Assembly (NCBI RefSeq): GCF_947077765.1
Contig: NZ_CAMTTF010000009.1
Location: 1-64,000 of the forward strand
Origin: Salinibacter grassmerensis
Lineage (GTDB): Bacteria; Bacteroidota; Rhodothermia; Rhodothermales; Salinibacteraceae
Reading direction: 5' to 3'
Length of the DNA: 64,000 nt
The notes beneath the pieces were generated by a model. That model saw only the letters and a program-made list of their open reading frames with translations, made no database searches and was not told the DNA's origin. A program made the translations under genes and the position numbers. Positions 1 through 64,000 of this stretch are shown here, one piece after another. The number at the start of each line of letters is the position of its first letter. Positions within the stretch are counted from its first letter, which is position 1.

Positions 1-99
1 CCCCCGCCCCCTTCCGACGGCGACACGGACGAGGCCCGCACGTCCGCCGCCCCTGCCGGCTCCACCCAAGACGGAGGGCGGGGCGAACCGGACGAGTAG
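1..99 (+). CDS. C-terminal end of an unidentified protein (partial)
   Basis: The window opens inside a reading frame that stays open from base 1 to a TAG at 97-99. Its 32 residues are Pro-rich at first and then acidic and low-complexity (Asp, Glu, Gly, Ala), ending in Glu-Pro-Asp-Glu. This resembles the disordered acidic tails common in proteins of extreme halophiles. No domain can be recognised and the start lies outside the window. It may be non-coding. Confidence 0.35.
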   Translation, partial: PPPPSDGDTDEARTSAAPAGSTQDGGRGEPDE

Positions 100-222
100 C
101 GGGGAGGCCGGCCCGCCGCCCCTCTGCTTTTCGCAAAATATTGCTGGCAGGCCGCCGCCGCAGCCCGTTGCTTGAAAGGGTGCATCAGGTCGTTCACTTT
201 TCCTCAACTCCCCCAACATCCT

Positions 223-1167
223 ATGAAAGTTACAGTTATCGGTGCCGGCAATGTGGGTGCCACCGTAGCCGAGTGTGTGGCCCGACAGGACGTGGCGAAA
301 GAGGTCGTCATGGTCGACATCAAGGACGGCGTGCCGCAGGGCAAGGCCCTGGACATGCGCGAGTCGAGCCCCATCCACGGCTTCGACACCCGCGTGACGG
401 GCACGAACGACTACGGCCCCACGGAGGACTCGGACGTGTGCATCATTACGGCGGGTCTGCCCCGGAGTCCCGGCATGAGCCGCGACGACCTGCTGGCGAA
501 GAACACGGAGATTGTGGGCGGGGTCACGGAGCAGTTCGTGGAGGGCAGCCCGGACAGCACCATCATCGTGGTGGCGAACCCGCTCGACGTGATGACCTAC
601 GTCGCCTACGAGGCAAGCGGCTTCCCCACGAACCGCGTGATGGGCATGGCCGGCGTGCTCGACACGGGCCGCTTCCGCTCGTTCATCGCCGAGGAACTCG
701 ACGTGTCGGTCCGCGACGTGCAGGCGCTCTTGATGGGCGGCCACGGCGACACGATGGTGCCACTGCCCCGCTACACCACGGTCGGCGGCATCCCGGTTCC
801 TCAGCTGATCGACGACGACCGCATCGAGGAGATCGTGGAGCGCACGAAGGGCGCCGGCGGAGAGATTGTGGACCTGATGGGCACCTCTGCCTGGTACGCT
901 CCGGGCGCCGCGGCGGCCGAGATGACGGAGGCCATCCTCAAGGACAACAAGCGCATCCTGCCCTGCGCGGCCTACTGCGACGGCGAGTACGGCCTGGAGG
1001 ACCTCTTTATCGGCGTGCCGGTGAAGCTCGGGTCCGGAGGCGTAGAGGAGATCATTGAGGTCGACCTCGACGCCGACGAGAAGGCCAAGCTCAAGACGTC
1101 CGCCGGGCACGTGCACAGCAACCTGGACGACCTCCAGCGCCTCCGCGACGAGGGCAAGATTGGGTAG
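223..1167 (+). CDS. mdh: Malate dehydrogenase (LDH-like, NAD-dependent)
   Basis: This enzyme interconverts malate and oxaloacetate with NAD in the TCA cycle, in the cytoplasm. The 314-residue protein has the Rossmann motif GAGNVG at residues 7-12, the substrate-binding arginines of the family (Arg81 and Arg87 in the mobile loop, Arg150), Asp147, and the catalytic His174 in the GGHGDTMVP motif. This pattern is typical of the tetrameric, lactate-dehydrogenase-like MDH group. I chose the ATG at 223 because it begins directly with the Rossmann strand; an in-frame ATG 51 bases upstream would add a tail the family does not have. It stands alone, with the convergent cation transporter 36 bases downstream. 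Confidence 0.97.
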   Translation: MKVTVIGAGNVGATVAECVARQDVAKEVVMVDIKDGVPQGKALDMRESSPIHGFDTRVTGTNDYGPTEDSDVCIITAGLPRSPGMSRDDLLAKNTEIVGGVTEQFVEGSPDSTIIVVANPLDVMTYVAYEASGFPTNRVMGMAGVLDTGRFRSFIAEELDVSVRDVQALLMGGHGDTMVPLPRYTTVGGIPVPQLIDDDRIEEIVERTKGAGGEIVDLMGTSAWYAPGAAAAEMTEAILKDNKRILPCAAYCDGEYGLEDLFIGVPVKLGSGGVEEIIEVDLDADEKAKLKTSAGHVHSNLDDLQRLRDEGKIG

Positions 1168-1203
1168 GTCGGCGCGGGACCTGCGACAGCGGTCGTGCCC
1201 GGT

Positions 1204-2178
1204 CTATCTCAGCACCTCCCCGAGCGGATCCGTCGGCTCGCGGTGCTCATCGGGATGAGCCTCGTCGTGCCGACGGGGCTCGAGATGCGCGGTGACGTGC
1301 ACGTCCTCGTCCGGAAAGAGGGTGTCGACCCGGTCCTCGACCTCGTGGGACCGGGCGTGCGCCTCGTGGATCGGCATGTCGCCTGGAAACATGAGGTGGT
1401 ACTCGATCCACACCTGGTCGCCGGATCGGCGGTGACGCACCTGGTGGAAACTGGCGATAAGCCCCTCCTCCACCGCCGTGCCCATCTCGTCGAGCAGGGC
1501 AGCGGTGGCCTCCCGGTCCGCCTCGTCCATCAGGCCGTAGACGGACCGGCGAAGCAGCCCGGTGGCCGTCCACACGATATTGGCCGCGACCAGCAGACCC
1601 ACTGCCGGGTCGAGCCAACGGATGCCCGTGGTCCACACGAGCCCAACCCCGACGATGACACCCAGGCTCGTCCACATGTCGGTCAACACGTGCTGCCCGT
1701 TCGATACGAGGACGAGGCTGTTGGTGCGCCGCCCCACGCGGACGAGGTATTTTCCGAGCGCAAAGTTGACGGCGGTGAGCCCCCCGATGAGGTAGAGGCC
1801 CACGTCGAGCTGTCGGAGGTCGGCGCCCGTCACGAGGTCCTGCACGGCCATCCACCCGATGCCGACGGCGGCCGCGAGAATAAGGGTGCCCTCCACCGCC
1901 GACGCGAAGTAGGCCACCTTGCCGTGGCCGTAGGGATGCTTTACGTCCGGGGGCGTGGACGCGTACCACAGGCTAAAGCCCGCGAACCCGGTCGCGAAGA
2001 GGTGGATGACGGACTCCGCGGCGTCGGAGAGGATCGCGGTGCTGCCGGTAAGGGACGCCGCCGTCAGCTTTCCGACGAGCATCAGGAACGACACCAGCAG
2101 GCTCGCCGTCATGGCCCGCCGCTGTGCGCGCTCTGCCTCGGCTGGAGACTCATCGTGTGGGGACGGGGGATCGGACAT
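1204..2178 (-). CDS. Cation diffusion facilitator family transporter
   Basis: This is an inner-membrane divalent cation efflux protein (Zn/Fe/Co/Mn type) of 324 residues. The N-terminal part holds about six hydrophobic helices. CDF-type acidic positions are visible in TM2 ([18 protein letters not shown]) and in TM5 (His-Val-Leu-Thr-Asp), and a cytoplasmic loop carries HPYGHGK. The C-terminal domain is the usual ferredoxin-like dimerisation domain with His residues (around FHQVRHRRSG and IHEAHARSHEVED). The ATG at 2178 is preferred to an upstream in-frame ATG (2283) because the extra 35 residues are low-complexity and would overlap the start of the divergent neighbour. The metal cannot be told from sequence. 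Confidence 0.92.
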   Translation of the reverse strand: MSDPPSPHDESPAEAERAQRRAMTASLLVSFLMLVGKLTAASLTGSTAILSDAAESVIHLFATGFAGFSLWYASTPPDVKHPYGHGKVAYFASAVEGTLILAAAVGIGWMAVQDLVTGADLRQLDVGLYLIGGLTAVNFALGKYLVRVGRRTNSLVLVSNGQHVLTDMWTSLGVIVGVGLVWTTGIRWLDPAVGLLVAANIVWTATGLLRRSVYGLMDEADREATAALLDEMGTAVEEGLIASFHQVRHRRSGDQVWIEYHLMFPGDMPIHEAHARSHEVEDRVDTLFPDEDVHVTAHLEPRRHDEAHPDEHREPTDPLGEVLR

Positions 2179-2281
2179 GACAATGCCCGTACCCGAACGG
2201 GCGTTCTCAGGTTCACCATTTTCCTTCTTTTCGCACCGCGACGGTGCTCCGCGCTCGCCCGCAGCACCCGAACCTCCCGCC

Positions 2282-3454
2282 ATGGCTCACCTCGACCACA
2301 TCGGCATCGCCGTCGACGACGCCGCGGCCGTCGTCGAACGGTTCCGTGCCCTGCTCGGCATCGCGCCCTACAAGACGGAGGCGGTGCGCGGCCAGCAGGT
2401 CCGGACGCACTTTCTGGACGCCGGCTCCGCCAAGCTTGAACTGCTGGAGGCCCTCGCCGACGACTCTCCGGTTCGGCGCTTCCTCGACCGCCACGGAGAG
2501 GGGCTGCACCACGTGGCGTTCGAAGTTGACGACCTGCCGGCCACGATGAAGCGCCTCCGCGACGCCGGGTTCGAGCTGCTGAGCGAGACGCCCCAGGCCG
2601 GGGCGGACGACAAGCAGATCGCGTTCGTGCACCCGAAGCAGACCCACGGGGTACTCACCGAGTTTTGCGAATCTAGCGAGCCCGACTGGTCCCCCCGGAC
2701 CGTGCCCCGCCACGACGGGCACCTGTCCGTCTTTGAGCGGGGGACACGGGACCGCCCCTCCCTCCTCGTCCTGCACGGCGCCGCGGGCACGACGCGGCAC
2801 GACGCGGCCCCCTTGATTCGGCGACTGGAGTCGTCCTTCCACGTCGTCGGCGTCGACCTGAGCGGGCACGGCGCCTCGGCCCTGCCCGCCGACGCCGCAA
2901 ACGCGCCCCTTTCGCTCGATCTGTTCGCGGAGGACGCACGGGCCGTCCTGGACGCGCTCGAGCTGCCCTCGGCACACGTCGTTGGCTTTTCGCTCGGGGG
3001 CGGCGCGGCGCTCCGCCTCGCCCACATGCATCCCGGCCGTGTCGGCCGCCTCGCTGTCCTGCAGACGAACGCCCACTGGACGGCCTCCCATGCTCGTCGC
3101 ATGCAGGCCCGGCTCGACCTCGACGGCCTGGCGGCCCGGGCCCCAGGCCGCGCAGAGCGCCTCCGGGCCCGCCACGACGCCCCCGACCGCCTCGTACGGG
3201 CCCTCCGGAAATTCGTCACCACCCTGCCGGACGCGTCCGACACGCTTGTCCAAACCCTGCCGGATCTTGACGCCCCGACCCTCGTGGCCGGTCTGGACCA
3301 GGACCCTCTCTTCGGACGGGCCTCCGCCCGGTCCCTCCACGACGCTTTGCCGAACGCGCGCCTGGCCGTCCTTCCCGGCGACACCCACAGCCTGTCGCGC
3401 GCCCCCACGGACCTCCTTGCCCCCCTCCTCACGAATCATTTTTTGGGGGCGTAG
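2282..3454 (+). CDS. Methylmalonyl-CoA epimerase-like domain fused to alpha/beta hydrolase
   Basis: The 390-residue protein has two domains. Residues 1-135 are a vicinal-oxygen-chelate domain of the methylmalonyl-CoA epimerase type: LDHIGIAV at 4-11 supplies the first metal His (His6), GLHHVAFEVDD lies at 74-84 and LTEF (Glu127) near the end, matching the family's His/His/Glu ligands. Residues about 148-390 are an alpha/beta hydrolase with an oxyanion-hole LHGAAG (164-169), the nucleophile elbow GFSLG with Ser237, a candidate acid Asp339 or Asp341 and His369. Epimerases are normally single-domain proteins of about 130-150 residues. The ATG at 2282 gives the family N-terminus. A CoA-thioesterase or related hydrolase role is possible but is inference. 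The aldo/keto reductase follows after 43 bases. Confidence 0.88.
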   Translation: MAHLDHIGIAVDDAAAVVERFRALLGIAPYKTEAVRGQQVRTHFLDAGSAKLELLEALADDSPVRRFLDRHGEGLHHVAFEVDDLPATMKRLRDAGFELLSETPQAGADDKQIAFVHPKQTHGVLTEFCESSEPDWSPRTVPRHDGHLSVFERGTRDRPSLLVLHGAAGTTRHDAAPLIRRLESSFHVVGVDLSGHGASALPADAANAPLSLDLFAEDARAVLDALELPSAHVVGFSLGGGAALRLAHMHPGRVGRLAVLQTNAHWTASHARRMQARLDLDGLAARAPGRAERLRARHDAPDRLVRALRKFVTTLPDASDTLVQTLPDLDAPTLVAGLDQDPLFGRASARSLHDALPNARLAVLPGDTHSLSRAPTDLLAPLLTNHFLGA

Positions 3455-3497
3455 GCCGCCCTCCTCGTCCCTCTTCTCCCAAAGTCGCACCCCGACC

Positions 3498-4499
3498 ATG
3501 TCCCTTCCCTCCTACCGTTATCTCGGCGACACCGGCGTCAAGGTATCGCCCCTCTGCATGGGCACCATGTCCTTCGGCGGGGCGGCGGACCGCGAGACGT
3601 CCGCCGCGATGTTTCGGCGCTGCCGCGAGGCCGGGATCAACGTGTTCGACTGCGCCAACGTGTACGAGAACGGCCGCTCCGAGGAGATACTGGGAGAGCT
3701 GGTGGCCGACTGCCGGGACGAGGTGGTCCTTACCACCAAGGCCTACTTTCCGATGGGCGACGCCCCCAACGCCCGCGGCGCGAGTCGCCACCACCTCGTC
3801 CGGGCCGTCGAGCAGAGCCTGCGTCGCCTCGACACGGACCGCATCGACGTCTTCTTTATCCACCGCTTCGACGAGCAGACGCGGCTCGACGAAACCCTTC
3901 GCGCCCTGGAGACGCTCGTGCAACAGGGCAAGGTGCTCTACCTCGGTGCCTCCAACTTTGCCGCCTGGCAGGTGATGAAGGCCCTCGGCCGACAACGCGC
4001 CGAGGGATGGACGCCCTTCCACGTCCTCCAGCCGATGTACAACCTCGCGAAGCGACAGGCCGAGGTGGAGCTGTTGCCGATGGCCCGGAGCGAAGGCCTC
4101 GGCGTGCTGTCGTACAGCCCCCTCGGCGGCGGCCTGCTGACCGGGAAGTACGGGACCGACCGGCGGCCCGAGGACGGCCGGCTCGTGGAGAACCCTATGT
4201 ACCAGACCCGCTACGGGGCCGACGTGCACTACGAGGTGGCCGAGCGCTTCACGAGCTTCGCGGAGACGCACGGCTACAATCCCGTTTCGCTGGCCGTCGC
4301 CTGGGTGGCGCACCACCCGGCCGTGACGGCCCCCATCATCGGCGCCCGCACGCTGGACCAGCTGGAGGGCTCGCTCGGAGCGCTCGACATCGACATGTCC
4401 GACGACCTGCGGCCCGAGATTAGCGCCCTGGCCCCGACGCCGCCGCCCGCCACCGACCGCGTGGAAGAGCGCTCGGAGCACACATACGGCGACCGTTAA
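3498..4499 (+). CDS. Aldo/keto reductase
   Basis: This is an NADPH-dependent carbonyl reductase of the AKR superfamily, a TIM barrel of 333 residues acting in the cytoplasm. The catalytic tetrad is visible: Asp51, Tyr56 (VFDCANVYENG), Lys81 (LTTKAYF) and His122 (FFIHRFD). The C-terminal PIIGARTLDQL segment is the usual NADPH 2'-phosphate binding region. The N-terminal YRYLGDTGVKVSPLCMGTMSFG pattern is typical of the family and fixes the ATG at 3498. It lies 43 bases after the epimerase-hydrolase gene and may be cotranscribed with it. The substrate is unknown. Confidence 0.94.
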   Translation: MSLPSYRYLGDTGVKVSPLCMGTMSFGGAADRETSAAMFRRCREAGINVFDCANVYENGRSEEILGELVADCRDEVVLTTKAYFPMGDAPNARGASRHHLVRAVEQSLRRLDTDRIDVFFIHRFDEQTRLDETLRALETLVQQGKVLYLGASNFAAWQVMKALGRQRAEGWTPFHVLQPMYNLAKRQAEVELLPMARSEGLGVLSYSPLGGGLLTGKYGTDRRPEDGRLVENPMYQTRYGADVHYEVAERFTSFAETHGYNPVSLAVAWVAHHPAVTAPIIGARTLDQLEGSLGALDIDMSDDLRPEISALAPTPPPATDRVEERSEHTYGDR

Positions 4500-4518
4500 C
4501 TTAAACGTCTCCCCTACC

Positions 4519-5025
4519 ATGCCTCATTACGTTCCCCAAGCTGACGAGTGGGCAGAAGCCTCGTCCCCGCCAAATCCGCCGTACCTTACGGTGGACCCCG
4601 AGACCGCGACCCTACGCTTCGTGGGCGGCCCAGAAGCGGCGGTTCCGGTTCCGGGCGCTCCCGTCGACCCCGCGGCCGGCACGGTTCATACTGTTGTGAC
4701 GGTGGACCCGTCCCTTCGGACGAGCGCACCGCTGTGTGCCCTCTACGTGCGAGAGGATAATATCGACGTGGAGGACCGGCGATCCCCGGACGCGCCTCAG
4801 GCCCACGCGGACGCCCTGGATCAACTGCGGTCTGCGCTCGACGAGATCCTCATTCCCGTCTACATCGACGACGCGATCGAGGAACTGGACAACACCGTCG
4901 ACGGACTTCTCGTGCTCCACACCGTCCAGCACGACGACGGCCGGGACGCCCCGCCCACCTACTTCCGAGCGGCACTCTTCCGGGATGGACATCTCGTGTT
5001 GGAAACGGAGCACGGTGCCCTTTGA
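4519..5025 (+). CDS. Orphan acidic protein
   Basis: The predicted product is 168 residues long, strongly acidic and has no signal peptide or membrane segment. No known domain is recognised. The middle alternates short beta-like stretches (VHTVVTVDPS, LCALYVRE) with an Asp/Glu-rich helix around residues 95-125, which suggests a small folded alpha/beta protein. It starts 19 bases after the aldo/keto reductase stop and could be the last gene of that unit. It converges on the fasciclin gene, 118 bases away. Its function is unknown. Confidence 0.72.
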   Translation: MPHYVPQADEWAEASSPPNPPYLTVDPETATLRFVGGPEAAVPVPGAPVDPAAGTVHTVVTVDPSLRTSAPLCALYVREDNIDVEDRRSPDAPQAHADALDQLRSALDEILIPVYIDDAIEELDNTVDGLLVLHTVQHDDGRDAPPTYFRAALFRDGHLVLETEHGAL

Positions 5026-5143
5026 CCCCCAACGCATCCGTTTCTTCCGCTCCGCGCCGGACCGAACAACAAAGAAGCGCCGAACGGCCAAAGCCACTCG
5101 ACACTTCCTAGGAAACGATCGGCCCGATCGACGTATCTCAGTG

Positions 5144-5569
5144 CTATCGGAGAACGCGGTCGATGGCGTGGACGATTCCATTCTCGGCTTCCAGGTTCGT
5201 CTGCTTGATGGTGGCGTCGCCGATCTGGACCTGCTCACCGTTGGTCTGAATAAGGAAGTGCTCGCCTCCCATCGAGGATATGGACGACTGATTCGCTACG
5301 TCCTTGGCCATGCGGCGGCCCTGGCAGACGTGGTTTTTGAGAAGGTTCTGAAGCTGGGACTTGTTCTCCGGCTTCATGAGGTCCTCGAGGGTGTTTTCGG
5401 GAAGGTTTTCAAACGCCGCGTTGGTCGGCGCAAATACTGTGAACGGGCCCTTGCCTTTGAGCGTATCTACAAGGTCGGCGGCCTGAAGGGCACTGACAAG
5501 AGTCGAGAAGTTCTTGTCGCTTGTTGCGATGTCAACGACGGACGGAGCCTTTCTTTGAACGGTAGACAT
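5144..5569 (-). CDS. Fasciclin (FAS1) domain protein
   Basis: The 141-residue product is essentially one FAS1 domain. The H1-type motif is FTVFAPTNAAFENLP around residues 44-58, and the H2-type segment is near the C-terminus (NGIVHAIDRVL). FAS1 domains mediate adhesion and protein-protein contacts, usually outside the cell. No signal peptide is visible from the ATG at 5569. A longer in-frame start at 5809 adds 80 residues of low-GC translated spacer without a convincing signal peptide, so I rejected it. It is transcribed away from msrA across an AT-rich spacer. Confidence 0.88.
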   Translation of the reverse strand: MSTVQRKAPSVVDIATSDKNFSTLVSALQAADLVDTLKGKGPFTVFAPTNAAFENLPENTLEDLMKPENKSQLQNLLKNHVCQGRRMAKDVANQSSISSMGGEHFLIQTNGEQVQIGDATIKQTNLEAENGIVHAIDRVLR

Positions 5570-5943
5570 AGTGTCGATCCTTGTATGATTGTGGGAAAGA
5601 AATCCGCCCGAAACATTTCGATTGTAATACCTTGCTTTATACATATCACCTGCGTTACCAAAATTTGTTCCTCCCGCCGTAAAAGTATTTTCGTTTTTTC
5701 TGATCTGGCACAACCATCTTTTCCTTATACTTCGACCAAGAGTCGAGACTAGCAAGAAGCAGCGCCTCACTGAATAAAAATCGCCGTCGGCAGACTCCCC
5801 TCCGTGCATTCCGAAACGACCGACAAGAGCTTGTAATTGCCCGCCGCGTAACGGAACGCGGCTGGATTCAACACCTTACCTGCTGCTGCAGGACAGTCTT
5901 TCTTGATTCACGCTCATTCTTTCGTCGAACGTTCGCGCCCATC
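5570..5943. other. AT-rich divergent spacer between fasciclin gene and msrA
   Basis: This stretch carries no credible gene. The 150 bases nearest the fasciclin start are clearly richer in A and T than the surrounding genes, with runs such as TTTTCGTTTTTT near 5690. That would suit a promoter region for the leftward fasciclin gene. No clear inverted repeat or RNA structure was found by eye. Confidence 0.5.
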
Positions 5944-6633
5944 ATGGTCCGCTCCTTTCGCTCCCTGTGGCTAATCGGGGGACTGTTCCTCGTCACGCTC
6001 ATCGGCGGATTTTACGTGTCGGTCTCGGGGTCCGACGCGACGAAGCCCTCGGCCACGCCCGCCCCAACAATCTCGCAGGCCGTGGCAGACACGGCCACCT
6101 TCGCCGGTGGGTGCTTCTGGTGCATGGAGCCGCCCTACGACAAGATCGACGGCGTCGCGTCGACGACCTCCGGCTTCGCTGGGGGCGACGAGGTGGACCC
6201 GTCCTACCGCGAGGTGGCCAGTGGCGCCACGCGCCACACGGAGGTCGTCCAGGTCGTCTACGACTCCACGACGGTCTCCTACGATCGCCTCCTGCGGGTG
6301 TACTGGCACAACGTGGATCCCTTCGACGGCACTGGGCAGTTTTGCGACCGCGGCTCGCAGTACCGGCCTGCCATCTTTGCCCACGACGCCCAGCAGCGAC
6401 GGAGCGCCAAGCAATCGAAAGAAACGGTCGCGGCACAGTTCAGCCGAGAGATTGCCGTTCAGGTGCAGTCGCTCGACGCCTTTTACGCCGCGGAGCAGTA
6501 CCACCAGAACTACTACAAGAAAAACCCCGCGGACTACAAGCGGTACCGGCAGGGCTGCGGCCGGGACGCGCGGCTGCGAGAGATCTGGGGCGACACGGCA
6601 ATGTCGGATGCTCCTCTCGATGAAACAACGTGA
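5944..6633 (+). CDS. msrA: Peptide-methionine (S)-S-oxide reductase MsrA, membrane-anchored or exported
   Basis: MsrA reduces methionine-S-sulfoxide in oxidised proteins. The 229-residue protein begins with a hydrophobic segment (residues about 8-28), so it is probably exported or anchored in the inner membrane facing the periplasm. The catalytic motif GCFWC is at residues 56-60 with nucleophile Cys57, followed by Phe58 and Trp59 of the methyl-sulfoxide pocket. The family motifs GFAGG, the YHQNYYKKNP segment and the late Cys in QGCGRD (possible resolving Cys) are all present. No MsrB domain is fused. An inverted repeat (6639-6645 with 6658-6664) follows the stop but lacks a T run. Confidence 0.95.
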   Translation: MVRSFRSLWLIGGLFLVTLIGGFYVSVSGSDATKPSATPAPTISQAVADTATFAGGCFWCMEPPYDKIDGVASTTSGFAGGDEVDPSYREVASGATRHTEVVQVVYDSTTVSYDRLLRVYWHNVDPFDGTGQFCDRGSQYRPAIFAHDAQQRRSAKQSKETVAAQFSREIAVQVQSLDAFYAAEQYHQNYYKKNPADYKRYRQGCGRDARLREIWGDTAMSDAPLDETT

Positions 6634-6752
6634 TCTCCCGGCGCCTTCTGCCTTGCTGGCGCCGTCCCAGTTGCAAACGCGTTGATTCCCTTCGGGGGAC
6701 GACTATACCTTTGTTGACGAATGACTCGTCCCTCGTCAACAGGCACCGTGCA

Positions 6753-7784
6753 ATGTCACGTCGACACCCTCCTGCACTCCATTTCATATTCCTCCGCCGG
6801 GTCCCGGCCGTACTCTTCTTCGGGGTTCTTCTGCTCGGCGCGCCCCTGCTCAGCGCTTCGCCCGCCGGGGCCCAGCCGACGTTCACCAATGCCGTCCTCC
6901 CCAGCGGCGTGCCTGCTGGGGCCAGTGGGTCAAACGTCGTGACGTCCACCCCCCAATTCTTCGACCCGGCCAGCGGGGATTACCGCCCGGACAAGCCCGC
7001 CAGAAGCCCGCTCGTGGACCTTGCTGGCGGAGATACTCCCCGCGATGGACGCCTCCTGAACGGCCAGACGCAAACCGAGAGCGGCTGGGACGCCGGGGCA
7101 CTGGAGTCGAACGGCTCGGCCCTGCCGGTCGACCTGATCGGACTGGAGGCTACTTTGAGCGAGGGGCGTGGCGGCCAGCAAACCGTCCGCCTCACCTGGA
7201 CCACCGCTTCGGAGACCCGGAACGCCGGCTTCCGCGTGCAGCGCCGCGTCGACGACGCAAGTGCTCTTGGGGCGCGGCAGGCCGCCAAGGGCCCTCAGGA
7301 TGGAGGGAGTTCTCAAGACGCCGTGGGCGCGGAGTGGACAACCCTCGGCTACGTGGAAGGGGCCGGGACGACCTCTCGCCAACGGTCCTACCGGTTTGTC
7401 GACGAAGAGCCACCCTTCGCCGCCGGGCGGCTGCGCTACCGCCTCGTGCAGGAAGACATCAGGGGCGGGACGGAAGCGAGCGACCCGGTCGTGCTGGAGC
7501 GGCCGGCCCCGAGCCGCCTGACGATGCGCCCGCCCGCCCCGAACCCGGCCCGGAGCGAGACCACCGTCGAGCTTGCCTTTCCCGACGCCCAACCCGCCAC
7601 GGAGGCGCGCCTGGCGGTCTTTGACGTCCTGGGGCGAGAGGTGGCGCGCCGCGTGCTCGAAGCGCGCAGCGGATACCGCCGGGCCGTTCGCTTCGGCGTC
7701 GCCGAGTGGCCGAGCGGGCTCTACTTTGTGCGCCTAACGGTGGGGCAGACGACCCGCACCGAGCGGCTGACCGTGGTGCGGTAG
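6753..7784 (+). CDS. Secreted protein with T9SS C-terminal sorting domain; looks like an internally deleted beta-helix protein
   Basis: The 343-residue product has a Sec signal peptide ending near residue 40 (Ala-Gly-Ala-Gln). The following block (TPQFFDPASGDYRP, then SPLVDLAGG and WDAGALESNG) is the closing module typically seen at the C-terminal end of right-handed beta-helix surface proteins in this phylum. A fibronectin-like region follows (TWTTASETRNAGFRVQR). The final 80 residues match a type IX secretion type A sorting domain: a PNPARSETTVEL start, FDVLGREV, and SGLYFVRLT near the end. The expected beta-helix body between signal peptide and closing module is absent, suggesting a deletion or a short paralogue. 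I chose the ATG at 6753 because the signal peptide begins there. Confidence 0.75.
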   Translation: MSRRHPPALHFIFLRRVPAVLFFGVLLLGAPLLSASPAGAQPTFTNAVLPSGVPAGASGSNVVTSTPQFFDPASGDYRPDKPARSPLVDLAGGDTPRDGRLLNGQTQTESGWDAGALESNGSALPVDLIGLEATLSEGRGGQQTVRLTWTTASETRNAGFRVQRRVDDASALGARQAAKGPQDGGSSQDAVGAEWTTLGYVEGAGTTSRQRSYRFVDEEPPFAAGRLRYRLVQEDIRGGTEASDPVVLERPAPSRLTMRPPAPNPARSETTVELAFPDAQPATEARLAVFDVLGREVARRVLEARSGYRRAVRFGVAEWPSGLYFVRLTVGQTTRTERLTVVR

Positions 7785-7941
7785 TCTCTCTTCAGGCGGT
7801 AGCCGCCGCGCAAGCGGGAGCTTTTTCCAGCGAGAGCCTCTGCACTGCTCTCCTGTCCGGCCCCACGTGGGCCCGCCTCCCTTCGCGCTTCGCCTTCGGT
7901 TCGCGCTTTGCCTCGATCTCAATCCGGCCTTTGCCCGACCC

Positions 7942-9615
7942 ATGCGAGATACGTTCCTGCTTGCCGCCCTTCTTCTGCTCGGGGGGACGCTTTCTCCCGC
8001 CGCGGCCCACGTGGCCAGCGATACCATCTACGTCGACACCGATGCCAGTGGGGCGGAGGACGGAAGCTCGTGGACGGACGCCTACACGTCTTTGCAGGAC
8101 GGCCTGAATGCGGCCCGTTCCAACAGCGAGGAGGATGACGTCTGGGTTGCAGGAGGGACGTACTACCCCGATGAGGGCGCTTCCGTCCAGCCCGATGACC
8201 GAGCCGAATCCTTCCGCGTGGAAAGCGGCATCGACCTACGTGGCCACTTCAGCGGGGATGAGGAGAGCTTGTCAGGCCGCACACTCGCCCGAGGCGGCCC
8301 CAAGACCATTCTCAGCGGGGAGATCCAGCAGGACGGCAGTGCCTCGAACAACGCCTACACCGTGCTCCGCCTCACAGGCGGGTCCGCCGGAGAGGTTCAC
8401 ATCGAAAATGGGTCGGCCACCGGCAGCGGCGCGCAGTCTCGGGGCGGCGGAGCGCACGTAAGTGGAGGCACGCTCCACCACGCCGTGCTGACCGGCAACC
8501 GGGCGGGGCGTGGTGCCGCCCTACTCGTCACCGGAAGTCCGAGCCTGGACGTCCTCCAGGTGACGGGCAACCACGCGACCGGGTCCGGGGCGCTGTACTT
8601 CAACGGCGACGCGAGCACGGTGGAGCACCTCACGGTCGCGGACAACACCGCCGACAGCGGCCCGACCGGCCTCTACTTCATCGATAGCGACGCCGCCTTG
8701 GAGGACGTGGCCGCCGGCTCAAATGCAAGCAGCGCCGTCGCGGAGCGCATTCCCATCACGTTCACCACGAAAACCGTCGGCGACACCCTCTACACAAACG
8801 GGTACGGCGAAACACTCACCTACCAAGTAAGCACCGACGACACCACGTTCACCGCCACCGGTGGCGAAAGCGCAAACGTCCCGATCAAAGACGGAGACAA
8901 CCTCGAAATCAGTTCCTCAGACTCAGCGTACCTCAGCACTATCGCCGGTAACAATACAGACGGCGAGCCAAAACCATTCAACGTCAGCGGCTTCCCAGAC
9001 GAACCGGACTACCAGAACACCACGATCAGCGTCCCCAAAGCAAGCGTCACCAACCAGTACCAAATCGTCGGCTTCCCAGACACTAGCCCAGACGGACGAG
9101 ACGTCGGCAACATCTACGTACCATTCGTCAACGAAGCCACACGGTACACGGAACGACAAGCAGGCAACGAAACACTAGACCAAGTCCCGATATGGATATT
9201 CAACGAAAATGATAGTTTCGTCAACAAAGCACAGAATGCGGTCGACGCTGTGAGAGATGTACTTCCGTATTCCACTGAAGGACCATATGTTATATCAGGC
9301 ACAAACGCATTGATCGACTCTGCCGAAGCAAGAAACGAATTCAACTACCACTACGTAGAAGGTGGATCCAATGGAAATAATCAGTTTTACGACTCAGGCT
9401 ACATTGAGTCAGGTAGTAACCGCTTTAGCGGTGCTGCGGTTAAGAGAACACGCATTTCCGAAACATATAGTGGACTTGTTGACATGGAGCAGCAAAACGG
9501 GACTGAAATAAACGTGTACGTCTTCGACAGCGATGGATCATTTGACGAGAACGAAGCTGCCTTCCCGGTGAACATGGAATATAACTCGAAACCAGGATCC
9601 ATTCTACAGCCCTAA
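7942..9615 (+). CDS. Chimeric secreted protein: beta-helix N-terminal half joined to a foreign C-terminal half
   Basis: The 557-residue product starts with a Sec signal peptide (residues 1-22 or so). The opening of a right-handed beta-helix protein follows (IYVDTDASGAEDGSSW, then LQDGLNAA, DDVWVAGGTYYPDEG), with Gly/Ser-rich beta-helix rungs to about residue 265. From about residue 270 (base 8750) the character changes sharply to Thr/Asn/Glu-rich text without helix rungs. Hand counts of 60-base lines give GC 67% at 8641, 53% at 8881, 47% at 9241 and 42% at 9361. The C-terminal half matches no family I know and lacks the sorting domain of its upstream neighbour. It ends 5 bases from the convergent foreign gene. 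I read it as an in-frame chimera created by foreign DNA. Confidence 0.7.
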   Translation: MRDTFLLAALLLLGGTLSPAAAHVASDTIYVDTDASGAEDGSSWTDAYTSLQDGLNAARSNSEEDDVWVAGGTYYPDEGASVQPDDRAESFRVESGIDLRGHFSGDEESLSGRTLARGGPKTILSGEIQQDGSASNNAYTVLRLTGGSAGEVHIENGSATGSGAQSRGGGAHVSGGTLHHAVLTGNRAGRGAALLVTGSPSLDVLQVTGNHATGSGALYFNGDASTVEHLTVADNTADSGPTGLYFIDSDAALEDVAAGSNASSAVAERIPITFTTKTVGDTLYTNGYGETLTYQVSTDDTTFTATGGESANVPIKDGDNLEISSSDSAYLSTIAGNNTDGEPKPFNVSGFPDEPDYQNTTISVPKASVTNQYQIVGFPDTSPDGRDVGNIYVPFVNEATRYTERQAGNETLDQVPIWIFNENDSFVNKAQNAVDAVRDVLPYSTEGPYVISGTNALIDSAEARNEFNYHYVEGGSNGNNQFYDSGYIESGSNRFSGAAVKRTRISETYSGLVDMEQQNGTEINVYVFDSDGSFDENEAAFPVNMEYNSKPGSILQP

Positions 9616-11090
9616 TAAGATTAACCGTAAATCTTGACGTTCCCGTCTTTATACCAGTAGTCAGTCACGCCATTCTTCGGCACGTAACAACACGCCTGGC
9701 TCCCCTCAGGCCTTGTAGTCTCATTCAAGTCCTCGTTTAACCTATTGACTTGACTGTTACAAGCGTTTGAAGAACCATCCGAGGTACTGTTCAACCAGGC
9801 AGACTCATTACTATTAATATCGTAGTAACAGGGTCCACTGGTACCACATTGATCAGTACTATCACAGAACCATCCATTAACTACGTCATAATTTGCAACT
9901 TCTCCCTTTGGACAGCAAACACCAGTGCCATTTTGCGGTGCGTTATCGTACCCGGTGTTTTGTGGGTCGTCGTACTCACCGAAGTTACAGTGGTAGCTGT
10001 TTTTCTTAGCACTCGGATAGTTTGTGTCGCATAGTTCTTGGTTGTTGAGGCATTCGATGGTGCGCTGCCGGTTCTGACACTCTGGGTTGGTGAAGCTGCT
10101 GACCTCTGTCGAGGTTAATTCGCGGCTGTAAATCCGGACTTCGTCTAGGCGTCCGTCGTAGTTTGACGCTGTACCGGTGCCGAGGGTGATACCAGAAGCA
10201 CTGTCTGGGATAGTGCCGGATGGGGTCAGGGAGTCCGTTGCCGTCCCGTCAGCGTAGCCGGTAGCACTATTTGCAGACGAGTTATACGTTGCGGTGAGGT
10301 GTGTCCACGTCCCACTTGGCACGGGTCCGAGGTCAAGGGTGTTCGAACTCGATGTTTGGAATTCGAAGTAAGCCCGTCCACCACTCAAGTAGAGACGGTA
10401 AGCAGAGCCTTTCTGGAGGATTGTCCCGTCGCCGACCGCGTCAGGGTTGATGAACGCGCCCACCGTGATCCCGTCCTCTGGGTCGAGGGTTTGGTCGAAC
10501 GACATGTCGTCCAGGATGGTGGCACTGTCTCCCGGGTCGAATTTGAGTGACTGGCCGAGCTTCCCTCGGATTTGATTCGATGTGTACGTCACGCCACTCG
10601 TCGTGGAAATATCGTTTTCATTTGTCGTGCTGTCATTCGTGCTGTTCTCGAACTGGTAGTAGGCTTCGAGGCCGACGTGCACGGTTTGCGGGCAGCTCGA
10701 CGGCGGGTGGCAGACTTGCGGGCCGTCATTCTCTGAGAACGGGTCGGTCGTGCTGTTACCCGCGGCGCCGTTACACTCTGGGTCAGCGCAGTCCACTAAT
10801 CCATCCCCGTCGTTGTCTTTCCCGTCGTAACAGAGTTCTTTAACGGAGCAGCACAGGGTGCCTTTGTAACTTGTCGGATCCGGTAACTTGTCCTGATCGC
10901 AGTCCGCGATATGAGCGTTTTGGTCACCGCTCATCGTGAACGCGCAGATATCACTGTCAGCACTACAATCTCCTGGTGTGCCCCCGGTCTCGTAGTCACA
11001 ACTCACAACCTCCCGTCCGAGCTTCGCATCGTTCGGGAACGTGTTGTAATCCGGGTCTTGGACACGGCCGGATTGATCGATTTTTCAATT
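8740..11090. mobile_element. Probable horizontally acquired archaeal-like DNA segment (ends approximate)
   Basis: Within this block GC drops well below the flanking DNA. The two coding frames meet tail to tail (stops 5 bases apart) and both lose their 5' ends at the block edges: the plus-strand frame is fused to a resident gene and the minus-strand frame has no start before a stop at 11085-11087. Two truncated convergent genes are what a random captured fragment should contain. No transposase, integrase, terminal inverted repeats or clear target duplication were seen. The N-glycosylation-rich, Cys-rich LamG protein points to an archaeal donor, possibly a nanohaloarchaeon; this is inference. 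Confidence 0.6.
9621..11006 (-). CDS. Cys-rich LamG-domain surface protein, 5'-truncated, archaeal-like
   Basis: The frame encodes 461 residues from a GTG at 11006. It actually stays open to 11084, where the text (GRVQDPDYNTFPNDAKLGR) reads as protein without any start, so the gene has lost its N-terminus and signal peptide. Residues about 1-110 are Cys-rich and include CYDGKDNDGDGLVDCADPEC, a Ca-binding-like repeat seen in surface proteins. Residues about 112-310 are a LamG/concanavalin-like domain (GLEAYYQFEN at its start, GRLDEVRIYSREL at its end). The C-terminal 150 residues carry Cys pairs (GVCCPKG, ACCYVPK) and finish with DYWYKDGNVKIYG. Many Asn-X-Ser/Thr sequons occur. This architecture resembles DPANN archaeal surface proteins. 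Expression is doubtful. Confidence 0.65.
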   Translation of the reverse strand: MSCDYETGGTPGDCSADSDICAFTMSGDQNAHIADCDQDKLPDPTSYKGTLCCSVKELCYDGKDNDGDGLVDCADPECNGAAGNSTTDPFSENDGPQVCHPPSSCPQTVHVGLEAYYQFENSTNDSTTNENDISTTSGVTYTSNQIRGKLGQSLKFDPGDSATILDDMSFDQTLDPEDGITVGAFINPDAVGDGTILQKGSAYRLYLSGGRAYFEFQTSSSNTLDLGPVPSGTWTHLTATYNSSANSATGYADGTATDSLTPSGTIPDSASGITLGTGTASNYDGRLDEVRIYSRELTSTEVSSFTNPECQNRQRTIECLNNQELCDTNYPSAKKNSYHCNFGEYDDPQNTGYDNAPQNGTGVCCPKGEVANYDVVNGWFCDSTDQCGTSGPCYYDINSNESAWLNSTSDGSSNACNSQVNRLNEDLNETTRPEGSQACCYVPKNGVTDYWYKDGNVKIYG

Positions 11091-11200
11091 GCAATAACGG
11101 AATTTAGAACGATAGCATGACGTTGCGTCCGCCGGCCGTCGTTTGTGGGATCAGCACCGGAGCCCCCTTCCGTTCGCCTTGCCACAACGACTCGTCCTCT

Positions 11201-11439
11201 ATGTCCGACGCCCCGGCCCCCACCGACGCGTCCTGCGCTGGGCCGGGGGCGTCCCCCTCGCGTCCATTCTCGGCGACGTGGTCCTGGCCGTGCCGGAGGA
11301 CCTCGGAATCGGGAGCATCATCGTCCTTGTGTTGCCCTACTCGATCGCCCTCGGGATGGTGAGCATGATCGTTTTCTTGGTCTGAGTCCTGCTGGGCCTG
11401 CCGCTCGGGCCGGGCGGGGAGCTGAACTACGTGGGATAG
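11201..11439 (+). pseudogene. Decayed small membrane-protein gene
   Basis: An ATG at 11201 begins a plausible N-terminus (MSDAPAPTD), but that frame soon becomes nonsense. The frame one base over encodes a hydrophobic stretch (WAGGVPLASILGDVVL, then SIIVLVLPYSIALGMVSMIVFLV), hits TGA at 11383-11385, and continues in frame with LLGLPLGPGGELNYVG to TAG at 11437. One frameshift plus one stop would reconstruct a small membrane protein with two or more helices. It sits between the foreign block and the toxin gene, where selection on the resident DNA seems relaxed. The original family is not recognised. Confidence 0.45.
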
Positions 11440-11455
11440 CGGGCAGGTCCAACCC

Positions 11456-11878
11456 TCAGTCTCGTCGCTGGTCGAGAATTGTGAGAAGCTCCGGAGGGGT
11501 GTAGATCGGCAGAGCGGCAGCGCTAAAATCCGCCGTATTGCGGGTCACGATTCCGTCGGCCCCTGCCCTACGGGCGGCGCTGTGGAGGACCGCGTCCTCG
11601 TAGTCGGCAAACCCGGACTCGGCCGCCTGCATCAGAACCTGATGGTTCACCCCCGCGACGTCGAAGAGGCGGAGGAGCGCTTCCACCTTCTCGTGGGTAA
11701 CGGCACTTCCGCGGTTGCTGTCGAGAAGATAATAGATCGTCGTGACGGTGGTCGCCCCGAGCATGCCCCCTAAATTCCCGTGGGCATTCGCGTCGAAAAG
11801 ATGCGCGGCGGACTCGACGAACGGTTCTCGATTCAGAAAAACGTCGAGGACCACGTTGGTATCGAAAAGAATCCTCAT
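11456..11878 (-). CDS. vapC: PIN-domain toxin (VapC family)
   Basis: This is a 140-residue PIN-domain ribonuclease, the toxin of a type II toxin-antitoxin pair. The first acidic residue is Asp6 in the opening FDTNVVLD strand. The DYEDAVLHSAA segment gives Asp92 and Asp95, and TRNTADF (Asn114, Asp117) closes the active site. This is the PIN_3-like subgroup. It overlaps the antitoxin stop by 4 bases, indicating translational coupling. VapC toxins usually cleave tRNA or rRNA; the target here is unknown. Confidence 0.93.
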   Translation of the reverse strand: MRILFDTNVVLDVFLNREPFVESAAHLFDANAHGNLGGMLGATTVTTIYYLLDSNRGSAVTHEKVEALLRLFDVAGVNHQVLMQAAESGFADYEDAVLHSAARRAGADGIVTRNTADFSAAALPIYTPPELLTILDQRRD

Positions 11879-12126
11879 GTCGACTCGTCCAGGTGTTTCT
11901 CTTCGAGGTGCCGTTTGTAGTCGTCCTCGTCGGCCTCTTCCAGGATCCCGATAAATTGACGGGTGGTGTCGGAAGGCGAGGTCTGGTTCTCGTCCCCATT
12001 CTTCTTCGTCACGGCGGCGAAATACGTCTCCACAAGCCGCGACACCGACGTGTCTCGGTCGGCCGCGTAGGCCTTGGCCCGCTCAATCACGTCCTCGTCG
12101 AGCCGCAGCGTGAGTTTCTTGGACAT
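11875..12126 (-). CDS. VapB-type antitoxin (DUF6364/ribbon-helix-helix-like)
   Basis: This 83-residue protein is the upstream partner of the PIN toxin. The N-terminus (KKLTLRLDEDVIERAKAYA, then TSVSRLVETYF) is the standard DNA-binding ribbon-helix-helix-like pattern of DUF6364 antitoxins. The acidic C-terminal tail (LEEADEDDYKRHLEEKHLD) should wrap the toxin. Its start lies 25 bases from a perfect 8-base inverted repeat, a good candidate for its own operator. Confidence 0.9.
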   Translation of the reverse strand: MSKKLTLRLDEDVIERAKAYAADRDTSVSRLVETYFAAVTKKNGDENQTSPSDTTRQFIGILEEADEDDYKRHLEEKHLDEST

Positions 12127-12151
12127 GGCAGGCGATAATCTTTGTTGGGTA

Positions 12152-12180
12152 GACGTACATTGTCATAAATTCTGTACGTC
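12152..12180. promoter_or_regulatory. Inverted repeat, probable toxin-antitoxin operator
   Basis: GACGTACA (12152-12159) and TGTACGTC (12173-12180) form a perfect 8-base inverted repeat with a 13-base AT-rich spacer, so the half-sites are 21 bases centre to centre, two helical turns. It lies just upstream of the antitoxin start and 84 bases upstream of uvrC. The spacing suits two ribbon-helix-helix dimers on one DNA face. Autoregulation is inferred from how VapB systems behave. Confidence 0.65.
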
Positions 12181-12264
12181 CCCCACAGCCCCAGGTTCGA
12201 CCGAATCACGCCCCCTCCTCCATCGTTTTTACGGTGCGTAGCTTTAGTCTCGACCCTCCCGCCC

Positions 12265-14166
12265 ATGAGCGATCTTCTTGACGACAAGCCGGAGGCCCTC
12301 GTCCAGAAGCTGGACGCCCTCCCCACCGACCCGGGCGTCTACAAATTTCTGGACGACGAGGAGTCGGTCCTGTACGTGGGCAAGGCCAAGAACCTGCGCA
12401 ACCGGGTGCGCACCTACTTCCAGCAGAGCCGCCAGCGCGACGGGCGGATCGAGGTGATGGTGCAGAAGGCCGCCGACCTCGACATCATCGTGACGGACAC
12501 GGAGGCGGAGGCCCTCATCCTGGAGAACAACCAGATCAAGGAGCTCCAGCCCCGCTACAACGTCAACCTGCGGGACGACAAGACCTACCCCTACATCTGC
12601 ATCAAGGACGAGCGCTTCCCCCGCGTCTTCAAGACGCGCACCGTGAAGCAGGACGGGTCCGAGTACTTCGGCCCGTACGCGGACGTGTCCAAGATGAACG
12701 CGATGATGGACGCGATCCGGTCGGTCTTTCAGCTGCGCACCTGCTCGCTCGACCTTACCGAGGACAAGATTGAGGCCGGGAAGTACGACGTGTGCCTCCA
12801 GCATCACATCGACAACTGTAAGGCCCCGTGCGTGGGCAAGCAGTCCGAGGCGGACTACATGGAGACGATCGAGCAGGTCAAGAAGCTGCTCAACGGGCAG
12901 ACCCAGGAGCTCATGGACCTGCTCAAGGACGAGATGCGGCGACAGTCCGACGCGCGCAATTTCGAGGAGGCCGCCCGCCTGCGCGATCAGGTCAAGGCCC
13001 TGAAGGACTACTCCCAGCAGCAGAAGGTCGTCAGCCAGGACTTTGCCGACCGCGACGTGTTTGCCCTCCACGTCGAGCGGGACGAGGACATCGGCTGCGG
13101 CGTGCTCTTTCAGGTGCGGGAGGGCAAGATGATCGGCAAGCGGCACAAGTTTCTGCGCTCGGTGGAGGAGCGGACGGACGCGGAGCTGATCCTGTCGCTG
13201 GTGGAGAACTACTACGCCGAGGCGAACTTCTACCCGGAGGAGGTCCTCCTCTCCCACGACCCGAATGACCACCCGGCACAGGACACCCACGCTCTCGAAG
13301 AGCTGCTCCGGCGGGAGCAGGAGCGCAAGGTGCCGATCAAGGTGCCGCAGCAGGGCGAGAAGGCCAGCCTCGTCCGCATGGCCACGTCCAACGCGAAGCT
13401 GCAGGTGGGCGAGTGGAAGACGCAGCAGATGAAGCGGGAGCGCAACCGCATTCCGGAGAGCATCAAGGCACTGGGCGAGGCCCTCAACATGGACGACCCA
13501 CCGCGCCGCGTGGATGGCATTGACGTTTCTCACCACGGCGGCAAGGAGACGGTCGCCTCCTGCGTCGTCTTCACCGACGCCACGCCGCGCAAGAGCGACT
13601 ACCGCACCTACAAGATTCGCTCGACCGAGGAGGGCACCCCCGACGACTACAAGGCGATGCGCGAGGTCGTGCGGCGCCGCTACCGGCGCATGGTGGAGGA
13701 GGACGGCCCCTGGCCCGACCTCGTCGTGATCGACGGCGGCAAGGGCCAACTCTCCAGTGCCGTCAAGATGCTGAAGGAGGTCGGGGCCTTCGACCGGTTT
13801 CCCGTCATCGGGCTCGCGAAGCGGCTGGAGGAGGTCTACCGCCCCGGCGACTCCGATCCGGTGTTCCTGGCAAAAGACAGCCCAGCCCTGCAGCTGCTCC
13901 AGAAGGTGCGGGACGAAGCCCACCGGTTTGCCGTCACCTACCAGCGCAAGCGGCGAAAGAAGAAGACGCTGCAGTCCGAACTGCTCGACATCCACGGCAT
14001 CGGCCCGAAGACCGCGAAGACGCTCCTCGGGGAGTTCGGGTCCGCGGCGAAGGTGAAGGAGGCCGACGAGGCGGCCCTGGCCGAGGTCGTGGGCCCGGCG
14101 AAGGCCGAAACCATCACGGACTATTACGACGAGACCGAGGCCCCGACGGCCGCGGGGACGGGGTAG
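12265..14166 (+). CDS. uvrC: Excinuclease ABC subunit C
   Basis: UvrC makes the two incisions in nucleotide excision repair after UvrA and UvrB have located damage. The 633-residue protein has the GIY-YIG nuclease domain (PGVYKFLDD around 23-31, LYVGKAKNLRNRV 36-48) and a Cys cluster region (CSLDLTEDK... CLQHHIDNCKAPC). It also has a UVR motif that binds UvrB (EAARLRDQVKALKDY), the RNase H-like 5' nuclease domain from about residue 416 (GIDVSHHGG) and C-terminal helix-hairpin-helix motifs from about 573 (IHGIGPKTAKTLL). The length is normal. It is transcribed away from the toxin-antitoxin pair. Confidence 0.98.
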   Translation: MSDLLDDKPEALVQKLDALPTDPGVYKFLDDEESVLYVGKAKNLRNRVRTYFQQSRQRDGRIEVMVQKAADLDIIVTDTEAEALILENNQIKELQPRYNVNLRDDKTYPYICIKDERFPRVFKTRTVKQDGSEYFGPYADVSKMNAMMDAIRSVFQLRTCSLDLTEDKIEAGKYDVCLQHHIDNCKAPCVGKQSEADYMETIEQVKKLLNGQTQELMDLLKDEMRRQSDARNFEEAARLRDQVKALKDYSQQQKVVSQDFADRDVFALHVERDEDIGCGVLFQVREGKMIGKRHKFLRSVEERTDAELILSLVENYYAEANFYPEEVLLSHDPNDHPAQDTHALEELLRREQERKVPIKVPQQGEKASLVRMATSNAKLQVGEWKTQQMKRERNRIPESIKALGEALNMDDPPRRVDGIDVSHHGGKETVASCVVFTDATPRKSDYRTYKIRSTEEGTPDDYKAMREVVRRRYRRMVEEDGPWPDLVVIDGGKGQLSSAVKMLKEVGAFDRFPVIGLAKRLEEVYRPGDSDPVFLAKDSPALQLLQKVRDEAHRFAVTYQRKRRKKKTLQSELLDIHGIGPKTAKTLLGEFGSAAKVKEADEAALAEVVGPAKAETITDYYDETEAPTAAGTG

Positions 14167-14301
14167 GCCCACCCCCATGGGGCTGAATTTTATTCACGGG
14201 TTTCCTTTGCAATAACGGCAACAATCGGGGCACAAACATCCCCGAGCCCGCCTGGCCCCCTTCCGACACTTGTTTTCTCTGCCACTTCCCTCACCGCCCA
14301 C

Positions 14302-14634
14302 ATGCCTCCCCCCGATCCCAGCACGCTGCTCAACCAGCTCGTCGACGAACACTGGGACACCGCGGCCCGGCACGCCTGGCGCCAGTACGACCAGCGGGGG
14401 CGGGGAGCGATCGTCTTTACCGTCCAGGCCGACGCCGCCCCCGAAGAGCGTACACCCCTCAAGTACCTCACCTTCAACGACACATCCGCGGCCGAGGACG
14501 GCGCCTTTTCGAAGCTCCACGAGCTGGTGCGGGCGTACGACCCCGAGGAGCAGGTCGTGGCCGCCGCCGTGTTGCCCGACGAGCGCACCGTCTTCGAGGT
14601 ATACCAGCAGGAGCCGCACCCTCCCCAGGCCTGA
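14302..14634 (+). CDS. Small orphan protein
   Basis: The 110-residue product has no signal peptide or membrane segment. It contains an N-terminal helix (LLNQLVDEHWDTAARHAWRQYDQRGRG) followed by strand-like text (AIVFTVQAD, KYLTF, VVAAAVLPDERTVFEVYQQ), suggesting a compact alpha/beta fold. No family is recognised. It converges on the thioredoxin-like gene. Confidence 0.7.
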   Translation: MPPPDPSTLLNQLVDEHWDTAARHAWRQYDQRGRGAIVFTVQADAAPEERTPLKYLTFNDTSAAEDGAFSKLHELVRAYDPEEQVVAAAVLPDERTVFEVYQQEPHPPQA

Positions 14635-14745
14635 CCGGACGAAAGGAGACCCGCAGTCTCCACAACGGCGGGCAAGTGCGCTGTCCCCAGGCCCGTCTTC
14701 TCCAACCGGGGCGCGTCGGAGAATCCCAAAATTCAGGCGCCACGA

Positions 14746-15375
14746 CTACCCATCGACAACGGAGGGGGACGACCCAACGACGAGCCGGAGCCGTTCTGCG
14801 AGCTCCGTGTCGGCGTCCTCCCAGCCGCCCTCCTCGTAGTGCTCCAGAAATTCGCCGATGAGTTCCATCTTGTCGTCGTACTCCTCTGTCAACTCCTCGA
14901 ACCGGCGGGCCGCTGCTTCCGGGCGCGGGCCCCACGCAAAGAGCTCCGCCCCGTCGCCCGAGAACGCCACGAGCTTCGGGATACTGCGACTTCCGCCTGT
15001 GAGGTACTCGTCCATGATGTCCAGATTCTCGTCCCGCGGCAGGATGCGGAGCGACACCTGGTCGGACAGGGCCGCCGCCTCGGCAATCACCGGGAGCAGG
15101 AACGCCGAGTCGCCACACCACGGCTCGGTAAGCACCATCCAGAGCTGCGAATCCTCGACGGCCTCGACGGCCCCACGGAGCGCCTCCGACGGGGCGTAGT
15201 CCTCGTGGACCTGGGCCTGTCGGTCCCAATTGTATTCGAGGTAGTGGTGTAGGCGCCGCTCCTCTGGATCGGCGTCGTCGGGGAGCGATGTGTCCAGCTG
15301 TCCGGACCACGCTTCCCGGTATTCCTCATAGCGAAGTCCGTCGTGCAGACGACCCTCGTCGAAAAAATCAGGCAT
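14746..15375 (-). CDS. Thioredoxin-family protein with a monothiol WCGDS active site
   Basis: The 209-residue cytoplasmic protein has a thioredoxin fold in its middle (VEDSQLWMVLTEPWCGDS around residues 73-90). The active site is Trp86-Cys87-Gly88-Asp89-Ser90: the second Cys of the usual WCGDC/WCGPC is Ser, so normal dithiol reductase chemistry should not work. The cis-Pro region is recognisable (SRSIPKLVAF). Related thioredoxin_9-type proteins are thought to work with low-molecular-weight thiols. The ATG at 15375 gives the family N-terminus; the upstream open frame is a shadow of the neighbour. Confidence 0.85.
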   Translation of the reverse strand: MPDFFDEGRLHDGLRYEEYREAWSGQLDTSLPDDADPEERRLHHYLEYNWDRQAQVHEDYAPSEALRGAVEAVEDSQLWMVLTEPWCGDSAFLLPVIAEAAALSDQVSLRILPRDENLDIMDEYLTGGSRSIPKLVAFSGDGAELFAWGPRPEAAARRFEELTEEYDDKMELIGEFLEHYEEGGWEDADTELAERLRLVVGSSPSVVDG

Positions 15376-15460
15376 GAGTCGGGGGGCGAAAAATTCGGAA
15401 TCGTAGCGAATCGGGTGGTGCTCTTCGGGACAGCACGGTCGCCCGGGAGGCCGGGGGTCG

Positions 15461-16210
15461 CTACAGCCAGCGACGCACCTTTGCCGCGAGATAACCGCCC
15501 ACCGCAAGGCCGGCCACCGTGTAAATTGACTGACGGAGGGCCGAGGACTCATCCTCGGCCGGGAGGGTTTCCTGTACGGAGGCGGCCTGTTCTTCGATGG
15601 TCTCCTCCGCTTCTTCCGCAAGCTGTTCGCCGATCTCTCGGGCCTCGTCGGAGACCTCGGCCGTCGCTCGTCGCACCGTCTCTCCGGCCTCGGTGCCCAC
15701 GCGCCGGGCTTGCTCGGACGCGCGGCGAGCCAGGTCTTCGGCCTGTTCGCGGATGTCGTCTCCCTGCTCCCGGGCCCGCTCGGCGAGGCGCTGGCCGGTT
15801 TCCTCGGCACGCCTGCGAACATCTTCGCCGGAGCGGGCGGCCCGTTCAGACAGGTCTTTCCCCACGCCGGTGGCTACGCGCCGGGCCTCGTCGGCCAGGC
15901 GACGCAGTCGGCCACGGGCCTGCGCCGACAGGCTGGGCGGCTGCGGCCGTGTGGCCCGGGCGGCCCCGTACCCGGCGGCCGCCCCTGCGAGCGAGGAGAT
16001 CGTCAGTGCGAGGAACGGGTGCCGCTGCACCCAGCTTTCGGCCTGCTTCCTTGCCTGTTGGGCCTTCAGGCGGGTGACCTCGGCCCGCAGTTCGTCGAGG
16101 AGGTCGTTCATTTCTTGTGCCGTCTTGTCTACGGTCGACTCGTCCGATGGGGCGTCCGAGGACGCCTCTGAGGCATCGGTGCGGTCAATGTCGGAATTGT
16201 TTGGACTCAT
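15461..16210 (-). CDS. Membrane-anchored apolipoprotein-like helical protein
   Basis: The 249-residue protein begins with an acidic Ser/Asp-rich tail and a short coiled coil (LLDELRAEVTRLKAQQARKQ). A membrane segment follows (FLALTISSLAGAAAGYG, around residues 66-82). Next comes a long amphipathic helix of about 120 residues built from Glu/Arg/Ala repeats (RAREQGDDIREQAEDLARRA and similar), and the C-terminus has another weak membrane segment (VAGLAVGGYLAAKV). The pattern resembles ElaB/YqjD/DUF883 proteins. It probably forms an operon with the gene upstream, which has a matching SWVRQHQ-membrane segment. The role is unknown; membrane or stress association is inference. Confidence 0.75.
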   Translation of the reverse strand: MSPNNSDIDRTDASEASSDAPSDESTVDKTAQEMNDLLDELRAEVTRLKAQQARKQAESWVQRHPFLALTISSLAGAAAGYGAARATRPQPPSLSAQARGRLRRLADEARRVATGVGKDLSERAARSGEDVRRRAEETGQRLAERAREQGDDIREQAEDLARRASEQARRVGTEAGETVRRATAEVSDEAREIGEQLAEEAEETIEEQAASVQETLPAEDESSALRQSIYTVAGLAVGGYLAAKVRRWL

Positions 16211-16338
16211 GGGCTGAAGGGGATTCGGTAGAAGGGAGTTGAATTTGAAAAGGAGCTGGGGCCAAGGCCTCGTGGCCGACCCAGCACAGCCCCCTGCCTC
16301 GGCGGTCGGAACGCCGCCGCGCCTCCGTCTGCCATCCG

Positions 16339-16590
16339 CTAGTCTCGGAGCATCACCCCGACGAACACGCCAGCACCGAACGCCCCGAGCATCGTGGCCT
16401 TCTGGTGCTGCCGCACCCACGAGCGGGCCATGTCCTTCGCGAGGGAGGACGACAGCCCGCCGGGCATCGTCATCTCGTCCCCCTGATCCCAGGATGGAGG
16501 ATCAGTGTTCTCGAAGTCAGTGTCCTCGAAGGGAGTCCCTGAGGACGTCGAGGGATCGCTAGGCGCAGGATCAGTCGAAGGATCAGGCAT
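16339..16590 (-). CDS. Small acidic single-pass membrane protein
   Basis: The 83-residue product has a Pro/Ser/Thr/Asp-rich N-terminal half, then an amphipathic helix (LAKDMARSWVRQHQKA) and one C-terminal membrane segment (TMLGAFGAGVFVGVML). It precedes the apolipoprotein-like gene by 128 bases on the same strand. Its SWVRQHQKATMLGAFGAG segment mirrors SWVQRHPFLALTISSLAG in that neighbour, so the two are probably distant paralogues. Its function is unknown. Confidence 0.7.
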   Translation of the reverse strand: MPDPSTDPAPSDPSTSSGTPFEDTDFENTDPPSWDQGDEMTMPGGLSSSLAKDMARSWVRQHQKATMLGAFGAGVFVGVMLRD

Positions 16591-16811
16591 AAACGTCTAA
16601 TCTTTTGGGAGAAAGGGAATTGAGACAGAGCGGATTTAGAAGTTTTTGAGTAGCCGGGTGGGAACGAAGCCGCCAGCGGCGACTTTCGTCTAGGGCGCTC
16701 GTTTTGGGTCGAACCGCCATCGGTGCGTGTCGTAGGACAGAGCCATACCGAGGCCCGGCCTCAAATTTTCGTTCGGCGTCGTCATTCGGATTTGACTCGC
16801 ACACCCCAAAA

Positions 16812-19800
16812 ATGATTCCCCACTGGCGTCGATTTCTTCTCCTCTGCGTGCTCGCAGGGACGGGGCTCTCTCCGGCCTGGGGCCAGCAGGAGGCCCCTCG
16901 GCCGGCGGACGCGTTCGGGGGAGCGGTGGAGCTGTACCAGCAACAGCTCTATCCGGACGCGGCCACGGCGTTCGACTCGTTTCGGCAGGCCCACCCGTCG
17001 CACGCCGCCGCCCCTCAGGCCCTCTACCTGGAAGCCCGGGCCGCCCTGGCGCAGGGAGACGACGCAGGGACCCGCCGCCTGCTTAGCCGGCTTCAACGAG
17101 AATACCCGTCGCATCCGCGGGCCCAGACCGCCCGACTCGGGCTGGCGAAGTACTATCTGGATCAGGGACACCCCGACCGGGCCAAGTCCCAACTCCAAAC
17201 CATCGCGACGGCCCCGAACCGCCCGGACGAAGGGGCGCGTGCCCTTTACCTCCTCGGCCGGACGGAACAGAACCAGGGCAATCTCAACGCCGCCCTGCCC
17301 TATTTCAAACAGGTTTACTCGCGATACCCCGACGCCGAGTTGGCCCCGGCGGCCCTGTACGCCCGGGGCGTCACCCAGGTGCGGCTGGAGCGGTACGACC
17401 AGGCCACGGCCTCGTTCGAGCGTCTCGGCGAGCAATTCCCGGGCTCTCCGTTTGCGGAGAACCTGGGCACCATCCTGGGCGAGGTGTACTACCGGGTCGG
17501 CCAGTACGAGAATGCCGCCACGGAGCTGCAGCGACGCCTTCCGGACCTCACCGGCCCCGCCCGCGCTCGCACCCTGTTCTTGCTCGGCGAGACGTACAGT
17601 GCCCTCGGCCGTCGGGAGGACGCCACGACGCAGTACCAGTTGATTCTTGAGGAGCTACCGGACAGTCCCTACACGACGCCCGCCCGCTACGGACTTGCTC
17701 GGCAGCACTACGATGCGGGGCGGTACGAGGCCGCCGCCGAAGCCTTCGCGTCGGTGCGCACAGGGGACCACCCACTCGCCGACCGGGCGACGTACTACGA
17801 GGCCGCGAGCCGGGCCCTCGCGGGCGCCCGGGCGGAGGCCCTAAAGCTATACCGCGCTTTCCTCGATCGGGCCGAGACGGACACGCTGTCAACCGCGGCC
17901 CAGTACGAGGTCGGCCTGCTCCACTACCGACAGGAGCGATACGACCGAGCAGCAACGGCCTTCCGCACCGTCACCCAACAGGCCTCGTCGGGGGGCCCGT
18001 TCGGCGAGGCGTTCTACTGGCTTGGCAATGCCTACCTGGCGACCGACAACCTGGACCGGGCTCTGGATGCGTATACCGAGGCGATTGATCGGGGGGCCGC
18101 CTCCGAATCGGTAAAGGCCAAGGTGCGGTTTCAGAAGGCGTGGTCCCTCTACCAAAGCGGACGCTACGGCGAGGCGGGCACGGAATTCCAGGCCCTCGCC
18201 AACGCATACCCCGAAACGGTCCGGGGCCAGGAAGCGCTCTTCTGGGGGGGCGACACGTTCTACCAGCGGGAGCAGTTCGGGGAGGCCCGACGACAATTCC
18301 GGCAGTACCTCGATACGAACCCGGATGCTCCGCAGCGGGCGGGCGCCCAGTACGCCCTCGCCTGGACGCACTTCAAGCAACGTCGCTTCGAGCCCGCAGC
18401 CCGGTCGTTTCGCCGGTTCCTGGACTCGTACGATGGGGGCTCCGCATCCGACGTCCCGTACCGGCAGGATGCTCGCCTTCGACTCGCGGACTGCTACTTT
18501 GCCCTCAAGCGGTACGACGACGCCCGCGCAGCGTACGACCGCGTCGATGGGGAAGGCACCGAGTATGCTCTCTATCAGGGCGGGCGGGCCCTGTACTACG
18601 CGGGCCAACCGGCCGACGCCCTCGACCGCCTCCGCCGGTTCGTCGACGATTTCCCGGATAGCCCGCTCCGCCCCGATGCGCTGTACCGCCTCGGGGACAT
18701 TCACTTCCAGGAGCAGCGCTACGAGGAGGCCCGCGAGGCCTTCCGCCAGCTGCTTGAGGACCACCCTGAGACGGCCCGTGCCGCCGAGGCCCAGTACGCC
18801 ATCGGGGATACCCACTACAACGCGGGCGAGATGGAGGACGCCGTGGGGGCCTACCGCACCGTCCTGGAAACCTATCCCGAAAGTCCCTCCGCCAGCGAGG
18901 CGGCCTCCAGCCTCTTCTTCGCCCTCAACGCCGCGGGCCAACAGGATCGCGGCGACGAACTCATCGCGGCGATTGTGGACCGCGTGCCGGACGCCAATAT
19001 GGAAGACCGGCTGCGCTACCACCGGGCCCGGGCCGCGTACCAGCGGGGCGACTCGAAGCGGGCCCTCCGCCTCTTCCGCACGTTTGTGCGCACCGCCGCC
19101 ACCCAGGCCCGCGTGCCGGACGCGTACTACTATCTCGGGCTCCTGTACGCCGACACCGACCAGTACGACGAGGCCAAAAACTACCTCCAGCAGCTCACAG
19201 ACCAGTACCCCGACAGCGAATACATCTCGGAGGGCAGTCTCCGTCTTGGGGAGATTTACCTCGACGAAGGGGCGAACGAGCAGGCCGTGGACGCCTACCG
19301 CACTGCCGCCGAGCAAGACCAAACCCGAGACGAACTGCGTGCCCAGGCCCGGTACGGCCAGAGTCAGGCCCTGCTGCAGCTTGGCCGCACCAGCGCGGCC
19401 GACACCCTCCTGTCTCAGATTCTAGAGGCCGAGCCCCAAGGCCCCCTCCGAAACGCCGCGCGGCTCGGCCTCGGGCGGGTCCGGAACGAGCAGGGACGCA
19501 CCGACGAGGCGCTTGACCTATACCGGCGTGCCATTCGCGCATCGGACGGCGAGACCGGGGCCGAGGCGCTGTACCGCCTCGGGCGACAGCTTCGACGGGG
19601 AGGAGATCCCCGGACGGCCATCCGTGAACTGGAGCGTATGCCCTCCCTCTTCGCTGGACACCCCGAATGGGAAGCCCGGGCGTTGCTTGAACAGGCCCGA
19701 GCGTACCGCGATCAGGGCGAGACCGGTCAGGCCGTTCAGCTGTACGACGAAGTGCAGCAGACCTACGGCGGCACCCCGTTCGCCGAGACGGCCCAGGACG

Positions 19801-19823
19801 AACAGCAGGCCATCGAATCCTAG
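16812..19823 (+). CDS. Large exported tetratricopeptide-repeat protein (YbgF/CpoB-like repeats)
   Basis: The 1003-residue protein has a Sec signal peptide (about residues 1-24, ending AWGQQ). After it come TPR units almost to the C-terminus. The repeats follow the pattern A-x-YxxGxxxYxxGxYxxAxxxFxxxxxxyPxSp, as in ALYRLGDIHFQEQRYEEARE and AQYAIGDTHYNAGEMEDAV. This is the outer-membrane-lipoprotein/YbgF style of TPR rather than a cytosolic one. I chose the ATG at 16812 because it begins the signal peptide. An outer-membrane barrel gene follows after 56 bases and ExbB/ExbD genes lie further on, so it is probably a periplasmic scaffold of an envelope complex. Confidence 0.9.
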   Translation: MIPHWRRFLLLCVLAGTGLSPAWGQQEAPRPADAFGGAVELYQQQLYPDAATAFDSFRQAHPSHAAAPQALYLEARAALAQGDDAGTRRLLSRLQREYPSHPRAQTARLGLAKYYLDQGHPDRAKSQLQTIATAPNRPDEGARALYLLGRTEQNQGNLNAALPYFKQVYSRYPDAELAPAALYARGVTQVRLERYDQATASFERLGEQFPGSPFAENLGTILGEVYYRVGQYENAATELQRRLPDLTGPARARTLFLLGETYSALGRREDATTQYQLILEELPDSPYTTPARYGLARQHYDAGRYEAAAEAFASVRTGDHPLADRATYYEAASRALAGARAEALKLYRAFLDRAETDTLSTAAQYEVGLLHYRQERYDRAATAFRTVTQQASSGGPFGEAFYWLGNAYLATDNLDRALDAYTEAIDRGAASESVKAKVRFQKAWSLYQSGRYGEAGTEFQALANAYPETVRGQEALFWGGDTFYQREQFGEARRQFRQYLDTNPDAPQRAGAQYALAWTHFKQRRFEPAARSFRRFLDSYDGGSASDVPYRQDARLRLADCYFALKRYDDARAAYDRVDGEGTEYALYQGGRALYYAGQPADALDRLRRFVDDFPDSPLRPDALYRLGDIHFQEQRYEEAREAFRQLLEDHPETARAAEAQYAIGDTHYNAGEMEDAVGAYRTVLETYPESPSASEAASSLFFALNAAGQQDRGDELIAAIVDRVPDANMEDRLRYHRARAAYQRGDSKRALRLFRTFVRTAATQARVPDAYYYLGLLYADTDQYDEAKNYLQQLTDQYPDSEYISEGSLRLGEIYLDEGANEQAVDAYRTAAEQDQTRDELRAQARYGQSQALLQLGRTSAADTLLSQILEAEPQGPLRNAARLGLGRVRNEQGRTDEALDLYRRAIRASDGETGAEALYRLGRQLRRGGDPRTAIRELERMPSLFAGHPEWEARALLEQARAYRDQGETGQAVQLYDEVQQTYGGTPFAETAQDEQQAIES

Positions 19824-19879
19824 CGGGCCGTCGCCTTCCATTCCTCACTCTCGCTGTAGTCTCCTCTTGGCTCTCCCGT

Positions 19880-21625
19880 ATGCGCACCTCTCGTCCCGGG
19901 CCCGTGCCTGTGCTTTCTCGTCTCTCCGGTCTCTGCCTCGTCGGGATGGTTCTCCTACTGATCGTCCCGCCCACGCACGCTCAGCAGACCGACACGACGC
20001 AGCTCCCGGAGATCGCCCCGCGAGAGATCGAAATTCGGGGCGAGCGCCAGATCGCCCTTCCCTCCCTGGAGCGACAGCCCCTGACCGGCTTCACCTCCCC
20101 GTCCACGATTCCGCCCGTGCCGCCGGACCATCGCCCGTACACCGGCGCCTACGATCAACCCCTGGACGGCCTCCCCGAGAGCCTGCCGGTCCCCGAATCG
20201 GTCTCGGCGTCAATGGCCCCCACCGCCGAGCCGGCCCAGGGCTACCTGGAGGGCGGAAGCGGCCGGTACGTGAGTCGGTTCTTCAAGGGGCGGGTCGGGG
20301 TGCCCTTGTCGCCGCGCAGCCGACTTTCCGTACAGGGCGCGTACACGGGCACCGAGGCGGACCCGAACGATGACGTCGCCGATGCCCGCGTGCGCCTCCA
20401 GCACACGCAGGACCCCGTTCGGATTGACGCGACGGCGCACGGCAGCGTGCAGCGGTACGCCCTCCACGGCGCCTCCTCCACCATCCAATCCGTCGCCGAG
20501 GTCCCCGACCGGGAAAGCTATTCGGCCGGCGGTGCCGTGCAGGTCCGCCGTACGAATCCAGATGCCCCGGCCCGGGCGGAGGTGCGCTACGACCAGACCG
20601 AGTACACCTCTCATCTCGATCCCACGGCCACGGAGCAAACCTACAGCCAACAGCAACTGGGCCTCAGTGGAGAGGCAACGGCTCCATTTCCGTACCGGCC
20701 CCACGTGAGGGCCCAGTACCGACGGTCGTGGCTGGGCGAGGACCCGCAGACCCAGACCGCCTACGACGCGGAGGTCAGCGGCACGGTCTCGTATTCGCCG
20801 ATCGAACCCGTGTCCGTCGAGGCCGGAGCCGCCGTGCTCGCCTTCGATACGCCCGCTCAGCCGGTTCAGTCAAACGCAGGGTCCGCGGGGGCAACGTTCG
20901 TCGCGCCGGTCGTGGACGCCGAGTGGCGGGTCGCCGGGGGCACTCGCCTCTTCCTTCGCAACCAGCCCCGGCTCGGCGACACGGCCCTGGATCCGCTCTA
21001 CGCCACCAACCCGTACGCCCAGCACGCCCCCTCCCTCCGCCCCCCTCTTGAAACGACCAACGCGGAGGGCGGGCTCACCCTCACGCGCGGTGCGGTGCGT
21101 GTGGTGGCCGCCGCGGGGTACCGCTACGCGCCAACCTACCGGTACTTCGACCTCGACCGCGGCGGTCAGGGCGCTGGCCAGGGCGTCTACCAGGGGCTCT
21201 ACCAAGTTCGGTACGATGCCGCCCGCATCTGGGAGGGCCGCGGCGAGGTGGCGCTACAGGGCCTCGACGGCGTGCAGGCCTCGCTGGGGCTGTCGGTACG
21301 AGACGGGACGCTTCCGGACGTGAACGGCCCCATCCCAAACTTTGCTGCCGTCACGGCGGACGCCCTCCTCACGGTCTCGTTTGCGGGGGGCGACGGCTTT
21401 TTGAAAGCCCACGGGGAATTTCACGGGCCGCGCGACGCCGGCCTCTCCCCGACCGTTCGCCTCGACCCGTACGTCTCCGTCGACCTTGAAGGCTCGTATG
21501 CCGTGGGGTCGGACCTCGAGCTCGTGGCCCGCGCCGAGCAGCTCTCGCCGGACGCGCCAACCATGTGGGCAAACTACCCGCAGCCCGTCGCCGAGCTCTC
21601 GGTGGGCCTCCGGCTCCGATGGTGA
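19880..21625 (+). CDS. Outer-membrane beta-barrel protein (TonB-receptor-like barrel without plug)
   Basis: The 581-residue product has a signal peptide cleaved near residue 34 (THAQQ) and a short periplasmic segment rich in Pro (LPEIAPREIEIRGE). From about residue 115 there are alternating amphipathic strands typical of an outer-membrane barrel, ending in an aromatic strand (ELSVGLRLRW). There is no recognisable TonB plug domain. It follows the TPR gene and precedes HU-SPOR and ExbB/ExbD genes. A role as an outer-membrane partner of the proton-driven complex is inferred from context only. Confidence 0.82.
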   Translation: MRTSRPGPVPVLSRLSGLCLVGMVLLLIVPPTHAQQTDTTQLPEIAPREIEIRGERQIALPSLERQPLTGFTSPSTIPPVPPDHRPYTGAYDQPLDGLPESLPVPESVSASMAPTAEPAQGYLEGGSGRYVSRFFKGRVGVPLSPRSRLSVQGAYTGTEADPNDDVADARVRLQHTQDPVRIDATAHGSVQRYALHGASSTIQSVAEVPDRESYSAGGAVQVRRTNPDAPARAEVRYDQTEYTSHLDPTATEQTYSQQQLGLSGEATAPFPYRPHVRAQYRRSWLGEDPQTQTAYDAEVSGTVSYSPIEPVSVEAGAAVLAFDTPAQPVQSNAGSAGATFVAPVVDAEWRVAGGTRLFLRNQPRLGDTALDPLYATNPYAQHAPSLRPPLETTNAEGGLTLTRGAVRVVAAAGYRYAPTYRYFDLDRGGQGAGQGVYQGLYQVRYDAARIWEGRGEVALQGLDGVQASLGLSVRDGTLPDVNGPIPNFAAVTADALLTVSFAGGDGFLKAHGEFHGPRDAGLSPTVRLDPYVSVDLEGSYAVGSDLELVARAEQLSPDAPTMWANYPQPVAELSVGLRLRW

Positions 21626-21743
21626 TTCCGTCCGGACACGTCGGGGGATGACGCGATCGAGCCTCCAAATTTTATGTTGCGCCCTGCGAACGTATTTTTA
21701 GGGTGTCTTTTGGACCACTCCCATTCATTTTCCCACGCTTATC

Positions 21744-21950
21744 ATGGAGTCCCCAACGGCCGAAGACGTCATTGAGGCGTTCACCGATGTCGTCCAGGAT
21801 CAACTGGACACCGGAAACGCCGTAGAGGTGCCGGGCCTCGGCGCGTTTTCCGTTGAGCACCGCCCGAGCGGGGTACAGGAGGAGGACGGCGTCCGTCGCC
21901 TCGCTCCGCCCCGCAACGAGGTCGTCTTCACCCCCGAAGAGGGCGCGTGA
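21744..21950 (+). CDS. Short HU-like domain protein
   Basis: The 68-residue product matches the start of HU/IHF-type domains (EDVIEAFTDVVQDQLDTGNAVEVPGLGAFSVEHR) but lacks most of the DNA-binding arm, and ends in an acidic tail. It lies 24 bases before a gene that also begins with a HU-like domain. It may be an accessory HU-like module rather than a nucleoid protein. An incomplete HU fold is the main doubt. Confidence 0.78.
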   Translation: MESPTAEDVIEAFTDVVQDQLDTGNAVEVPGLGAFSVEHRPSGVQEEDGVRRLAPPRNEVVFTPEEGA

Positions 21951-21974
21951 CTCCTTCATCACCTGCAGAGCCTC

Positions 21975-22817
21975 ATGCCCAAATCCATCATTCCCCTCCT
22001 CGCGGAGCGGCTCGACATTCCGGAAGACCAGGCCCGCCCCCTGCTGAACACCATGGTGGAGGAGCTTCGCCAGCGCGCCGAGTCCGATGGCGTCCAGCTG
22101 TCCGGGCTCGGCACGTTTCGGGAAGACGGTGGCGCCCTTACCTTCCACCCCAGTCCCGCCCTGCAACGACGCGTCAATCGGCCGTACGAGGGCCTCTCCG
22201 CCGAGTCCCTCTCGCCCGCCCCCGACGCTGAGCCCGAGGCGCCCCCCGCCCAAGACCCTTCTGAAGAGGCGGAGTCCGGGGCATCGGAGGCCGATCAGGA
22301 GAGGCCTCCCGCGCAGGACCGCCCGCCGGCACAGCCCGACGCCGACACCCGGTCCCCAGACTCCTTTACCATCATCAGTGTCGTGCTCTCAGTTCTTCTC
22401 CTTGCCGGCACCGGATGGTTCGTGGTGAACCAGACAAGCCTGCTGGGCCCCACCCAAACCTCGCCGCCCCCCACGGCCACCGAGACGCCGTCCGACCAGA
22501 CCGGAGCCCCCTCCACTGCGGACTCCGCCCCCGACTCACAGTCCGAGGATCCGCCGGCCCGCGAGGACGAGACCCCGGACGTACGGGACTGGACCATTGT
22601 GGTCGCCTCCAGTTCCTCCCGCGGCGGCGCACAGCAGACCGCCGACCAGTATGCCTCCCAGTTCGATTCCGTCGCCGTCGTCTCCGGAACGGTAGACAAT
22701 ACGACGTGGTACCGCGTGACGATTGGGCGGTATGCCTCCGAATCGACCGCCGAGCGCGTTCTCAGCGAGCGGGGCGATGTCCTTCCCCCCGATGCCTGGA
22801 CGCACCGCCTCGAATAG
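21975..22817 (+). CDS. HU-like domain / transmembrane / SPOR domain protein
   Basis: The 280-residue protein has an N-terminal HU-CCDC81-like domain (residues 1-70, with LSGLGTF at 42-48). A disordered Pro/Glu-rich linker follows, then one membrane segment (131-151), another disordered linker, and a C-terminal SPOR domain (about 205-280, WTIVVASSSSRGGAQ to GRYASESTAERVL). SPOR domains bind denuded peptidoglycan at division sites, so the C-terminus should be periplasmic and the HU-like part cytoplasmic. HU-SPOR fusions are a known Bacteroidota architecture. The next gene, 30 bases on, encodes ExbB/TolQ. Confidence 0.88.
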   Translation: MPKSIIPLLAERLDIPEDQARPLLNTMVEELRQRAESDGVQLSGLGTFREDGGALTFHPSPALQRRVNRPYEGLSAESLSPAPDAEPEAPPAQDPSEEAESGASEADQERPPAQDRPPAQPDADTRSPDSFTIISVVLSVLLLAGTGWFVVNQTSLLGPTQTSPPPTATETPSDQTGAPSTADSAPDSQSEDPPAREDETPDVRDWTIVVASSSSRGGAQQTADQYASQFDSVAVVSGTVDNTTWYRVTIGRYASESTAERVLSERGDVLPPDAWTHRLE

Positions 22818-22847
22818 CACTTCCCCAACCGACCCCGCCTCGCCCCT

Positions 22848-23585
22848 GTGCCCTCTGCTCTGCTGACCGCCGCAACCGCCCTCCCCCAACAGGTGGCCCC
22901 CACGGCCCTCGACACCACCCAAACCGCGTCGGGGCAGGCCGCCTCCCTCCTCGACATTCTGGTGCTGGGGGGATGGGTGATGGTTCCGCTGGTGCTGCTC
23001 TCCGTGCTCACCATCTACCTGCTGGTGGAGCGGCTCATCACAATCCGACAGGCCAACTCCGACCCCGAGGCCATCACCGATCGGGTGCGCGAGTTTGTGC
23101 GCAGCGGCAATGTCGAGGACGCCATTCAGTACTGCGAGGACAAGAACGTGCCCATCACCCGCATCCTGCAGCAGGGCCTCGAGCGCCTGGGGCGGCCGAT
23201 CTCTGAGATTCAGGACGCCGTGCAGGCCGCGGGCAAGCACGAAACCTTCGACCTGGAGAAGCGGACGAATCTGCTCGCCAGCATCGCCGGCATTGCCCCC
23301 ATGCTCGGCTTCTTCGGGACGGTGGTCGGCATGATCCGGGCGTTCCAGCAGATTCAGAACCTGCAGGGCAACGTCAACCCCTCTGTGCTCGCGGGGGGGA
23401 TTTGGGAAGCCCTCATCACGACCGCGGCGGGCCTGCTCGTCGGCATCCTGGCGCTCTTCTCGTACAACTACCTCATGGGGCGCATCCGGCGCCTCTCGAA
23501 CGACATGGAGCGCTCCGCCACGGACTTCATCGACCTCCTGCAGGAGCCGGTCTCGCCGGAGCGGTCCGAGGAGCTGCCGTCGTAA
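22848..23585 (+). CDS. MotA/TolQ/ExbB proton channel family protein
   Basis: This is the inner-membrane proton-channel subunit that, with an ExbD/TolR partner, uses the proton gradient to drive work in the envelope. The 245-residue protein has the expected three membrane helices: near the start (LDILVLGGWVMVPLVLLSVLTIYLLV), and two in the C-terminal half (LLASIAGIAPMLGFFGTVVGMI and WEALITTAAGLLVGILALFSYNYL). The family's conserved Gly/Thr pattern is intact. The start is a GTG at 22848; an ATG at 22977 would cut into the first helix. The ExbD-type gene follows after 47 bases. Confidence 0.94.
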   Translation: MPSALLTAATALPQQVAPTALDTTQTASGQAASLLDILVLGGWVMVPLVLLSVLTIYLLVERLITIRQANSDPEAITDRVREFVRSGNVEDAIQYCEDKNVPITRILQQGLERLGRPISEIQDAVQAAGKHETFDLEKRTNLLASIAGIAPMLGFFGTVVGMIRAFQQIQNLQGNVNPSVLAGGIWEALITTAAGLLVGILALFSYNYLMGRIRRLSNDMERSATDFIDLLQEPVSPERSEELPS

Positions 23586-23632
23586 CCCCGCCCCTACGCC
23601 GCCTCCCTCGTTGACCAATCGCCCGTGCCGCT

Positions 23633-24040
23633 ATGCCGCTCGACTTCTCCCCGTCCCGCGAGCCCATGACGACCTTCAGCCTGGCGGGCATGACGGACGT
23701 CGTTCTGCTGCTCCTCATTTTCTTCCTGCTCACCTCAAGCTTCATCCCGCAGATGGGGATTCAGGTGAACCTGCCCCAGGTGGACAGCGCGTCGCCCGTG
23801 TCGGAGCAGTCGATTACCGTGTCCCTCACGAAAGACGGCAATTACTACGTGGCCGGCTCGCCGGTGCCGCAAGCGCGCCTCGTGAGCGAGCTCCGCTCTC
23901 GCCGCACCAATCAGCAGTTCCTCATCATGCGGGCCGACCAGGAGGCCCGCATCGGCCAATTTGCCACGGTCGCCTCGGCCGCCCAGGCCCTCAACATGCG
24001 CGTACTCGTGGCGACGGAACGGGCCGGGCGGTCGCGGTAG
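23633..24040 (+). CDS. ExbD/TolR family biopolymer transport protein
   Basis: The 135-residue protein has a short cytoplasmic start, one membrane helix (TDVVLLLLIFFLLTSSFI, with the functional Asp at its beginning as in TolR/ExbD) and a periplasmic domain ending in the usual RADQEARIGQFATVASAAQAL helix. It should assemble with the ExbB-like protein encoded just upstream. The neighbouring HU-SPOR and TPR proteins suggest a Tol-like envelope or division role rather than metal uptake. Confidence 0.94.
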   Translation: MPLDFSPSREPMTTFSLAGMTDVVLLLLIFFLLTSSFIPQMGIQVNLPQVDSASPVSEQSITVSLTKDGNYYVAGSPVPQARLVSELRSRRTNQQFLIMRADQEARIGQFATVASAAQALNMRVLVATERAGRSR

Positions 24041-24048
24041 CATCGCCC

Positions 24049-25281
24049 TCACTCCGGGGTCGCCGTCCTCCCAAATTCTTGTTTTGGGAACGTGATCGCG
24101 TCGTCGTCGAGGGGACTGAAGGCGATGTGGGTCGGGGCCGGGACATCAGCCGAATGGCCCGTGTAGCTGAGCCGCCCGGTGTCCGTATCGATGCCAAAAA
24201 TTGAAACGGCGTCTGCCCGGCGGTTGGCGACGAGGAGATGCGTTCCCCCCGGGCTGATGGTGAAGGTGCGGGGCCACTGGATGTGCTCTCGCTGTTGCCC
24301 GATCCGCTCAATCCGGCCGGTCTCCTCCTCAATACGATAGACGACGAGGTCGTTGGCGTCCCCTCGGTTTGAGGCGTAGAGAAAATCGCCGGACGGGTGA
24401 ACCTCAAGGTCGGCACTCGCGGCGACCCCGTCGAAAGCGTCGGGCGTCGTCGGCACGGTCTGTTTTGCGCGCATCCGTCCGCGCTCGGCGTTGTAGTCGT
24501 AGACCGTGATGGTCCCACTCAGCTCGCCGATGAGGTACACCGTCTCTCCATCCGGATGGAACGCAAGGTGTCGCGGCCCGGTCCCCGGCGGGGTCGACAC
24601 AACGCGAACCGCTGCCGTATCGAGCCGGCCCTGCTCGGCGTCGAACGGGTAGATGCGCACCTCGTCGGTTCCGAGATTGGCCGCCAGGGCGTGCTGGTTC
24701 TGCGGGTCCATCCGGAAGTAGTGAGCGTGGGATCGCTTTTGCCGCTCGGGGTCCGCCCCGGCCCCCTCGTGCTGCACGACTTGTGTCGCCGGCCCGAGCC
24801 CCCCGCCGTCCCGCACCGGAAAGACCGCCACGTTGCCCCCCACGTAGTTTGCGGTCAGCGCCCACTGGCCCGTCGCGTCCACACTGATGTAACACGGGGC
24901 CCCGCCCTCCGCGGGCGCGGCATTGAGGGGCCGCAACTGGCCGGACGGGCGGCTCACGCCAAACGCGTGGACCCGGGCGGAGTCGGTTGTCTCGCGGACG
25001 CTGTAGAGGGACGTTCCGTCCGGCCCGAACGCCAGGAACGTCGGATTGAGAAGGGGCGTGGCCTCCTGCAGTTGTCGTAGCTCGCCGGACGTGGAGTCGA
25101 ACGCGAACGGATAGATGCCCTCAGACGGATTTCCAGATCCCGTCCCCACGTAGACAAGGGCCGCTTCGGAGCTGTCGCCCTCAGACTGACAGCCCCCCAC
25201 GACGAGGAAAAACAGAGCCCCGGTAAGCAGTAGGATGGCAACTCCGGGTCGGCACTGTGTCCAGGTAGACAAACGATCCAT
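24049..25281 (-). CDS. Lactonase-family beta-propeller lipoprotein
   Basis: The 410-residue protein belongs to the 6-phosphogluconolactonase/YbhE-type seven-bladed beta-propeller family (PF10282). It has an N-terminal signal with a lipobox around LVVGGC (Cys31), so it is a lipoprotein. Repeated blade motifs are visible, for example GPRHLAFHPDGETVYLIGELSGT, WPRTFTISPGGTHLLVANR and DLEVHPSGDFLYASNR. Export makes a direct role in the pentose phosphate pathway unlikely; the substrate is unknown. The start at 25281 is the first ATG of the signal peptide. It converges on the ExbD gene 8 bases away. Confidence 0.87.
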   Translation of the reverse strand: MDRLSTWTQCRPGVAILLLTGALFFLVVGGCQSEGDSSEAALVYVGTGSGNPSEGIYPFAFDSTSGELRQLQEATPLLNPTFLAFGPDGTSLYSVRETTDSARVHAFGVSRPSGQLRPLNAAPAEGGAPCYISVDATGQWALTANYVGGNVAVFPVRDGGGLGPATQVVQHEGAGADPERQKRSHAHYFRMDPQNQHALAANLGTDEVRIYPFDAEQGRLDTAAVRVVSTPPGTGPRHLAFHPDGETVYLIGELSGTITVYDYNAERGRMRAKQTVPTTPDAFDGVAASADLEVHPSGDFLYASNRGDANDLVVYRIEEETGRIERIGQQREHIQWPRTFTISPGGTHLLVANRRADAVSIFGIDTDTGRLSYTGHSADVPAPTHIAFSPLDDDAITFPKQEFGRTATPE

Positions 25282-25416
25282 GCGCAGAGAAAATGGGGCC
25301 AGAGAGTGGAACGGACATAGGATAGGCACTCTCGCCCAGCATTTCAGCGGCCGGTCTGAGAGCGGGCTGGGCAGGAGACTTCTTCACTCGATCTACCGGA
25401 CCTCCTTCCGGAGCCC

Positions 25417-26967
25417 TCATCCGTTCCACCAGTCGCGGTCCAGGGAGCGATACTGGATCGCCTCCGAGACGTGTTCGGGGCAGATGCGAGGCGACCGCTC
25501 CAGGTCGGCCACCGTGCGCGCCACCTTCAGAATCCGGGTGTATCCGCGGGCACTGAGGCCGAGCCGGTCGGAAGCAGTGCGGAGCAGATTGGTCCCCGCC
25601 TCGTCCAGCTCACAGTGCTCCTGGACCCGCTGCGCGTCCATCTGTGCGTTGCTGTACACCCCCGGCGCCTCGCCGAAGCGCCCCGACTGCTGCGCGCGGG
25701 CCTGCACCACCCGCTCCCGAACCGCACTTGAAGACTCTCCGGTGCGTTCGGCACTCATCTCGTCGAAGTCAACCGGGGCGACCTCCACGTGCAGGTCGAT
25801 CCGGTCCATCAGAGGCCCGCTAATTTTGCCGAGGTAGCGCTGCACCTGGGCGGGCGTGCAGACACACTCCTGGTTCGGATCGTTGAGGTGCCCGCACGGG
25901 CACGGGTTCATCGAGGCAATGAGCATAAAGCGGGCCGGGTAGGTGACGGTCGTCTCCGCCCGGCTGATCGTGATGCGCCCCTCCTCCATCGGCTGACGGA
26001 GCACCTCCAGGACCCGCCGCTGAAACTCGGGCAGCTCGTCGAGGAAGAGGACACCATTGTGGGCCAGAGAGATCTCGCCGGGGTTCGGGTGGGCCCCGCC
26101 CCCGCACAGCCCCGCGTCGGAGATGGTGTGGTGCGGGGCCCGAAACGGACGCGTGGCTAGAATGCCATGGTCGGACGTCAACTCGCCGCTGACGGAGTGA
26201 ATCTTGGTGGTTTCGAGCGCCTCGTCCGTGCTGAGGGGCGGCAGGATGGTGGGCATGCGGCGGGCGAGCATGGTCTTGCCCGAGCCGGGCGGGCCTACCA
26301 TGAGTGCGTTGTGTCCCCCGGCGGCCGCCACTTCTAGGGCTCGCTTCACGTTCTCTTGCCCTCGCACATCGCTCAGATCACGCCGGTACTGACGCGCCTG
26401 ATCGAAGATGGTGTCCAGGTCGTTCGTGTAGGGCGTCGGCGCCGCAGGGCCCTCCGGGTCCTGCAGGATCTCGAACGCATCGCCCACCGTCTCCACCGGG
26501 TAGACCTTGAGGTCGTCCACCACGGCGGCCTCCGCGGCATTCTCGGCGGGCACGAGCACGCCCTCGTACCCTTCCGCCCGCGCCTTCATCGCCATGGGCA
26601 GCACGCCGTTGACGGGCCGCACGGTGCCGTCCAGGGCCAGCTCGCCCGTGAGCCAGTAGCGGTCCAGCACATCCCCGGCGACCGTGGTGCCGCTGGCGGC
26701 CACCCAGCCCACCGCCATCGGCAGGTCGAACGCCGCGCTTTCCTTTGGCACGTCCGCCGGCGCGAGGTTGATGGTGATGCGCCCCCACTCAACAGGAATG
26801 TCGTTGTTTTCGAGGGCAGCCCGCACCCGGTCGAAGCTCTCCCGCACCGCCGCCCGCGGCAGCCCCACGACCGAGAGGCCCCGCATGCCGGAGGCGACGT
26901 TCGTTTCGAGTTCAACCGGCAGGGCCTCAACGCCGTGCGTGGTGCTGCTCCAAACCTGGCTCAACAT
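25417..26967 (-). CDS. comM: ComM/YifB family Mg-chelatase-like AAA+ ATPase
   Basis: ComM-type helicases extend branch migration of incoming single strands during natural transformation. The 516-residue protein has the N-terminal Lon-protease-like domain (AFDLPMAVG, GELALDGTVRPVNGVL), a Walker A GPPGSGKT at 225-232, a Walker B LFLDELPEF and the family zinc-like Cys cluster (NPCPCGHL to CVCTPAQ). The C-terminal Mg-chelatase domain is complete (LSARGYTRILKVARTVADL). The ATG at 26967 begins with the family N-terminus (MLSQVWSSTTHGVEA). Its presence fits competence, which is relevant to the foreign segment elsewhere in this window. Confidence 0.96.
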   Translation of the reverse strand: MLSQVWSSTTHGVEALPVELETNVASGMRGLSVVGLPRAAVRESFDRVRAALENNDIPVEWGRITINLAPADVPKESAAFDLPMAVGWVAASGTTVAGDVLDRYWLTGELALDGTVRPVNGVLPMAMKARAEGYEGVLVPAENAAEAAVVDDLKVYPVETVGDAFEILQDPEGPAAPTPYTNDLDTIFDQARQYRRDLSDVRGQENVKRALEVAAAGGHNALMVGPPGSGKTMLARRMPTILPPLSTDEALETTKIHSVSGELTSDHGILATRPFRAPHHTISDAGLCGGGAHPNPGEISLAHNGVLFLDELPEFQRRVLEVLRQPMEEGRITISRAETTVTYPARFMLIASMNPCPCGHLNDPNQECVCTPAQVQRYLGKISGPLMDRIDLHVEVAPVDFDEMSAERTGESSSAVRERVVQARAQQSGRFGEAPGVYSNAQMDAQRVQEHCELDEAGTNLLRTASDRLGLSARGYTRILKVARTVADLERSPRICPEHVSEAIQYRSLDRDWWNG

Positions 26968-27676
26968 GAGACGCCGGGGGCATCGGTTCGGGGACGGAGG
27001 GCAGGATCCACAGACACATCTGCTCCGCGGGGCATAACGTTCGGCCCACTGCTCGCGCCTTTGCAGTTCGACTCCACCGTCAAGTGGGGCCCTCGGGATC
27101 CGGTTCCCTCCGGGTCGATGTCCCCTCGGCCTCATTCGTGACCTCTCCCCTACCACGCCTCCAAATCCATCTCGCCCCGGAGACGCGAATCGTATCTCAT
27201 AACTTCGCGATGGGCGCCTGGACGCCCAATTCTACTGTACAGGTCGGGCCCGGTCAGGTGCATATAGGACCCTTCTGGAGACACCGCCCGATTCGCTCCG
27301 GACCGAATGGGACTTGTCCGGAGAAAACCGAATTACGGTTAGACATGAGCGCCCGTCTGGGCTCTTCCTCAAATAATGACTGAGGCGGGCGCCCGGCTCT
27401 CCTCAAGACTACATGGCAGCGGCGGGTCGATGGCATCTCTCTACCGAGATGCGCGCCGCTAGGATGCCGCGGGGCGACCTGGGGTCGACGCTTCCGCGGG
27501 CGGTACAGGAGAGGGGTCGCTTCTCTGCCGATAGACCGGAGGCGCTACGGCACGAGGCGCATCGCCGCGCCCCGTGCCGGCGTCCTCGGAGGGAGAGAAA
27601 GACAGTCGCAAGAGAACGCCCCCGGAGAGAATTGGATTTTCGAAGCGGGCCCGTCCACGGGCCCATGGGCTCGGAC
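26968..27676. other. 709-base intergenic region with hairpins and a direct repeat, no gene
   Basis: No reading frame here looks real. By eye I find TGGGCG/CGCCCA (27211-27228, 6-base loop) and a perfect 8-base inverted repeat CTCCGGAC/GTCCGGAG (27296-27303 with 27316-27323). There is also an imperfect direct repeat: GCGCCCGGCTCTCCTCAA at 27389-27406, with a copy at 27349-27372 carrying two small insertions. GC is mixed. A small RNA or a decayed repeat is possible. Confidence 0.45.
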
Positions 27677-28234
27677 CTAGGTCACGATCATGGTGCCCTG
27701 CATGGTAGCCCAGTGTCCCGGATACGTGCACACGTAGCCGTACTCTCCCGTCTCCGACGGGGTCGTGAACGTTACCGATACCGTCTCGCCCGGCTTCGAG
27801 ATGTCCGTGGCCGCCAGTACTGCCGAGTGGTCGGGCACGTACTCGTTCGACGCTCCGGCCTGCACACCCGCCTGACCAACTTCCTTAAAGGTGCCCTGCG
27901 CCGGGGGCTCGTTCATCACGAGCACGTTGTGCTGCATGGACGGGCTCGAAGCGGTATTCTCAAACACCAGTTCAATCTCCGTGTCCGCCGGCACCTCGAA
28001 CTCCGTCTCCTTGTACTTCATCTGGTTGCCCTGCGGGTGGATCGTCACCGTCTGCGCGCCGCCCCCGCTCGACTGCCCGGACGCCTGGCTCGCGGATCCG
28101 GAAGAGGAGCTTCCTTCTTCTCCACTACCGCCTCCACAAGCCGACACCAACGACCCGGCGCCCAGCCCCGCAATGCCGACCACGCTCAGGCGCTGTAAAA
28201 AGTCGCGTCGCGAAACATCCTGTTCGTTCGCCAT
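27677..28234 (-). CDS. Azurin/plastocyanin-like blue copper lipoprotein, Tat-exported
   Basis: The 185-residue protein carries a twin-arginine signal (SRRDFLQRL at 8-16) followed by a lipobox (LVSAC, Cys33), a Gly/Ser linker, and an azurin-type cupredoxin domain from about residue 61. Type 1 copper ligands are in place: His102 (MQHNVLV), Cys169, His174 and Met178 in the VCTYPGHWATMQG motif. It is likely a periplasmic electron carrier or copper carrier on the outer face of the inner membrane. It lies in the copper region but is separated from the ATPases by the DUF3047 gene. Confidence 0.93.
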   Translation of the reverse strand: MANEQDVSRRDFLQRLSVVGIAGLGAGSLVSACGGGSGEEGSSSSGSASQASGQSSGGGAQTVTIHPQGNQMKYKETEFEVPADTEIELVFENTASSPSMQHNVLVMNEPPAQGTFKEVGQAGVQAGASNEYVPDHSAVLAATDISKPGETVSVTFTTPSETGEYGYVCTYPGHWATMQGTMIVT

Positions 28235-28621
28235 AGTGATGCAAAAAGCTTAGTCTAGAATTTAGTCGAAGGTTGACAAGTCTCTACGGGTTGAAAGCCC
28301 GTCGCAGTCACGGGGTCCTACCCGTGATTAAGACACCGCGAAAAGTAGTTTACTCGACCACGAAGACCGATTAAGACCAGACAGGCTTTTGGCCTTTTTC
28401 TTCGCGACAGTAATGCAAATTGGTAGATCAAACCACTATACATGCGAGGGTACGGAGGTGAGAAACAAGGATTCAACGTCTCCACGGTCTTTGTTCAACA
28501 CTTCTCACTTTTTGCGGAAGCGCACGGCCCCCCAGCCAGATTAACATTGCGTGGGGACATCATCCCCATCCGAACGCCCCCCCCTGTAGCCCCGAGTCTC
28601 GCCCCTATTCCTGTGAGGTTG
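28235..28621. other. Divergent spacer between the azurin-like gene and the DUF3047 gene
   Basis: This 387-base spacer has no convincing gene. It is AT-richer than its surroundings and must hold promoters for both flanking genes. A perfect 7-base inverted repeat lies at 28308-28327. Two in-frame ATGs between 28442 and 28621 are not used in my annotation because the translated text is not protein-like. Confidence 0.5.
28308..28327. promoter_or_regulatory. Inverted repeat, possible operator
   Basis: TCACGGG (28308-28314) and CCCGTGA (28321-28327) form a perfect 7-base inverted repeat with a 6-base spacer, 74 bases upstream of the azurin-like start. A transcription-factor site or a hairpin are both possible. 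No T run follows, so a terminator is unlikely. Confidence 0.35.
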
Positions 28622-29434
28622 ATGACTTCAGTCGCACGCTTACCGGTTGTCTGGTCGCTTCCCCTCTTCGTGATCAGCACTCTGGTCGGCCTCACCGCCT
28701 ACGCCCACCACCAGCCGAAGTACGTGGGGCGCTTTTCGGGCGCCGAGGCCGACTCCAATGGGCATCCGTCCGGGTGGCGAGCCGTCCGCTTCGGGGACGC
28801 AGAGACGGACACCCAATACCGGCTCGTTGAGCGACCGATCGAGGACGAATCCACCACCGTCGTTCGTGCCGTCAGCGACGGCGGGGCCGGGGGGCTGGGC
28901 CGCACGGTGCGCCTCGACCCGCAACAGCATCCGGTGTTGTCCTGGCGATGGAAGGTCACCAACGTGCTCGATAAGGGCGACGCCCGAACAAAAGACGGGG
29001 ATGACTATCCGGCCCGGCTCTACGTTACCTTCGACTACGACCCGAGCAACTTTGGGCTGGTCGATCGCGCCAAGTACGAAACCCTGCAGGCCCTCGGGTA
29101 CGACCAGATTCCGACCCGGGCACTGAACTACGTCTGGGCAAGCCGGGTCGACCAGGACACCATTCTCCCAAATGCGTTCACGGACTGGGTGCAGATGATT
29201 CCTGTGGAGAGCGGCTCGACGAAGGTAGGGACGTGGCTTCGCGAGCGGCGGAACGTCCGTGCGGACTACCGCCGGGCGTTCGGGGAGCCCCCACCGCCCA
29301 TCGACGGCGTCGCCATCATGACCGACACCGATAACACCGGCGAGGAGGCCACTGCCTACTACGGAGACATCGTTGCCCGGCGCCCCCCCTCGATCCAGGA
29401 GTCGGACCTCGACTGGTCGGACCTGACCAACTGA
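28622..29434 (+). CDS. DUF3047 family exported protein
   Basis: The 270-residue protein has an N-terminal membrane or signal segment (VVWSLPLFVISTLVGLTAYA). A DUF3047 domain follows: VLSWRWKVTNVLDKGDARTK, DDYPARLYVTFDYDP, then the conserved RALNYVW, and ADYRRAFGEPPPPIDGVAIMTDTDNTGE at the C-terminus. The role of this family is not established; the all-beta text suggests a binding domain. The start at 28622 is the ATG before the membrane segment. It converges on the CopB-type ATPase. Confidence 0.85.
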   Translation: MTSVARLPVVWSLPLFVISTLVGLTAYAHHQPKYVGRFSGAEADSNGHPSGWRAVRFGDAETDTQYRLVERPIEDESTTVVRAVSDGGAGGLGRTVRLDPQQHPVLSWRWKVTNVLDKGDARTKDGDDYPARLYVTFDYDPSNFGLVDRAKYETLQALGYDQIPTRALNYVWASRVDQDTILPNAFTDWVQMIPVESGSTKVGTWLRERRNVRADYRRAFGEPPPPIDGVAIMTDTDNTGEEATAYYGDIVARRPPSIQESDLDWSDLTN

Positions 29435-29530
29435 GGCCGCACACCTGGACCGATTGACCCGCCAGCTCTTGAAGGGAGGCTTCCGGATTGGACGGGCCGG
29501 GACGGAGTACGCCCCCTGTCCAGCGGCCGC

Positions 29531-31582
29531 TCAGTCGAGCGAAAGGAAACGGGCATTGACGGCGACAATCACGGTGCTCAGGCTCATCAGGACGGCACCG
29601 ACGGCCGGGCTCAGCAGAATGCCCGCAGTGGCGAGGACGCCCGCCGCCAGCGGAATGGCAATCACGTTGTAGCCGGTGGCCCACCACAGATTCTGCACCA
29701 TTTTGCGGTACGTAGCCCGTGCCAGACGGACGATGCCCACCGCGTCTCGCGGGTCACTCTCCACGAGCACAATGTCGGCGGTCTCGACCGCCACGTCCGT
29801 GCCCGCCCCGATCGCGATGCCCACGTCGGCGGTGGCGAGGGCCGGGGCGTCGTTCACCCCGTCGCCCGTCATGGCCACGAGGCGTCCCTCCGCCTGTAGC
29901 TCTTCGATCACGTCGCTCTTCTCGTCGGGCAGCACCTCCGCGATCACGCGGTCGACCCCCACCTCTTGGGCCACCCAGTCCGCAACACGCTTGCTGTCAC
30001 CTGTGAGCATGACCGCGTCGATCCCGAGGGCGTGGAGGGACCGGATCGCCTCCCGCGACTCCTCACGGAGCACGTCGGCCAGGGCCAGTGCGCCCAGCGC
30101 GGTGCCGTCCCGCACGACGTACACGACCGTCTTCCCCTGACGCTGGAGCGACTCGGCATCGTGGGCAGGCAGCCCCCCCTCGTCCCGGGCCGCCTCCGGG
30201 CTCAGCACCCGTACCTCAGTGCCGTCCACCGTGGCGCGGACGCCGCGTCCCGTCAGGGCCTCGAAGTGACTCGCCTCCGGCCTGTCCAGGGCCCGATCCT
30301 CGGCGGCGCGGAGGATGCCGGCCGCGATGGGGTGCTCGCTGTCCTGCTCTGCGGCGGCCGCGGTGCGAAGCACGTCCTCCTCCCCCTCCGCGGCAAACAC
30401 GAGCACGTCCGTCACGCCGAAGCGGCCCTCCGTGAGTGTGCCCGTCTTGTCGAAGACGACCGTGTCGAGATTCCGCGCCAGCTCGAACGCGCCCCGATCG
30501 CGGATGAGGAGGCCACGCTGGGCCCCAAGCCCGGTGCTGACGGAGACCACGAGCGGAATCGCTAGGCCGAGGGCGTGGGGGCACGTAATCACCATCACCG
30601 TCACCGCCCGCTCCAGGCTGAAGACGAAAGTCTCGCCGAGCCCGACGTACCACGTTCCAAACGTAAGTGCCCCCGCGGTGAGCGCAATCAGCGTAAGCCA
30701 GTAGGCCGCCCGGTCGGCCAGGTTTTGGGTACGACTCTGGGACGCCTGCGCCTCCCGGACGAGGCCAATCACCTGGTTGAGATAGCTCGACTCGCCGGTC
30801 TTCTCCACCGACACCACGAGCGCGCCTGTGCCATTGACGGCGCCGGCGATTACCTCGTCTCCTTCGGCCTTCTCAACGGGGACACTCTCGCCGGTGAGCA
30901 TGCTTTCGTTGACACTCGACGACCCGCTCACCACGGTGCCGTCGGCCGGGATGTTCTCACCGGGCTTGACGCGCACTCGGTCGTCCGGCGTCAGGTCCCG
31001 GATGGGCACCTCTTCGGTGTCGCCCTCGTCGGTCACGCGGTGGGCCGTGCTCGGCATCAGGCGGGCCAGCTTTTCGAGCGCACGGCTCGCCCCCATGACC
31101 GATCGCATCTCGACCCAGTGCCCCACCAGCATGAGGTCGATGAGCGTGGCGGTCTCCCAGAAAAACATCTGGCCGGGCACCCCCAAGGCCACGGCGGCGC
31201 TGTAGGCGTATGCCACGGTCACCGCAAAGGCCACGAGTGTCATCATTCCGGGCGTCCGTTCTCGCAGCTCGTCGACGAGCCCGGTCAGGAAGGGCCACCC
31301 TCCGTAGCCGTATACGAATGTGGAGAGGGCCAGTAGCGCCATCGTGTCCCCCGGGAAGCCCAGGGTGTTCTCCCAACCCAGCCACCGCTGAATCATGGGA
31401 CTGAGCGCGAGAATGGGGAGCGTCGCCACCAGACTTACGAAGAACCGGCGGCGGAAGTCCGCGACCATCGCCGCGTGGTGGTCGGGCCCGTCCTCCTGCC
31501 CGTCCGGGGCACGCTGCCCGTTGGGGTTGGTCGGGGACGCGGCACTGTCGGCTTCGGCGGAGCGAGTGCGATCCTGGGCCAT
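29531..31582 (-). CDS. copB: Heavy-metal P1B-type ATPase with CPH motif (CopB-like)
   Basis: This 683-residue inner-membrane pump couples ATP hydrolysis to metal export. It has a short His-containing N-terminus (DHHAAM) but no heavy-metal-associated domain. The membrane motif is Cys-Pro-His (334-336), characteristic of the CopB (P1B-3) group, often linked to Cu(II) or Ag. The phosphorylation site DKTGT is at 378-382. The actuator TGES and the hinge [11 protein letters not shown] are present. It is the last leftward gene of the copper region, 371 bases from the cupredoxin gene. Confidence 0.95.
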
Positions 31583-31953
31583 GGCGGGGTCGGAGAAAAA
31601 AGTACGTCAACGAAGACAACGGCGGTTCCTTAGGGGCGGGCGACGGTTCCCCCCTCGAAGGAACAGAGCCACAGCGGATCGATCAGGGACGTCGAGGGCA
31701 ACCTGCTCCCGAATCGTCTTCACGGCCGGAACGACGTGGCTCGTCTCGTGCGCCGGGTCGGCATGCCGGAGCGTCCTGCCCGCTCACTCGCTCCACACCC
31801 CGACGTGGGCGGGACGCCTCCCGTCACGAAAGGCATCGTGCCCCGGAGATAGAATGATGACAATGGGCGATGGCCTCAGGCGGATTGTCTGCGTGCCTCT
31901 CCATGACGGCTCGCTCAAGCCCGCCAGTCGTAGACGTCTCCTCTCCGAAGATG
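31583..31953. other. Spacer between CopB and cupredoxin genes, possible gene remnant
   Basis: No full gene is present. On the minus strand 31607-31783 contains a short protein-like stretch (HADPAHETSHVVPAVKTIRE, then QVALDVPDRSAVALFL) without a start codon and followed by unlikely text. It may be the remnant of a lost gene of the copper region. Nothing else structured was seen. Confidence 0.3.
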
Positions 31954-32535
31954 CTACTCGTCGTCCGGGGTCGTGACCCGCAGGGTGCCCTCCATGCCCA
32001 TCTCGTAGTGCTTCTGCCCGCCCGTCGTCTCGAAGCACGCAATGGTGTAGGTGCCCGCCTTGGAGGCCGGTAGGGTGAACGTCATGGACCCACTCCCGCC
32101 CGGCGGCAGCTCGAATTCATTCTCGTGGCGATCGCCCTCTTCCTCCTCGTGGTCTCCTCCCTCATCGTGGCTCCCCTCCTCATCGGCGTGGCCGCCGGGC
32201 CGCTTGTTCTTCTCGATCGAGACGCCCTCAAAAAGGTTTTGCTCAAACCCCTCCTTGTCGCTGGCCACCGAGGCCCCCACCACGAAATAGTGCTCCACGG
32301 TGCCGTCGTTGGCAAACTGCAGCGTGACCGGTTCTCCCGCCGGGACAGTGAGCGTGGACGGATCGTAGGCGTGATCCGTCATCGTGACCTCAATTGTATC
32401 GGCGGAGGGAGAGGCACCTCGAAACGAGCGGTCGGTCGGGGCGGCCTCGCCACCACGGGCAATGAGCCCGAGGGCGAAGACAGCGATGAGCCAGGCGGCC
32501 GAGGATTCCCAACGGAAGAGCCAGAAGAACGTCAT
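31954..32535 (-). CDS. Cupredoxin-like protein with a His/Glu-rich insertion
   Basis: The 193-residue protein has an N-terminal signal or anchor (WLFRWESSAAWLIAVFALGLIA) and a plastocyanin-like domain. Candidate copper ligands are His82 (VEHYFVV), Cys167 (IACFET), His176 (QKHYEMGM) and Met179 or Met181. Between strands lies an unusual insertion at residues 111-145, made of His, Glu, Asp and Gly (HADEEGSHDEGGDHEEEE and more), which looks like a metal-sequestering loop. It is 82 bases downstream of the CopA-type ATPase and probably in its operon. A periplasmic copper chaperone or buffer role is inferred. I chose the ATG at 32535; a TTG at 32616 is unlikely. Confidence 0.85.
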   Translation of the reverse strand: MTFFWLFRWESSAAWLIAVFALGLIARGGEAAPTDRSFRGASPSADTIEVTMTDHAYDPSTLTVPAGEPVTLQFANDGTVEHYFVVGASVASDKEGFEQNLFEGVSIEKNKRPGGHADEEGSHDEGGDHEEEEGDRHENEFELPPGGSGSMTFTLPASKAGTYTIACFETTGGQKHYEMGMEGTLRVTTPDDE

Positions 32536-32617
32536 GAGGAGGATGGATGCGGATAATGAACGGATGGACGCGTGGCGATGGGGTATGGAATGCCGATGGG
32601 CTGGATCCACCGCCAAC

Positions 32618-35239
32618 CTAGGCCGTCGTCACGGCCTGCTCGCCTCCAAGCGGCACATTCAAGCGCCGCAGCCGCAGCGCATTGCCCACGACGAAGAGGT
32701 CGGAGAACACCATCGCAAGGGCGGCCAGGGCGGGCGACAACAGCAGGCCGAACGCCGGGTAGAGCGCCCCCGCCGCAACGGGGATCAGGAGCACGTTGTA
32801 CGCGAAGGCCCAGAACAGATTCTGCTTGATGTTGCGGAGGGTGGCCTGCGATAGGTGCACCGCGTTGGGGACACCGCGCAGGTCTCCGGCCATCAAGACG
32901 ATGTCGCCGCTCTCGATGGCCACATCGGTGCCGGTGCCGATGGCAATGCCCACGTCGGCCTGGGCCAGGGCGGGGGCGTCGTTGATGCCGTCGCCCACAA
33001 ACGCGACCGTCCGTCCTTCAGCCTGAACGTCATCCACCGCCTCGGCCTTTTCGTCGGGCAGCACCTCGGCCTGCACGTGGTCGATGCCAAGTTGGTCGGC
33101 AATCGCCCGGGCAGTACGCTCGTCGTCGCCCGTAATCATGGCCACCTCAATGCCCAACGTGTGCAGGGCGTCGAGCGCCGCGGGCGTCGACTCCTTGATG
33201 GGGTCGGCCACCGCCATCACGGCGGCCAGCGTGTCGTCGACCGCCACGTAGAGGGGCGTCTTGGCGGCGGCGGCCAGGCGATCGGCCGTCTCTTCGGCCC
33301 CGGCGGGAATCGCAACATCGTGCCGCTCCATGAGGCGGGCGGCCCCCACCGCGACACCACGCCCCGCCACCGTCGCCGTCACGCCATGCCCGGGGATCGC
33401 TTCAAAGTCCGTGGCATCCGGCAGAGCCAGGCCCTTCTCCTCGGCCTGGGCCCCCAGCGCCGCCCCAATCGGGTGCTCGGACTGGGCTTCTACGGCGGCC
33501 GCCCAGCGGAGCACGTCCGCCTCCTCGAACCCGCTTCGCGGACGCACGTCCGTCACCTCGGGCCGGCCCTTCGTGAGCGTGCCGGTTTTATCAAACGCCA
33601 CGAGGTCCGCCGCGTGGAGCGCCTGCAGCGCGTCGCCCTCCCGGACGTACACGCCCAGCTCCGCGGCGCGACCCGTCCCTACCATCACCGAAATCGGCGT
33701 GGCGATGCCCATCGCGCAGGGACACGCAATGATGAGAACGGATACGGCGGAGACGAGGGCGTACGTGAGCACCGGGTCCGGCCCCCACACGAGCCAGACG
33801 CCAAAGGTAAGCGCGGCCGTCACCAGGACGAACGGGACGAAGACCCGGACCACGCGGTCGGCGAGTGACTGAATGGGCGGGGCCGACCCCTGCGCCTGCT
33901 CCACCATGTCCACGATCTGAGAGAGCACCGTTTCCTCCCCCACCCGCGTGGCGCGAAAGGTAAAGCTGCCCGTCTCGTTGATCGTGCCCCCCACCACCTC
34001 GTCGCCCTCTGCCTTGCGCACCGGCTCCGGCTCGCCGGTCACCATCGACTCGTCGACGTGGGACTGTCCGTCGAGCACCTCGCCGTCGACCGGTACCTTC
34101 TCGCCGGGCCGCACCCGAACCACATCGCCCGGCACCACGTCGCGTACATCGATCTCTTCTTCTTGACCGTCGCGGCGGACGCGAGCCGTGGTGGCCTGCA
34201 GGTCGAGCAGCGTGCGGATCGCGTCGCTGGCGCGGCCCTTGGCGAGCGCCTCCATATAGTTGCCCGCCAGGATGAGGGTGATAATCGTCGCGGCGGCCTC
34301 GTAGTAGACGTGCACGGTTCCCTCCGGCAACACGGTCGGAAGAAAGGTCGCCACCACCGAGTAGCCGTACGCCGCCGAGGTCCCCATCATCACGAGCGTG
34401 TTCATGTCGGGGGCGCCGCTCTTGAGCGCAGGCCAGCCGTGTGCGTAGAAGTAGCGCCCCGGCCCAAACTGCACCACCGACGTCAGTGCAAACAGCACAT
34501 AGTATAGCGCCTGTGTGGACACCTGGTCGGTAACCCAGGCCTCCATCGCCGGGACGTGCATGACGCCCATCTCCAGCACGAACACAGGAAGAGCGAAGGC
34601 CAGTGCCCAGAGGAACCGGCGCTTCATCGACCGCTGCTCGTCCTCTCGGGCCTGATCCTCCACGTCAGTACGGTCGTCCCCCTCCTCCGTACCGACCACC
34701 TCGTAGCCGGCGTCACGAATCGCCTGTGTGAGGTCTGTGGTCTCGGTTACCCCCGGGACGTAGTGGACCGTGGCGCGGTCGGTAGCGAGGTTCACAGTCG
34801 CCTCCAGCACCCCCTCCACCGCATCGAGGGCCTCTTCGACGCGGGAAACGCACGACGCGCAGGTCATCCCCCGCACCGCAAGGGCCGTTTCGGCGGTGCG
34901 CACCGCGTAGCCGCTGTCGGCGACGGCCTGAGCCAAGTTCCCGATCGGCACCTGTCGCCCCTCGCGGAGAGCCACTTGGGCCCGCTCGGTGGCGAAGTTG
35001 ACGCGGGCCCCCGCCACGCCGTCAACGTCTGCGAGCGCATCTTCCACGCTCTTCGCACAGGAGGCGCACGACATGCCCTCCACGGGCAGCGTCCGGCGCT
35101 CCTCCTGCTTCTCGGAGAAACCGTCTCCGGGTTCGGAAGGGACCGGGTCGACCACACAGGCGTCGCCTTCCGACGAGGAGGAGTCGTGGGAGGAGGGGTC
35201 CGGAAGCGATGTCTCGGTCTCGGGGGAAGGTCGGCTCAT
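32618..35239 (-). CDS. copA: Cu(I)-exporting P1B-type ATPase with two heavy-metal domains (CopA-like)
   Basis: This 873-residue inner-membrane pump exports cuprous copper. An acidic N-terminal tail is followed by two heavy-metal-associated domains with GMSCASC (55-61) and GMTCASC (124-130). Then come the membrane helices, the actuator TGEPEP (401-406), the CPC motif (506-508) that marks Cu(I) transporters, the DKTGT phosphorylation site (550-554) and [11 protein letters not shown] chose the ATG at 35239; a GTG at 35275 would add 12 residues. An operator-like palindrome lies about 48 bases upstream. Confidence 0.97.
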
Positions 35240-35286
35240 AAGAATTTGCCCAGGGTCCCGTTTGAGAGCGTACACGATGCTTTTGC

Positions 35287-35303
35287 ATAGGGTACCCCCC
35301 TAT
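35287..35303 (-). promoter_or_regulatory. Operator-like palindrome upstream of copA
   Basis: ATAGGG-TACCC-CCCTAT is a perfect 6-base inverted repeat around a C-rich core. On the minus strand it reads as a G-run flanked by TAT and TACCC. This is similar in character to CsoR-type copper operators, which are pseudo-palindromes with G or C tracts. A TTGAAA lies about 19 bases before a TATAGG that overlaps the repeat, so a repressor here would cover the -10 region. The regulator gene is not in this window. Confidence 0.45.
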
Positions 35304-35502
35304 ACCACAGACGGACCAGCACGTTTCAATTTGTACCGAGTCTCGTGCGGTCACGTCCTCTCGTTGTGCCAAGAACCCGTACAGTCCGGAACCCCGTCGC
35401 AGGAGCGCCAATAGGGCATCCCGTCGTTGCTCTTGGGCCCTCTCCACGGCCTTCGGTCGACGACCCCCGATCGATTTCTTCCTTCCCCATCTGTCCCTCT
35501 CC

Positions 35503-35856
35503 ATGATTGAAGTCACGATTCTCAACGCCCAAGAGCTCGCTCGCCGCCAGATGGGTGCCCGTGCCGCTCAGGCTTCCGGGGCCGGGGTCGACATCGAATC
35601 AGCCGTCCGGAACCAGATGGCCGATCACCTGGAGGAAGGATTTCAGAACCGCGGGATTGAGGCCTACGTCGATACGAAAGGGGCCCGAAAACTGGAAATC
35701 ACCGTCGAGGACGCCACGGAGGCCGCGTGGCAGCAGGGGTACCTTGCCTGGTTGGTGGCCAAGTTCGTCCCGAGTACTGTCGAGCAGAACCTTGCCCCGG
35801 AGGTCCGCGACCGCCTCAACGACCAGGGCATCGAGGCGGAGGTCGAGGTGGAGTAG
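35503..35856 (+). CDS. Orphan acidic protein
   Basis: The 117-residue product has no signal peptide. It starts with a strand (MIEVTILN), an amphipathic helix, a region HLEEGFQNRGIEAYVD, a strand (KLEITVED), a Trp/Leu-rich helix (WQQGYLAWLVAKFV) and ends very acidic (GIEAEVEVE). No family is recognised. It precedes the methyltransferase gene by 59 bases and could be its operon partner. Confidence 0.7.
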   Translation: MIEVTILNAQELARRQMGARAAQASGAGVDIESAVRNQMADHLEEGFQNRGIEAYVDTKGARKLEITVEDATEAAWQQGYLAWLVAKFVPSTVEQNLAPEVRDRLNDQGIEAEVEVE

Positions 35857-35915
35857 CCCGCCGGTTCCGGAATGTGCTTTGAGCTCCCCTCGACAGACCA
35901 TGTGATCACGTCCTG

Positions 35916-36656
35916 GTGACCGTTCCTCCCGTCCCGGACCTCTCATCGCGCCTGGAGACCGAGGAATGGATGGACGACTTTTCGATCACCGACGCTCGTC
36001 TCACGCGAGCCCTCCGCGACCTCCGACGGGTGAACCGGGTGCTCGGAGGGTACCGGGCGACGGACTGTGTTCTTGACCCCATGCTGAGGCGCCACGATCG
36101 CCTTCGCCTGCTGGATGTGGGGTGCGGGAGCGGAGACCATCTGGCGCATCTGGTCCGGCGAGGCGAGCGTCTCGGGTGCATCCTGGACCTCGTCGGCATT
36201 GACGCCAACCCCGTCACGGTAGGCCATGCCCGGGCCTACCTCGACCACCAACTTCCCCCGCGCCTCCGGGACCGGGTTCGTGTCGAGATCGGGGATGCCC
36301 AGGCCCTTTCCCACGACGACGGGGCCGTCGACGTCGCCCACGCGGCCCTGTTCCTGCACCACTTTCACGGTCCCTCGGCGGTCCAGGTGCTCTCGGAGAT
36401 GCAGCGGGTGGCCCGGCACGGCCTTCTCCTAAACGACCTCCACCGGCACCTCCTCGCCTATGTGGGGATCTGGGGCCTTAGCCGCGCCCTGGGCCTCGCC
36501 CCAATGGTACAGCACGACGGCCCCGTCTCGGTACGGCGCGGGTTTCGTCGGGCGGAGCTCCGCACCCTTGCCCGGAGCGCCCGGCTGCCCACCCCAACCG
36601 TCCAATGGCATTGGGCCTTCCGGTGGACCTTGTCGACGCTTGATTTCGGCTCGTGA
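35916..36656 (+). CDS. Class I SAM-dependent methyltransferase
   Basis: The 246-residue protein has the SAM-binding motif I LLDVGCGSGDHL near residues 65-76, motif II DLVGIDANP and a motif with GDAQ. Later motifs are FLHHF and the R-G-L-L-L-N-D segment. Substrate is unknown. The start is a GTG at 35916; an ATG 54 bases on is an alternative. The next gene encodes a geranylgeranyl-reductase-like flavoprotein. This gene pair is usually seen beside a type III polyketide synthase, which is absent here. Confidence 0.88.
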   Translation: MTVPPVPDLSSRLETEEWMDDFSITDARLTRALRDLRRVNRVLGGYRATDCVLDPMLRRHDRLRLLDVGCGSGDHLAHLVRRGERLGCILDLVGIDANPVTVGHARAYLDHQLPPRLRDRVRVEIGDAQALSHDDGAVDVAHAALFLHHFHGPSAVQVLSEMQRVARHGLLLNDLHRHLLAYVGIWGLSRALGLAPMVQHDGPVSVRRGFRRAELRTLARSARLPTPTVQWHWAFRWTLSTLDFGS

Positions 36657-36772
36657 CGGCCCCTCGCCGGAGACATTTCCATTCTGTGACGGACCATCCC
36701 GCAGCCGTCGGGAGCCAACCCGCTCGTCACCAGTTGCGCAATCCCAATACTGCTTACCTTCAGCAATCTCCC

Positions 36773-37933
36773 ATGCGTTACGACGCACTCGTAATTGGCG
36801 GCGGCTTGTCAGGGTGCAGCACTGCACTCCAGCTTGCCCGCGAGGGCCACGATGTACTCCTGGCCGAGCAGTCCACCTACCCGCGCCAGAAGTTGTGTGG
36901 AGAGTTTTTGTCGCCGGAAGCGCAGTCCTCGTTCCGACGCCTCGACGTGCTTGGTGACGTGCACGCCGCCGGGGCAAAAACCATCGATCGGACGTGTCTG
37001 ACAGCCTCCAGCGGCGCCAAAACATCTCACGCACTTCCCGATGCGGCCCTTGGCTTTAGCCGCTATCGGCTCGACCAGTTGCTTTTCCAAAGGGCATGCA
37101 CGGCGGGGGTCGAGGGCCGCCCTGGCACCCGGGTGACGGACGTTCGTGGGAATCTCCGGGATGGGTTTGTGGCGACCGTCGGTGGAGACCCCGTCGAGGC
37201 CCGTCTCGTCCTGGGAGCGCACGGCCGCAGAAGCCGACTGGACCGATCATTGGAGCGGCCCTTCTTGTCGGAAACCACGCCGTACGTGGCCTTCAAAGCC
37301 CACTACGCCGGCCCCGCCGCGGCGGACCTGGAGAACACGATTGAGCTTCACAGCTCTCCAGGGGCGTACTGCGGGCTTTCCCCGGTCGAGGAGAACCGCA
37401 TCAATGTCTGCTGGATCGGGCGCACCGACGCCCTCAAAGACGCCGGCGGATCGCCCGAGGGCATGCTCAACACCACCCTGCGCCAAAACCCGGCCCTGGA
37501 CGAGCTGCTTTCCGGGCTTACGCGTGTGAGCGATCGCTTCGAGGCGGTGAGTCAGGTCCCGCTCATGCCGAAGTCCCGGTTCGCGGATGGCGTGTGCATG
37601 ATTGGGGACGCCGCGGGCATGATTGCTCCGCTCTGCGGCGACGGGATGGCGATGGCACTCCGGACCGCCGACCTGGTAAGTCCGCTGGCGTCTGACTTTC
37701 TCGACGGACGGCATCCGGCCCGAACGTTCCGGACGAACTACGAAACCGCGTGGACCGATACGTTTGGCCAGCGCATGCGGCTGGGCCGGTGGATCCACGA
37801 GGCAGCGTTCCGCCCCGGGGCTGCCTGGACCCTGGTGCAGAGCTGTCGGCTGCTCCCGCCCCTTGCACAGTGGATCATCCGCAGCACTCGGGGGCGGCAG
37901 GGGGCGCTCGCCGGCGCGGCGGCGCCGAAGTGA
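36773..37933 (+). CDS. FAD-dependent oxidoreductase, geranylgeranyl reductase-like
   Basis: The 386-residue protein begins with an FAD-binding dinucleotide fold (DALVIGGGLSGCSTALQLA), has the CGEFLSPEA segment that follows it in this family, and contains the GDAAGMIAPLCGDGMAMAL motif that contacts FAD late in the sequence. It belongs to the geranylgeranyl reductase / UbiH-like group. It probably acts on an isoprenoid or polyketide-derived aromatic together with the methyltransferase encoded 116 bases upstream. The ATG at 36773 begins the fold directly. Confidence 0.9.
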   Translation: MRYDALVIGGGLSGCSTALQLAREGHDVLLAEQSTYPRQKLCGEFLSPEAQSSFRRLDVLGDVHAAGAKTIDRTCLTASSGAKTSHALPDAALGFSRYRLDQLLFQRACTAGVEGRPGTRVTDVRGNLRDGFVATVGGDPVEARLVLGAHGRRSRLDRSLERPFLSETTPYVAFKAHYAGPAAADLENTIELHSSPGAYCGLSPVEENRINVCWIGRTDALKDAGGSPEGMLNTTLRQNPALDELLSGLTRVSDRFEAVSQVPLMPKSRFADGVCMIGDAAGMIAPLCGDGMAMALRTADLVSPLASDFLDGRHPARTFRTNYETAWTDTFGQRMRLGRWIHEAAFRPGAAWTLVQSCRLLPPLAQWIIRSTRGRQGALAGAAAPK

Positions 37934-37982
37934 GCCGTTGCTCCAGTCGGTATGGGCGACCTGCCTCGCCCCCTCCACCTCT

Positions 37983-38930
37983 CTACCGAGCCGCCGCTCG
38001 ACGGAGTCGATCGTTGAGCGCTCGCCCTAGTCCCGTGGGCGACACGGTCTGTGCGTAGATGACCTCAACCTCGTTCTCGTCGCAGACCCGAAAGATGTGG
38101 AAGAGGTCGTGGGCGTAGGTACGCACATCCTCTTCGATGTAGACCGCTCCCAGGGCGTCCGTGTGTGCAGGCGCGTCGAGCCCAACGTACGCGTGGCGAT
38201 CTCCGGAGGCAGCCTCCGAGGGATCCTCCACGAGCTGCACCTGGGCGGACGGCGCATAGTGCCGGTGCCGCGTTCCTGGGCTCCGCGGGGCAGCATCCGC
38301 GTCTGAGGATGCCACCTGCACCTCTCCGAGGGTCCGGCGGAGCGACTCGACCGACACTGCCCCGGGGCGAAGCACCGTGGCGGGGTCCGTGGTACAGTCT
38401 ACGACCGTCGACTCGACCCCTGCGTCCGTGCGTCCCCCCTGCAGGATGCAGTCGATGCGTCCCCCCAGGTCGTGCTCTACAGCCTCCCAACTCGTGGGGC
38501 TGGGGCGGCCCGACCGGTTGGCCGAAGGGGCCGGCACGGGCGTGTCGCACGCCTCCAGAAAAGACTGCGCCAGGGGCAGGCGCGGGACGCGAATCCCCAC
38601 CGTCTCGAGGTCCGCCGTTACGACCGAGGGGAGGTTGTCGTGCTTGGGCAAAATGAGGGTCAGGGGGCCCGGCACGAACGTGTCTAGGAGATGCTGCGCC
38701 ACAGGGGGGATACGGGCCGCCACCTGCCCAATCTGCTCTTGCCGTCGGAGGTGAACGATGAGCGGGTTGTCCGCCGGACGCCCCTTGGCCTCAAAGATGC
38801 GACGCACGGCGTCTGGCCGAAATGCGTCCGCCCCGAGTCCGTAGACCGTTTCGGTGGGGAAGGCGACCAGGTTACCACGGCGCAGGTGGTGGGCCGCCTC
38901 TGTGGGAGAAGTCGTGCGTGTGGTCGCCAC
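37983..38930 (-). CDS. tsaC: Threonylcarbamoyl-AMP synthase (Sua5/TsaC family)
   Basis: This enzyme makes threonylcarbamoyl-AMP from threonine, bicarbonate and ATP for the t6A37 modification of ANN-decoding tRNAs. The 315-residue protein has the YrdC fold (LVAFPTETVYGLGADAF, then FEAKGRPADNPLIVHL with Lys49 and Arg51, PSANRSGRPSPT) plus the C-terminal Sua5 domain after the SPGTRHRHYAPSA motif, so it is the long Sua5 form. I chose the GTG at 38930, because the upstream frame to ATG 39032 is not protein-like. Confidence 0.95.
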   Translation of the reverse strand: MATTRTTSPTEAAHHLRRGNLVAFPTETVYGLGADAFRPDAVRRIFEAKGRPADNPLIVHLRRQEQIGQVAARIPPVAQHLLDTFVPGPLTLILPKHDNLPSVVTADLETVGIRVPRLPLAQSFLEACDTPVPAPSANRSGRPSPTSWEAVEHDLGGRIDCILQGGRTDAGVESTVVDCTTDPATVLRPGAVSVESLRRTLGEVQVASSDADAAPRSPGTRHRHYAPSAQVQLVEDPSEAASGDRHAYVGLDAPAHTDALGAVYIEEDVRTYAHDLFHIFRVCDENEVEVIYAQTVSPTGLGRALNDRLRRAAAR

Positions 38931-39053
38931 GAGAACAAAGCAACAACGAGTTCGAGACGACTGCTTGGGGTGCACCGCCGATGGGGTTGACTTTCCTCCC
39001 CATCCTCTCTTAGCATCGAAAGGACGCGTCATTCCGACCCGGCTCTCAGCGTT

Positions 39054-39518
39054 ATGCCCTCCGACACGCCTTCGCACAGTGAGCGAACATCCACGCCAAA
39101 GCTGAACTTGGGCCCAGCGCCGAGCCGTTCGGAAATGGCAAACACCCTTGTTGAGGCCGCCCGTCGGGTTCTGCGGCGCCGGTTTCGGGTGGTCCTGCTC
39201 ATCCGGGACGCCTACGCACACCTGGAGGCCAACGCCGACGCCCTCGCGGCCGTATGGAGTGACCTGCGGGCTGCACTCCGCCTTCTCGTGGCCTGGACGC
39301 GCCGGTCGTACCGCGAGGTGTCCACGGCGTCCCTCGTGCTTCTGGTGGCCGCCCTCCTGTACTTCATCACCCCCATTGACGTCATTCCCGACACCCTCGG
39401 GGCCTTGGGGTTCGTCGACGACCTCGCGGTCGTTCGGACGGCCGTAGAGACCGTTCGGGGCGAGTTGGATCAGTTCCGCGACTGGGAAGCGCAACAATCT
39501 CTTCCGGCCTCATCGTAG
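39054..39518 (+). CDS. DUF1232 (YkvA-like) membrane protein
   Basis: The 154-residue protein has a disordered N-terminus, a helical region and the DUF1232 signature (ALLYFITPIDVIPDTLGALGFVDDLAVV) near residues 99-126, which is a membrane-associated hairpin with conserved Asp and Pro. The function of the family is unknown; it is membrane-associated. It diverges from the Sua5 gene. Confidence 0.9.
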   Translation: MPSDTPSHSERTSTPKLNLGPAPSRSEMANTLVEAARRVLRRRFRVVLLIRDAYAHLEANADALAAVWSDLRAALRLLVAWTRRSYREVSTASLVLLVAALLYFITPIDVIPDTLGALGFVDDLAVVRTAVETVRGELDQFRDWEAQQSLPASS

Positions 39519-39555
39519 CCCCCGACCGCACCCCTCCATCCGAGCTCAGGCCACT

Positions 39556-39636
39556 ATGTTCACCTACATCCTTCTCGCTCTAATTGCCGGGCTTCTCACC
39601 GGCATACTGATCGCCTGGTACCGTCGGGAGAATTAG
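39556..39636 (+). CDS. 26-residue single-pass membrane microprotein
   Basis: An ATG at 39556 opens a 26-codon frame ending in TAG at 39634-39636. The product is one hydrophobic helix (FTYILLALIAGLLTGILIAW) followed by a charged tail (YRREN). It sits 37 bases after the DUF1232 stop and converges on the ferredoxin gene. The clean helix with a positive flank is a typical small-membrane-protein pattern, but at this length a chance frame cannot be excluded. Confidence 0.5.
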   Translation: MFTYILLALIAGLLTGILIAWYRREN

Positions 39637-39642
39637 TCCGGT

Positions 39643-39888
39643 CTAGGGGACAATCTGCTCTCCATTCTCGTCCTCGACGATCAGTGCGTCTACCGGACAC
39701 AGGGCTGCCGACTCTTCTAGGCGTCCCTGTTCAATATCGGGCGTTTCGTCCTGGAAGTCGACAATGTTGTCTTCTCGGATCACGTAGATCTCGGGCGCGA
39801 TGTTCACACAGTTGCCCGATCCAATGCAGAGGGTGCGATCGATGCGGACCGTCTGGCCATTGATTTCTCGTTCGCGGGTGTCAGCCAT
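39643..39888 (-). CDS. Small ferredoxin, probably [3Fe-4S]
   Basis: The 81-residue protein has the single-cluster ferredoxin pattern: Cys21 and Cys27 in CIGSGNC and a late Cys64 in ALCPVDAL. The residue between the first two Cys that normally supplies the fourth ligand is not Cys, so only three Cys remain, as in [3Fe-4S] ferredoxins that serve cytochrome P450s. No P450 or reductase gene lies nearby. Its partner is unknown. Confidence 0.9.
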   Translation of the reverse strand: MADTREREINGQTVRIDRTLCIGSGNCVNIAPEIYVIREDNIVDFQDETPDIEQGRLEESAALCPVDALIVEDENGEQIVP

Positions 39889-40026
39889 GCTTCTGAGGGT
39901 GGGTACAAGGAGACTAGAACTGAATGGATTTTCCGTCTCAGTGCCACGGGCGGCGTCCCCGCGCGTTCCCCTTTCACCACGCGCTCCAGCGGTGGGCCTT
40001 GCGGAGAGATTCGTCCGATCCTGGGG

Positions 40027-42000
40027 CTACGAGGCGGCGTCGACGCCCCCCGAGTCCGACGAAGCGGGACTGGCCTCTGCGTCGCCGTCGAGGCCCAGCG
40101 TCTCGTCGAGGATGTTGCCCGCAATCTGAATGAAGTCCTGCTCGGTAATGATGCCGACGAGCCGGTTTTCTCGTACCACGGGCAGGGCCCCAATCTCATG
40201 CTCGCGCATGAGCTCCACGGCCTCCAGGGTGGGGCGGTCCGGGGACACCGAGATGGGATCCTCGACCATGATGTTTCCCACCGGCACGCCGCCCTTCGGC
40301 TGCTCGGTCCGTTCGGCCATGTGACGGAGGAGGGTGCGGTGGCTCACGAGCCCTACCAGCCGGTGCTCTTCGTCCTCCACGAGTACGTGGCGGATCTTTT
40401 GCCAGTCCATGAGCCGCGCCACAAACTCGATCGACTCTTTCTCGTGCACGGTGAAGGGATCGGTGCTCATGTAAGCCTCCACGCTCGTCTCCTGCATGCC
40501 CGTAGGGGTATACCCTTCTTCCAGGGTCGCCAGGGACCATTCGTGGACCGGATGCCCCTCCTTTTGACGCTCCACCATGCCACGCGTGAGCGCCCCGAGG
40601 CGCTCGGCCCGCGACCCGACCCCCTCCATGCGCTCGAGGGAGTCGAGTTGCCACTGCGCTCCGGTCTGCTGGGTCTCGACACGGTTCTGGATCACCCCGA
40701 GGTACCGATCGATGTCCGACGATGCGATGTCGGAGGTCCGAAGGCCCTCCTCGGCCAGCGGGATGAGGGTGTCGAGAATCAGCTCGTGGGCCGGGCGGTT
40801 GGTGCCGTCCAGCCAGGTAAACTGGGAGGCCAGACCGCTCCGGGCCGCCGCGTTGAAGTTGTAGCGGGCCTCGTAGAAGTCGATGTGCTCGGACACGTCG
40901 TGGTACTCGTGGGCCAGTCCCGCCACGAGCCCGTACCAGAAGACCGCGTTCGCGATCTCATCGATGACGGTCGGCCCGGATGGCAACACCCGGTTCTCGA
41001 TCCGGAGGTGAGGCTTTCCGTCGGTGATGCCGTAGCAGGCACGATTCCAGCGATACACAGTGCCATTGTGGAGCTGCAGAGCCCTGAGATCAGGCACGCC
41101 GCCCGCCTCCAACGTCTCCAGCGAGTCTTCGCCCAACTCCGTCGTCAGGAGCACCCGGAAGCGAGAGATGTCTTCCTTAAAGATCTCCATCACCGACTCG
41201 TCCACCCAGTCCGTGCCGAAGTGCACGCGCGGACTCATCTCTCGTAGGTACAGGTTGGTCGACCGTGTGTCGACGGCCTGCTGGAAGAGGGCAATCCGGG
41301 TTTCGCGCCAGAGCCGCTTGCCGAAGAGCAGTGGCGAGTTGGTGGCCGCGGCGAGGCACGGGGCCGCCACCACCTGGGCAATGTTGTAGTAGCGCGGGAA
41401 TTCCTCCGGCGACACCTGGAAGTGCGTCTGAAAGCTCGTATTGCACCCCTCCAGCATGATGGAGTCGTGCTTCACAAACAGCTCGTCGATGCCTCGAATC
41501 TGATACTGCCCCGCCCCGCCCCGCAACCGGGAGATGGCATCGTTGAGGGCGTAGTAGCGCGGCCGAGGGGTCATGTAGTCCATCGCGAAGTCCGAGAGGT
41601 GGGCCGTGGGCAAGATGCCCGTCATGGCAATCTCGCTGCCGACCTGCTGGGTAAGGTCGCGCACCTTTTCGACCAGCTCAGACGTCGACGTCTCCATCTC
41701 TCGGAAACAGTCCGTCCCAAACTGAAGCGGGTCCATGTTGAATTCCACATTGAACCGCGTCAGCTCCGTAACGATGCGCTCGTCGGTGTTCCGTTCAAGG
41801 ACCTCCTCAATGACGGGCGCCGGGTCCCCCCGTTCGTCCACCATGAAAAGCTCCTGCTCGGCCCCGATGCGGCGCATCCCGCTCTCGAACATGTCCTCCT
41901 GGAGCATGAGCTCCATCGCCCGAACATCGCGCATCAAGTGATTCGTAAATTCGCGGAGCTTAGAAGGCTCGGCGTCCCGGCGTACGTTGTGTTCACCCAT
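40027..42000 (-). CDS. Glutamate-cysteine-ligase-like (GCS2) protein with C-terminal CBS pair
   Basis: The 657-residue protein has a GCS2-type carboxylate-amine ligase domain in its first 430 or so residues: the family's Glu-rich start is GAEQELFMVDE (46-56), then ETSTSELVEKVRDL, the substrate region LEGCNTSFQTHFQV, and RIENRVLPSGPTVIDEIAN. Residues 505-633 form a CBS pair (MSTDPFTVHEKES, then MVEDPISVSPDRPTLEAVELM and GALPVVRENRLVGIIT). CBS pairs bind adenosyl nucleotides and usually regulate. It may make gamma-glutamylcysteine or a related dipeptide, gated by adenylate state; the reaction is inference. Confidence 0.88.
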   Translation of the reverse strand: MGEHNVRRDAEPSKLREFTNHLMRDVRAMELMLQEDMFESGMRRIGAEQELFMVDERGDPAPVIEEVLERNTDERIVTELTRFNVEFNMDPLQFGTDCFREMETSTSELVEKVRDLTQQVGSEIAMTGILPTAHLSDFAMDYMTPRPRYYALNDAISRLRGGAGQYQIRGIDELFVKHDSIMLEGCNTSFQTHFQVSPEEFPRYYNIAQVVAAPCLAAATNSPLLFGKRLWRETRIALFQQAVDTRSTNLYLREMSPRVHFGTDWVDESVMEIFKEDISRFRVLLTTELGEDSLETLEAGGVPDLRALQLHNGTVYRWNRACYGITDGKPHLRIENRVLPSGPTVIDEIANAVFWYGLVAGLAHEYHDVSEHIDFYEARYNFNAAARSGLASQFTWLDGTNRPAHELILDTLIPLAEEGLRTSDIASSDIDRYLGVIQNRVETQQTGAQWQLDSLERMEGVGSRAERLGALTRGMVERQKEGHPVHEWSLATLEEGYTPTGMQETSVEAYMSTDPFTVHEKESIEFVARLMDWQKIRHVLVEDEEHRLVGLVSHRTLLRHMAERTEQPKGGVPVGNIMVEDPISVSPDRPTLEAVELMREHEIGALPVVRENRLVGIITEQDFIQIAGNILDETLGLDGDAEASPASSDSGGVDAAS

Positions 42001-42226
42001 GGGTGAGTGTGAGGTCTTACTTGTCTACAAAACGACGCACCCCCACCGGACTCGTCTACCGAAGGAGGGACCAAACTGGGCTCAGGGCATTCGGACACTG
42101 GCTGCAAGGTAGAAACGGTTCCCAGTCATTATCAAATCAAAATGAACCACGCCAACGCCGCGTCCGTCAGAATTGGGTGCCGTGTAGCCCTCCGGTCCAT
42201 GTCACTGTTTTGATCGCCCCACACTC

Positions 42227-43993
42227 GTGGACGCACGCTCGCTCTCCCGATTGATCCGGTCTCTGAGTGCGATACTGCTGTGTGTACTTCTGGTGGGCGG
42301 GCCGTCTGACACCGCCGCGTCTCCGGGCATGAGCGGGCCGTCCGCCGATACCACAGACCCTCGGGCGCAGCGGCTACTCATTCGGGGCACAACCGAGGCG
42401 CAGCTGGGCGACCACGAGGAAGCCATCTCGCACTTTGAGGCAGCGCTGGAGCGGGTGCCAAGATCCCCGGTACTTCTCCAGGCCCTCGCCGACGCGTACG
42501 AGGCGCAGGGCGACCGCTCCACCGCCCTCTTCTATGCGCGACAGGCGCAGACGCAGGGGGCGTCTCGCCCCTCGTTCGGCCGTCGCCTCGCCGAGGTGCA
42601 GCGGGCCGCCGGGGACCCGGCCGCGGCCCTCCGCACCTACCAGCAGCTTCTCAATCAATTCCCCGACTTCAACGACGCGTACCGGGCCCGGGCATCGATT
42701 CAAGCGGAGATGGGACGGACAAAAGATGCAATCCAGTCCTACGAAACGTACCTCAGCCGCACCAACTCACCACCGATCGACGTGTACCGTCGGCTGCTCT
42801 CTCTCTACCGCGAAACGGACAACGCGGATGGGATCGAAACCACTCTCCGAGCCCTGGTGGACCGACGGCCCAATGTCTACGCATACCAGCGTCGCCTCGG
42901 CGAGTACTACGCAGACGAAGGGCGTCCGCAGAAGGCGCTTGCCCTGCTGGCTCCGCTGGGGCGTCAACTCCCCGACGACGACGCCCTTCGGCGGCAGGTG
43001 CAACAGCTCGCCCGCCAAACGGGACAAACGATCGCCCTTTCCGCTCGGCGGGCGCAGTCGGACTCGACCCGTTCTCAGAAAACAGCTCCGGATGCCCCGC
43101 TGCGCCGGGCCCGATCGATGTACGACGAGGCAAGGGCCTCGTCTCCCCCCGACACCGCACTGCTGCGCACCGCGGCGGGGCTGTTGCAGGAGGTCCTAGA
43201 CCGATCCCCCGGTGCCGAGGCTGCCCTGTCCCTCCGGGCCCAACTCTACCGGGCGTGGGGCCGCCCCGAGAAGGCAGGCCGGGCGATGGAACGCCTCTTG
43301 GATCTGGATCCCCGGACCCCCAGCCGATGGGTGCGGACTGCAAAGACCTATCAGCGGGCGCACCTCCACGCTCACGCCGCCGAAGTGGCCGAAGAAGGAT
43401 TCTTGCTCTTTCCGGGACACGTGGCCCTTGCCCGAACCGCGGCGTTCTCGCGTCTACGCGCAGGCGATTTCGCCGAGGCCCGTAGCCACTTTCAAGACGC
43501 TCTCTCCCTCCTCGGCGACTCCACCGGCGGCGGCGAGGAAGCCGTCCTGCACGCCGGCCTCAGCCTCGCCAATAGCCGTCTTGGGCGGCCCCAGGAGGCG
43601 GACGACGCCCTCAGAAAAGCTCGCATCCTCGCTCCCGACTCCCCGAGAGTGCTTCGCCTGTGCGCCCGGAGCCTGGCTCATCGGGACGAACGCCTGGATC
43701 AGGCCCTGAGCCTCGCCGAGCAGGCGGTGGAGTACGCCCCGAATTCACCATCGGCGCACCACGTGCTGGGACAGGTGCATGTTCGGCGCAGCGAACCGGA
43801 GGCCGCGCGGCGTCACCTGCGCATCGCCCTCGACACCGGGACCCCCACCGCTACGCTGCTGGAGCGGCTCGGCGACGTGGAAAAGGCACTGGGCAACGAC
43901 GCGGCGGCCCAGACGTACTGGCAACGTGCGGCGGACCGTACCCCTGATCGCTCATCTCTGCGCGAGAAGCTCACGGTTCCGGCAAATTCGTAG
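42227..43993 (+). CDS. Exported tetratricopeptide-repeat protein
   Basis: The 588-residue product starts at a GTG and has a signal peptide (SLSAILLCVLLVGG). It then contains many TPR units, for instance GTTEAQLGDHEEAISHFEAAL, ADAYEAQGDRSTALFYARQA and HHVLGQVHVRRSEPEAARRHL. It is the first gene of a unit with the DUF4292 lipoprotein and a LytM-like protein, a gene order seen in Bacteroidota, which suggests an outer-membrane or lipoprotein-related role. Confidence 0.88.
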   Translation: MDARSLSRLIRSLSAILLCVLLVGGPSDTAASPGMSGPSADTTDPRAQRLLIRGTTEAQLGDHEEAISHFEAALERVPRSPVLLQALADAYEAQGDRSTALFYARQAQTQGASRPSFGRRLAEVQRAAGDPAAALRTYQQLLNQFPDFNDAYRARASIQAEMGRTKDAIQSYETYLSRTNSPPIDVYRRLLSLYRETDNADGIETTLRALVDRRPNVYAYQRRLGEYYADEGRPQKALALLAPLGRQLPDDDALRRQVQQLARQTGQTIALSARRAQSDSTRSQKTAPDAPLRRARSMYDEARASSPPDTALLRTAAGLLQEVLDRSPGAEAALSLRAQLYRAWGRPEKAGRAMERLLDLDPRTPSRWVRTAKTYQRAHLHAHAAEVAEEGFLLFPGHVALARTAAFSRLRAGDFAEARSHFQDALSLLGDSTGGGEEAVLHAGLSLANSRLGRPQEADDALRKARILAPDSPRVLRLCARSLAHRDERLDQALSLAEQAVEYAPNSPSAHHVLGQVHVRRSEPEAARRHLRIALDTGTPTATLLERLGDVEKALGNDAAAQTYWQRAADRTPDRSSLREKLTVPANS

Positions 43994-44070
43994 CCGTCCG
44001 TCGTTCTCTCCGGGACGGCACCCCCTGCTCCACGCTCATCGACTCCTGCGCACCAGATTCCGCCTCAATC

Positions 44071-44859
44071 TTGACGTCCGCGCCCCCTTCAGGCTCTCGT
44101 GCTCTCCTGCTTGCACTGACCTGTGCCCTTCTTCTCACCGGCTGCGGCAGCTCATCGCCGAACACGGCCCCGAGTCTCCCCGACGCCTTTCCCGACCATT
44201 CGGTCGATCAGATTCGGACCCAGATTACACGGGGGACCGACACGATCCAGGGCTACACCGCGAAAGCTCGGGTCAGGGTCCGAACCCCCGCCCAGACCCA
44301 GTCCTTCAACGCTGTCGTGCGTCACCGGCGGGCCGACTCCCTGTTCATGCGCCTCAGCCTATTTGGGATCGAAGGGGGACGCCTCCTATTAACGCCCGAC
44401 AGCGTGTTTTTCTACGACACGCGCAACACTGTGCTGCGCGTGGGGCCGGTAGAGGCCGTTCAGAAGCTCTTCCCCGCTCCGGTATCGTCGGATCAGTTCT
44501 TCGACAACATGCTCGGGGTACTCGCCCCGGCCGCCCGCCCCAAGTGGTCGCTGCAGTCCGACAGCACCCTGTACTACCTGTCGGACACCACTGATCGTGA
44601 GCGCTACACGGTCGATCCCGCCCACTGGCGCGTCGTCCGGTACGAAGAGCGGTCCCCCACCGGAACCGTCCGTCAGAAACGACTGTTTTCGCAATTCCGA
44701 CGGATCGAGGACGTGCTGCTGCCTGCCCGCCTGGTCTTTCAACAGCCGTCCGACGACCTCCGGGCCGTGGTGACCTACAAGGAGATGACCCTCAACCCGT
44801 CGGGGTTGTCCTTCTCCCTCAACGTGCCCGAGCAGGTCCCCCGTCGGAGATTTCAGTAG
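44071..44859 (+). CDS. DUF4292 lipoprotein (LolB/LppX-like fold)
   Basis: The 262-residue protein has a lipoprotein signal with LLLTGC (Cys25). A beta-rich domain follows (YTAKARVRVRTPAQTQSFNAVV, DSLFMRLSLFGIEGGRLLLTPDSVFFYD) that matches the DUF4292 family and resembles lipoprotein-carrier folds (LolA/LolB). It starts at TTG 44071, 77 bases after the TPR gene. An outer-membrane lipoprotein or lipid-insertion role is plausible from its fold and context. Confidence 0.88.
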   Translation: MTSAPPSGSRALLLALTCALLLTGCGSSSPNTAPSLPDAFPDHSVDQIRTQITRGTDTIQGYTAKARVRVRTPAQTQSFNAVVRHRRADSLFMRLSLFGIEGGRLLLTPDSVFFYDTRNTVLRVGPVEAVQKLFPAPVSSDQFFDNMLGVLAPAARPKWSLQSDSTLYYLSDTTDRERYTVDPAHWRVVRYEERSPTGTVRQKRLFSQFRRIEDVLLPARLVFQQPSDDLRAVVTYKEMTLNPSGLSFSLNVPEQVPRRRFQ

Positions 44860-44918
44860 CGGGATGACGGCCCGGTTTCTGTCCCGTCATCACTCGTCGA
44901 CCGATCGTCCATTCCCGA

Positions 44919-46157
44919 ATGCGTTCTCCCTGGCTTCCACGACAGAGCGTCCAGTGGGCGTTGCGGGCCGGTCTCGTCGTGCTTCTCGGCCTTGCGGTGC
45001 CGGTTGGGCTCCCGGCGGCGCACGGCCAGGACGCCTCGTCTCGGCGTGAGACCACGCGACAGCGCCTCAATCAGCTGGAGCAGCAGATCCAGCGGGAGCA
45101 GCAGCGCCTCCAGAAAACAGAGAAGGAGGCGGAGTCTACCCAGGAGCAACTCGAATCGCTGCAACGAGAGATCGCCCTTCGCGAAAAGTTGGTGTCGACG
45201 TATCAGGCCCGTCTCGACGAACTGGGTCAGGAGCGCTCGCGCCTCCGCGACACGCTGTCGACCCTGCAGACGCGTCTCGAAACGCTCCGGGACGACTACC
45301 GGGAGCAACTCGTCCACGCGTACAAGTATGGGCGCCTCCACGACCTGGCCCTGCTGCTCGCCTCGCAGTCCATCAACCAGATGCTCATCCGCGCGCGGTA
45401 TTTGCGCCGGTTCGCTACCGACCGTCGCCAGCAGCGAAGTGCCATCCAGACGGCCGCCGGCGAGGTTCGCTCCTCACGGGAACAGCTTGCCGAAAAGCGG
45501 GCCGAGACCCGGGATCTTCTCGCCGAGGCGCGCACCGAGCGCGAGAACCTACGGGCCCTCGAACGGGAACGGCGACGGGTGATTGACGAGCTGCGGGCCC
45601 GGCGCTCCGAGCTCGAACAGCAGATCGAGCAGAAGCAGCAGCAGGCCCAGCAACTCGAACGGCGCATCCAGAAGCTCGTGGCCCGGGCCAGGCGCGAAGA
45701 GGACAACTCGGGCATGGAGGCGGAGGTCGCCGCCAATCTCTCCGCCTCTTTTCAGGCGAACCGCGGGGCCCTGCCCTGGCCCGTCGAGGGGGCCGTGACG
45801 ACCGACTTTGGCGATCAGGTGGATCCCGTCCACGAAACGACGACATACCACCCCGGCATCCTCATTGCTGCCTCCCCCGGCAGTCCGGTTCGGGCCATCT
45901 TCGACGGCACCGTCACCGGGATCGACTTCGTGCCCGGGTACGGCACGTACGTCGTCATCCGGCACGGCGAGTACCTCTCGGTCTACAGCAACTTTTCCAC
46001 CCTGTCCATCGCCGAGGGCAACCAGATCGAGGCGGGACAGGTGATTGGCCAGTCCGGCACCGAGAGCGAGCCCCGAGGCGCCAGCCTTTTCTTCGGACTT
46101 GTAAACCGATCGTCAAGCGAGTTTGTGGATCCGTCCGGCTGGCTATCGGTCCGCTAA
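44919..46157 (+). CDS. EnvC-like murein hydrolase activator with degenerate LytM domain
   Basis: The 412-residue protein has a signal peptide (to about residue 37), a long coiled coil (40-260) and a C-terminal LytM/M23 domain (about 285-412). Only His311 of the metal ligands remains. The expected Asp of HxGxD is Leu315, the His of the YxHL motif is Asn358 (YSNFS) and the HxH of GxHLHF is Ser389-Leu-Phe391. The zinc site is therefore lost, as in EnvC, which activates amidases rather than cutting peptidoglycan itself. Coiled coil plus degenerate LytM is the EnvC architecture. Confidence 0.92.
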   Translation: MRSPWLPRQSVQWALRAGLVVLLGLAVPVGLPAAHGQDASSRRETTRQRLNQLEQQIQREQQRLQKTEKEAESTQEQLESLQREIALREKLVSTYQARLDELGQERSRLRDTLSTLQTRLETLRDDYREQLVHAYKYGRLHDLALLLASQSINQMLIRARYLRRFATDRRQQRSAIQTAAGEVRSSREQLAEKRAETRDLLAEARTERENLRALERERRRVIDELRARRSELEQQIEQKQQQAQQLERRIQKLVARARREEDNSGMEAEVAANLSASFQANRGALPWPVEGAVTTDFGDQVDPVHETTTYHPGILIAASPGSPVRAIFDGTVTGIDFVPGYGTYVVIRHGEYLSVYSNFSTLSIAEGNQIEAGQVIGQSGTESEPRGASLFFGLVNRSSSEFVDPSGWLSVR

Positions 46158-46297
46158 CCCCATGGCCTTCTCCATCATCGGATTCACGAAAACCTTCTGG
46201 CCCATCGGAAGCGGTCATTTGGGATTGCTGAAGGGCGGGGCGTATCTTGCTAAGCACCTTATTCGCCCGTACATACTACTAATTTTTTCTCGCCCCT

Positions 46298-47716
46298 ATG
46301 GCTACGGACTACGATTGCGTTATTGTCGGCAGCGGCCCCGGCGGCTACGAAACGGCCATCCGTGCCACGCAGCTCGGCATGGAGACGGCCATCGTTGAGA
46401 AAGACAAGCTGGGTGGCGTCTGCCTGAACGTCGGCTGCATCCCGACCAAGGCCCTCCTCAAAAGCGCCGAGGTCATGTCCGAGACCAGCCACCTCGAGGA
46501 CTTTGGGCTGGAGCTGGACGGGTCGATCTCCCCCAACTTCTCGAGCGTCATCGAGCGCAGCCGTGGGGCGGCCAACCAGATGAATCAGGGCGTGCAGTTC
46601 CTGATGAAGAAGAACGACATCGACGTGCTGCGAGGCCACGGCCGCCTGACTGCGCCGGACACGGTCGAGATTGAACCATCGGTCGACATGGACGGCAACG
46701 AGGTCGGCGAGGAGCGCACCGTTACGGCCGAGCACGTCATCCTGGCCACCGGTGCACGGCCGAATGAGCTTCCCTTTCTCCCGATCGACGGCGAGAAGGT
46801 CTTGAGCTCTACGGAAGCGATGCTCCAGACCGAGCAGCCCGACTCCCTGGTCATCGTGGGCGCCGGGGCCATCGGGGTCGAGTTTGGGTACTTCTACCAG
46901 CACATGGGCACCGACGTCACCATCATCGAGGTTCAGGACCGCATGGTGCCCGCCGAGGACAAGGATGTGTCGAAGGAGCTGGAGAAGGCTTACAGGAAGA
47001 TGGGCGTTGACGTCATGACCGGGGCCAACGTCAAGGGCGTAGACAAGGACGCTGAGCCGCTCCGCGTGGAGGTCGAAACCGGCGGCAGCACGGAGCACAT
47101 CGAGTGTGACCAGGTCCTCTCCGCCGTCGGCGTCGTGGGCAACGTGGAGAACATCGGCCTTGAGGACGTCGGGGTCGAGACGGAGGGCGGCGACATCGTG
47201 GTCGACGAATACTACCGGACCAACGTCGACGGCGTGTACGCCATCGGCGACGTGACGGGCGCCCCCTGGCTTGCCCATAAGGCCAGTCACGAGGGTACGC
47301 TCTGCATCGAGAAGATCGCGGGCCACGACGTGCGGCCGATGGACATGAACGACATTCCGGCCTGCACCTACTGCCAGCCGCAGATCGCGTCGGTGGGGCA
47401 CACCGAGGAAGAGGCGAAGGAGGCGGGCTACGACGTGAAGGTGGGCAAATTCCCGTTCAAGGCCAACGGGAAGGCCGCCGCGCTGGGCCACCAGCAGGGC
47501 TTCGTCAAGACCATTTACGATGAGAAGTACGGCGAATTCCTGGGCTGCCACATCATCGGGGAGGACGCCACGGAACTGATCTCGGAAGTCGTGACCGCCC
47601 GCAAGCTGGAGACGACAGGCTTCGAGATCATGGAGTCGATGCACCCGCACCCGACCCTGTCGGAGACGGTAATGGAGGCGACCCGGGAGGCCTACGGCCA
47701 GCCGATCAACATTTAG
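46298..47716 (+). CDS. lpdA: Dihydrolipoyl dehydrogenase
   Basis: This flavoenzyme is the E3 component of 2-oxoacid dehydrogenases and the glycine cleavage system; it reoxidises dihydrolipoamide with NAD. The 472-residue protein has the FAD motif IVGSGPGGYETA (9-20), the redox-active GGVCLNVGC (Cys42 and Cys47), an NAD fold (IVGAGAIGVEFG) and the C-terminal SMHPHPTLSE with the catalytic His. Gene and length are typical. The terminator immediately follows. The gcvT gene at the window end would use this E3. Confidence 0.97.
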   Translation: MATDYDCVIVGSGPGGYETAIRATQLGMETAIVEKDKLGGVCLNVGCIPTKALLKSAEVMSETSHLEDFGLELDGSISPNFSSVIERSRGAANQMNQGVQFLMKKNDIDVLRGHGRLTAPDTVEIEPSVDMDGNEVGEERTVTAEHVILATGARPNELPFLPIDGEKVLSSTEAMLQTEQPDSLVIVGAGAIGVEFGYFYQHMGTDVTIIEVQDRMVPAEDKDVSKELEKAYRKMGVDVMTGANVKGVDKDAEPLRVEVETGGSTEHIECDQVLSAVGVVGNVENIGLEDVGVETEGGDIVVDEYYRTNVDGVYAIGDVTGAPWLAHKASHEGTLCIEKIAGHDVRPMDMNDIPACTYCQPQIASVGHTEEEAKEAGYDVKVGKFPFKANGKAAALGHQQGFVKTIYDEKYGEFLGCHIIGEDATELISEVVTARKLETTGFEIMESMHPHPTLSETVMEATREAYGQPINI

Positions 47717-47744
47717 CTCTTACGGCAAGCGTCCCGGCTCCCCA

Positions 47745-47777
47745 GGCCCCGTTCTCTTCGGAGAGCGGGGCCTTTTT
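47745..47777 (+). terminator. Rho-independent terminator of lpdA (UUCG loop)
   Basis: The two arms, 47745-47756 and 47761-47772, pair over 12 base pairs (one G-U), with a TTCG tetraloop at 47757-47760 and a T5 run immediately after. This is a textbook intrinsic terminator 28 bases after the lpdA stop. Confidence 0.92.
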
Positions 47778-47867
47778 CGTTGCGGCCCGTGAAACTTTTT
47801 AATTCCGCTCTAATGTGTGGACCGCCGTTTGATTGTTGAGTGTCTCGGTCATCACACGTCCCATGCC

Positions 47868-48098
47868 ATGAACGAAATGAGTCGGAATCGCCTGATCGGC
47901 GGAGTCTTGCTCCTGTTCTCACTGCCGTTCTTTTGGGTGGAGGTCGGCAGGGGACTCTGCAAGATCGTAAGCTTCGGGGCTGGGGCCCTGCTCGGGTTCT
48001 CGGCCGTCCTTGTCGTGACCGGACGGTTCCTCTGGAACTCGAGAACCGAGTGGACCAGCACATCTCGACAGCGTTCGCGTGGGGTTTATGGACACTAA
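47868..48098 (+). CDS. Small two-helix membrane protein
   Basis: The 76-residue product has two hydrophobic helices (IGGVLLLFSLPFFWVEVG and SFGAGALLGFSAVLVVTG) and a basic C-terminal tail. No family is recognised. Its stop overlaps the stop of the convergent aminopeptidase gene by 4 bases. The ATG at 47868 avoids an upstream in-frame start that adds non-protein-like text. Confidence 0.68.
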   Translation: MNEMSRNRLIGGVLLLFSLPFFWVEVGRGLCKIVSFGAGALLGFSAVLVVTGRFLWNSRTEWTSTSRQRSRGVYGH

Positions 48099-49753
48099 CG
48101 CCTCTTTAGGATCCATCCCTTCGGATCCACCTGCACATCCGCCCCCGCCGGAATTGGGACCTGCGCCTCTCCCCCGGTCATTGCCACCCGCCGGGTCGAA
48201 TCCTGGACACGGACTGGCACCGGCACCTCGAACGACACGTCCCCCGTGTTCGTCCACTTTAGGGTGAGGGTCCCGTCCGAACGCTCCGTCTGAAGAACCG
48301 GCAGGGACGCCTGGTACAGATAGACCTCGAAGAACGCGTTCAGGGATCGGTCTGTCACGGCCTCCGCCGTCTCGATGAAGTCCCGCGTGGTAACCTGGCG
48401 AAACGATGCCTCGCCAGCCCCCCCGGTACCCTCCGGATACGCAAACCGTCGCAGGAGGGTACGCACCGCATCCTCTCCCACCATGTACCGGAGCGTGTGG
48501 AGCAGCATCGCGCCCCGAAAATACACGTCGCGGTGATAGATTGACTCGGCGGTCGTGGCCTCGGTTTGTGCAATCACCGTCCTTCCAGCCACCCGTTCCC
48601 GGAAGTAGTCCGTCACGTCGTGGTAGGCACGGTCCCCTTCGAGATGCTCTGCGTAGAGGGCTTCAAGATAGGTGGCTGGTCCCTCATGAAGCCAGAAGTC
48701 CTTCCAGTCCCGGACGGTCACGAGGTTGCCGTACCACTCGTGCGCGAGTTCATGGAAGTGAAGCGCGTCGAACGGGGCCTCGTACCCGAGGCCGCCGTCG
48801 CCAAAGTCGTGCCCGTAGGCGATGAGCGACTGGTGCTCCATCCCCAGAAAGGGCGCCTGCGCAACGCCGTATTTATCGGCCCGAGGAGGGTACGGGCCCA
48901 GCGTTTCCTCCAGAAACTGCACCTGATTGAGAAAGTCCGGGAGAGCACGGGCACCCCGGGCCGAATCCGACGGGAGAACGTAGGCCGACACCGGCACGGC
49001 ATCGCCGCTGGTGCTGGCGTAAGTGGTGTCGAGACGCACGTACGGCGCCGCGTTCAGGGCGACATTGTACGTGTTGATTGGCGTGGACACGTGCCATCGG
49101 TAGGTCTCCGTCGAGTCTGAGGCCTGCTCCACCGAGCAGAGGTGTCCATTGGAGGCAGCGGTGAGCGAGTCGGGCACCGTAAACGCGATGTCCATCGAGT
49201 CCGGCTCATCGGAGGGATGGTCCTTCACCGGCCACCACAAATCGGCCCCCTCCGTCTGGCATGAGGTCGCAATCCATGGCGCACCTGTGGAGGTTTCCTC
49301 CCACGTCAGGCCGCCGTCCCACGGCGGGTTCGGGGCGACGCGGGGACGTCCCTCGTATGCCACCCGTGCGTGGAGGGTATCGCCGGGGGCATACAACCGG
49401 CTCAGGTCGATCCAGAGTTCGTTCCGGCCGTCTTTCCGCTCCACAGAACGACGGGTGTCCCGCTCCCGGATCTCCCAGGCCTGCCGCACGGACAAGCGGC
49501 GATCAAGATTGAGGACCAGGACCTCTAGCGGCTCTTCGACGACGGCCCGCACATCAACCGTCCCCTCGATCCGCTTGCGGCCCGGGTCCACCGTGACGTC
49601 CAAGTCGTAGTGAAACACGTCGTAGGCCGCCTGCTCGGGAAGCAGCGGGCCGCCGGAGTCCTGCGCCGAGGTGGGAGAGCATCCCCCAAGCCCCGCAAAG
49701 AGTAGGAGCAGCGTGAGGAACCGGGCGGTACGGCGATAGGCCATTGGAGACAT
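48095..49753 (-). CDS. M1-family metallopeptidase (aminopeptidase) lipoprotein
   Basis: The 552-residue protein has a lipoprotein signal with lipobox GLGGC (Cys25). An aminopeptidase-N-type core follows: the GMEHQ exopeptidase motif (304-308), the zinc signature HELAHEW (334-340) with His334, Glu335 and His338, and a third ligand Glu357 (LHEGPATY). It is likely a periplasmic or outer-membrane aminopeptidase, able to trim extracellular peptides. The M1 C-terminal ERAP-like domain is reduced. The start is ATG 49753, with ATG 49744 as an alternative. Confidence 0.93.
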   Translation of the reverse strand: MSPMAYRRTARFLTLLLLFAGLGGCSPTSAQDSGGPLLPEQAAYDVFHYDLDVTVDPGRKRIEGTVDVRAVVEEPLEVLVLNLDRRLSVRQAWEIRERDTRRSVERKDGRNELWIDLSRLYAPGDTLHARVAYEGRPRVAPNPPWDGGLTWEETSTGAPWIATSCQTEGADLWWPVKDHPSDEPDSMDIAFTVPDSLTAASNGHLCSVEQASDSTETYRWHVSTPINTYNVALNAAPYVRLDTTYASTSGDAVPVSAYVLPSDSARGARALPDFLNQVQFLEETLGPYPPRADKYGVAQAPFLGMEHQSLIAYGHDFGDGGLGYEAPFDALHFHELAHEWYGNLVTVRDWKDFWLHEGPATYLEALYAEHLEGDRAYHDVTDYFRERVAGRTVIAQTEATTAESIYHRDVYFRGAMLLHTLRYMVGEDAVRTLLRRFAYPEGTGGAGEASFRQVTTRDFIETAEAVTDRSLNAFFEVYLYQASLPVLQTERSDGTLTLKWTNTGDVSFEVPVPVRVQDSTRRVAMTGGEAQVPIPAGADVQVDPKGWILKRR

Positions 49754-49800
49754 AAACAGAGATGAGAAAGCTCGCCCACCGTCGCTGATCCAGCCGCCGC

Positions 49801-50352
49801 TCATCGACCGGCCAAGAAGATCTCCGTGTACGCCCACACGCTGCCCAGGGCGAACCCGCAGGCACTCCCCACAAGCCCAACGAGGAGAAAATCGAGCAGA
49901 AAGAGCCCAGTCCCGTGCATCGTGAGCGGGTCGTACAAGAACACCGACGCGGTGAGGACCGCGCAGACCGGAATGGTAATTTTGTTCTTCTGGCGAATGA
50001 GGCGATACTCGCCGGAGAGCCCCTGAACCCGATCGACGATATCTTTACTCACCCGCACCTTCTCCGCATTACGCCAACGCTCGGCGTATGACCGTCGCCG
50101 ACCCCGCCCGCCTCCCCCGTCGTCGTCCGACGCGTCTTCGTTGCGGGCGCCCCGCGACCAACGCTTGTCCTCCGAATCGCTCAGGGTCTCGAAGGCCTCC
50201 CGAACCCGCAAAAACTCGCGCTGGGCCGCCTCCTTTTCCCCTTCGTCGGCCTGGTCGGGGTGGCACTCCAGCGCGCGCTGGCGGAACGCGTGCTTAATTT
50301 CCTCCTGGGACGCTCCCGGATTGATCCCTAAAATGTCGTGGTACGTGCTCAT
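49801..50352 (-). CDS. Membrane-anchored J-domain protein
   Basis: The 183-residue protein begins with a J domain (YHDILGINPGASQEEIKHAF, HPD at 31-33) that should stimulate a DnaK/Hsp70 partner. An acidic Asp/Gly linker follows, then two hydrophobic helices at the C-terminus (ITIPVCAVLTASVFLY and LFLLDFLLVGLVGSACGFALG). It has no Gly/Phe or zinc-finger region of full DnaJ, so it is a type III J-protein that recruits Hsp70 to a membrane site. The mutS gene lies upstream, 87 bases away, on the same strand. Confidence 0.87.
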   Translation of the reverse strand: MSTYHDILGINPGASQEEIKHAFRQRALECHPDQADEGEKEAAQREFLRVREAFETLSDSEDKRWSRGARNEDASDDDGGGGRGRRRSYAERWRNAEKVRVSKDIVDRVQGLSGEYRLIRQKNKITIPVCAVLTASVFLYDPLTMHGTGLFLLDFLLVGLVGSACGFALGSVWAYTEIFLAGR

Positions 50353-50439
50353 AGCGCCACGCAACCGGCTGCAACGGACAGGGCTCATGTACCCTTCGCA
50401 TTTATCGAACCCGTCCGCGGATCGTCTGTTGCGGCGCGA

Positions 50440-53151
50440 TCAGTCCACCAGCTTCTCCTTCATCTCCGCCAGCTTCATGAGCGCTTCCACTGGGGTCATC
50501 CGGTTCGGGTCAACCTCGCCGAGCATCTCCTTGATCTCTTCCGCGGCCGGGTCCGGCTGCCCGAAGAGGTGCATCTGATTGGCCTGACTGTCCTCCAGGT
50601 CCGACACCGCCTCGGCCTCGCCCTTCTTGGCGCGCACACCGTCCCCCGACGGCGGGTCCTCCGAAGTCGACCCGTCCGCCTCGTCGGCCCCCACCTCCAG
50701 ATGCTGGCTCTCCAGGTTCTGAAGGACCTCCCGAGCCCGGGCAATCACCGCATCTGGCAGGCCGGCCATCTTCGCCACCTCGATGCCATAGGAGTGATCC
50801 GCGCCCCCCGGAATAAGCTTGCGGAGGAAGACGATCTCGCCCTCGTGCTCGCTCACCTGAATGCGGTAGTTGTGCACCCGCTCCAGGCGGTCGGCCATGG
50901 CGTTGAGTTCGTGGTAGTGCGTGGCGAAGAGGGTTCGCGCCGCCACCTCGGGCCGCTCGTGCAGGTATTCTACGATCGCCCACGCAATCGACAGACCGTC
51001 GAACGTAGACGTGCCGCGCCCGACCTCGTCGAACAGGATGAGAGACCGGGCCGTGGCGTTGTTGAGGATATTGGCCGCCTCGTTCATCTCGACGAGGAAC
51101 GTGCTCTCCCCCGCCGCGAGGTTGTCCGACGCCCCGACGCGGGTAAAGATGCGGTCCACCACCCCAATCTCCGCCGCATCAGCGGGGACGAACGAGCCCA
51201 CCTGCGCGAGCAGCACGATGAGCCCGACCTGCCGCAGGGCGACACTCTTCCCGGCCATGTTGGGCCCGGTGATGATGAGAACCTGCTCGTCGTCGGGGTC
51301 GAGGTACATGTCGTTCGGGATGAACGGGTCGCCCGGCGGGAGCGTCTGCTCCACCACCGGATGGCGCCCCTCCTCGATGTCGATCGCCAGCCCGTCGTCC
51401 ACCGACGGCCGCGTGTACCCGTGCTGCTCGGCCACCTCGGCCAGGCCCGCAAAGCAGTCAAGGTGCGCCAGCAGCTCGGCATTCTCCTGCAAGATGCCCG
51501 TCTGCTGGGCGATTTGGTCTCGGAGCTCGTTGAACAGCTCCTGCTCCAATGTCTCGATTTTTTCCTCCGCCGTCAGGATCTTCTCCTCCATCTCTTTCAG
51601 CTCCGGCGTCACGTACCGCTCGGAGTCCACGAGCGTCTGCTTGCGAATGTAGTCCTCGGGCACCTTGTCGGCGTGGGTGTTGGTGACCTCGATGTAGTAT
51701 CCGAAGACCTTGTTGAACCCGACCTTGAGGGACGGGATGTCGGTCCGCTCGCTCTCGTCTTTTTCGAGGTTGGCCACCCAGTCCTTGCCCTCCTGCGCGA
51801 TGGTGCGCAGCTCATCGAGCTCTTCAGAGTAGCCGTCGCGGATGAGCCCCCCCTCACTGATTTTCGCAGGGGGGTCGTCCACGAGGGCACTCTGGATCTG
51901 ATCGACCATCTCGGGGCAGGGGCTCAGGTCCGCCTCGATGGCGCCGAGGGCGTCCGAGTCGGCGTCGCCGAGCAGCCCGAGCACATTCGGGAGGCGGCGG
52001 AGCGTGCGCTTGATCGCAATGAGGTCGCCGGGCGCGGCGCGGCTCGTGGCCACCTTCCCCGCCAGCCGCTCTAGGTCGCCCATCTGGTTCAGCTCCTCGC
52101 GGAGGGCATCCCGCAGGTCCCGGTCGTCAACGAAGGCCTCTACGGCGTCGAGGCGGTGCCGGATGCGGCCCACGTCGCGGAGGGGCCGCACCAACCAGGC
52201 GCGGAGGCGGCGCCCGCCCATCGGGGTTTCCGTCTCGTCGAGGATGCTCACGAGGGTCCCCTCGTGCCCGTCGTCTTGGATGGACTGGACGAGCTCCAGG
52301 TTGCGCTTCGTCTCCGGGTCGAGCGCGATGTGCTCGTCCTTCGAGTAGCGCTTGATCTTGCGGACGTGCGGCAACGTGCCCTTCTGCGTCTCGCCCAGAT
52401 AGTAGAGCGCCGCGCCCGACGCCACCACGCCCAGGTCCATGTCGTCCACCCCGAACCCCTTCAGCGAGTGGGTCTCGAAGTGCTCCAGGAGCGTCTGGTA
52501 CGCGAAATCGTACTTGAAGACCCAGTCCTCCTGCTTGGTGACGGTGAACGGCACTTCTCGGAGGTGTTGCTGCAGGCGCTCCTTCTTGCGCTTGTCCACG
52601 ATCACCTCCGACGGGGCCACCGTCTGGATGAGGTCCTGCAGCTGGTCGAGGCCGGCCTCGGTGACGCTGAACTCACCCGTGGTGGCGTCGATGAAGGAAA
52701 ACCCGATGCGGTCCTTGTCCCGACCGGTGCCGAAGTGGAGGGCAGCCAGGAAATTGGACTGCTTCGGGTTGAGCAGCTGGTCGTGGAACGAGACGCCCGG
52801 CGTCACCACCTCCACCACGTCCCGGTCCACGACCTTTCCGCTCGAGTCATCGGCGTCCTCCACCTGTTCGCAGATGGCCACGCGAAGACCGGACCGGATG
52901 AGCTTGGGCAGGTGGCTGTCGAGGGCGTGGTGCGGGAAGCCCGCCATCGGGACGTCGTCCGCGTCGCCGTTGTTGCGCTCGGTGAGGGTGATCCCGAGAA
53001 GCCGACTCACCGTCTTCGCGTCGTCGTCGAACGACTCGTAGAAGTCGCCCATGCGGAACAGCAGGATCGCCTTCGGGTGGCGCTCCTTGATCTTGTAGTA
53101 CTGCCGCATGAGGGGCGTGCGCCCACGCTGCTGGGTGCTGGACTGAGCCAT
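50440..53151 (-). CDS. mutS: DNA mismatch repair protein MutS
   Basis: This is the mismatch-recognition ATPase of mismatch repair, 903 residues. The N-terminal mismatch-binding motif GDFYESF (35-41) contains the Phe37 and Glu39 that contact the mismatch. The connector, lever and clamp regions follow. The C-terminal ATPase has Walker A GPNMAGKS near residue 628, followed by LFDEVGRGTSTFDG and THYHEL. The C-terminus carries the usual helical tetramer segment. It is full length and expected to be active. Confidence 0.98.
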   Translation of the reverse strand: MAQSSTQQRGRTPLMRQYYKIKERHPKAILLFRMGDFYESFDDDAKTVSRLLGITLTERNNGDADDVPMAGFPHHALDSHLPKLIRSGLRVAICEQVEDADDSSGKVVDRDVVEVVTPGVSFHDQLLNPKQSNFLAALHFGTGRDKDRIGFSFIDATTGEFSVTEAGLDQLQDLIQTVAPSEVIVDKRKKERLQQHLREVPFTVTKQEDWVFKYDFAYQTLLEHFETHSLKGFGVDDMDLGVVASGAALYYLGETQKGTLPHVRKIKRYSKDEHIALDPETKRNLELVQSIQDDGHEGTLVSILDETETPMGGRRLRAWLVRPLRDVGRIRHRLDAVEAFVDDRDLRDALREELNQMGDLERLAGKVATSRAAPGDLIAIKRTLRRLPNVLGLLGDADSDALGAIEADLSPCPEMVDQIQSALVDDPPAKISEGGLIRDGYSEELDELRTIAQEGKDWVANLEKDESERTDIPSLKVGFNKVFGYYIEVTNTHADKVPEDYIRKQTLVDSERYVTPELKEMEEKILTAEEKIETLEQELFNELRDQIAQQTGILQENAELLAHLDCFAGLAEVAEQHGYTRPSVDDGLAIDIEEGRHPVVEQTLPPGDPFIPNDMYLDPDDEQVLIITGPNMAGKSVALRQVGLIVLLAQVGSFVPADAAEIGVVDRIFTRVGASDNLAAGESTFLVEMNEAANILNNATARSLILFDEVGRGTSTFDGLSIAWAIVEYLHERPEVAARTLFATHYHELNAMADRLERVHNYRIQVSEHEGEIVFLRKLIPGGADHSYGIEVAKMAGLPDAVIARAREVLQNLESQHLEVGADEADGSTSEDPPSGDGVRAKKGEAEAVSDLEDSQANQMHLFGQPDPAAEEIKEMLGEVDPNRMTPVEALMKLAEMKEKLVD

Positions 53152-53363
53152 GAAGGTCCGGGATCAACACAATGAGTTCGAGAGGAGGGCCTCCGCCCCG
53201 CGACGAGGGGCAGCGCCTGCAGAACCACAAGGACAGCCGTTTAGGGAGAAGGCCAGTCGCCCCCCACTCGTCGCGCCTTGATGGTTTGCATCGACACAAC
53301 GTAGCCGTCCACGCCCCAAATCACAACGGGCCAGCCGGGGGCGCGCCGATCCTTCGCAGCTTT

Positions 53364-54053
53364 TCAGACGCGGGTCGCACGCCGGCGTCTGAGCGCTCGC
53401 AGGCGCTCGCGCAACATGTGCTTGCGGGCCCCGATGGCCGATTCCGGATCGGCGTCGCCGGACGCCGTCACGGCATCGTACGCCTCCGATGCGCGGAGGC
53501 GCTCGATCGAGGCTTCAAGCTCCGAAACCGCCCGCCGCAGGGCCGCCCTCGCGTCGGGCAGTGACGACTCAGGCGGAGCGGCAGGCGCTCGGGGGAAGCC
53601 CCATGTCTCCAGGGAGTCGGCGATAGCGTGCACCGCCGTCGGATCCTCAGCGTCGAACGCCGACTCGAGCGCCCGGAACGTGGCGGCCGCCTCGTCGCGG
53701 TAGGCGTCGGCAACCGCGTCCGGGTGGCACAGCTTCGTGGCCCGGCGGTAGGTGGCTTTCAGGTCCGGCGCCGAACGGGCCGTCTCCGTGGGGCCCTGCC
53801 TCCGTTGCTCCTGAAAGGCGTCGTAGGCCTCCTGGGCATCATGGTAGGCGTTGCGGAGACGGGCGCTCCGCATGCGGGCCTGGGCTGCCTCTTTGAGCCG
53901 CTCCATCTGCAGGCGAAGGACCTCCTCCTGAAGCGGTGCCACCTCCTCTTCGAACCGCGACTGCGCCGCACGGACCGTCTGTTCCAGTTCCGCCTTCTCC
54001 TGCAGGCGGCGCGCCAGCGACCGTCGCAAGGATTGGAGATCAGAACGTGTCAT
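53364..54053 (-). CDS. Coiled-coil protein with a J-like domain
   Basis: The 229-residue protein has an N-terminal coiled coil (residues 1-90, Arg/Glu/Gln-rich). A J-domain-like helix-loop-helix follows with the key HPD (residues 110-112 in LKATYRRATKLCHPDAVADAYRD, the core of J domains), then a helical C-terminus. No other DnaJ regions are present. It may recruit Hsp70 through its J-like helix. It lies 212 bases upstream of mutS on the same strand and is not obviously part of a unit. Confidence 0.72.
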   Translation of the reverse strand: MTRSDLQSLRRSLARRLQEKAELEQTVRAAQSRFEEEVAPLQEEVLRLQMERLKEAAQARMRSARLRNAYHDAQEAYDAFQEQRRQGPTETARSAPDLKATYRRATKLCHPDAVADAYRDEAAATFRALESAFDAEDPTAVHAIADSLETWGFPRAPAAPPESSLPDARAALRRAVSELEASIERLRASEAYDAVTASGDADPESAIGARKHMLRERLRALRRRRATRV

Positions 54054-54203
54054 GTCTACCGTTGAGGGGTCATGCCGCAGCTTTTGTCTTCGGTGGTTTA
54101 ATGATACACTACGAGTGGGAGATCCACCGTTCGCGTCTACGACGGACGCTTCGGAATCTCAGCTACCGCAGTTCGACCTGCCTTTTCACTTCCCCTTCCG
54201 CCC

Positions 54204-54626
54204 ATGTACGACGTTCTCTTGATTCCGGTCGACCTCTCCAGCACCAACGAATCCGTCCTCGACACGGCCCGGGAGCTCGCCACCCCGGACCACACCCGCG
54301 TGCTGCTCCACCACGCCATCGAAACGCTTCAGGACGAAGAGCCCGGCGAGATGGACGACTTCTACGCGGACCTTCAGCAGGAGGCCGAGAAAAAACTAGG
54401 GGCGTGGACGGACAACCTGGCCGAGGATGGATTCGACGTCGACTCCATGATCACCTACGGGGAGCGCGGCCCCGAAATCACGCGGGTCGCCGGGGAGCAC
54501 GACGCGGATCTCCTCGTGATGCGCTCCCACCGGGTCGACCGGGATGACCCGGACAGCCCGGTTGGAACGGTCAGTCACCAGGTTGCCGTCTTTGCTCCGT
54601 GCTCCGTTTACCTGGTACGTTCTTGA
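54204..54626 (+). CDS. Universal stress protein (UspA family)
   Basis: The 140-residue cytoplasmic protein has the UspA fold: DVLLIPVDLSSTNESVLDTARELA at the start, EHDADLLVMRSH near residue 105, and the end segment GTVSHQVAVFAPCSVYLVR corresponding to the GS-x-S/T-x9-V-P nucleotide-binding motif. The exact Gly-Ser pattern is altered, so ATP binding is not sure. UspA proteins act in stress tolerance. It is a single gene. Confidence 0.92.
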   Translation: MYDVLLIPVDLSSTNESVLDTARELATPDHTRVLLHHAIETLQDEEPGEMDDFYADLQQEAEKKLGAWTDNLAEDGFDVDSMITYGERGPEITRVAGEHDADLLVMRSHRVDRDDPDSPVGTVSHQVAVFAPCSVYLVRS

Positions 54627-54798
54627 CCCTCCACCACGGGATCGGGTACGCTGGTTCAAACCGGGGCTGCGGGCGGTCCCGCTCGGCGTCAAGCCGATCT
54701 TTTGCACAGCCGGCAGGTCCGACGGGCCTCATGTAGGCCCCAATTTCTGTGCCCTCAATGTTCGCTTTCGCCACCCAACCCGGCATTAAAATCGACTC

Positions 54799-55488
54799 TC
54801 AGAGCGCTACGCTCATGCGTCCCCCGAACCCAACGGTTACCCCATCGACGCCCGTCACACGTCGCCCGGTGAGGAGTGCCTCCACAGTCACCGCCTCGTA
54901 CGTTAGCCCGTACCGAAGCTCAGCGGTGACCCCCACATTCGTCCGGTTCGTATTGTCGGTTAGCAAGAGCAGTGGGGTCGTCCGGGATCGATCGAGATAG
55001 ATGTTGTCGCCCTCTAGCCCCGCGTCCGTAGTCAATCGTTCGAGAGAGGTGCCCCGATCAACGGCACCAAGGCGCCGGACCTGCTCTCCGCGCTGCACCT
55101 GAAGCGTCGGCCCGACCGACACCCGAAACGACTGATGAAGGGCGCCATCCGACCGGAACGGCCGCCACGCCAGCGCTGGAGTAAAGCTAAATCGGCGTTG
55201 ATCCGCCCACTCCGTACGACTGCCGTATGCCCGCCGGATGTCCCGCTGCATCACCGCGTCCCGCCGGACCCCGACCTGCAGTTCCCACACCTGCGTCAAT
55301 GCCCAACTGGCGTGCCCCGCGATGCCCGTGGCGACCGGCGCCCGCTCCATGAACACCGCCTGCACCGACAGGCCCGCGTTCGAGAGACGGACGGGGGAGG
55401 AGTCGACCTGGGCCCGAGCCGGGAGAGCGAACAGGAGAACGCAAAGAATGGCGGCAGTTGTAGGATGTCGCACTGACAGGACTCCCAT
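54799..55488 (-). CDS. Predicted outer-membrane beta-barrel protein
   Basis: The 229-residue product has a signal peptide (TTAAILCVLLFALPARAQ) and then about eight amphipathic strands rich in alternating hydrophobic and polar residues (LQVGVRRDAV, RFSFTPALAWRPF, SFRVSVGPTLQVQ, GVTAELRYGLTYEAVTVEALLTG), ending in GFGGRMSVAL. This suits a small outer-membrane barrel. No family is recognised. The start at 55488 is the ATG of the signal peptide. Confidence 0.75.
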   Translation of the reverse strand: MGVLSVRHPTTAAILCVLLFALPARAQVDSSPVRLSNAGLSVQAVFMERAPVATGIAGHASWALTQVWELQVGVRRDAVMQRDIRRAYGSRTEWADQRRFSFTPALAWRPFRSDGALHQSFRVSVGPTLQVQRGEQVRRLGAVDRGTSLERLTTDAGLEGDNIYLDRSRTTPLLLLTDNTNRTNVGVTAELRYGLTYEAVTVEALLTGRRVTGVDGVTVGFGGRMSVAL

Positions 55489-55709
55489 TTGGGATGAAAA
55501 AATACCGCGGGCAAAGGAGACTTTGGCCAACACATTACGTCCGGTAAACGGTAGTGTCTTGCTTAGCCAGATATTTGACAACACGCAAAGTTCGTCCACG
55601 CGGCGTCTCCCTCCGGTTGGAACGTTCTGTTGACCGGGAGCTTTGAGACGACCGCTGGCATCGGGGCACACCGCGCTGTTCATCGCCTCTCCGAACCACC
55701 TCGGGCTAC

Positions 55710-56654
55710 ATGGTCTACGGCATCACTGGCAACCCAACCAAGGACGCGCTCTGGGCCCCGTTGGCGAAGCTCGTCACCCGCCTGACGGACGACGACCTTC
55801 CGTTTCGGATCCACGAGCCCATCGCTACCGGCCTCGTAGAGCATGGCCTTGTCGACGAGGACGTGTGTCACGACCACGCCGTGGACGACGTGGCGGAGGC
55901 TGGCGACATCGTGCTGTCGTTCGGCGGAGACGGGACCCTCCTGCGCACCGCCCACCGCACGGGGCCCAACGGCACACCGCTTCTCGGCGTCAACATCGGG
56001 CGCCTCGGCTTTCTTGCCGACATCGAGATCGGGCAAATTCACGACGCGATCGATGCCCTGGAGGCCGGAGACTACCGGACCGAGGAACGACTCGTCCTTC
56101 AGGCCGACCTGGAATCCGGCTCGGGGCTCGACACGGAGTGGGCGCTCAATGAGTTCGTGCTGGACCGGAGCGGGGCCGCCGGGCTCATCGAAATTGAGGT
56201 GGCCGTCGACGGCACCCCGCTGAACACCTACTGGGCCGACGGCCTCATCATCAGCACCCCCACCGGCTCCACCGCGTACTCGCTCTCGACCGGCGGCCCC
56301 ATCATCACTCCGGGGGTGGATGCCGTCATCCTGACCCCCATCGCCCCTCACACCCTTACGGTCCGCCCGATTGTTCTCCCGGCCGACGCCACGATTACCT
56401 GTCAGGTCCGCGAAAACGACCAGCCGTACGTCTTCGCCGCGGACGGGCAGAGCACCATGTTCGACGAGCACAATCTGGAGTTCAGTGTGGAGCGGGCCGA
56501 CCACACCGTCAACCTCGTCAAACTTCCCGGCCAACACTTTTTCCACACGTTGCGGTCGAAACTGATGTGGGGCGCGCGCCGTTCAGAGGAGCCAATTGAG
56601 AACGGGCAGTCCATCTCTGCCTCGCGCGACCAGCCCCCGTTGAAGGGGGGATGA
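55710..56654 (+). CDS. nadK: NAD kinase
   Basis: NAD kinase phosphorylates NAD to NADP with ATP or polyphosphate. The 314-residue protein has the GGDGTLL motif (72-78), the LGVNIGRLGFLADI substrate-binding motif near 93-106, and the later conserved segment YWADGLIISTPTGSTAYSLSTGGPI. These are all the family hallmarks. It starts at ATG 55710. Confidence 0.96.
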   Translation: MVYGITGNPTKDALWAPLAKLVTRLTDDDLPFRIHEPIATGLVEHGLVDEDVCHDHAVDDVAEAGDIVLSFGGDGTLLRTAHRTGPNGTPLLGVNIGRLGFLADIEIGQIHDAIDALEAGDYRTEERLVLQADLESGSGLDTEWALNEFVLDRSGAAGLIEIEVAVDGTPLNTYWADGLIISTPTGSTAYSLSTGGPIITPGVDAVILTPIAPHTLTVRPIVLPADATITCQVRENDQPYVFAADGQSTMFDEHNLEFSVERADHTVNLVKLPGQHFFHTLRSKLMWGARRSEEPIENGQSISASRDQPPLKGG

Positions 56655-56714
56655 AACACCCGGGACGGTCGTTGACAAGCGCGGACGGATCCAGTACATT
56701 CGTGTGTGTTTTGA

Positions 56715-56787
56715 GGTCAGGTAGCTCAGGTGGTAGAGCAACGGCCTGAAAAGCCGTGTGTCGGCGGTTCGAATCCGCCCCTGACCA
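56715..56787 (+). tRNA. tRNA-Phe (GAA)
   Basis: The 73-base cloverleaf folds cleanly. Acceptor arm GGTCAGG pairs with CCTGACC and the discriminator is A. The D arm is GCTC/GAGC, the anticodon arm ACGGC/GCCGT has loop CTGAAAA giving anticodon GAA, and the T arm is GGCGG/CCGCC around TTCGAAT. The CCA end is not encoded. A terminator follows after 5 bases. Confidence 0.97.
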
Positions 56788-56792
56788 CCCTC

Positions 56793-56833
56793 CCCCGCTT
56801 TTCGCCGCCCAGCGGCGCAGAGCGGGGATTTTT
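56793..56833 (+). terminator. Rho-independent terminator after tRNA-Phe
   Basis: CCCCGCT (56793-56799) pairs with AGCGGGG (56821-56827), with an inner CGCCGC/GCGGCG hairpin, followed by an A and T5. It is well placed to end the tRNA transcript. Confidence 0.8.
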
Positions 56834-57329
56834 AATTTGGCGCGGGCGGCCGAGGCGTGGTGTTCGACCGATCCCCCCATCGCCCGCCATGCGTCGGCTC
56901 CTCGCCGACGCCCCCCGCTGAGGTCCAGACCAAAACGACCGTCCGGGCGCCCCCAGCGCCCTGATCGGCCGTGCCAACGATCCGCGGCGGGCAGGAGGAT
57001 TTCACATCGCCTGCTGCCACGAGTCCCTGGAGCCGTTTATGAAACGAGGGCCGGAGCCCCGCCGTCCAAACGTGGCCATCGTCGGTCGCAATCAACGGGC
57101 CGAAATCGAGAGCAATACACTTCCGCGTCCGGATCACCCGGCCGGAGGACGACGACGGCCTCTGGCTGATGGAACCGAGCCGGCCCTGGACCCGCATCAC
57201 GAGCAGGACTCCGCAACCCAGGGCACCCGCTCTCTGTGGGATGGGCGCCCAATCTGTTGATTCTCCCTCTCTCGTCCCCGAGGGCAAACAGCCTCCTCGC
57301 TTCCCCTTTCATCCGCCTCCTTCTTCGCA
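56834..57329. other. Spacer between tRNA-Phe and fumC, no gene seen
   Basis: The 496 bases are GC-rich. Several open frames cross them but none gives protein-like text, and no integrase or repeat was found beside the tRNA. It may hold the fumC promoter. Confidence 0.5.
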
Positions 57330-58739
57330 ATGAGTTCTGACTACCGAACCGAAAGCGACTCCCTTGGGGACGTGCGCGTCCCTGCCGAGGCCCTTTACGG
57401 CGCCCAGACCCAGCGGGCCAAGGAGAACTTTCCGGTCAGCGACCTTCGGTTCTCCCGCCGCTTCATCGAGGCCCTCGGCCACGTCAAGCGGGCCGCCGCC
57501 CGGGCCAACCACGACCTCAATCGTCTGGAGACCGAGGCCGCCGAGGCAATCGTCGACGCCGCCGAGGAGGTCATCGATGGCCGCCACGACGAGGACTTTG
57601 TGCTCGACGTCTTTCAGACCGGCAGCGGCACTTCCACGAACATGAACGCCAACGAGGTGATTGCCAACCGGGCGTCGGTGCTCCTGGGGGCCGACCGGGG
57701 CAGCAAGGCGGTCCACCCCAACGACGACGTCAACATGTCGCAGTCGTCGAACGACACCATCCCGACCACGCTCCACGTTGCCGCCCGGATGGGGATTGAG
57801 CACGACCTACTGCCGGCCCTGGAGGCCCTTCAGGGGGCGCTCGAGGAGAAGGCCGATGCCTTCGACGACGTTCTCAAGAGCGGCCGGACGCATCTGATGG
57901 ACGCTACCCCGGTACGGCTGGGCCAGGAGTTCGGCGGGTACGCGGCCCAGATCGAACATGCAATCCAGCGGATTGAGCTGGCGTCGAACCGCCTCTCAGA
58001 GGTAACCCTCGGCGGCACCGCTACCGGCACAGGCCTCAACTGTCCGGAGGACTTTCCCGAAACGGCCCTCCAGCACCTCAGCGCCGCCACCGAGCTCTCG
58101 TTCTACAAGACGGACAACCACTTTGCCCAGCAGGCCGGCAAGGAGCTCTACGTGGACGCCCACGGCGCTCTGAACACGCTCGCCACAGCCCTGCTCAAGA
58201 TCGCAAACGACCTGCGCCTCCTCTCCAGCGGGCCCACGAGCGGCATCGGCGAAATCAAACTTCCGGTCATCCAGCCCGGCTCCTCCATCATGCCCGGGAA
58301 GGTCAACCCGGTACAGAGCGAGCAGGTCATGATGGTCGCCACGCAGGTGACAGGCAACCATCAGACCATCACCGTCGCCAACACGCACGGCAACTTTGAG
58401 CTCAACGTGATGATGCCGGTGATGGCTCACGCCATGCTGCAGAGCATCGACCTGCTCGCAAACAGCGTGGACGCCTTTCGCAGCAAGTGCGTGGAGGGCA
58501 TCGAGGCCGATCGGGAGCGCTGCCGGGAGCTTCTGGAGCTGAACCCCTCCGTTGCGACGGCCCTCAACACGGCCATCGGTTACGACAAGGCCAGTGACGT
58601 GGCCAAGACCGCCGCCAAGAACCGCGAAAGCGTCCGAACGGTCGTGAAGCGGATGGGGCTGCTCGACGAGGACGAACTCGACGAGTACCTGGACATTCGA
58701 CGCATGACGGAACCGGGCGTGCCCGGAGACGAGTCGTAA
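57330..58739 (+). CDS. fumC: Fumarate hydratase class II
   Basis: FumC hydrates fumarate to malate in the TCA cycle without an iron-sulfur cluster. The 469-residue protein has the start segment of the family (RTESDSLGDVRVPAEALYGAQTQRAKENF), FQTGSGTSTNMNANEV, the SSNDTIPTTLHVAA motif, and the superfamily signature GSSIMPGKVNPVQ that holds the catalytic Ser. All regions are intact. It stands alone in this window. Confidence 0.97.
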   Translation: MSSDYRTESDSLGDVRVPAEALYGAQTQRAKENFPVSDLRFSRRFIEALGHVKRAAARANHDLNRLETEAAEAIVDAAEEVIDGRHDEDFVLDVFQTGSGTSTNMNANEVIANRASVLLGADRGSKAVHPNDDVNMSQSSNDTIPTTLHVAARMGIEHDLLPALEALQGALEEKADAFDDVLKSGRTHLMDATPVRLGQEFGGYAAQIEHAIQRIELASNRLSEVTLGGTATGTGLNCPEDFPETALQHLSAATELSFYKTDNHFAQQAGKELYVDAHGALNTLATALLKIANDLRLLSSGPTSGIGEIKLPVIQPGSSIMPGKVNPVQSEQVMMVATQVTGNHQTITVANTHGNFELNVMMPVMAHAMLQSIDLLANSVDAFRSKCVEGIEADRERCRELLELNPSVATALNTAIGYDKASDVAKTAAKNRESVRTVVKRMGLLDEDELDEYLDIRRMTEPGVPGDES

Positions 58740-58935
58740 GGCGCTCTCGTCGAGCGTCCGTCCGCCGCCGTGGCACTTCCCGGGGCGCACCCGCGTTGTT
58801 ACAACTCCCACACAGAGAGCGGTACGAAACGCCGGGGGCCGTCCGTTCAAGGAAGGTGAAAAACACGGTCGAGGCGATTTAAGAAAGACCTCGCTCCTTC
58901 ATCGCGTTCTTTCCCTACGACTGTCCGTACGTCTA

Positions 58936-60495
58936 ATGAGCACGCAAGGCAAAGTCTCTCTCGCCGTCGTTGTTGGTGGCGCTTTTCTGGCCGGCATCCT
59001 GTTCGCCACCGCGGGGGCCAACCTGTTCGGGGTGGGCGACGCCGTCGGCACCTCTAGCCAGGCCGCAGACCTCGATGGGTCAACACAGATCGAGCAATCC
59101 ACCCCCAGCACGCTGGACGGGTTCGAGACGGCGTTCTCGGAGGTCGCCCAGTCCGTCAACCCGGCCGTCGTCCAGATCCGTGCGGCCAAGGTGGTCGACC
59201 GCCGGATGCAAAACCCGTTCGAGGGCACGCCGTTCGAGCGGTTCTTTGGCCAGCGCGGGCCGTCGGGGCCCGAAGTCCGACAGGGACTGGGCTCCGGGGT
59301 CGTCGTGCGCTCCGACGGGCACATTGTCACCAATAACCACGTGATTGAGGGCGCCGAGCGGTTGAGCGTCCAGACGCTCGGCGGGGAGCAGTACGAGGCC
59401 GAGGTCGTGGGGACCGACCAGTACAAGGACCTGGCCGTGTTGAAGGTCGACGCGTCCGACATGACAGCCATCAGCTTCGGCAACTCGGAACAGGTCAGCG
59501 TGGGGCAGTGGGTAATGGCGTTTGGCTCGCCACTCGACCCCCAGCTCAACAACAGCGTCACGGCCGGCATCATCAGTGCCCTCGGGCGCCTTCAGTCCAG
59601 CCCACAGCGGGGTCGGGGCTCCAATCAGGGCGGTGGGGTTCAGAACTTCATCCAGACCGACGCAGCCATTAACCCCGGCAACTCCGGCGGTCCCCTCGTG
59701 AACCTGCAAGGGGAGCTCGTGGGCATCAACACGGCCATCGTGTCCCGGTCCGGCGGCAATCAGGGCATCGGGTTCGCCATTCCATCCAGTACCGTTGAGC
59801 GCATCGCCACCCAGATTATTGAGGAAGGCGACGTGCGGCGGGCCTACCTCGGCATCCGCTACAGGGAGGCGCCCGAGACCCTGGTCGACAACGAGAATCT
59901 TCCGAAGGGATCGGCGGTCGTTTCGCAGGTCGAAGAGGGGGCCCCCGCAGATGAGGCCAGCATTCAGTCTGGTGACATCATCACGGGAATCAACGGGACG
60001 CCACTAGAAAACTACCTCCAGCTGGGCAACCAGATCGCCAGCATGCGGCCCGGGGAGGAAGCCGAACTCCAGATCAATCGTGACGGGGACGCCCGCACCT
60101 TTACGGTCACGCTGGGTGCCCGCGGCGAGAGCATGACGGCGTCGTCTGAGGACAGTGGAGAGAGCGATGGCCCCTCGTCCGCCGAGGCACTTCAGGAGGA
60201 GCTGGGCCTCCAACTGGAGGACGTCACGCCCGGAATGGCACGGCGCCTCGGGCTTGATGAGGCCCAAGGGGTCGTCATCACGGGCGTGGACCAGTCCAAC
60301 CGGATGATTCGGGAATCGGGCCTCCAGCCCCGGCAGATCATCTTCAAGATGGCCGGGGAGCAGATCTCGGACATGGACACCTTCATGGAGGTGTATCAGA
60401 GCGTCGAGCCCGGCGATGCGTTCCGAATGGCAGTTCGGAATCCCGACGGGTTTGTCTTCGTCACGAGCCTCCGTCGCCCTGCCGACACCGAATAG
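58936..60495 (+). CDS. htrA: HtrA/DegP-type serine protease with two PDZ domains
   Basis: This is a periplasmic quality-control protease-chaperone. The 519-residue protein has an N-terminal membrane or signal segment (KVSLAVVVGGAFLAGILFATAG). The trypsin-like catalytic triad is His135 (TNNHVIEG), Asp165 (YKDLAVLKV) and Ser250 (NPGNSGGPLV). A first PDZ domain follows (GIRYREAPETL to GDARTFTVTL), then an acidic Ser-rich linker and a second PDZ domain (LGLQLEDVTPG to the end). Domain order matches DegP/DegQ. The terminator follows 25 bases downstream. Confidence 0.95.
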   Translation: MSTQGKVSLAVVVGGAFLAGILFATAGANLFGVGDAVGTSSQAADLDGSTQIEQSTPSTLDGFETAFSEVAQSVNPAVVQIRAAKVVDRRMQNPFEGTPFERFFGQRGPSGPEVRQGLGSGVVVRSDGHIVTNNHVIEGAERLSVQTLGGEQYEAEVVGTDQYKDLAVLKVDASDMTAISFGNSEQVSVGQWVMAFGSPLDPQLNNSVTAGIISALGRLQSSPQRGRGSNQGGGVQNFIQTDAAINPGNSGGPLVNLQGELVGINTAIVSRSGGNQGIGFAIPSSTVERIATQIIEEGDVRRAYLGIRYREAPETLVDNENLPKGSAVVSQVEEGAPADEASIQSGDIITGINGTPLENYLQLGNQIASMRPGEEAELQINRDGDARTFTVTLGARGESMTASSEDSGESDGPSSAEALQEELGLQLEDVTPGMARRLGLDEAQGVVITGVDQSNRMIRESGLQPRQIIFKMAGEQISDMDTFMEVYQSVEPGDAFRMAVRNPDGFVFVTSLRRPADTE

Positions 60496-60520
60496 TCCAG
60501 GGCTCACTTTGCTCCACAGG

Positions 60521-60550
60521 CGCCCCATCCTCGCCAGAGGGTGGGGCGTT
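60521..60550 (+). terminator. Hairpin terminator after htrA (weak T run)
   Basis: CGCCCCATCCTC (60521-60532) pairs with GAGGGTGGGGCG (60537-60548) over 12 base pairs with one wobble, around a GCCA loop. The following T run is only TT, so termination may be partial. Confidence 0.5.
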
Positions 60551-60610
60551 CGTGTGAACTCCGTATTCTTCTCCGCATCTCGTTCCGTTCACCACTCGAC
60601 TGCTTCTGCG

Positions 60611-60850
60611 ATGACCGACTCTGCCCCCTCCCTCGACGCGCCCCCCGACGCCGCCCGTATTGCGGACCTGCGCGAGCAGGCCGCCGACGAAGATCGCTCG
60701 GTTGAGGTCACCTTTCCGGGGCCCGACGGCGAGTCCAAACAGTTCGTCGTCTCCCCACGCGGCACGTGTGTCGTGCTGACGAACCTACGCGAGGACTCAT
60801 TCAACCCGTCGGAGGCAGCGGAGGACATCGCCTCCGCTCTTCAGACCTGA
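60611..60850 (+). CDS. Small orphan acidic protein
   Basis: The 79-residue product begins with an acidic tail and then has strand-rich text (RSVEVTFPGPDGESKQFVVSPRGTCVVLTNLRED) that looks like a small beta sandwich or barrel, ending in a short helix. No domain is recognised. It follows htrA by 115 bases and is probably transcribed separately. Confidence 0.65.
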   Translation: MTDSAPSLDAPPDAARIADLREQAADEDRSVEVTFPGPDGESKQFVVSPRGTCVVLTNLREDSFNPSEAAEDIASALQT

Positions 60851-61388
60851 CACCTTTACCGGCGAAGCCCAAACCCTCCCGCCCTGTCAGCTAGAGGAAT
60901 ACATTATCGCGTTTTCCCTAGAGTTTGGGCCGCCGGTCACGCTTACTGACGTCGGGCCAGAAGACCCTACGGGCCAGCCCTCGACACCGTCGCCGAAGCA
61001 GCCAGCGAGGATGCAGAGACGATCCACAATCAGCCGTTCGGGGGACCGTCTCAGTGGGTCGGGATGCATTGAGGACGGTTGGCGAGATGGCCGGCCGAGT
61101 CCGATAGGTGACCGACCACCGATCCCGGTCTTCTCCGTGAACTGACCCGATTGCCCCGAAGCAGATACTCTAGGAGGACACTGATGCCCAGGAATGGGTC
61201 CGGAAGCGCCGTCGTTAAGGGCGGTCGACGCCCGCAGACGGGATTCCGGAAAATTCAGCGGCGGTGCTACCGGGCCCCCATAGAGTGGGCGCCGTGAGGA
61301 GAGCACACGCAACGTGGCTCGTGGGCAACTTACCAGCCGCCCGTCTCATGCCTCAGCGGCGACATTTTCCGTCACCGAGGCGGGACCG
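60851..61388. other. 538-base spacer with no gene recognised
   Basis: Neither strand has a frame with protein-like text or good codon use. Composition is mixed. I found no hairpin or repeat that stands out by eye. It might be a decayed gene. Confidence 0.45.
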
Positions 61389-61688
61389 TTACGTCGCCAC
61401 CACGCAGTTTGTCGTCCCGAAGCCGTTGGGCTCAAAGTCGTCGGCCTCCTCCTCGTTGATCCACCCGTCCTTCTCGCTGTAGTAGCGGAAGGCATAGTGG
61501 GCGTCTTCCGGAAGGAGAACATTTGTGCTGTAGGTTTGGTTGCTGCGGCGCACAAAGCGGTGCTCACCGGGTTCCCAGTCGTTGAAGTCCCCCACGACCG
61601 AGACTTCATCCCCGTACGGATGGTTCTCCGGAAGGACGAACGTGACCTTGACGCGATCGCTTGACTGCTTGTTTACCTTCTTGATCAT
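61389..61688 (-). CDS. Stand-alone isoamylase early-set / CBM48-like protein
   Basis: The 99-residue protein is one AMPK/CBM48-type beta-sandwich: KVTFVLPENHPYGDEVSVVGDFNDWEPGEHRF holds the WPF-like glycogen-binding core (VGDFNDW), followed by the second sheet (YSTNVLLPEDAHYAFRYYSEKDGWINEEEAD). No catalytic domain is attached. In other proteins this module binds glycogen. The ATG at 61688 begins the domain; the upstream open frame is not protein-like. Confidence 0.88.
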   Translation of the reverse strand: MIKKVNKQSSDRVKVTFVLPENHPYGDEVSVVGDFNDWEPGEHRFVRRSNQTYSTNVLLPEDAHYAFRYYSEKDGWINEEEADDFEPNGFGTTNCVVAT

Positions 61689-62047
61689 GGTATCGTGCGG
61701 GGAAGTGTCATAAACGGGCGTGTCGAAATTCCTGCCCAGCCCCGCTAGTAGGGGCCAGGGCCTCCGCTGAGCCAGCGGAAGACTAGGGGCCCCAACGCCG
61801 GGAGGACGTCTTTGTGGCATTTTACAGCAACAAAAAGCGCTTCCTTCGCCTGTTCTTTGTCAACCGATGATCTCGTGGAAGGGCTTTCTCTTCACATGGG
61901 AGGCCGTTAACCCGCAATTCGGGCTCACGCCCTCTCTCCCCGCCGAACATCCGTTGCGGCCCCGGCGTGCATTCTCTTCCCTGATTGGGTCCGGTCGGAC
62001 GGCCCGACAGGGATGTCTCGTCTTTTTCGCCACTCCCTCCCCCGCGC
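61689..62047. other. Divergent spacer between CBM48-like gene and tyrA
   Basis: The 359 bases hold no credible gene. Some AT-rich bases at 61820-61870 could be promoter for the leftward gene. No repeat was seen. Confidence 0.45.
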
Positions 62048-63160
62048 ATGATCGAACGTCTTACCATTATCGGAACGGGTCTCATCGGCGGCTCCCTCGG
62101 GCTCGCCTGGGCCCAGCGTCAACCCGAGATCACGATCGTCGGACACGACCAGCCGGAGGTTTTGGAGCAGGCCGAGGACCGCGGGGCCATCGACGAGAAA
62201 GCGGCCGATCCCATATCCGCCGTGACGGAGACCGACCTCGTCGTCCTCGCCACGCCCCTCGCCACGACAGTCCGGCTGCTCGACACCATTGCCGACGCAC
62301 TTCCGGACGGGTGCTTCGTGACCGACGTGGCCTCGGTGAAAGCACCCGTGCTCGAGCAGGCCGAGGACGTGCTCCCCGACCACGTCACATTCTTGGGAGG
62401 CCACCCGATGGCCGGCGCCGAGAACAGCGGCATTGATCACGCCGACCCGTTGCTCTTCGAGAACGCAGTCTACAGCCTCTGTCTCCCGGAGGGAAGCGAC
62501 GAGTCGGCCCTGGACGGAGCGCTGGCCCCCGTTGTTGAGTTAATTGAAGCCACTGGCAGCCGGCCGCTCGTGCTGGATGCCCCCCGCCACGACCGCCTCG
62601 TCGCTGCCACCAGCCACGTGCCGCAGCTCCTGTCCGTGGCCCTTGTCAACCTCGTGGCCACCACCGAAGACGACACGGACCGCGATCTCGCCCTGCAACT
62701 CGCAGGGGGCGGGTTCCGCGACATGACCCGCATTGCGTCGTCTCCCTTCGACATGTGGCGGGACGTGTTGGTGGGGAATGAGCGTGAGATCCACGACGCC
62801 CTGAGCCGGCTGCGCCGGGGCCTGCGCACCCTCCGCAACCGACTCATCGAGGAGGACCTGGATGCCCTCGAAGACACCTTCGAGGAGGCGCGCACGGCCC
62901 GTGACGCCATGCCCCGGGACAACAAGGGCTTTCTCCACCCGCTGTCCGACGTTTACGTCCGCGCCCCCGACGAGGAGGGCGTCATCCACGAACTTTCGGG
63001 ACACCTCCTCGACGCGGACCTCAACATCAAAGACATTGAGCTTCAGACCATTCGGGAGGGGACCGGGGGCACCTTTCGACTGGCGTTCGAGAAGACGGAA
63101 GACGCCGAGGAGGCCGTCGCGGTGCTGTCGGAGGCCGGCTACGACGCCCGGCGCCCGTAG
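62048..63160 (+). CDS. tyrA: Prephenate dehydrogenase with C-terminal ACT-like domain
   Basis: This enzyme makes 4-hydroxyphenylpyruvate from prephenate in tyrosine synthesis. The 370-residue protein has the NAD fold (IIGTGLIGGSLGLAWA, GTGLIG at 9-14) and the catalytic His in GGHPMAGAENSGIDHA. The helical dimer domain follows (FRDMTRIASSPFDMWRD). The final 75 residues are an ACT-type domain (DVYVRAPDEEGVIHELSGHLLDADLNI), which usually gives tyrosine feedback control. The ATG at 62048 starts the NAD fold. gcvT follows after 125 bases. Confidence 0.93.
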   Translation: MIERLTIIGTGLIGGSLGLAWAQRQPEITIVGHDQPEVLEQAEDRGAIDEKAADPISAVTETDLVVLATPLATTVRLLDTIADALPDGCFVTDVASVKAPVLEQAEDVLPDHVTFLGGHPMAGAENSGIDHADPLLFENAVYSLCLPEGSDESALDGALAPVVELIEATGSRPLVLDAPRHDRLVAATSHVPQLLSVALVNLVATTEDDTDRDLALQLAGGGFRDMTRIASSPFDMWRDVLVGNEREIHDALSRLRRGLRTLRNRLIEEDLDALEDTFEEARTARDAMPRDNKGFLHPLSDVYVRAPDEEGVIHELSGHLLDADLNIKDIELQTIREGTGGTFRLAFEKTEDAEEAVAVLSEAGYDARRP

Positions 63161-63285
63161 CGGTGTCCGCAAAATCATTCCTCCTTCGTTGACTAAACTG
63201 ACGCCATCGGGTATCATAACGACCTGTAGGCCTCCACCTCCGCCTGCGCCCGTTCCTGCTCTCTCGTAGCTTCTCATCTTTTCCG

Positions 63286-64000
63286 ATGGCCGACTCCGCT
63301 CCGTCCCTTCAGGTTACCCCCCTCCACGGCGTCCACGAGGAACGTGGCGCGCGCATGATGGCGTTCGGGGGGTTCGAGATGCCTGTGCAGTACGACAGCA
63401 TTATCGACGAGCACCTGGCCGTCCGTAACGACGCCGGGCTGTTCGACGTGAGTCACATGGGCGAGGTGCTCGTTCAGGGGGAGCAGGCCCTTGCCCTGGT
63501 CCAGCATCTCGTGACCAACGACGCCGAAAAACTCTATGACGGGCGGGCGATGTACACGGTCATGTGCACCCCCGACGGCGGCATCATTGACGACGGCATC
63601 GTGTACCGCCGCGCCGAGGACGAGTACCTGATGGTTCTCAATGCCGCCAACAAAGAGCGAGACCTGGCGTGGATGCACGACCATAACCCCGTGGGCGCTA
63701 CACTTCAGGACATCTCCGCCGAGACCGCCCTCCTCGCCCTTCAGGGCCCAAAGGCCCTCGACATCGCCCAGCCGTTCCTCGACGACGACCTCGACGACCT
63801 ATCGTTCTATCACTTTTGGGAACGGACCGACGGGGCCTTCCTCGACTGTGAGACCGCCCTCATCTCCCGCACCGGTTATACCGGCGAACCCGGCCTCGAA
63901 CTTTACGTGCCCGCCGACCGGGCCCAGCACGTGTGGACGACCCTGCTGGAGGCGGGTGCGGACCGCGGCCTGAAGCCGGCCGGCCTCGGCGCCCGCGACA
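63286..64000 (+). CDS. gcvT: Aminomethyltransferase (glycine cleavage T protein), 5' part
   Basis: GcvT transfers the methylene of the aminomethyl-lipoyl H protein to tetrahydrofolate in glycine cleavage. The 238 residues visible have the family start (GARMMAFGGFEMPVQYDSIIDEHLAVRNDAGLFDVSHMGE), the folate-binding Asp region (NDAEKLYDGRAMYTVMCTPDGGIIDD) and RTGYTGEPGLELYVP. The gene continues beyond the window. The lpdA gene at 46.3 kb encodes a possible E3 partner. Confidence 0.96.
   Translation, partial: MADSAPSLQVTPLHGVHEERGARMMAFGGFEMPVQYDSIIDEHLAVRNDAGLFDVSHMGEVLVQGEQALALVQHLVTNDAEKLYDGRAMYTVMCTPDGGIIDDGIVYRRAEDEYLMVLNAANKERDLAWMHDHNPVGATLQDISAETALLALQGPKALDIAQPFLDDDLDDLSFYHFWERTDGAFLDCETALISRTGYTGEPGLELYVPADRAQHVWTTLLEAGADRGLKPAGLGARD

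Follow-up and report, generated by a model that had tools for sequence, protein, structure and literature searches.

T9SS type A sorting domains and carboxypeptidase-regulatory domains are known mainly from bacteria that have a T9SS. Among DPANN archaea, surface proteins with LamG domains occur, e.g., in nanohaloarchaea (PMC10266531). The locus described here resembles both, as well as the beta-helix surface proteins of the Salinibacteraceae and gene transfer between bacteria and archaea in salterns, yet departs from each. Like T9SS type A cargo (TIGR04183/PF18962), its gene X ends in a sorting tail; unlike such cargo, the adjoining gene Y is without one, and the DPANN partners that resemble Y hold the domain internally. 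Gene Z, like the LamG surface proteins of DPANN archaea, encodes an acidic, Cys-rich protein of secreted type with a LamG domain, but the core of its family is the Cys-rich part, the LamG domain is an insert missing from the DPANN homologues found, and the gene is truncated. Many paralogues of the N half of Y exist within the Salinibacteraceae, whereas the C-domain takes the place of the usual T9SS end, from which Y is split in the form of X. Finally, an archaeal-type gene in a halophilic bacterium is what gene transfer in salterns would deliver, but here a convergent order of two genes is shared, with one member residing in an established bacterial gene.

The window, i.e., the whole stretch of 64,000 nucleotides that was analyzed, is the start of a 111,917-base contig (C9) in a 3.78-Mb Salinibacter-like genome. 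Features of the locus are listed in Table 1.

Table 1. Coordinates of the insertion, its genes and domains, and its flanks within the window.
Feature	Position	Strand	Description
Whole insertion X-Y-Z	6638..11118		4,481 bp by comparison with congeners; both borders aligned to L022 and L024 with blastn and local alignment
msrA-like gene, left flank	5944..6633	+	Collinear in congeners; named by sequence recognition, no profile search
Gene X	6753..7784	+	Signal peptide, remnant of a beta-helix end, T9SS type A sorting tail
Gene Y	7942..9615	+	Intact predicted exported protein, 557 aa; beta-helix-like N half plus C-domain without Pfam family
Y C-domain	8776..9612	+	Low GC; distant homologue of the C-domain in DPANN convergent partners
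Gene Z	9621..11084	-	5'-truncated Cys-rich secreted-type protein with LamG insert; probable relic
LamG (Laminin_G_3) inside Z	10098..10493	-	Pfam 1.3e-20; missing from aligned DPANN Z proteins
Acidic double-disulfide repeat (CYDGKDNDGDGLVDCADPEC) in Z	10764..10841	-	NF033662 1.6e-10, 40.6 bits, cut-off 41
AbgT transporter remnant, right flank	11119..11439	+	Two internal deletions (about 0.78 and 0.53 kb)

In comparison with congeners, collinearity of the window was found to extend to 6637, shortly after msrA, and to resume at 11119, and the sequence between these borders to be unrelated to that of congeners at the msrA-AbgT locus; in G004, the insertion stands in place of 413 bp (L022 14486-14898). 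A preliminary description of this DNA had set the edges of a captured block at 8740 and 11090. Composition does change there, but the true borders are 6637/6638 and 11118/11119 and the unit is larger. The same comparison, which that description had proposed as a check, disfavors the joining of archaeal contig sequence to a Salinibacter contig during assembly or binning. A foreign-type Z, low GC and a possible metagenome or draft origin would agree with such an artefact; we nevertheless regard it as highly improbable, since the two flanks match a single locus in several congeners (no more than the 413 bp lying between them in G004), the contig has the length given above, and Y runs on across the GC change and matches its relatives end to end.

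Congeners have an intact AbgT gene at the right border (PF03806, 1.3e-190). The gene of the window is wrecked because of the two missing pieces listed in Table 1; what is left (11119-11228, 11224-11299 and 11296 onward) aligns to L022 14899-16527, with 4-5 bp of overlap at both deletion joints. PIN-type toxin and small antitoxin-like ORFs, recognized by eye at 11456-12126 (-), adjoin the broken gene and are kept in congeners. No recombinase-like ORF was recognized in 6638-11118, and a search for repeats or target duplications at the borders found none; the insert thus shows no sign of the recombinase or terminal repeats that mark an autonomous mobile element.

The low-GC block itself, described at 8740-11090, was borne out. 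GC drops from about 70% to 45-50% over 8751-10250 and is then 56-58% until about 11000, the lowest 600-bp value (44.5%) being about 5 SD under the window mean of 65.2%. GC3 drops sharply as well, from 81 to 57. A 3'-ward fall in GC is common to all three Y genes (those of the window, G010 and G023), with GC3 of 49-50 over the last 300 bp, and is steepest in the window. Codon usage was found to be atypical in the Y C-domain (z -3.9) and in the C-terminal half of Z (z -6.1), with the LamG part at only -2.0; the foreign codon usage of these two regions would fit a younger arrival. A second low-GC patch, at 5001-6200 (minimum 51%), holds a fasciclin-like gene (5144-5809, -; recognized by eye) with a codon usage z of -3.8.

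Y was found to have a signal peptide (as judged from its sequence), a beta-helix half and a C-domain, and to align end to end, up to a common C-terminus, with the L037 and L036 proteins at 38% and 34%. The full-length homologues are of 640 aa in G010, a genome of the same genus, and of 626 aa in G023, a genome of another genus where the contig is 3.19 Mb. The C-domains of these three Rhodothermota proteins cluster at 100/99 against those of DPANN archaea, and their N-halves form one group weakly (75/83). Identity of the window C-domain is 33% to G010, 30% to G023 and 17-20% to DPANN archaea. A degenerate-metzincin identity for the C-domain was considered and dropped, as profile searches of Pfam and PDB did not bear it out; AlphaFold, run on P0001 as a single sequence, gave a pLDDT of 30, too low to be informative.

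In all three genomes, a homologue of X lies directly 5' of Y. The tail of X matches TIGR04183 (2.3e-7) and PF18962 (3.5e-6), and that of the G023 homologue was recognized as a T9SS tail from sequence. This arrangement of X with a T9SS tail upstream of Y, here named the X-Y module, was detected in 3 of 27 genomes of the family and nowhere else in 247 phylum genomes, and would appear to be an established two-gene module of the Salinibacteraceae. In G010, the module is followed by a phage-type tyrosine integrase (L093 5749-6921, -), which suggests that it is able to travel.

These findings alter the earlier view of the plus-strand gene as an in-frame fusion made at 8740 and of both frames as having lost their 5' ends at the block edges. 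The loss is real for Z; Y is uninterrupted from 7942 and homologous over its full length to two Rhodothermota proteins. Close homologues of the whole chimera in many Rhodothermota had been named as the sign of a native gene, and for Y such homologues do exist, though in just the three family genomes above. Based on the full-length homologues, the upstream X, the grouping of the C-domains and the shared 3' fall in GC, position 8740 marks the border between two domains of one established gene. A sharp GC change within an open frame can thus be an established domain boundary and is not necessarily a fusion scar.

The minus-strand gene, Z, converges with Y as had been noted, the stops at 9613-9615 (+) and 9621-9623 (-) being separated by 5 bases. 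Its description as a Cys-rich protein with a LamG domain and sequons was likewise upheld: Z has 23 Cys, 8 sequons and a Laminin_G_3 domain (PF13385) that scores 74.5 bits against a gathering threshold of 27.6. The frame is closed 5' by a stop at 11085-11087, as reported, but is not startless, since a GTG at 11006 opens a 461-aa ORF without a signal peptide. Z begins near position 87 of 359 in the family model. Because the signal peptide and first ~90-110 residues of its homologues are missing and the frame ends at the right-hand edge of the insert, Z is in all likelihood what remains of a DPANN-type Cys-rich secreted protein.

Apart from the LamG insert, Z aligns whole with secreted-type proteins of 335-427 aa from the DPANN genomes G277, G034, G063 and G157 at 34-37% (alignment A4), and the conserved Cys and Gly columns of the N and C parts of the family, as well as its NVKI[FY]G terminus, are present in the window protein. 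A copy cut by a contig end in G113 brings the DPANN genomes with Z relatives to five. A search of DPANN archaea with the window protein as the sole query, which is independent of any profile, gave E-values of 1e-12 to 4e-17; those obtained with the Z profile (1e-121 to 1e-151) are for sequences that are themselves in the profile. Entry to these genomes was through a Pacearchaeota MAG, which a scan of genome collections (sampled, not exhausted) returned by way of the acidic repeat only, together with one LamG match. In the 247 phylum and 26 family genomes, no member of the Z family was detected beyond generic LamG or acidic-repeat matches; in the bacteria searched with Z, matches were confined to LamG and the 30-residue acidic double-disulfide repeat, and the same was true of phage, plasmid and viral-contig searches with the Y C-domain, Z and their profiles. 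The DPANN affinity first proposed for this protein therefore stands, with full-length relatives found in DPANN genomes only. For the C-domain of the plus-strand gene, the protein searches suggested at the outset gave another answer: its nearer relatives are in Rhodothermota, and its match to DPANN archaea is remote.

That remote match lies next to Z. In G277, in G034 and at two places in G063, Z and a gene encoding a large exported protein with a Y-like C-domain face each other tail to tail, in the same convergent order as in the window. By hhalign, the window and DPANN C-domains matched over 118 columns (probability 83%, P 9e-6); the score was 46.8, whereas 150 column shuffles never exceeded 24.1 and reversal gave 20.1. 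The match was found by profiles only, a single-sequence search (P0001) of 371 DPANN genomes having returned nothing for this link. When a DPANN-only C-domain profile was run against 1,196 bacterial ORFs from all six frames, the three Y genes were the only matches up to E 10, with a best E of 0.02 and several of the loci holding the same gene. The C-domain was detected in 3 of 270 DPANN genomes, each time with an adjacent Z (p about 3e-6), a co-occurrence that denotes linkage and not independent discovery, as the profile included sequences of those three genomes. A remote Y-Z link thus spans bacteria and DPANN archaea. Since the DPANN relatives of Z likewise converge with a gene for a Y-like C-domain, the pairing in the window is not random, contrary to the initial notion of a random foreign fragment. 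We found no description of the Y-Z pair in the literature.

Taken together, the low-GC block is the right part of an X-Y-Z surface-protein insertion in which the Y C-domain and Z probably go back to an old transfer as a pair, with Z now a probable relic. The pair would have passed between DPANN archaea and halophilic Rhodothermota in the distant past; the C-domain would then have become part of a beta-helix module, kept in the window, G010 and G023, and Z would have been lost elsewhere and, in the window, truncated as the module landed between msrA and abgT. The anatomy of the locus, its borders, the homologies, the convergent order and the truncation were shown directly; we infer the timing, as well as the direction of transfer and the function considered below. 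An old pair transfer is the simplest account of both the convergent order common to bacteria and archaea and the grouping of the bacterial Y genes; as Z is absent beside Y in G010 and G023, it needs two losses or a separate gain in the window. The locus would be a concrete case of surface-protein genes common to DPANN archaea and a halophilic bacterium as a gene pair rather than as a single gene.

A possible but unlikely alternative is that a fragment of a halophilic DPANN genome, with the 3' half of Y and most of Z, was captured recently and joined to a resident gene near 8740, either at random or by recombination that replaced the 3' half of an X-Y module already in place. The sharp drop in GC and GC3, a Z found in the window only and truncated at the insert edge, and the same convergent pair in DPANN genomes would all agree with such an event, and the foreign codon usage, seen in the Y C-domain and above all in the C-terminal half of Z, would fit the recombination route. 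By contrast, the window C-domain is nearer to, and groups with, those of G010 and G023, Y is complete and aligns across the supposed junction, and the X-Y order is shared, all of which argue against recent capture.

The signs of the direction in which the pair moved are mixed: Z is archaeal-looking by its distribution, yet the DPANN partners of Y carry a bacterial-type T9SS domain. These partners have CarboxypepD_reg and internal T9SS-like domains, whereas Y of the window has neither and has a beta-helix half instead. The internal type A sorting domain matches TIGR04183 at 1.7e-12 and 7.6e-7, and its presence inside archaeal proteins was unexpected. On L065 (11784-13775, -) and L066 (7781-10432, +), internal TIGR04183, which scores 29 and 47 bits (cut-off 23), is seen together with carboxypeptidase-regulatory repeats. 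Domains of this kind would suit an origin of the Y C-domain and Z in Bacteroidota-like bacteria, followed by passage to DPANN archaea. We consider this origin unlikely: among the 247 phylum genomes the Y C-domain was found in the window Y only, full Z was in none of the bacteria searched, and the Z relatives of DPANN genomes adjoin archaeal-type genes. The pair's neighbors there are housekeeping genes, several of archaeal type (a Rad3-like helicase, an ATP-dependent ligase and NFACT), and contamination is thus not an obvious source of the DPANN copies.

Under the preferred old transfer, the role of Y would be to present its C-domain at the cell surface, for binding to other cells or to matrix, and X may be a T9SS-exported companion of Y; this proposed surface role follows from the domain types and from published views of nanohaloarchaeal LamG proteins (PMC10266531). 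A further conjecture, which we hold to be quite improbable, casts the convergent Y-Z pair as a surface cassette of two genes that disperses, passing from DPANN archaea to halophilic bacteria or the reverse. It would let an episymbiont and its partner cell recognize each other, such that Y-bearing relatives of Salinibacter would host or fend off DPANN cells.

In G063, parts of Y/Z occur in four or more dispersed copies, 86-93% identical and in different places, whose homology stops close to where Z starts. These copies are on L064, L068, L096, L097 and L112, and several are cut by contig ends, as for a repeated cassette that breaks assembly. In three DPANN genomes (on L065, L066 and L112), a near-palindrome, GTCACTTnTnAGT(G/A)GT, lies some tens of bases 5' of the Y-type start codon and is possibly an operator.
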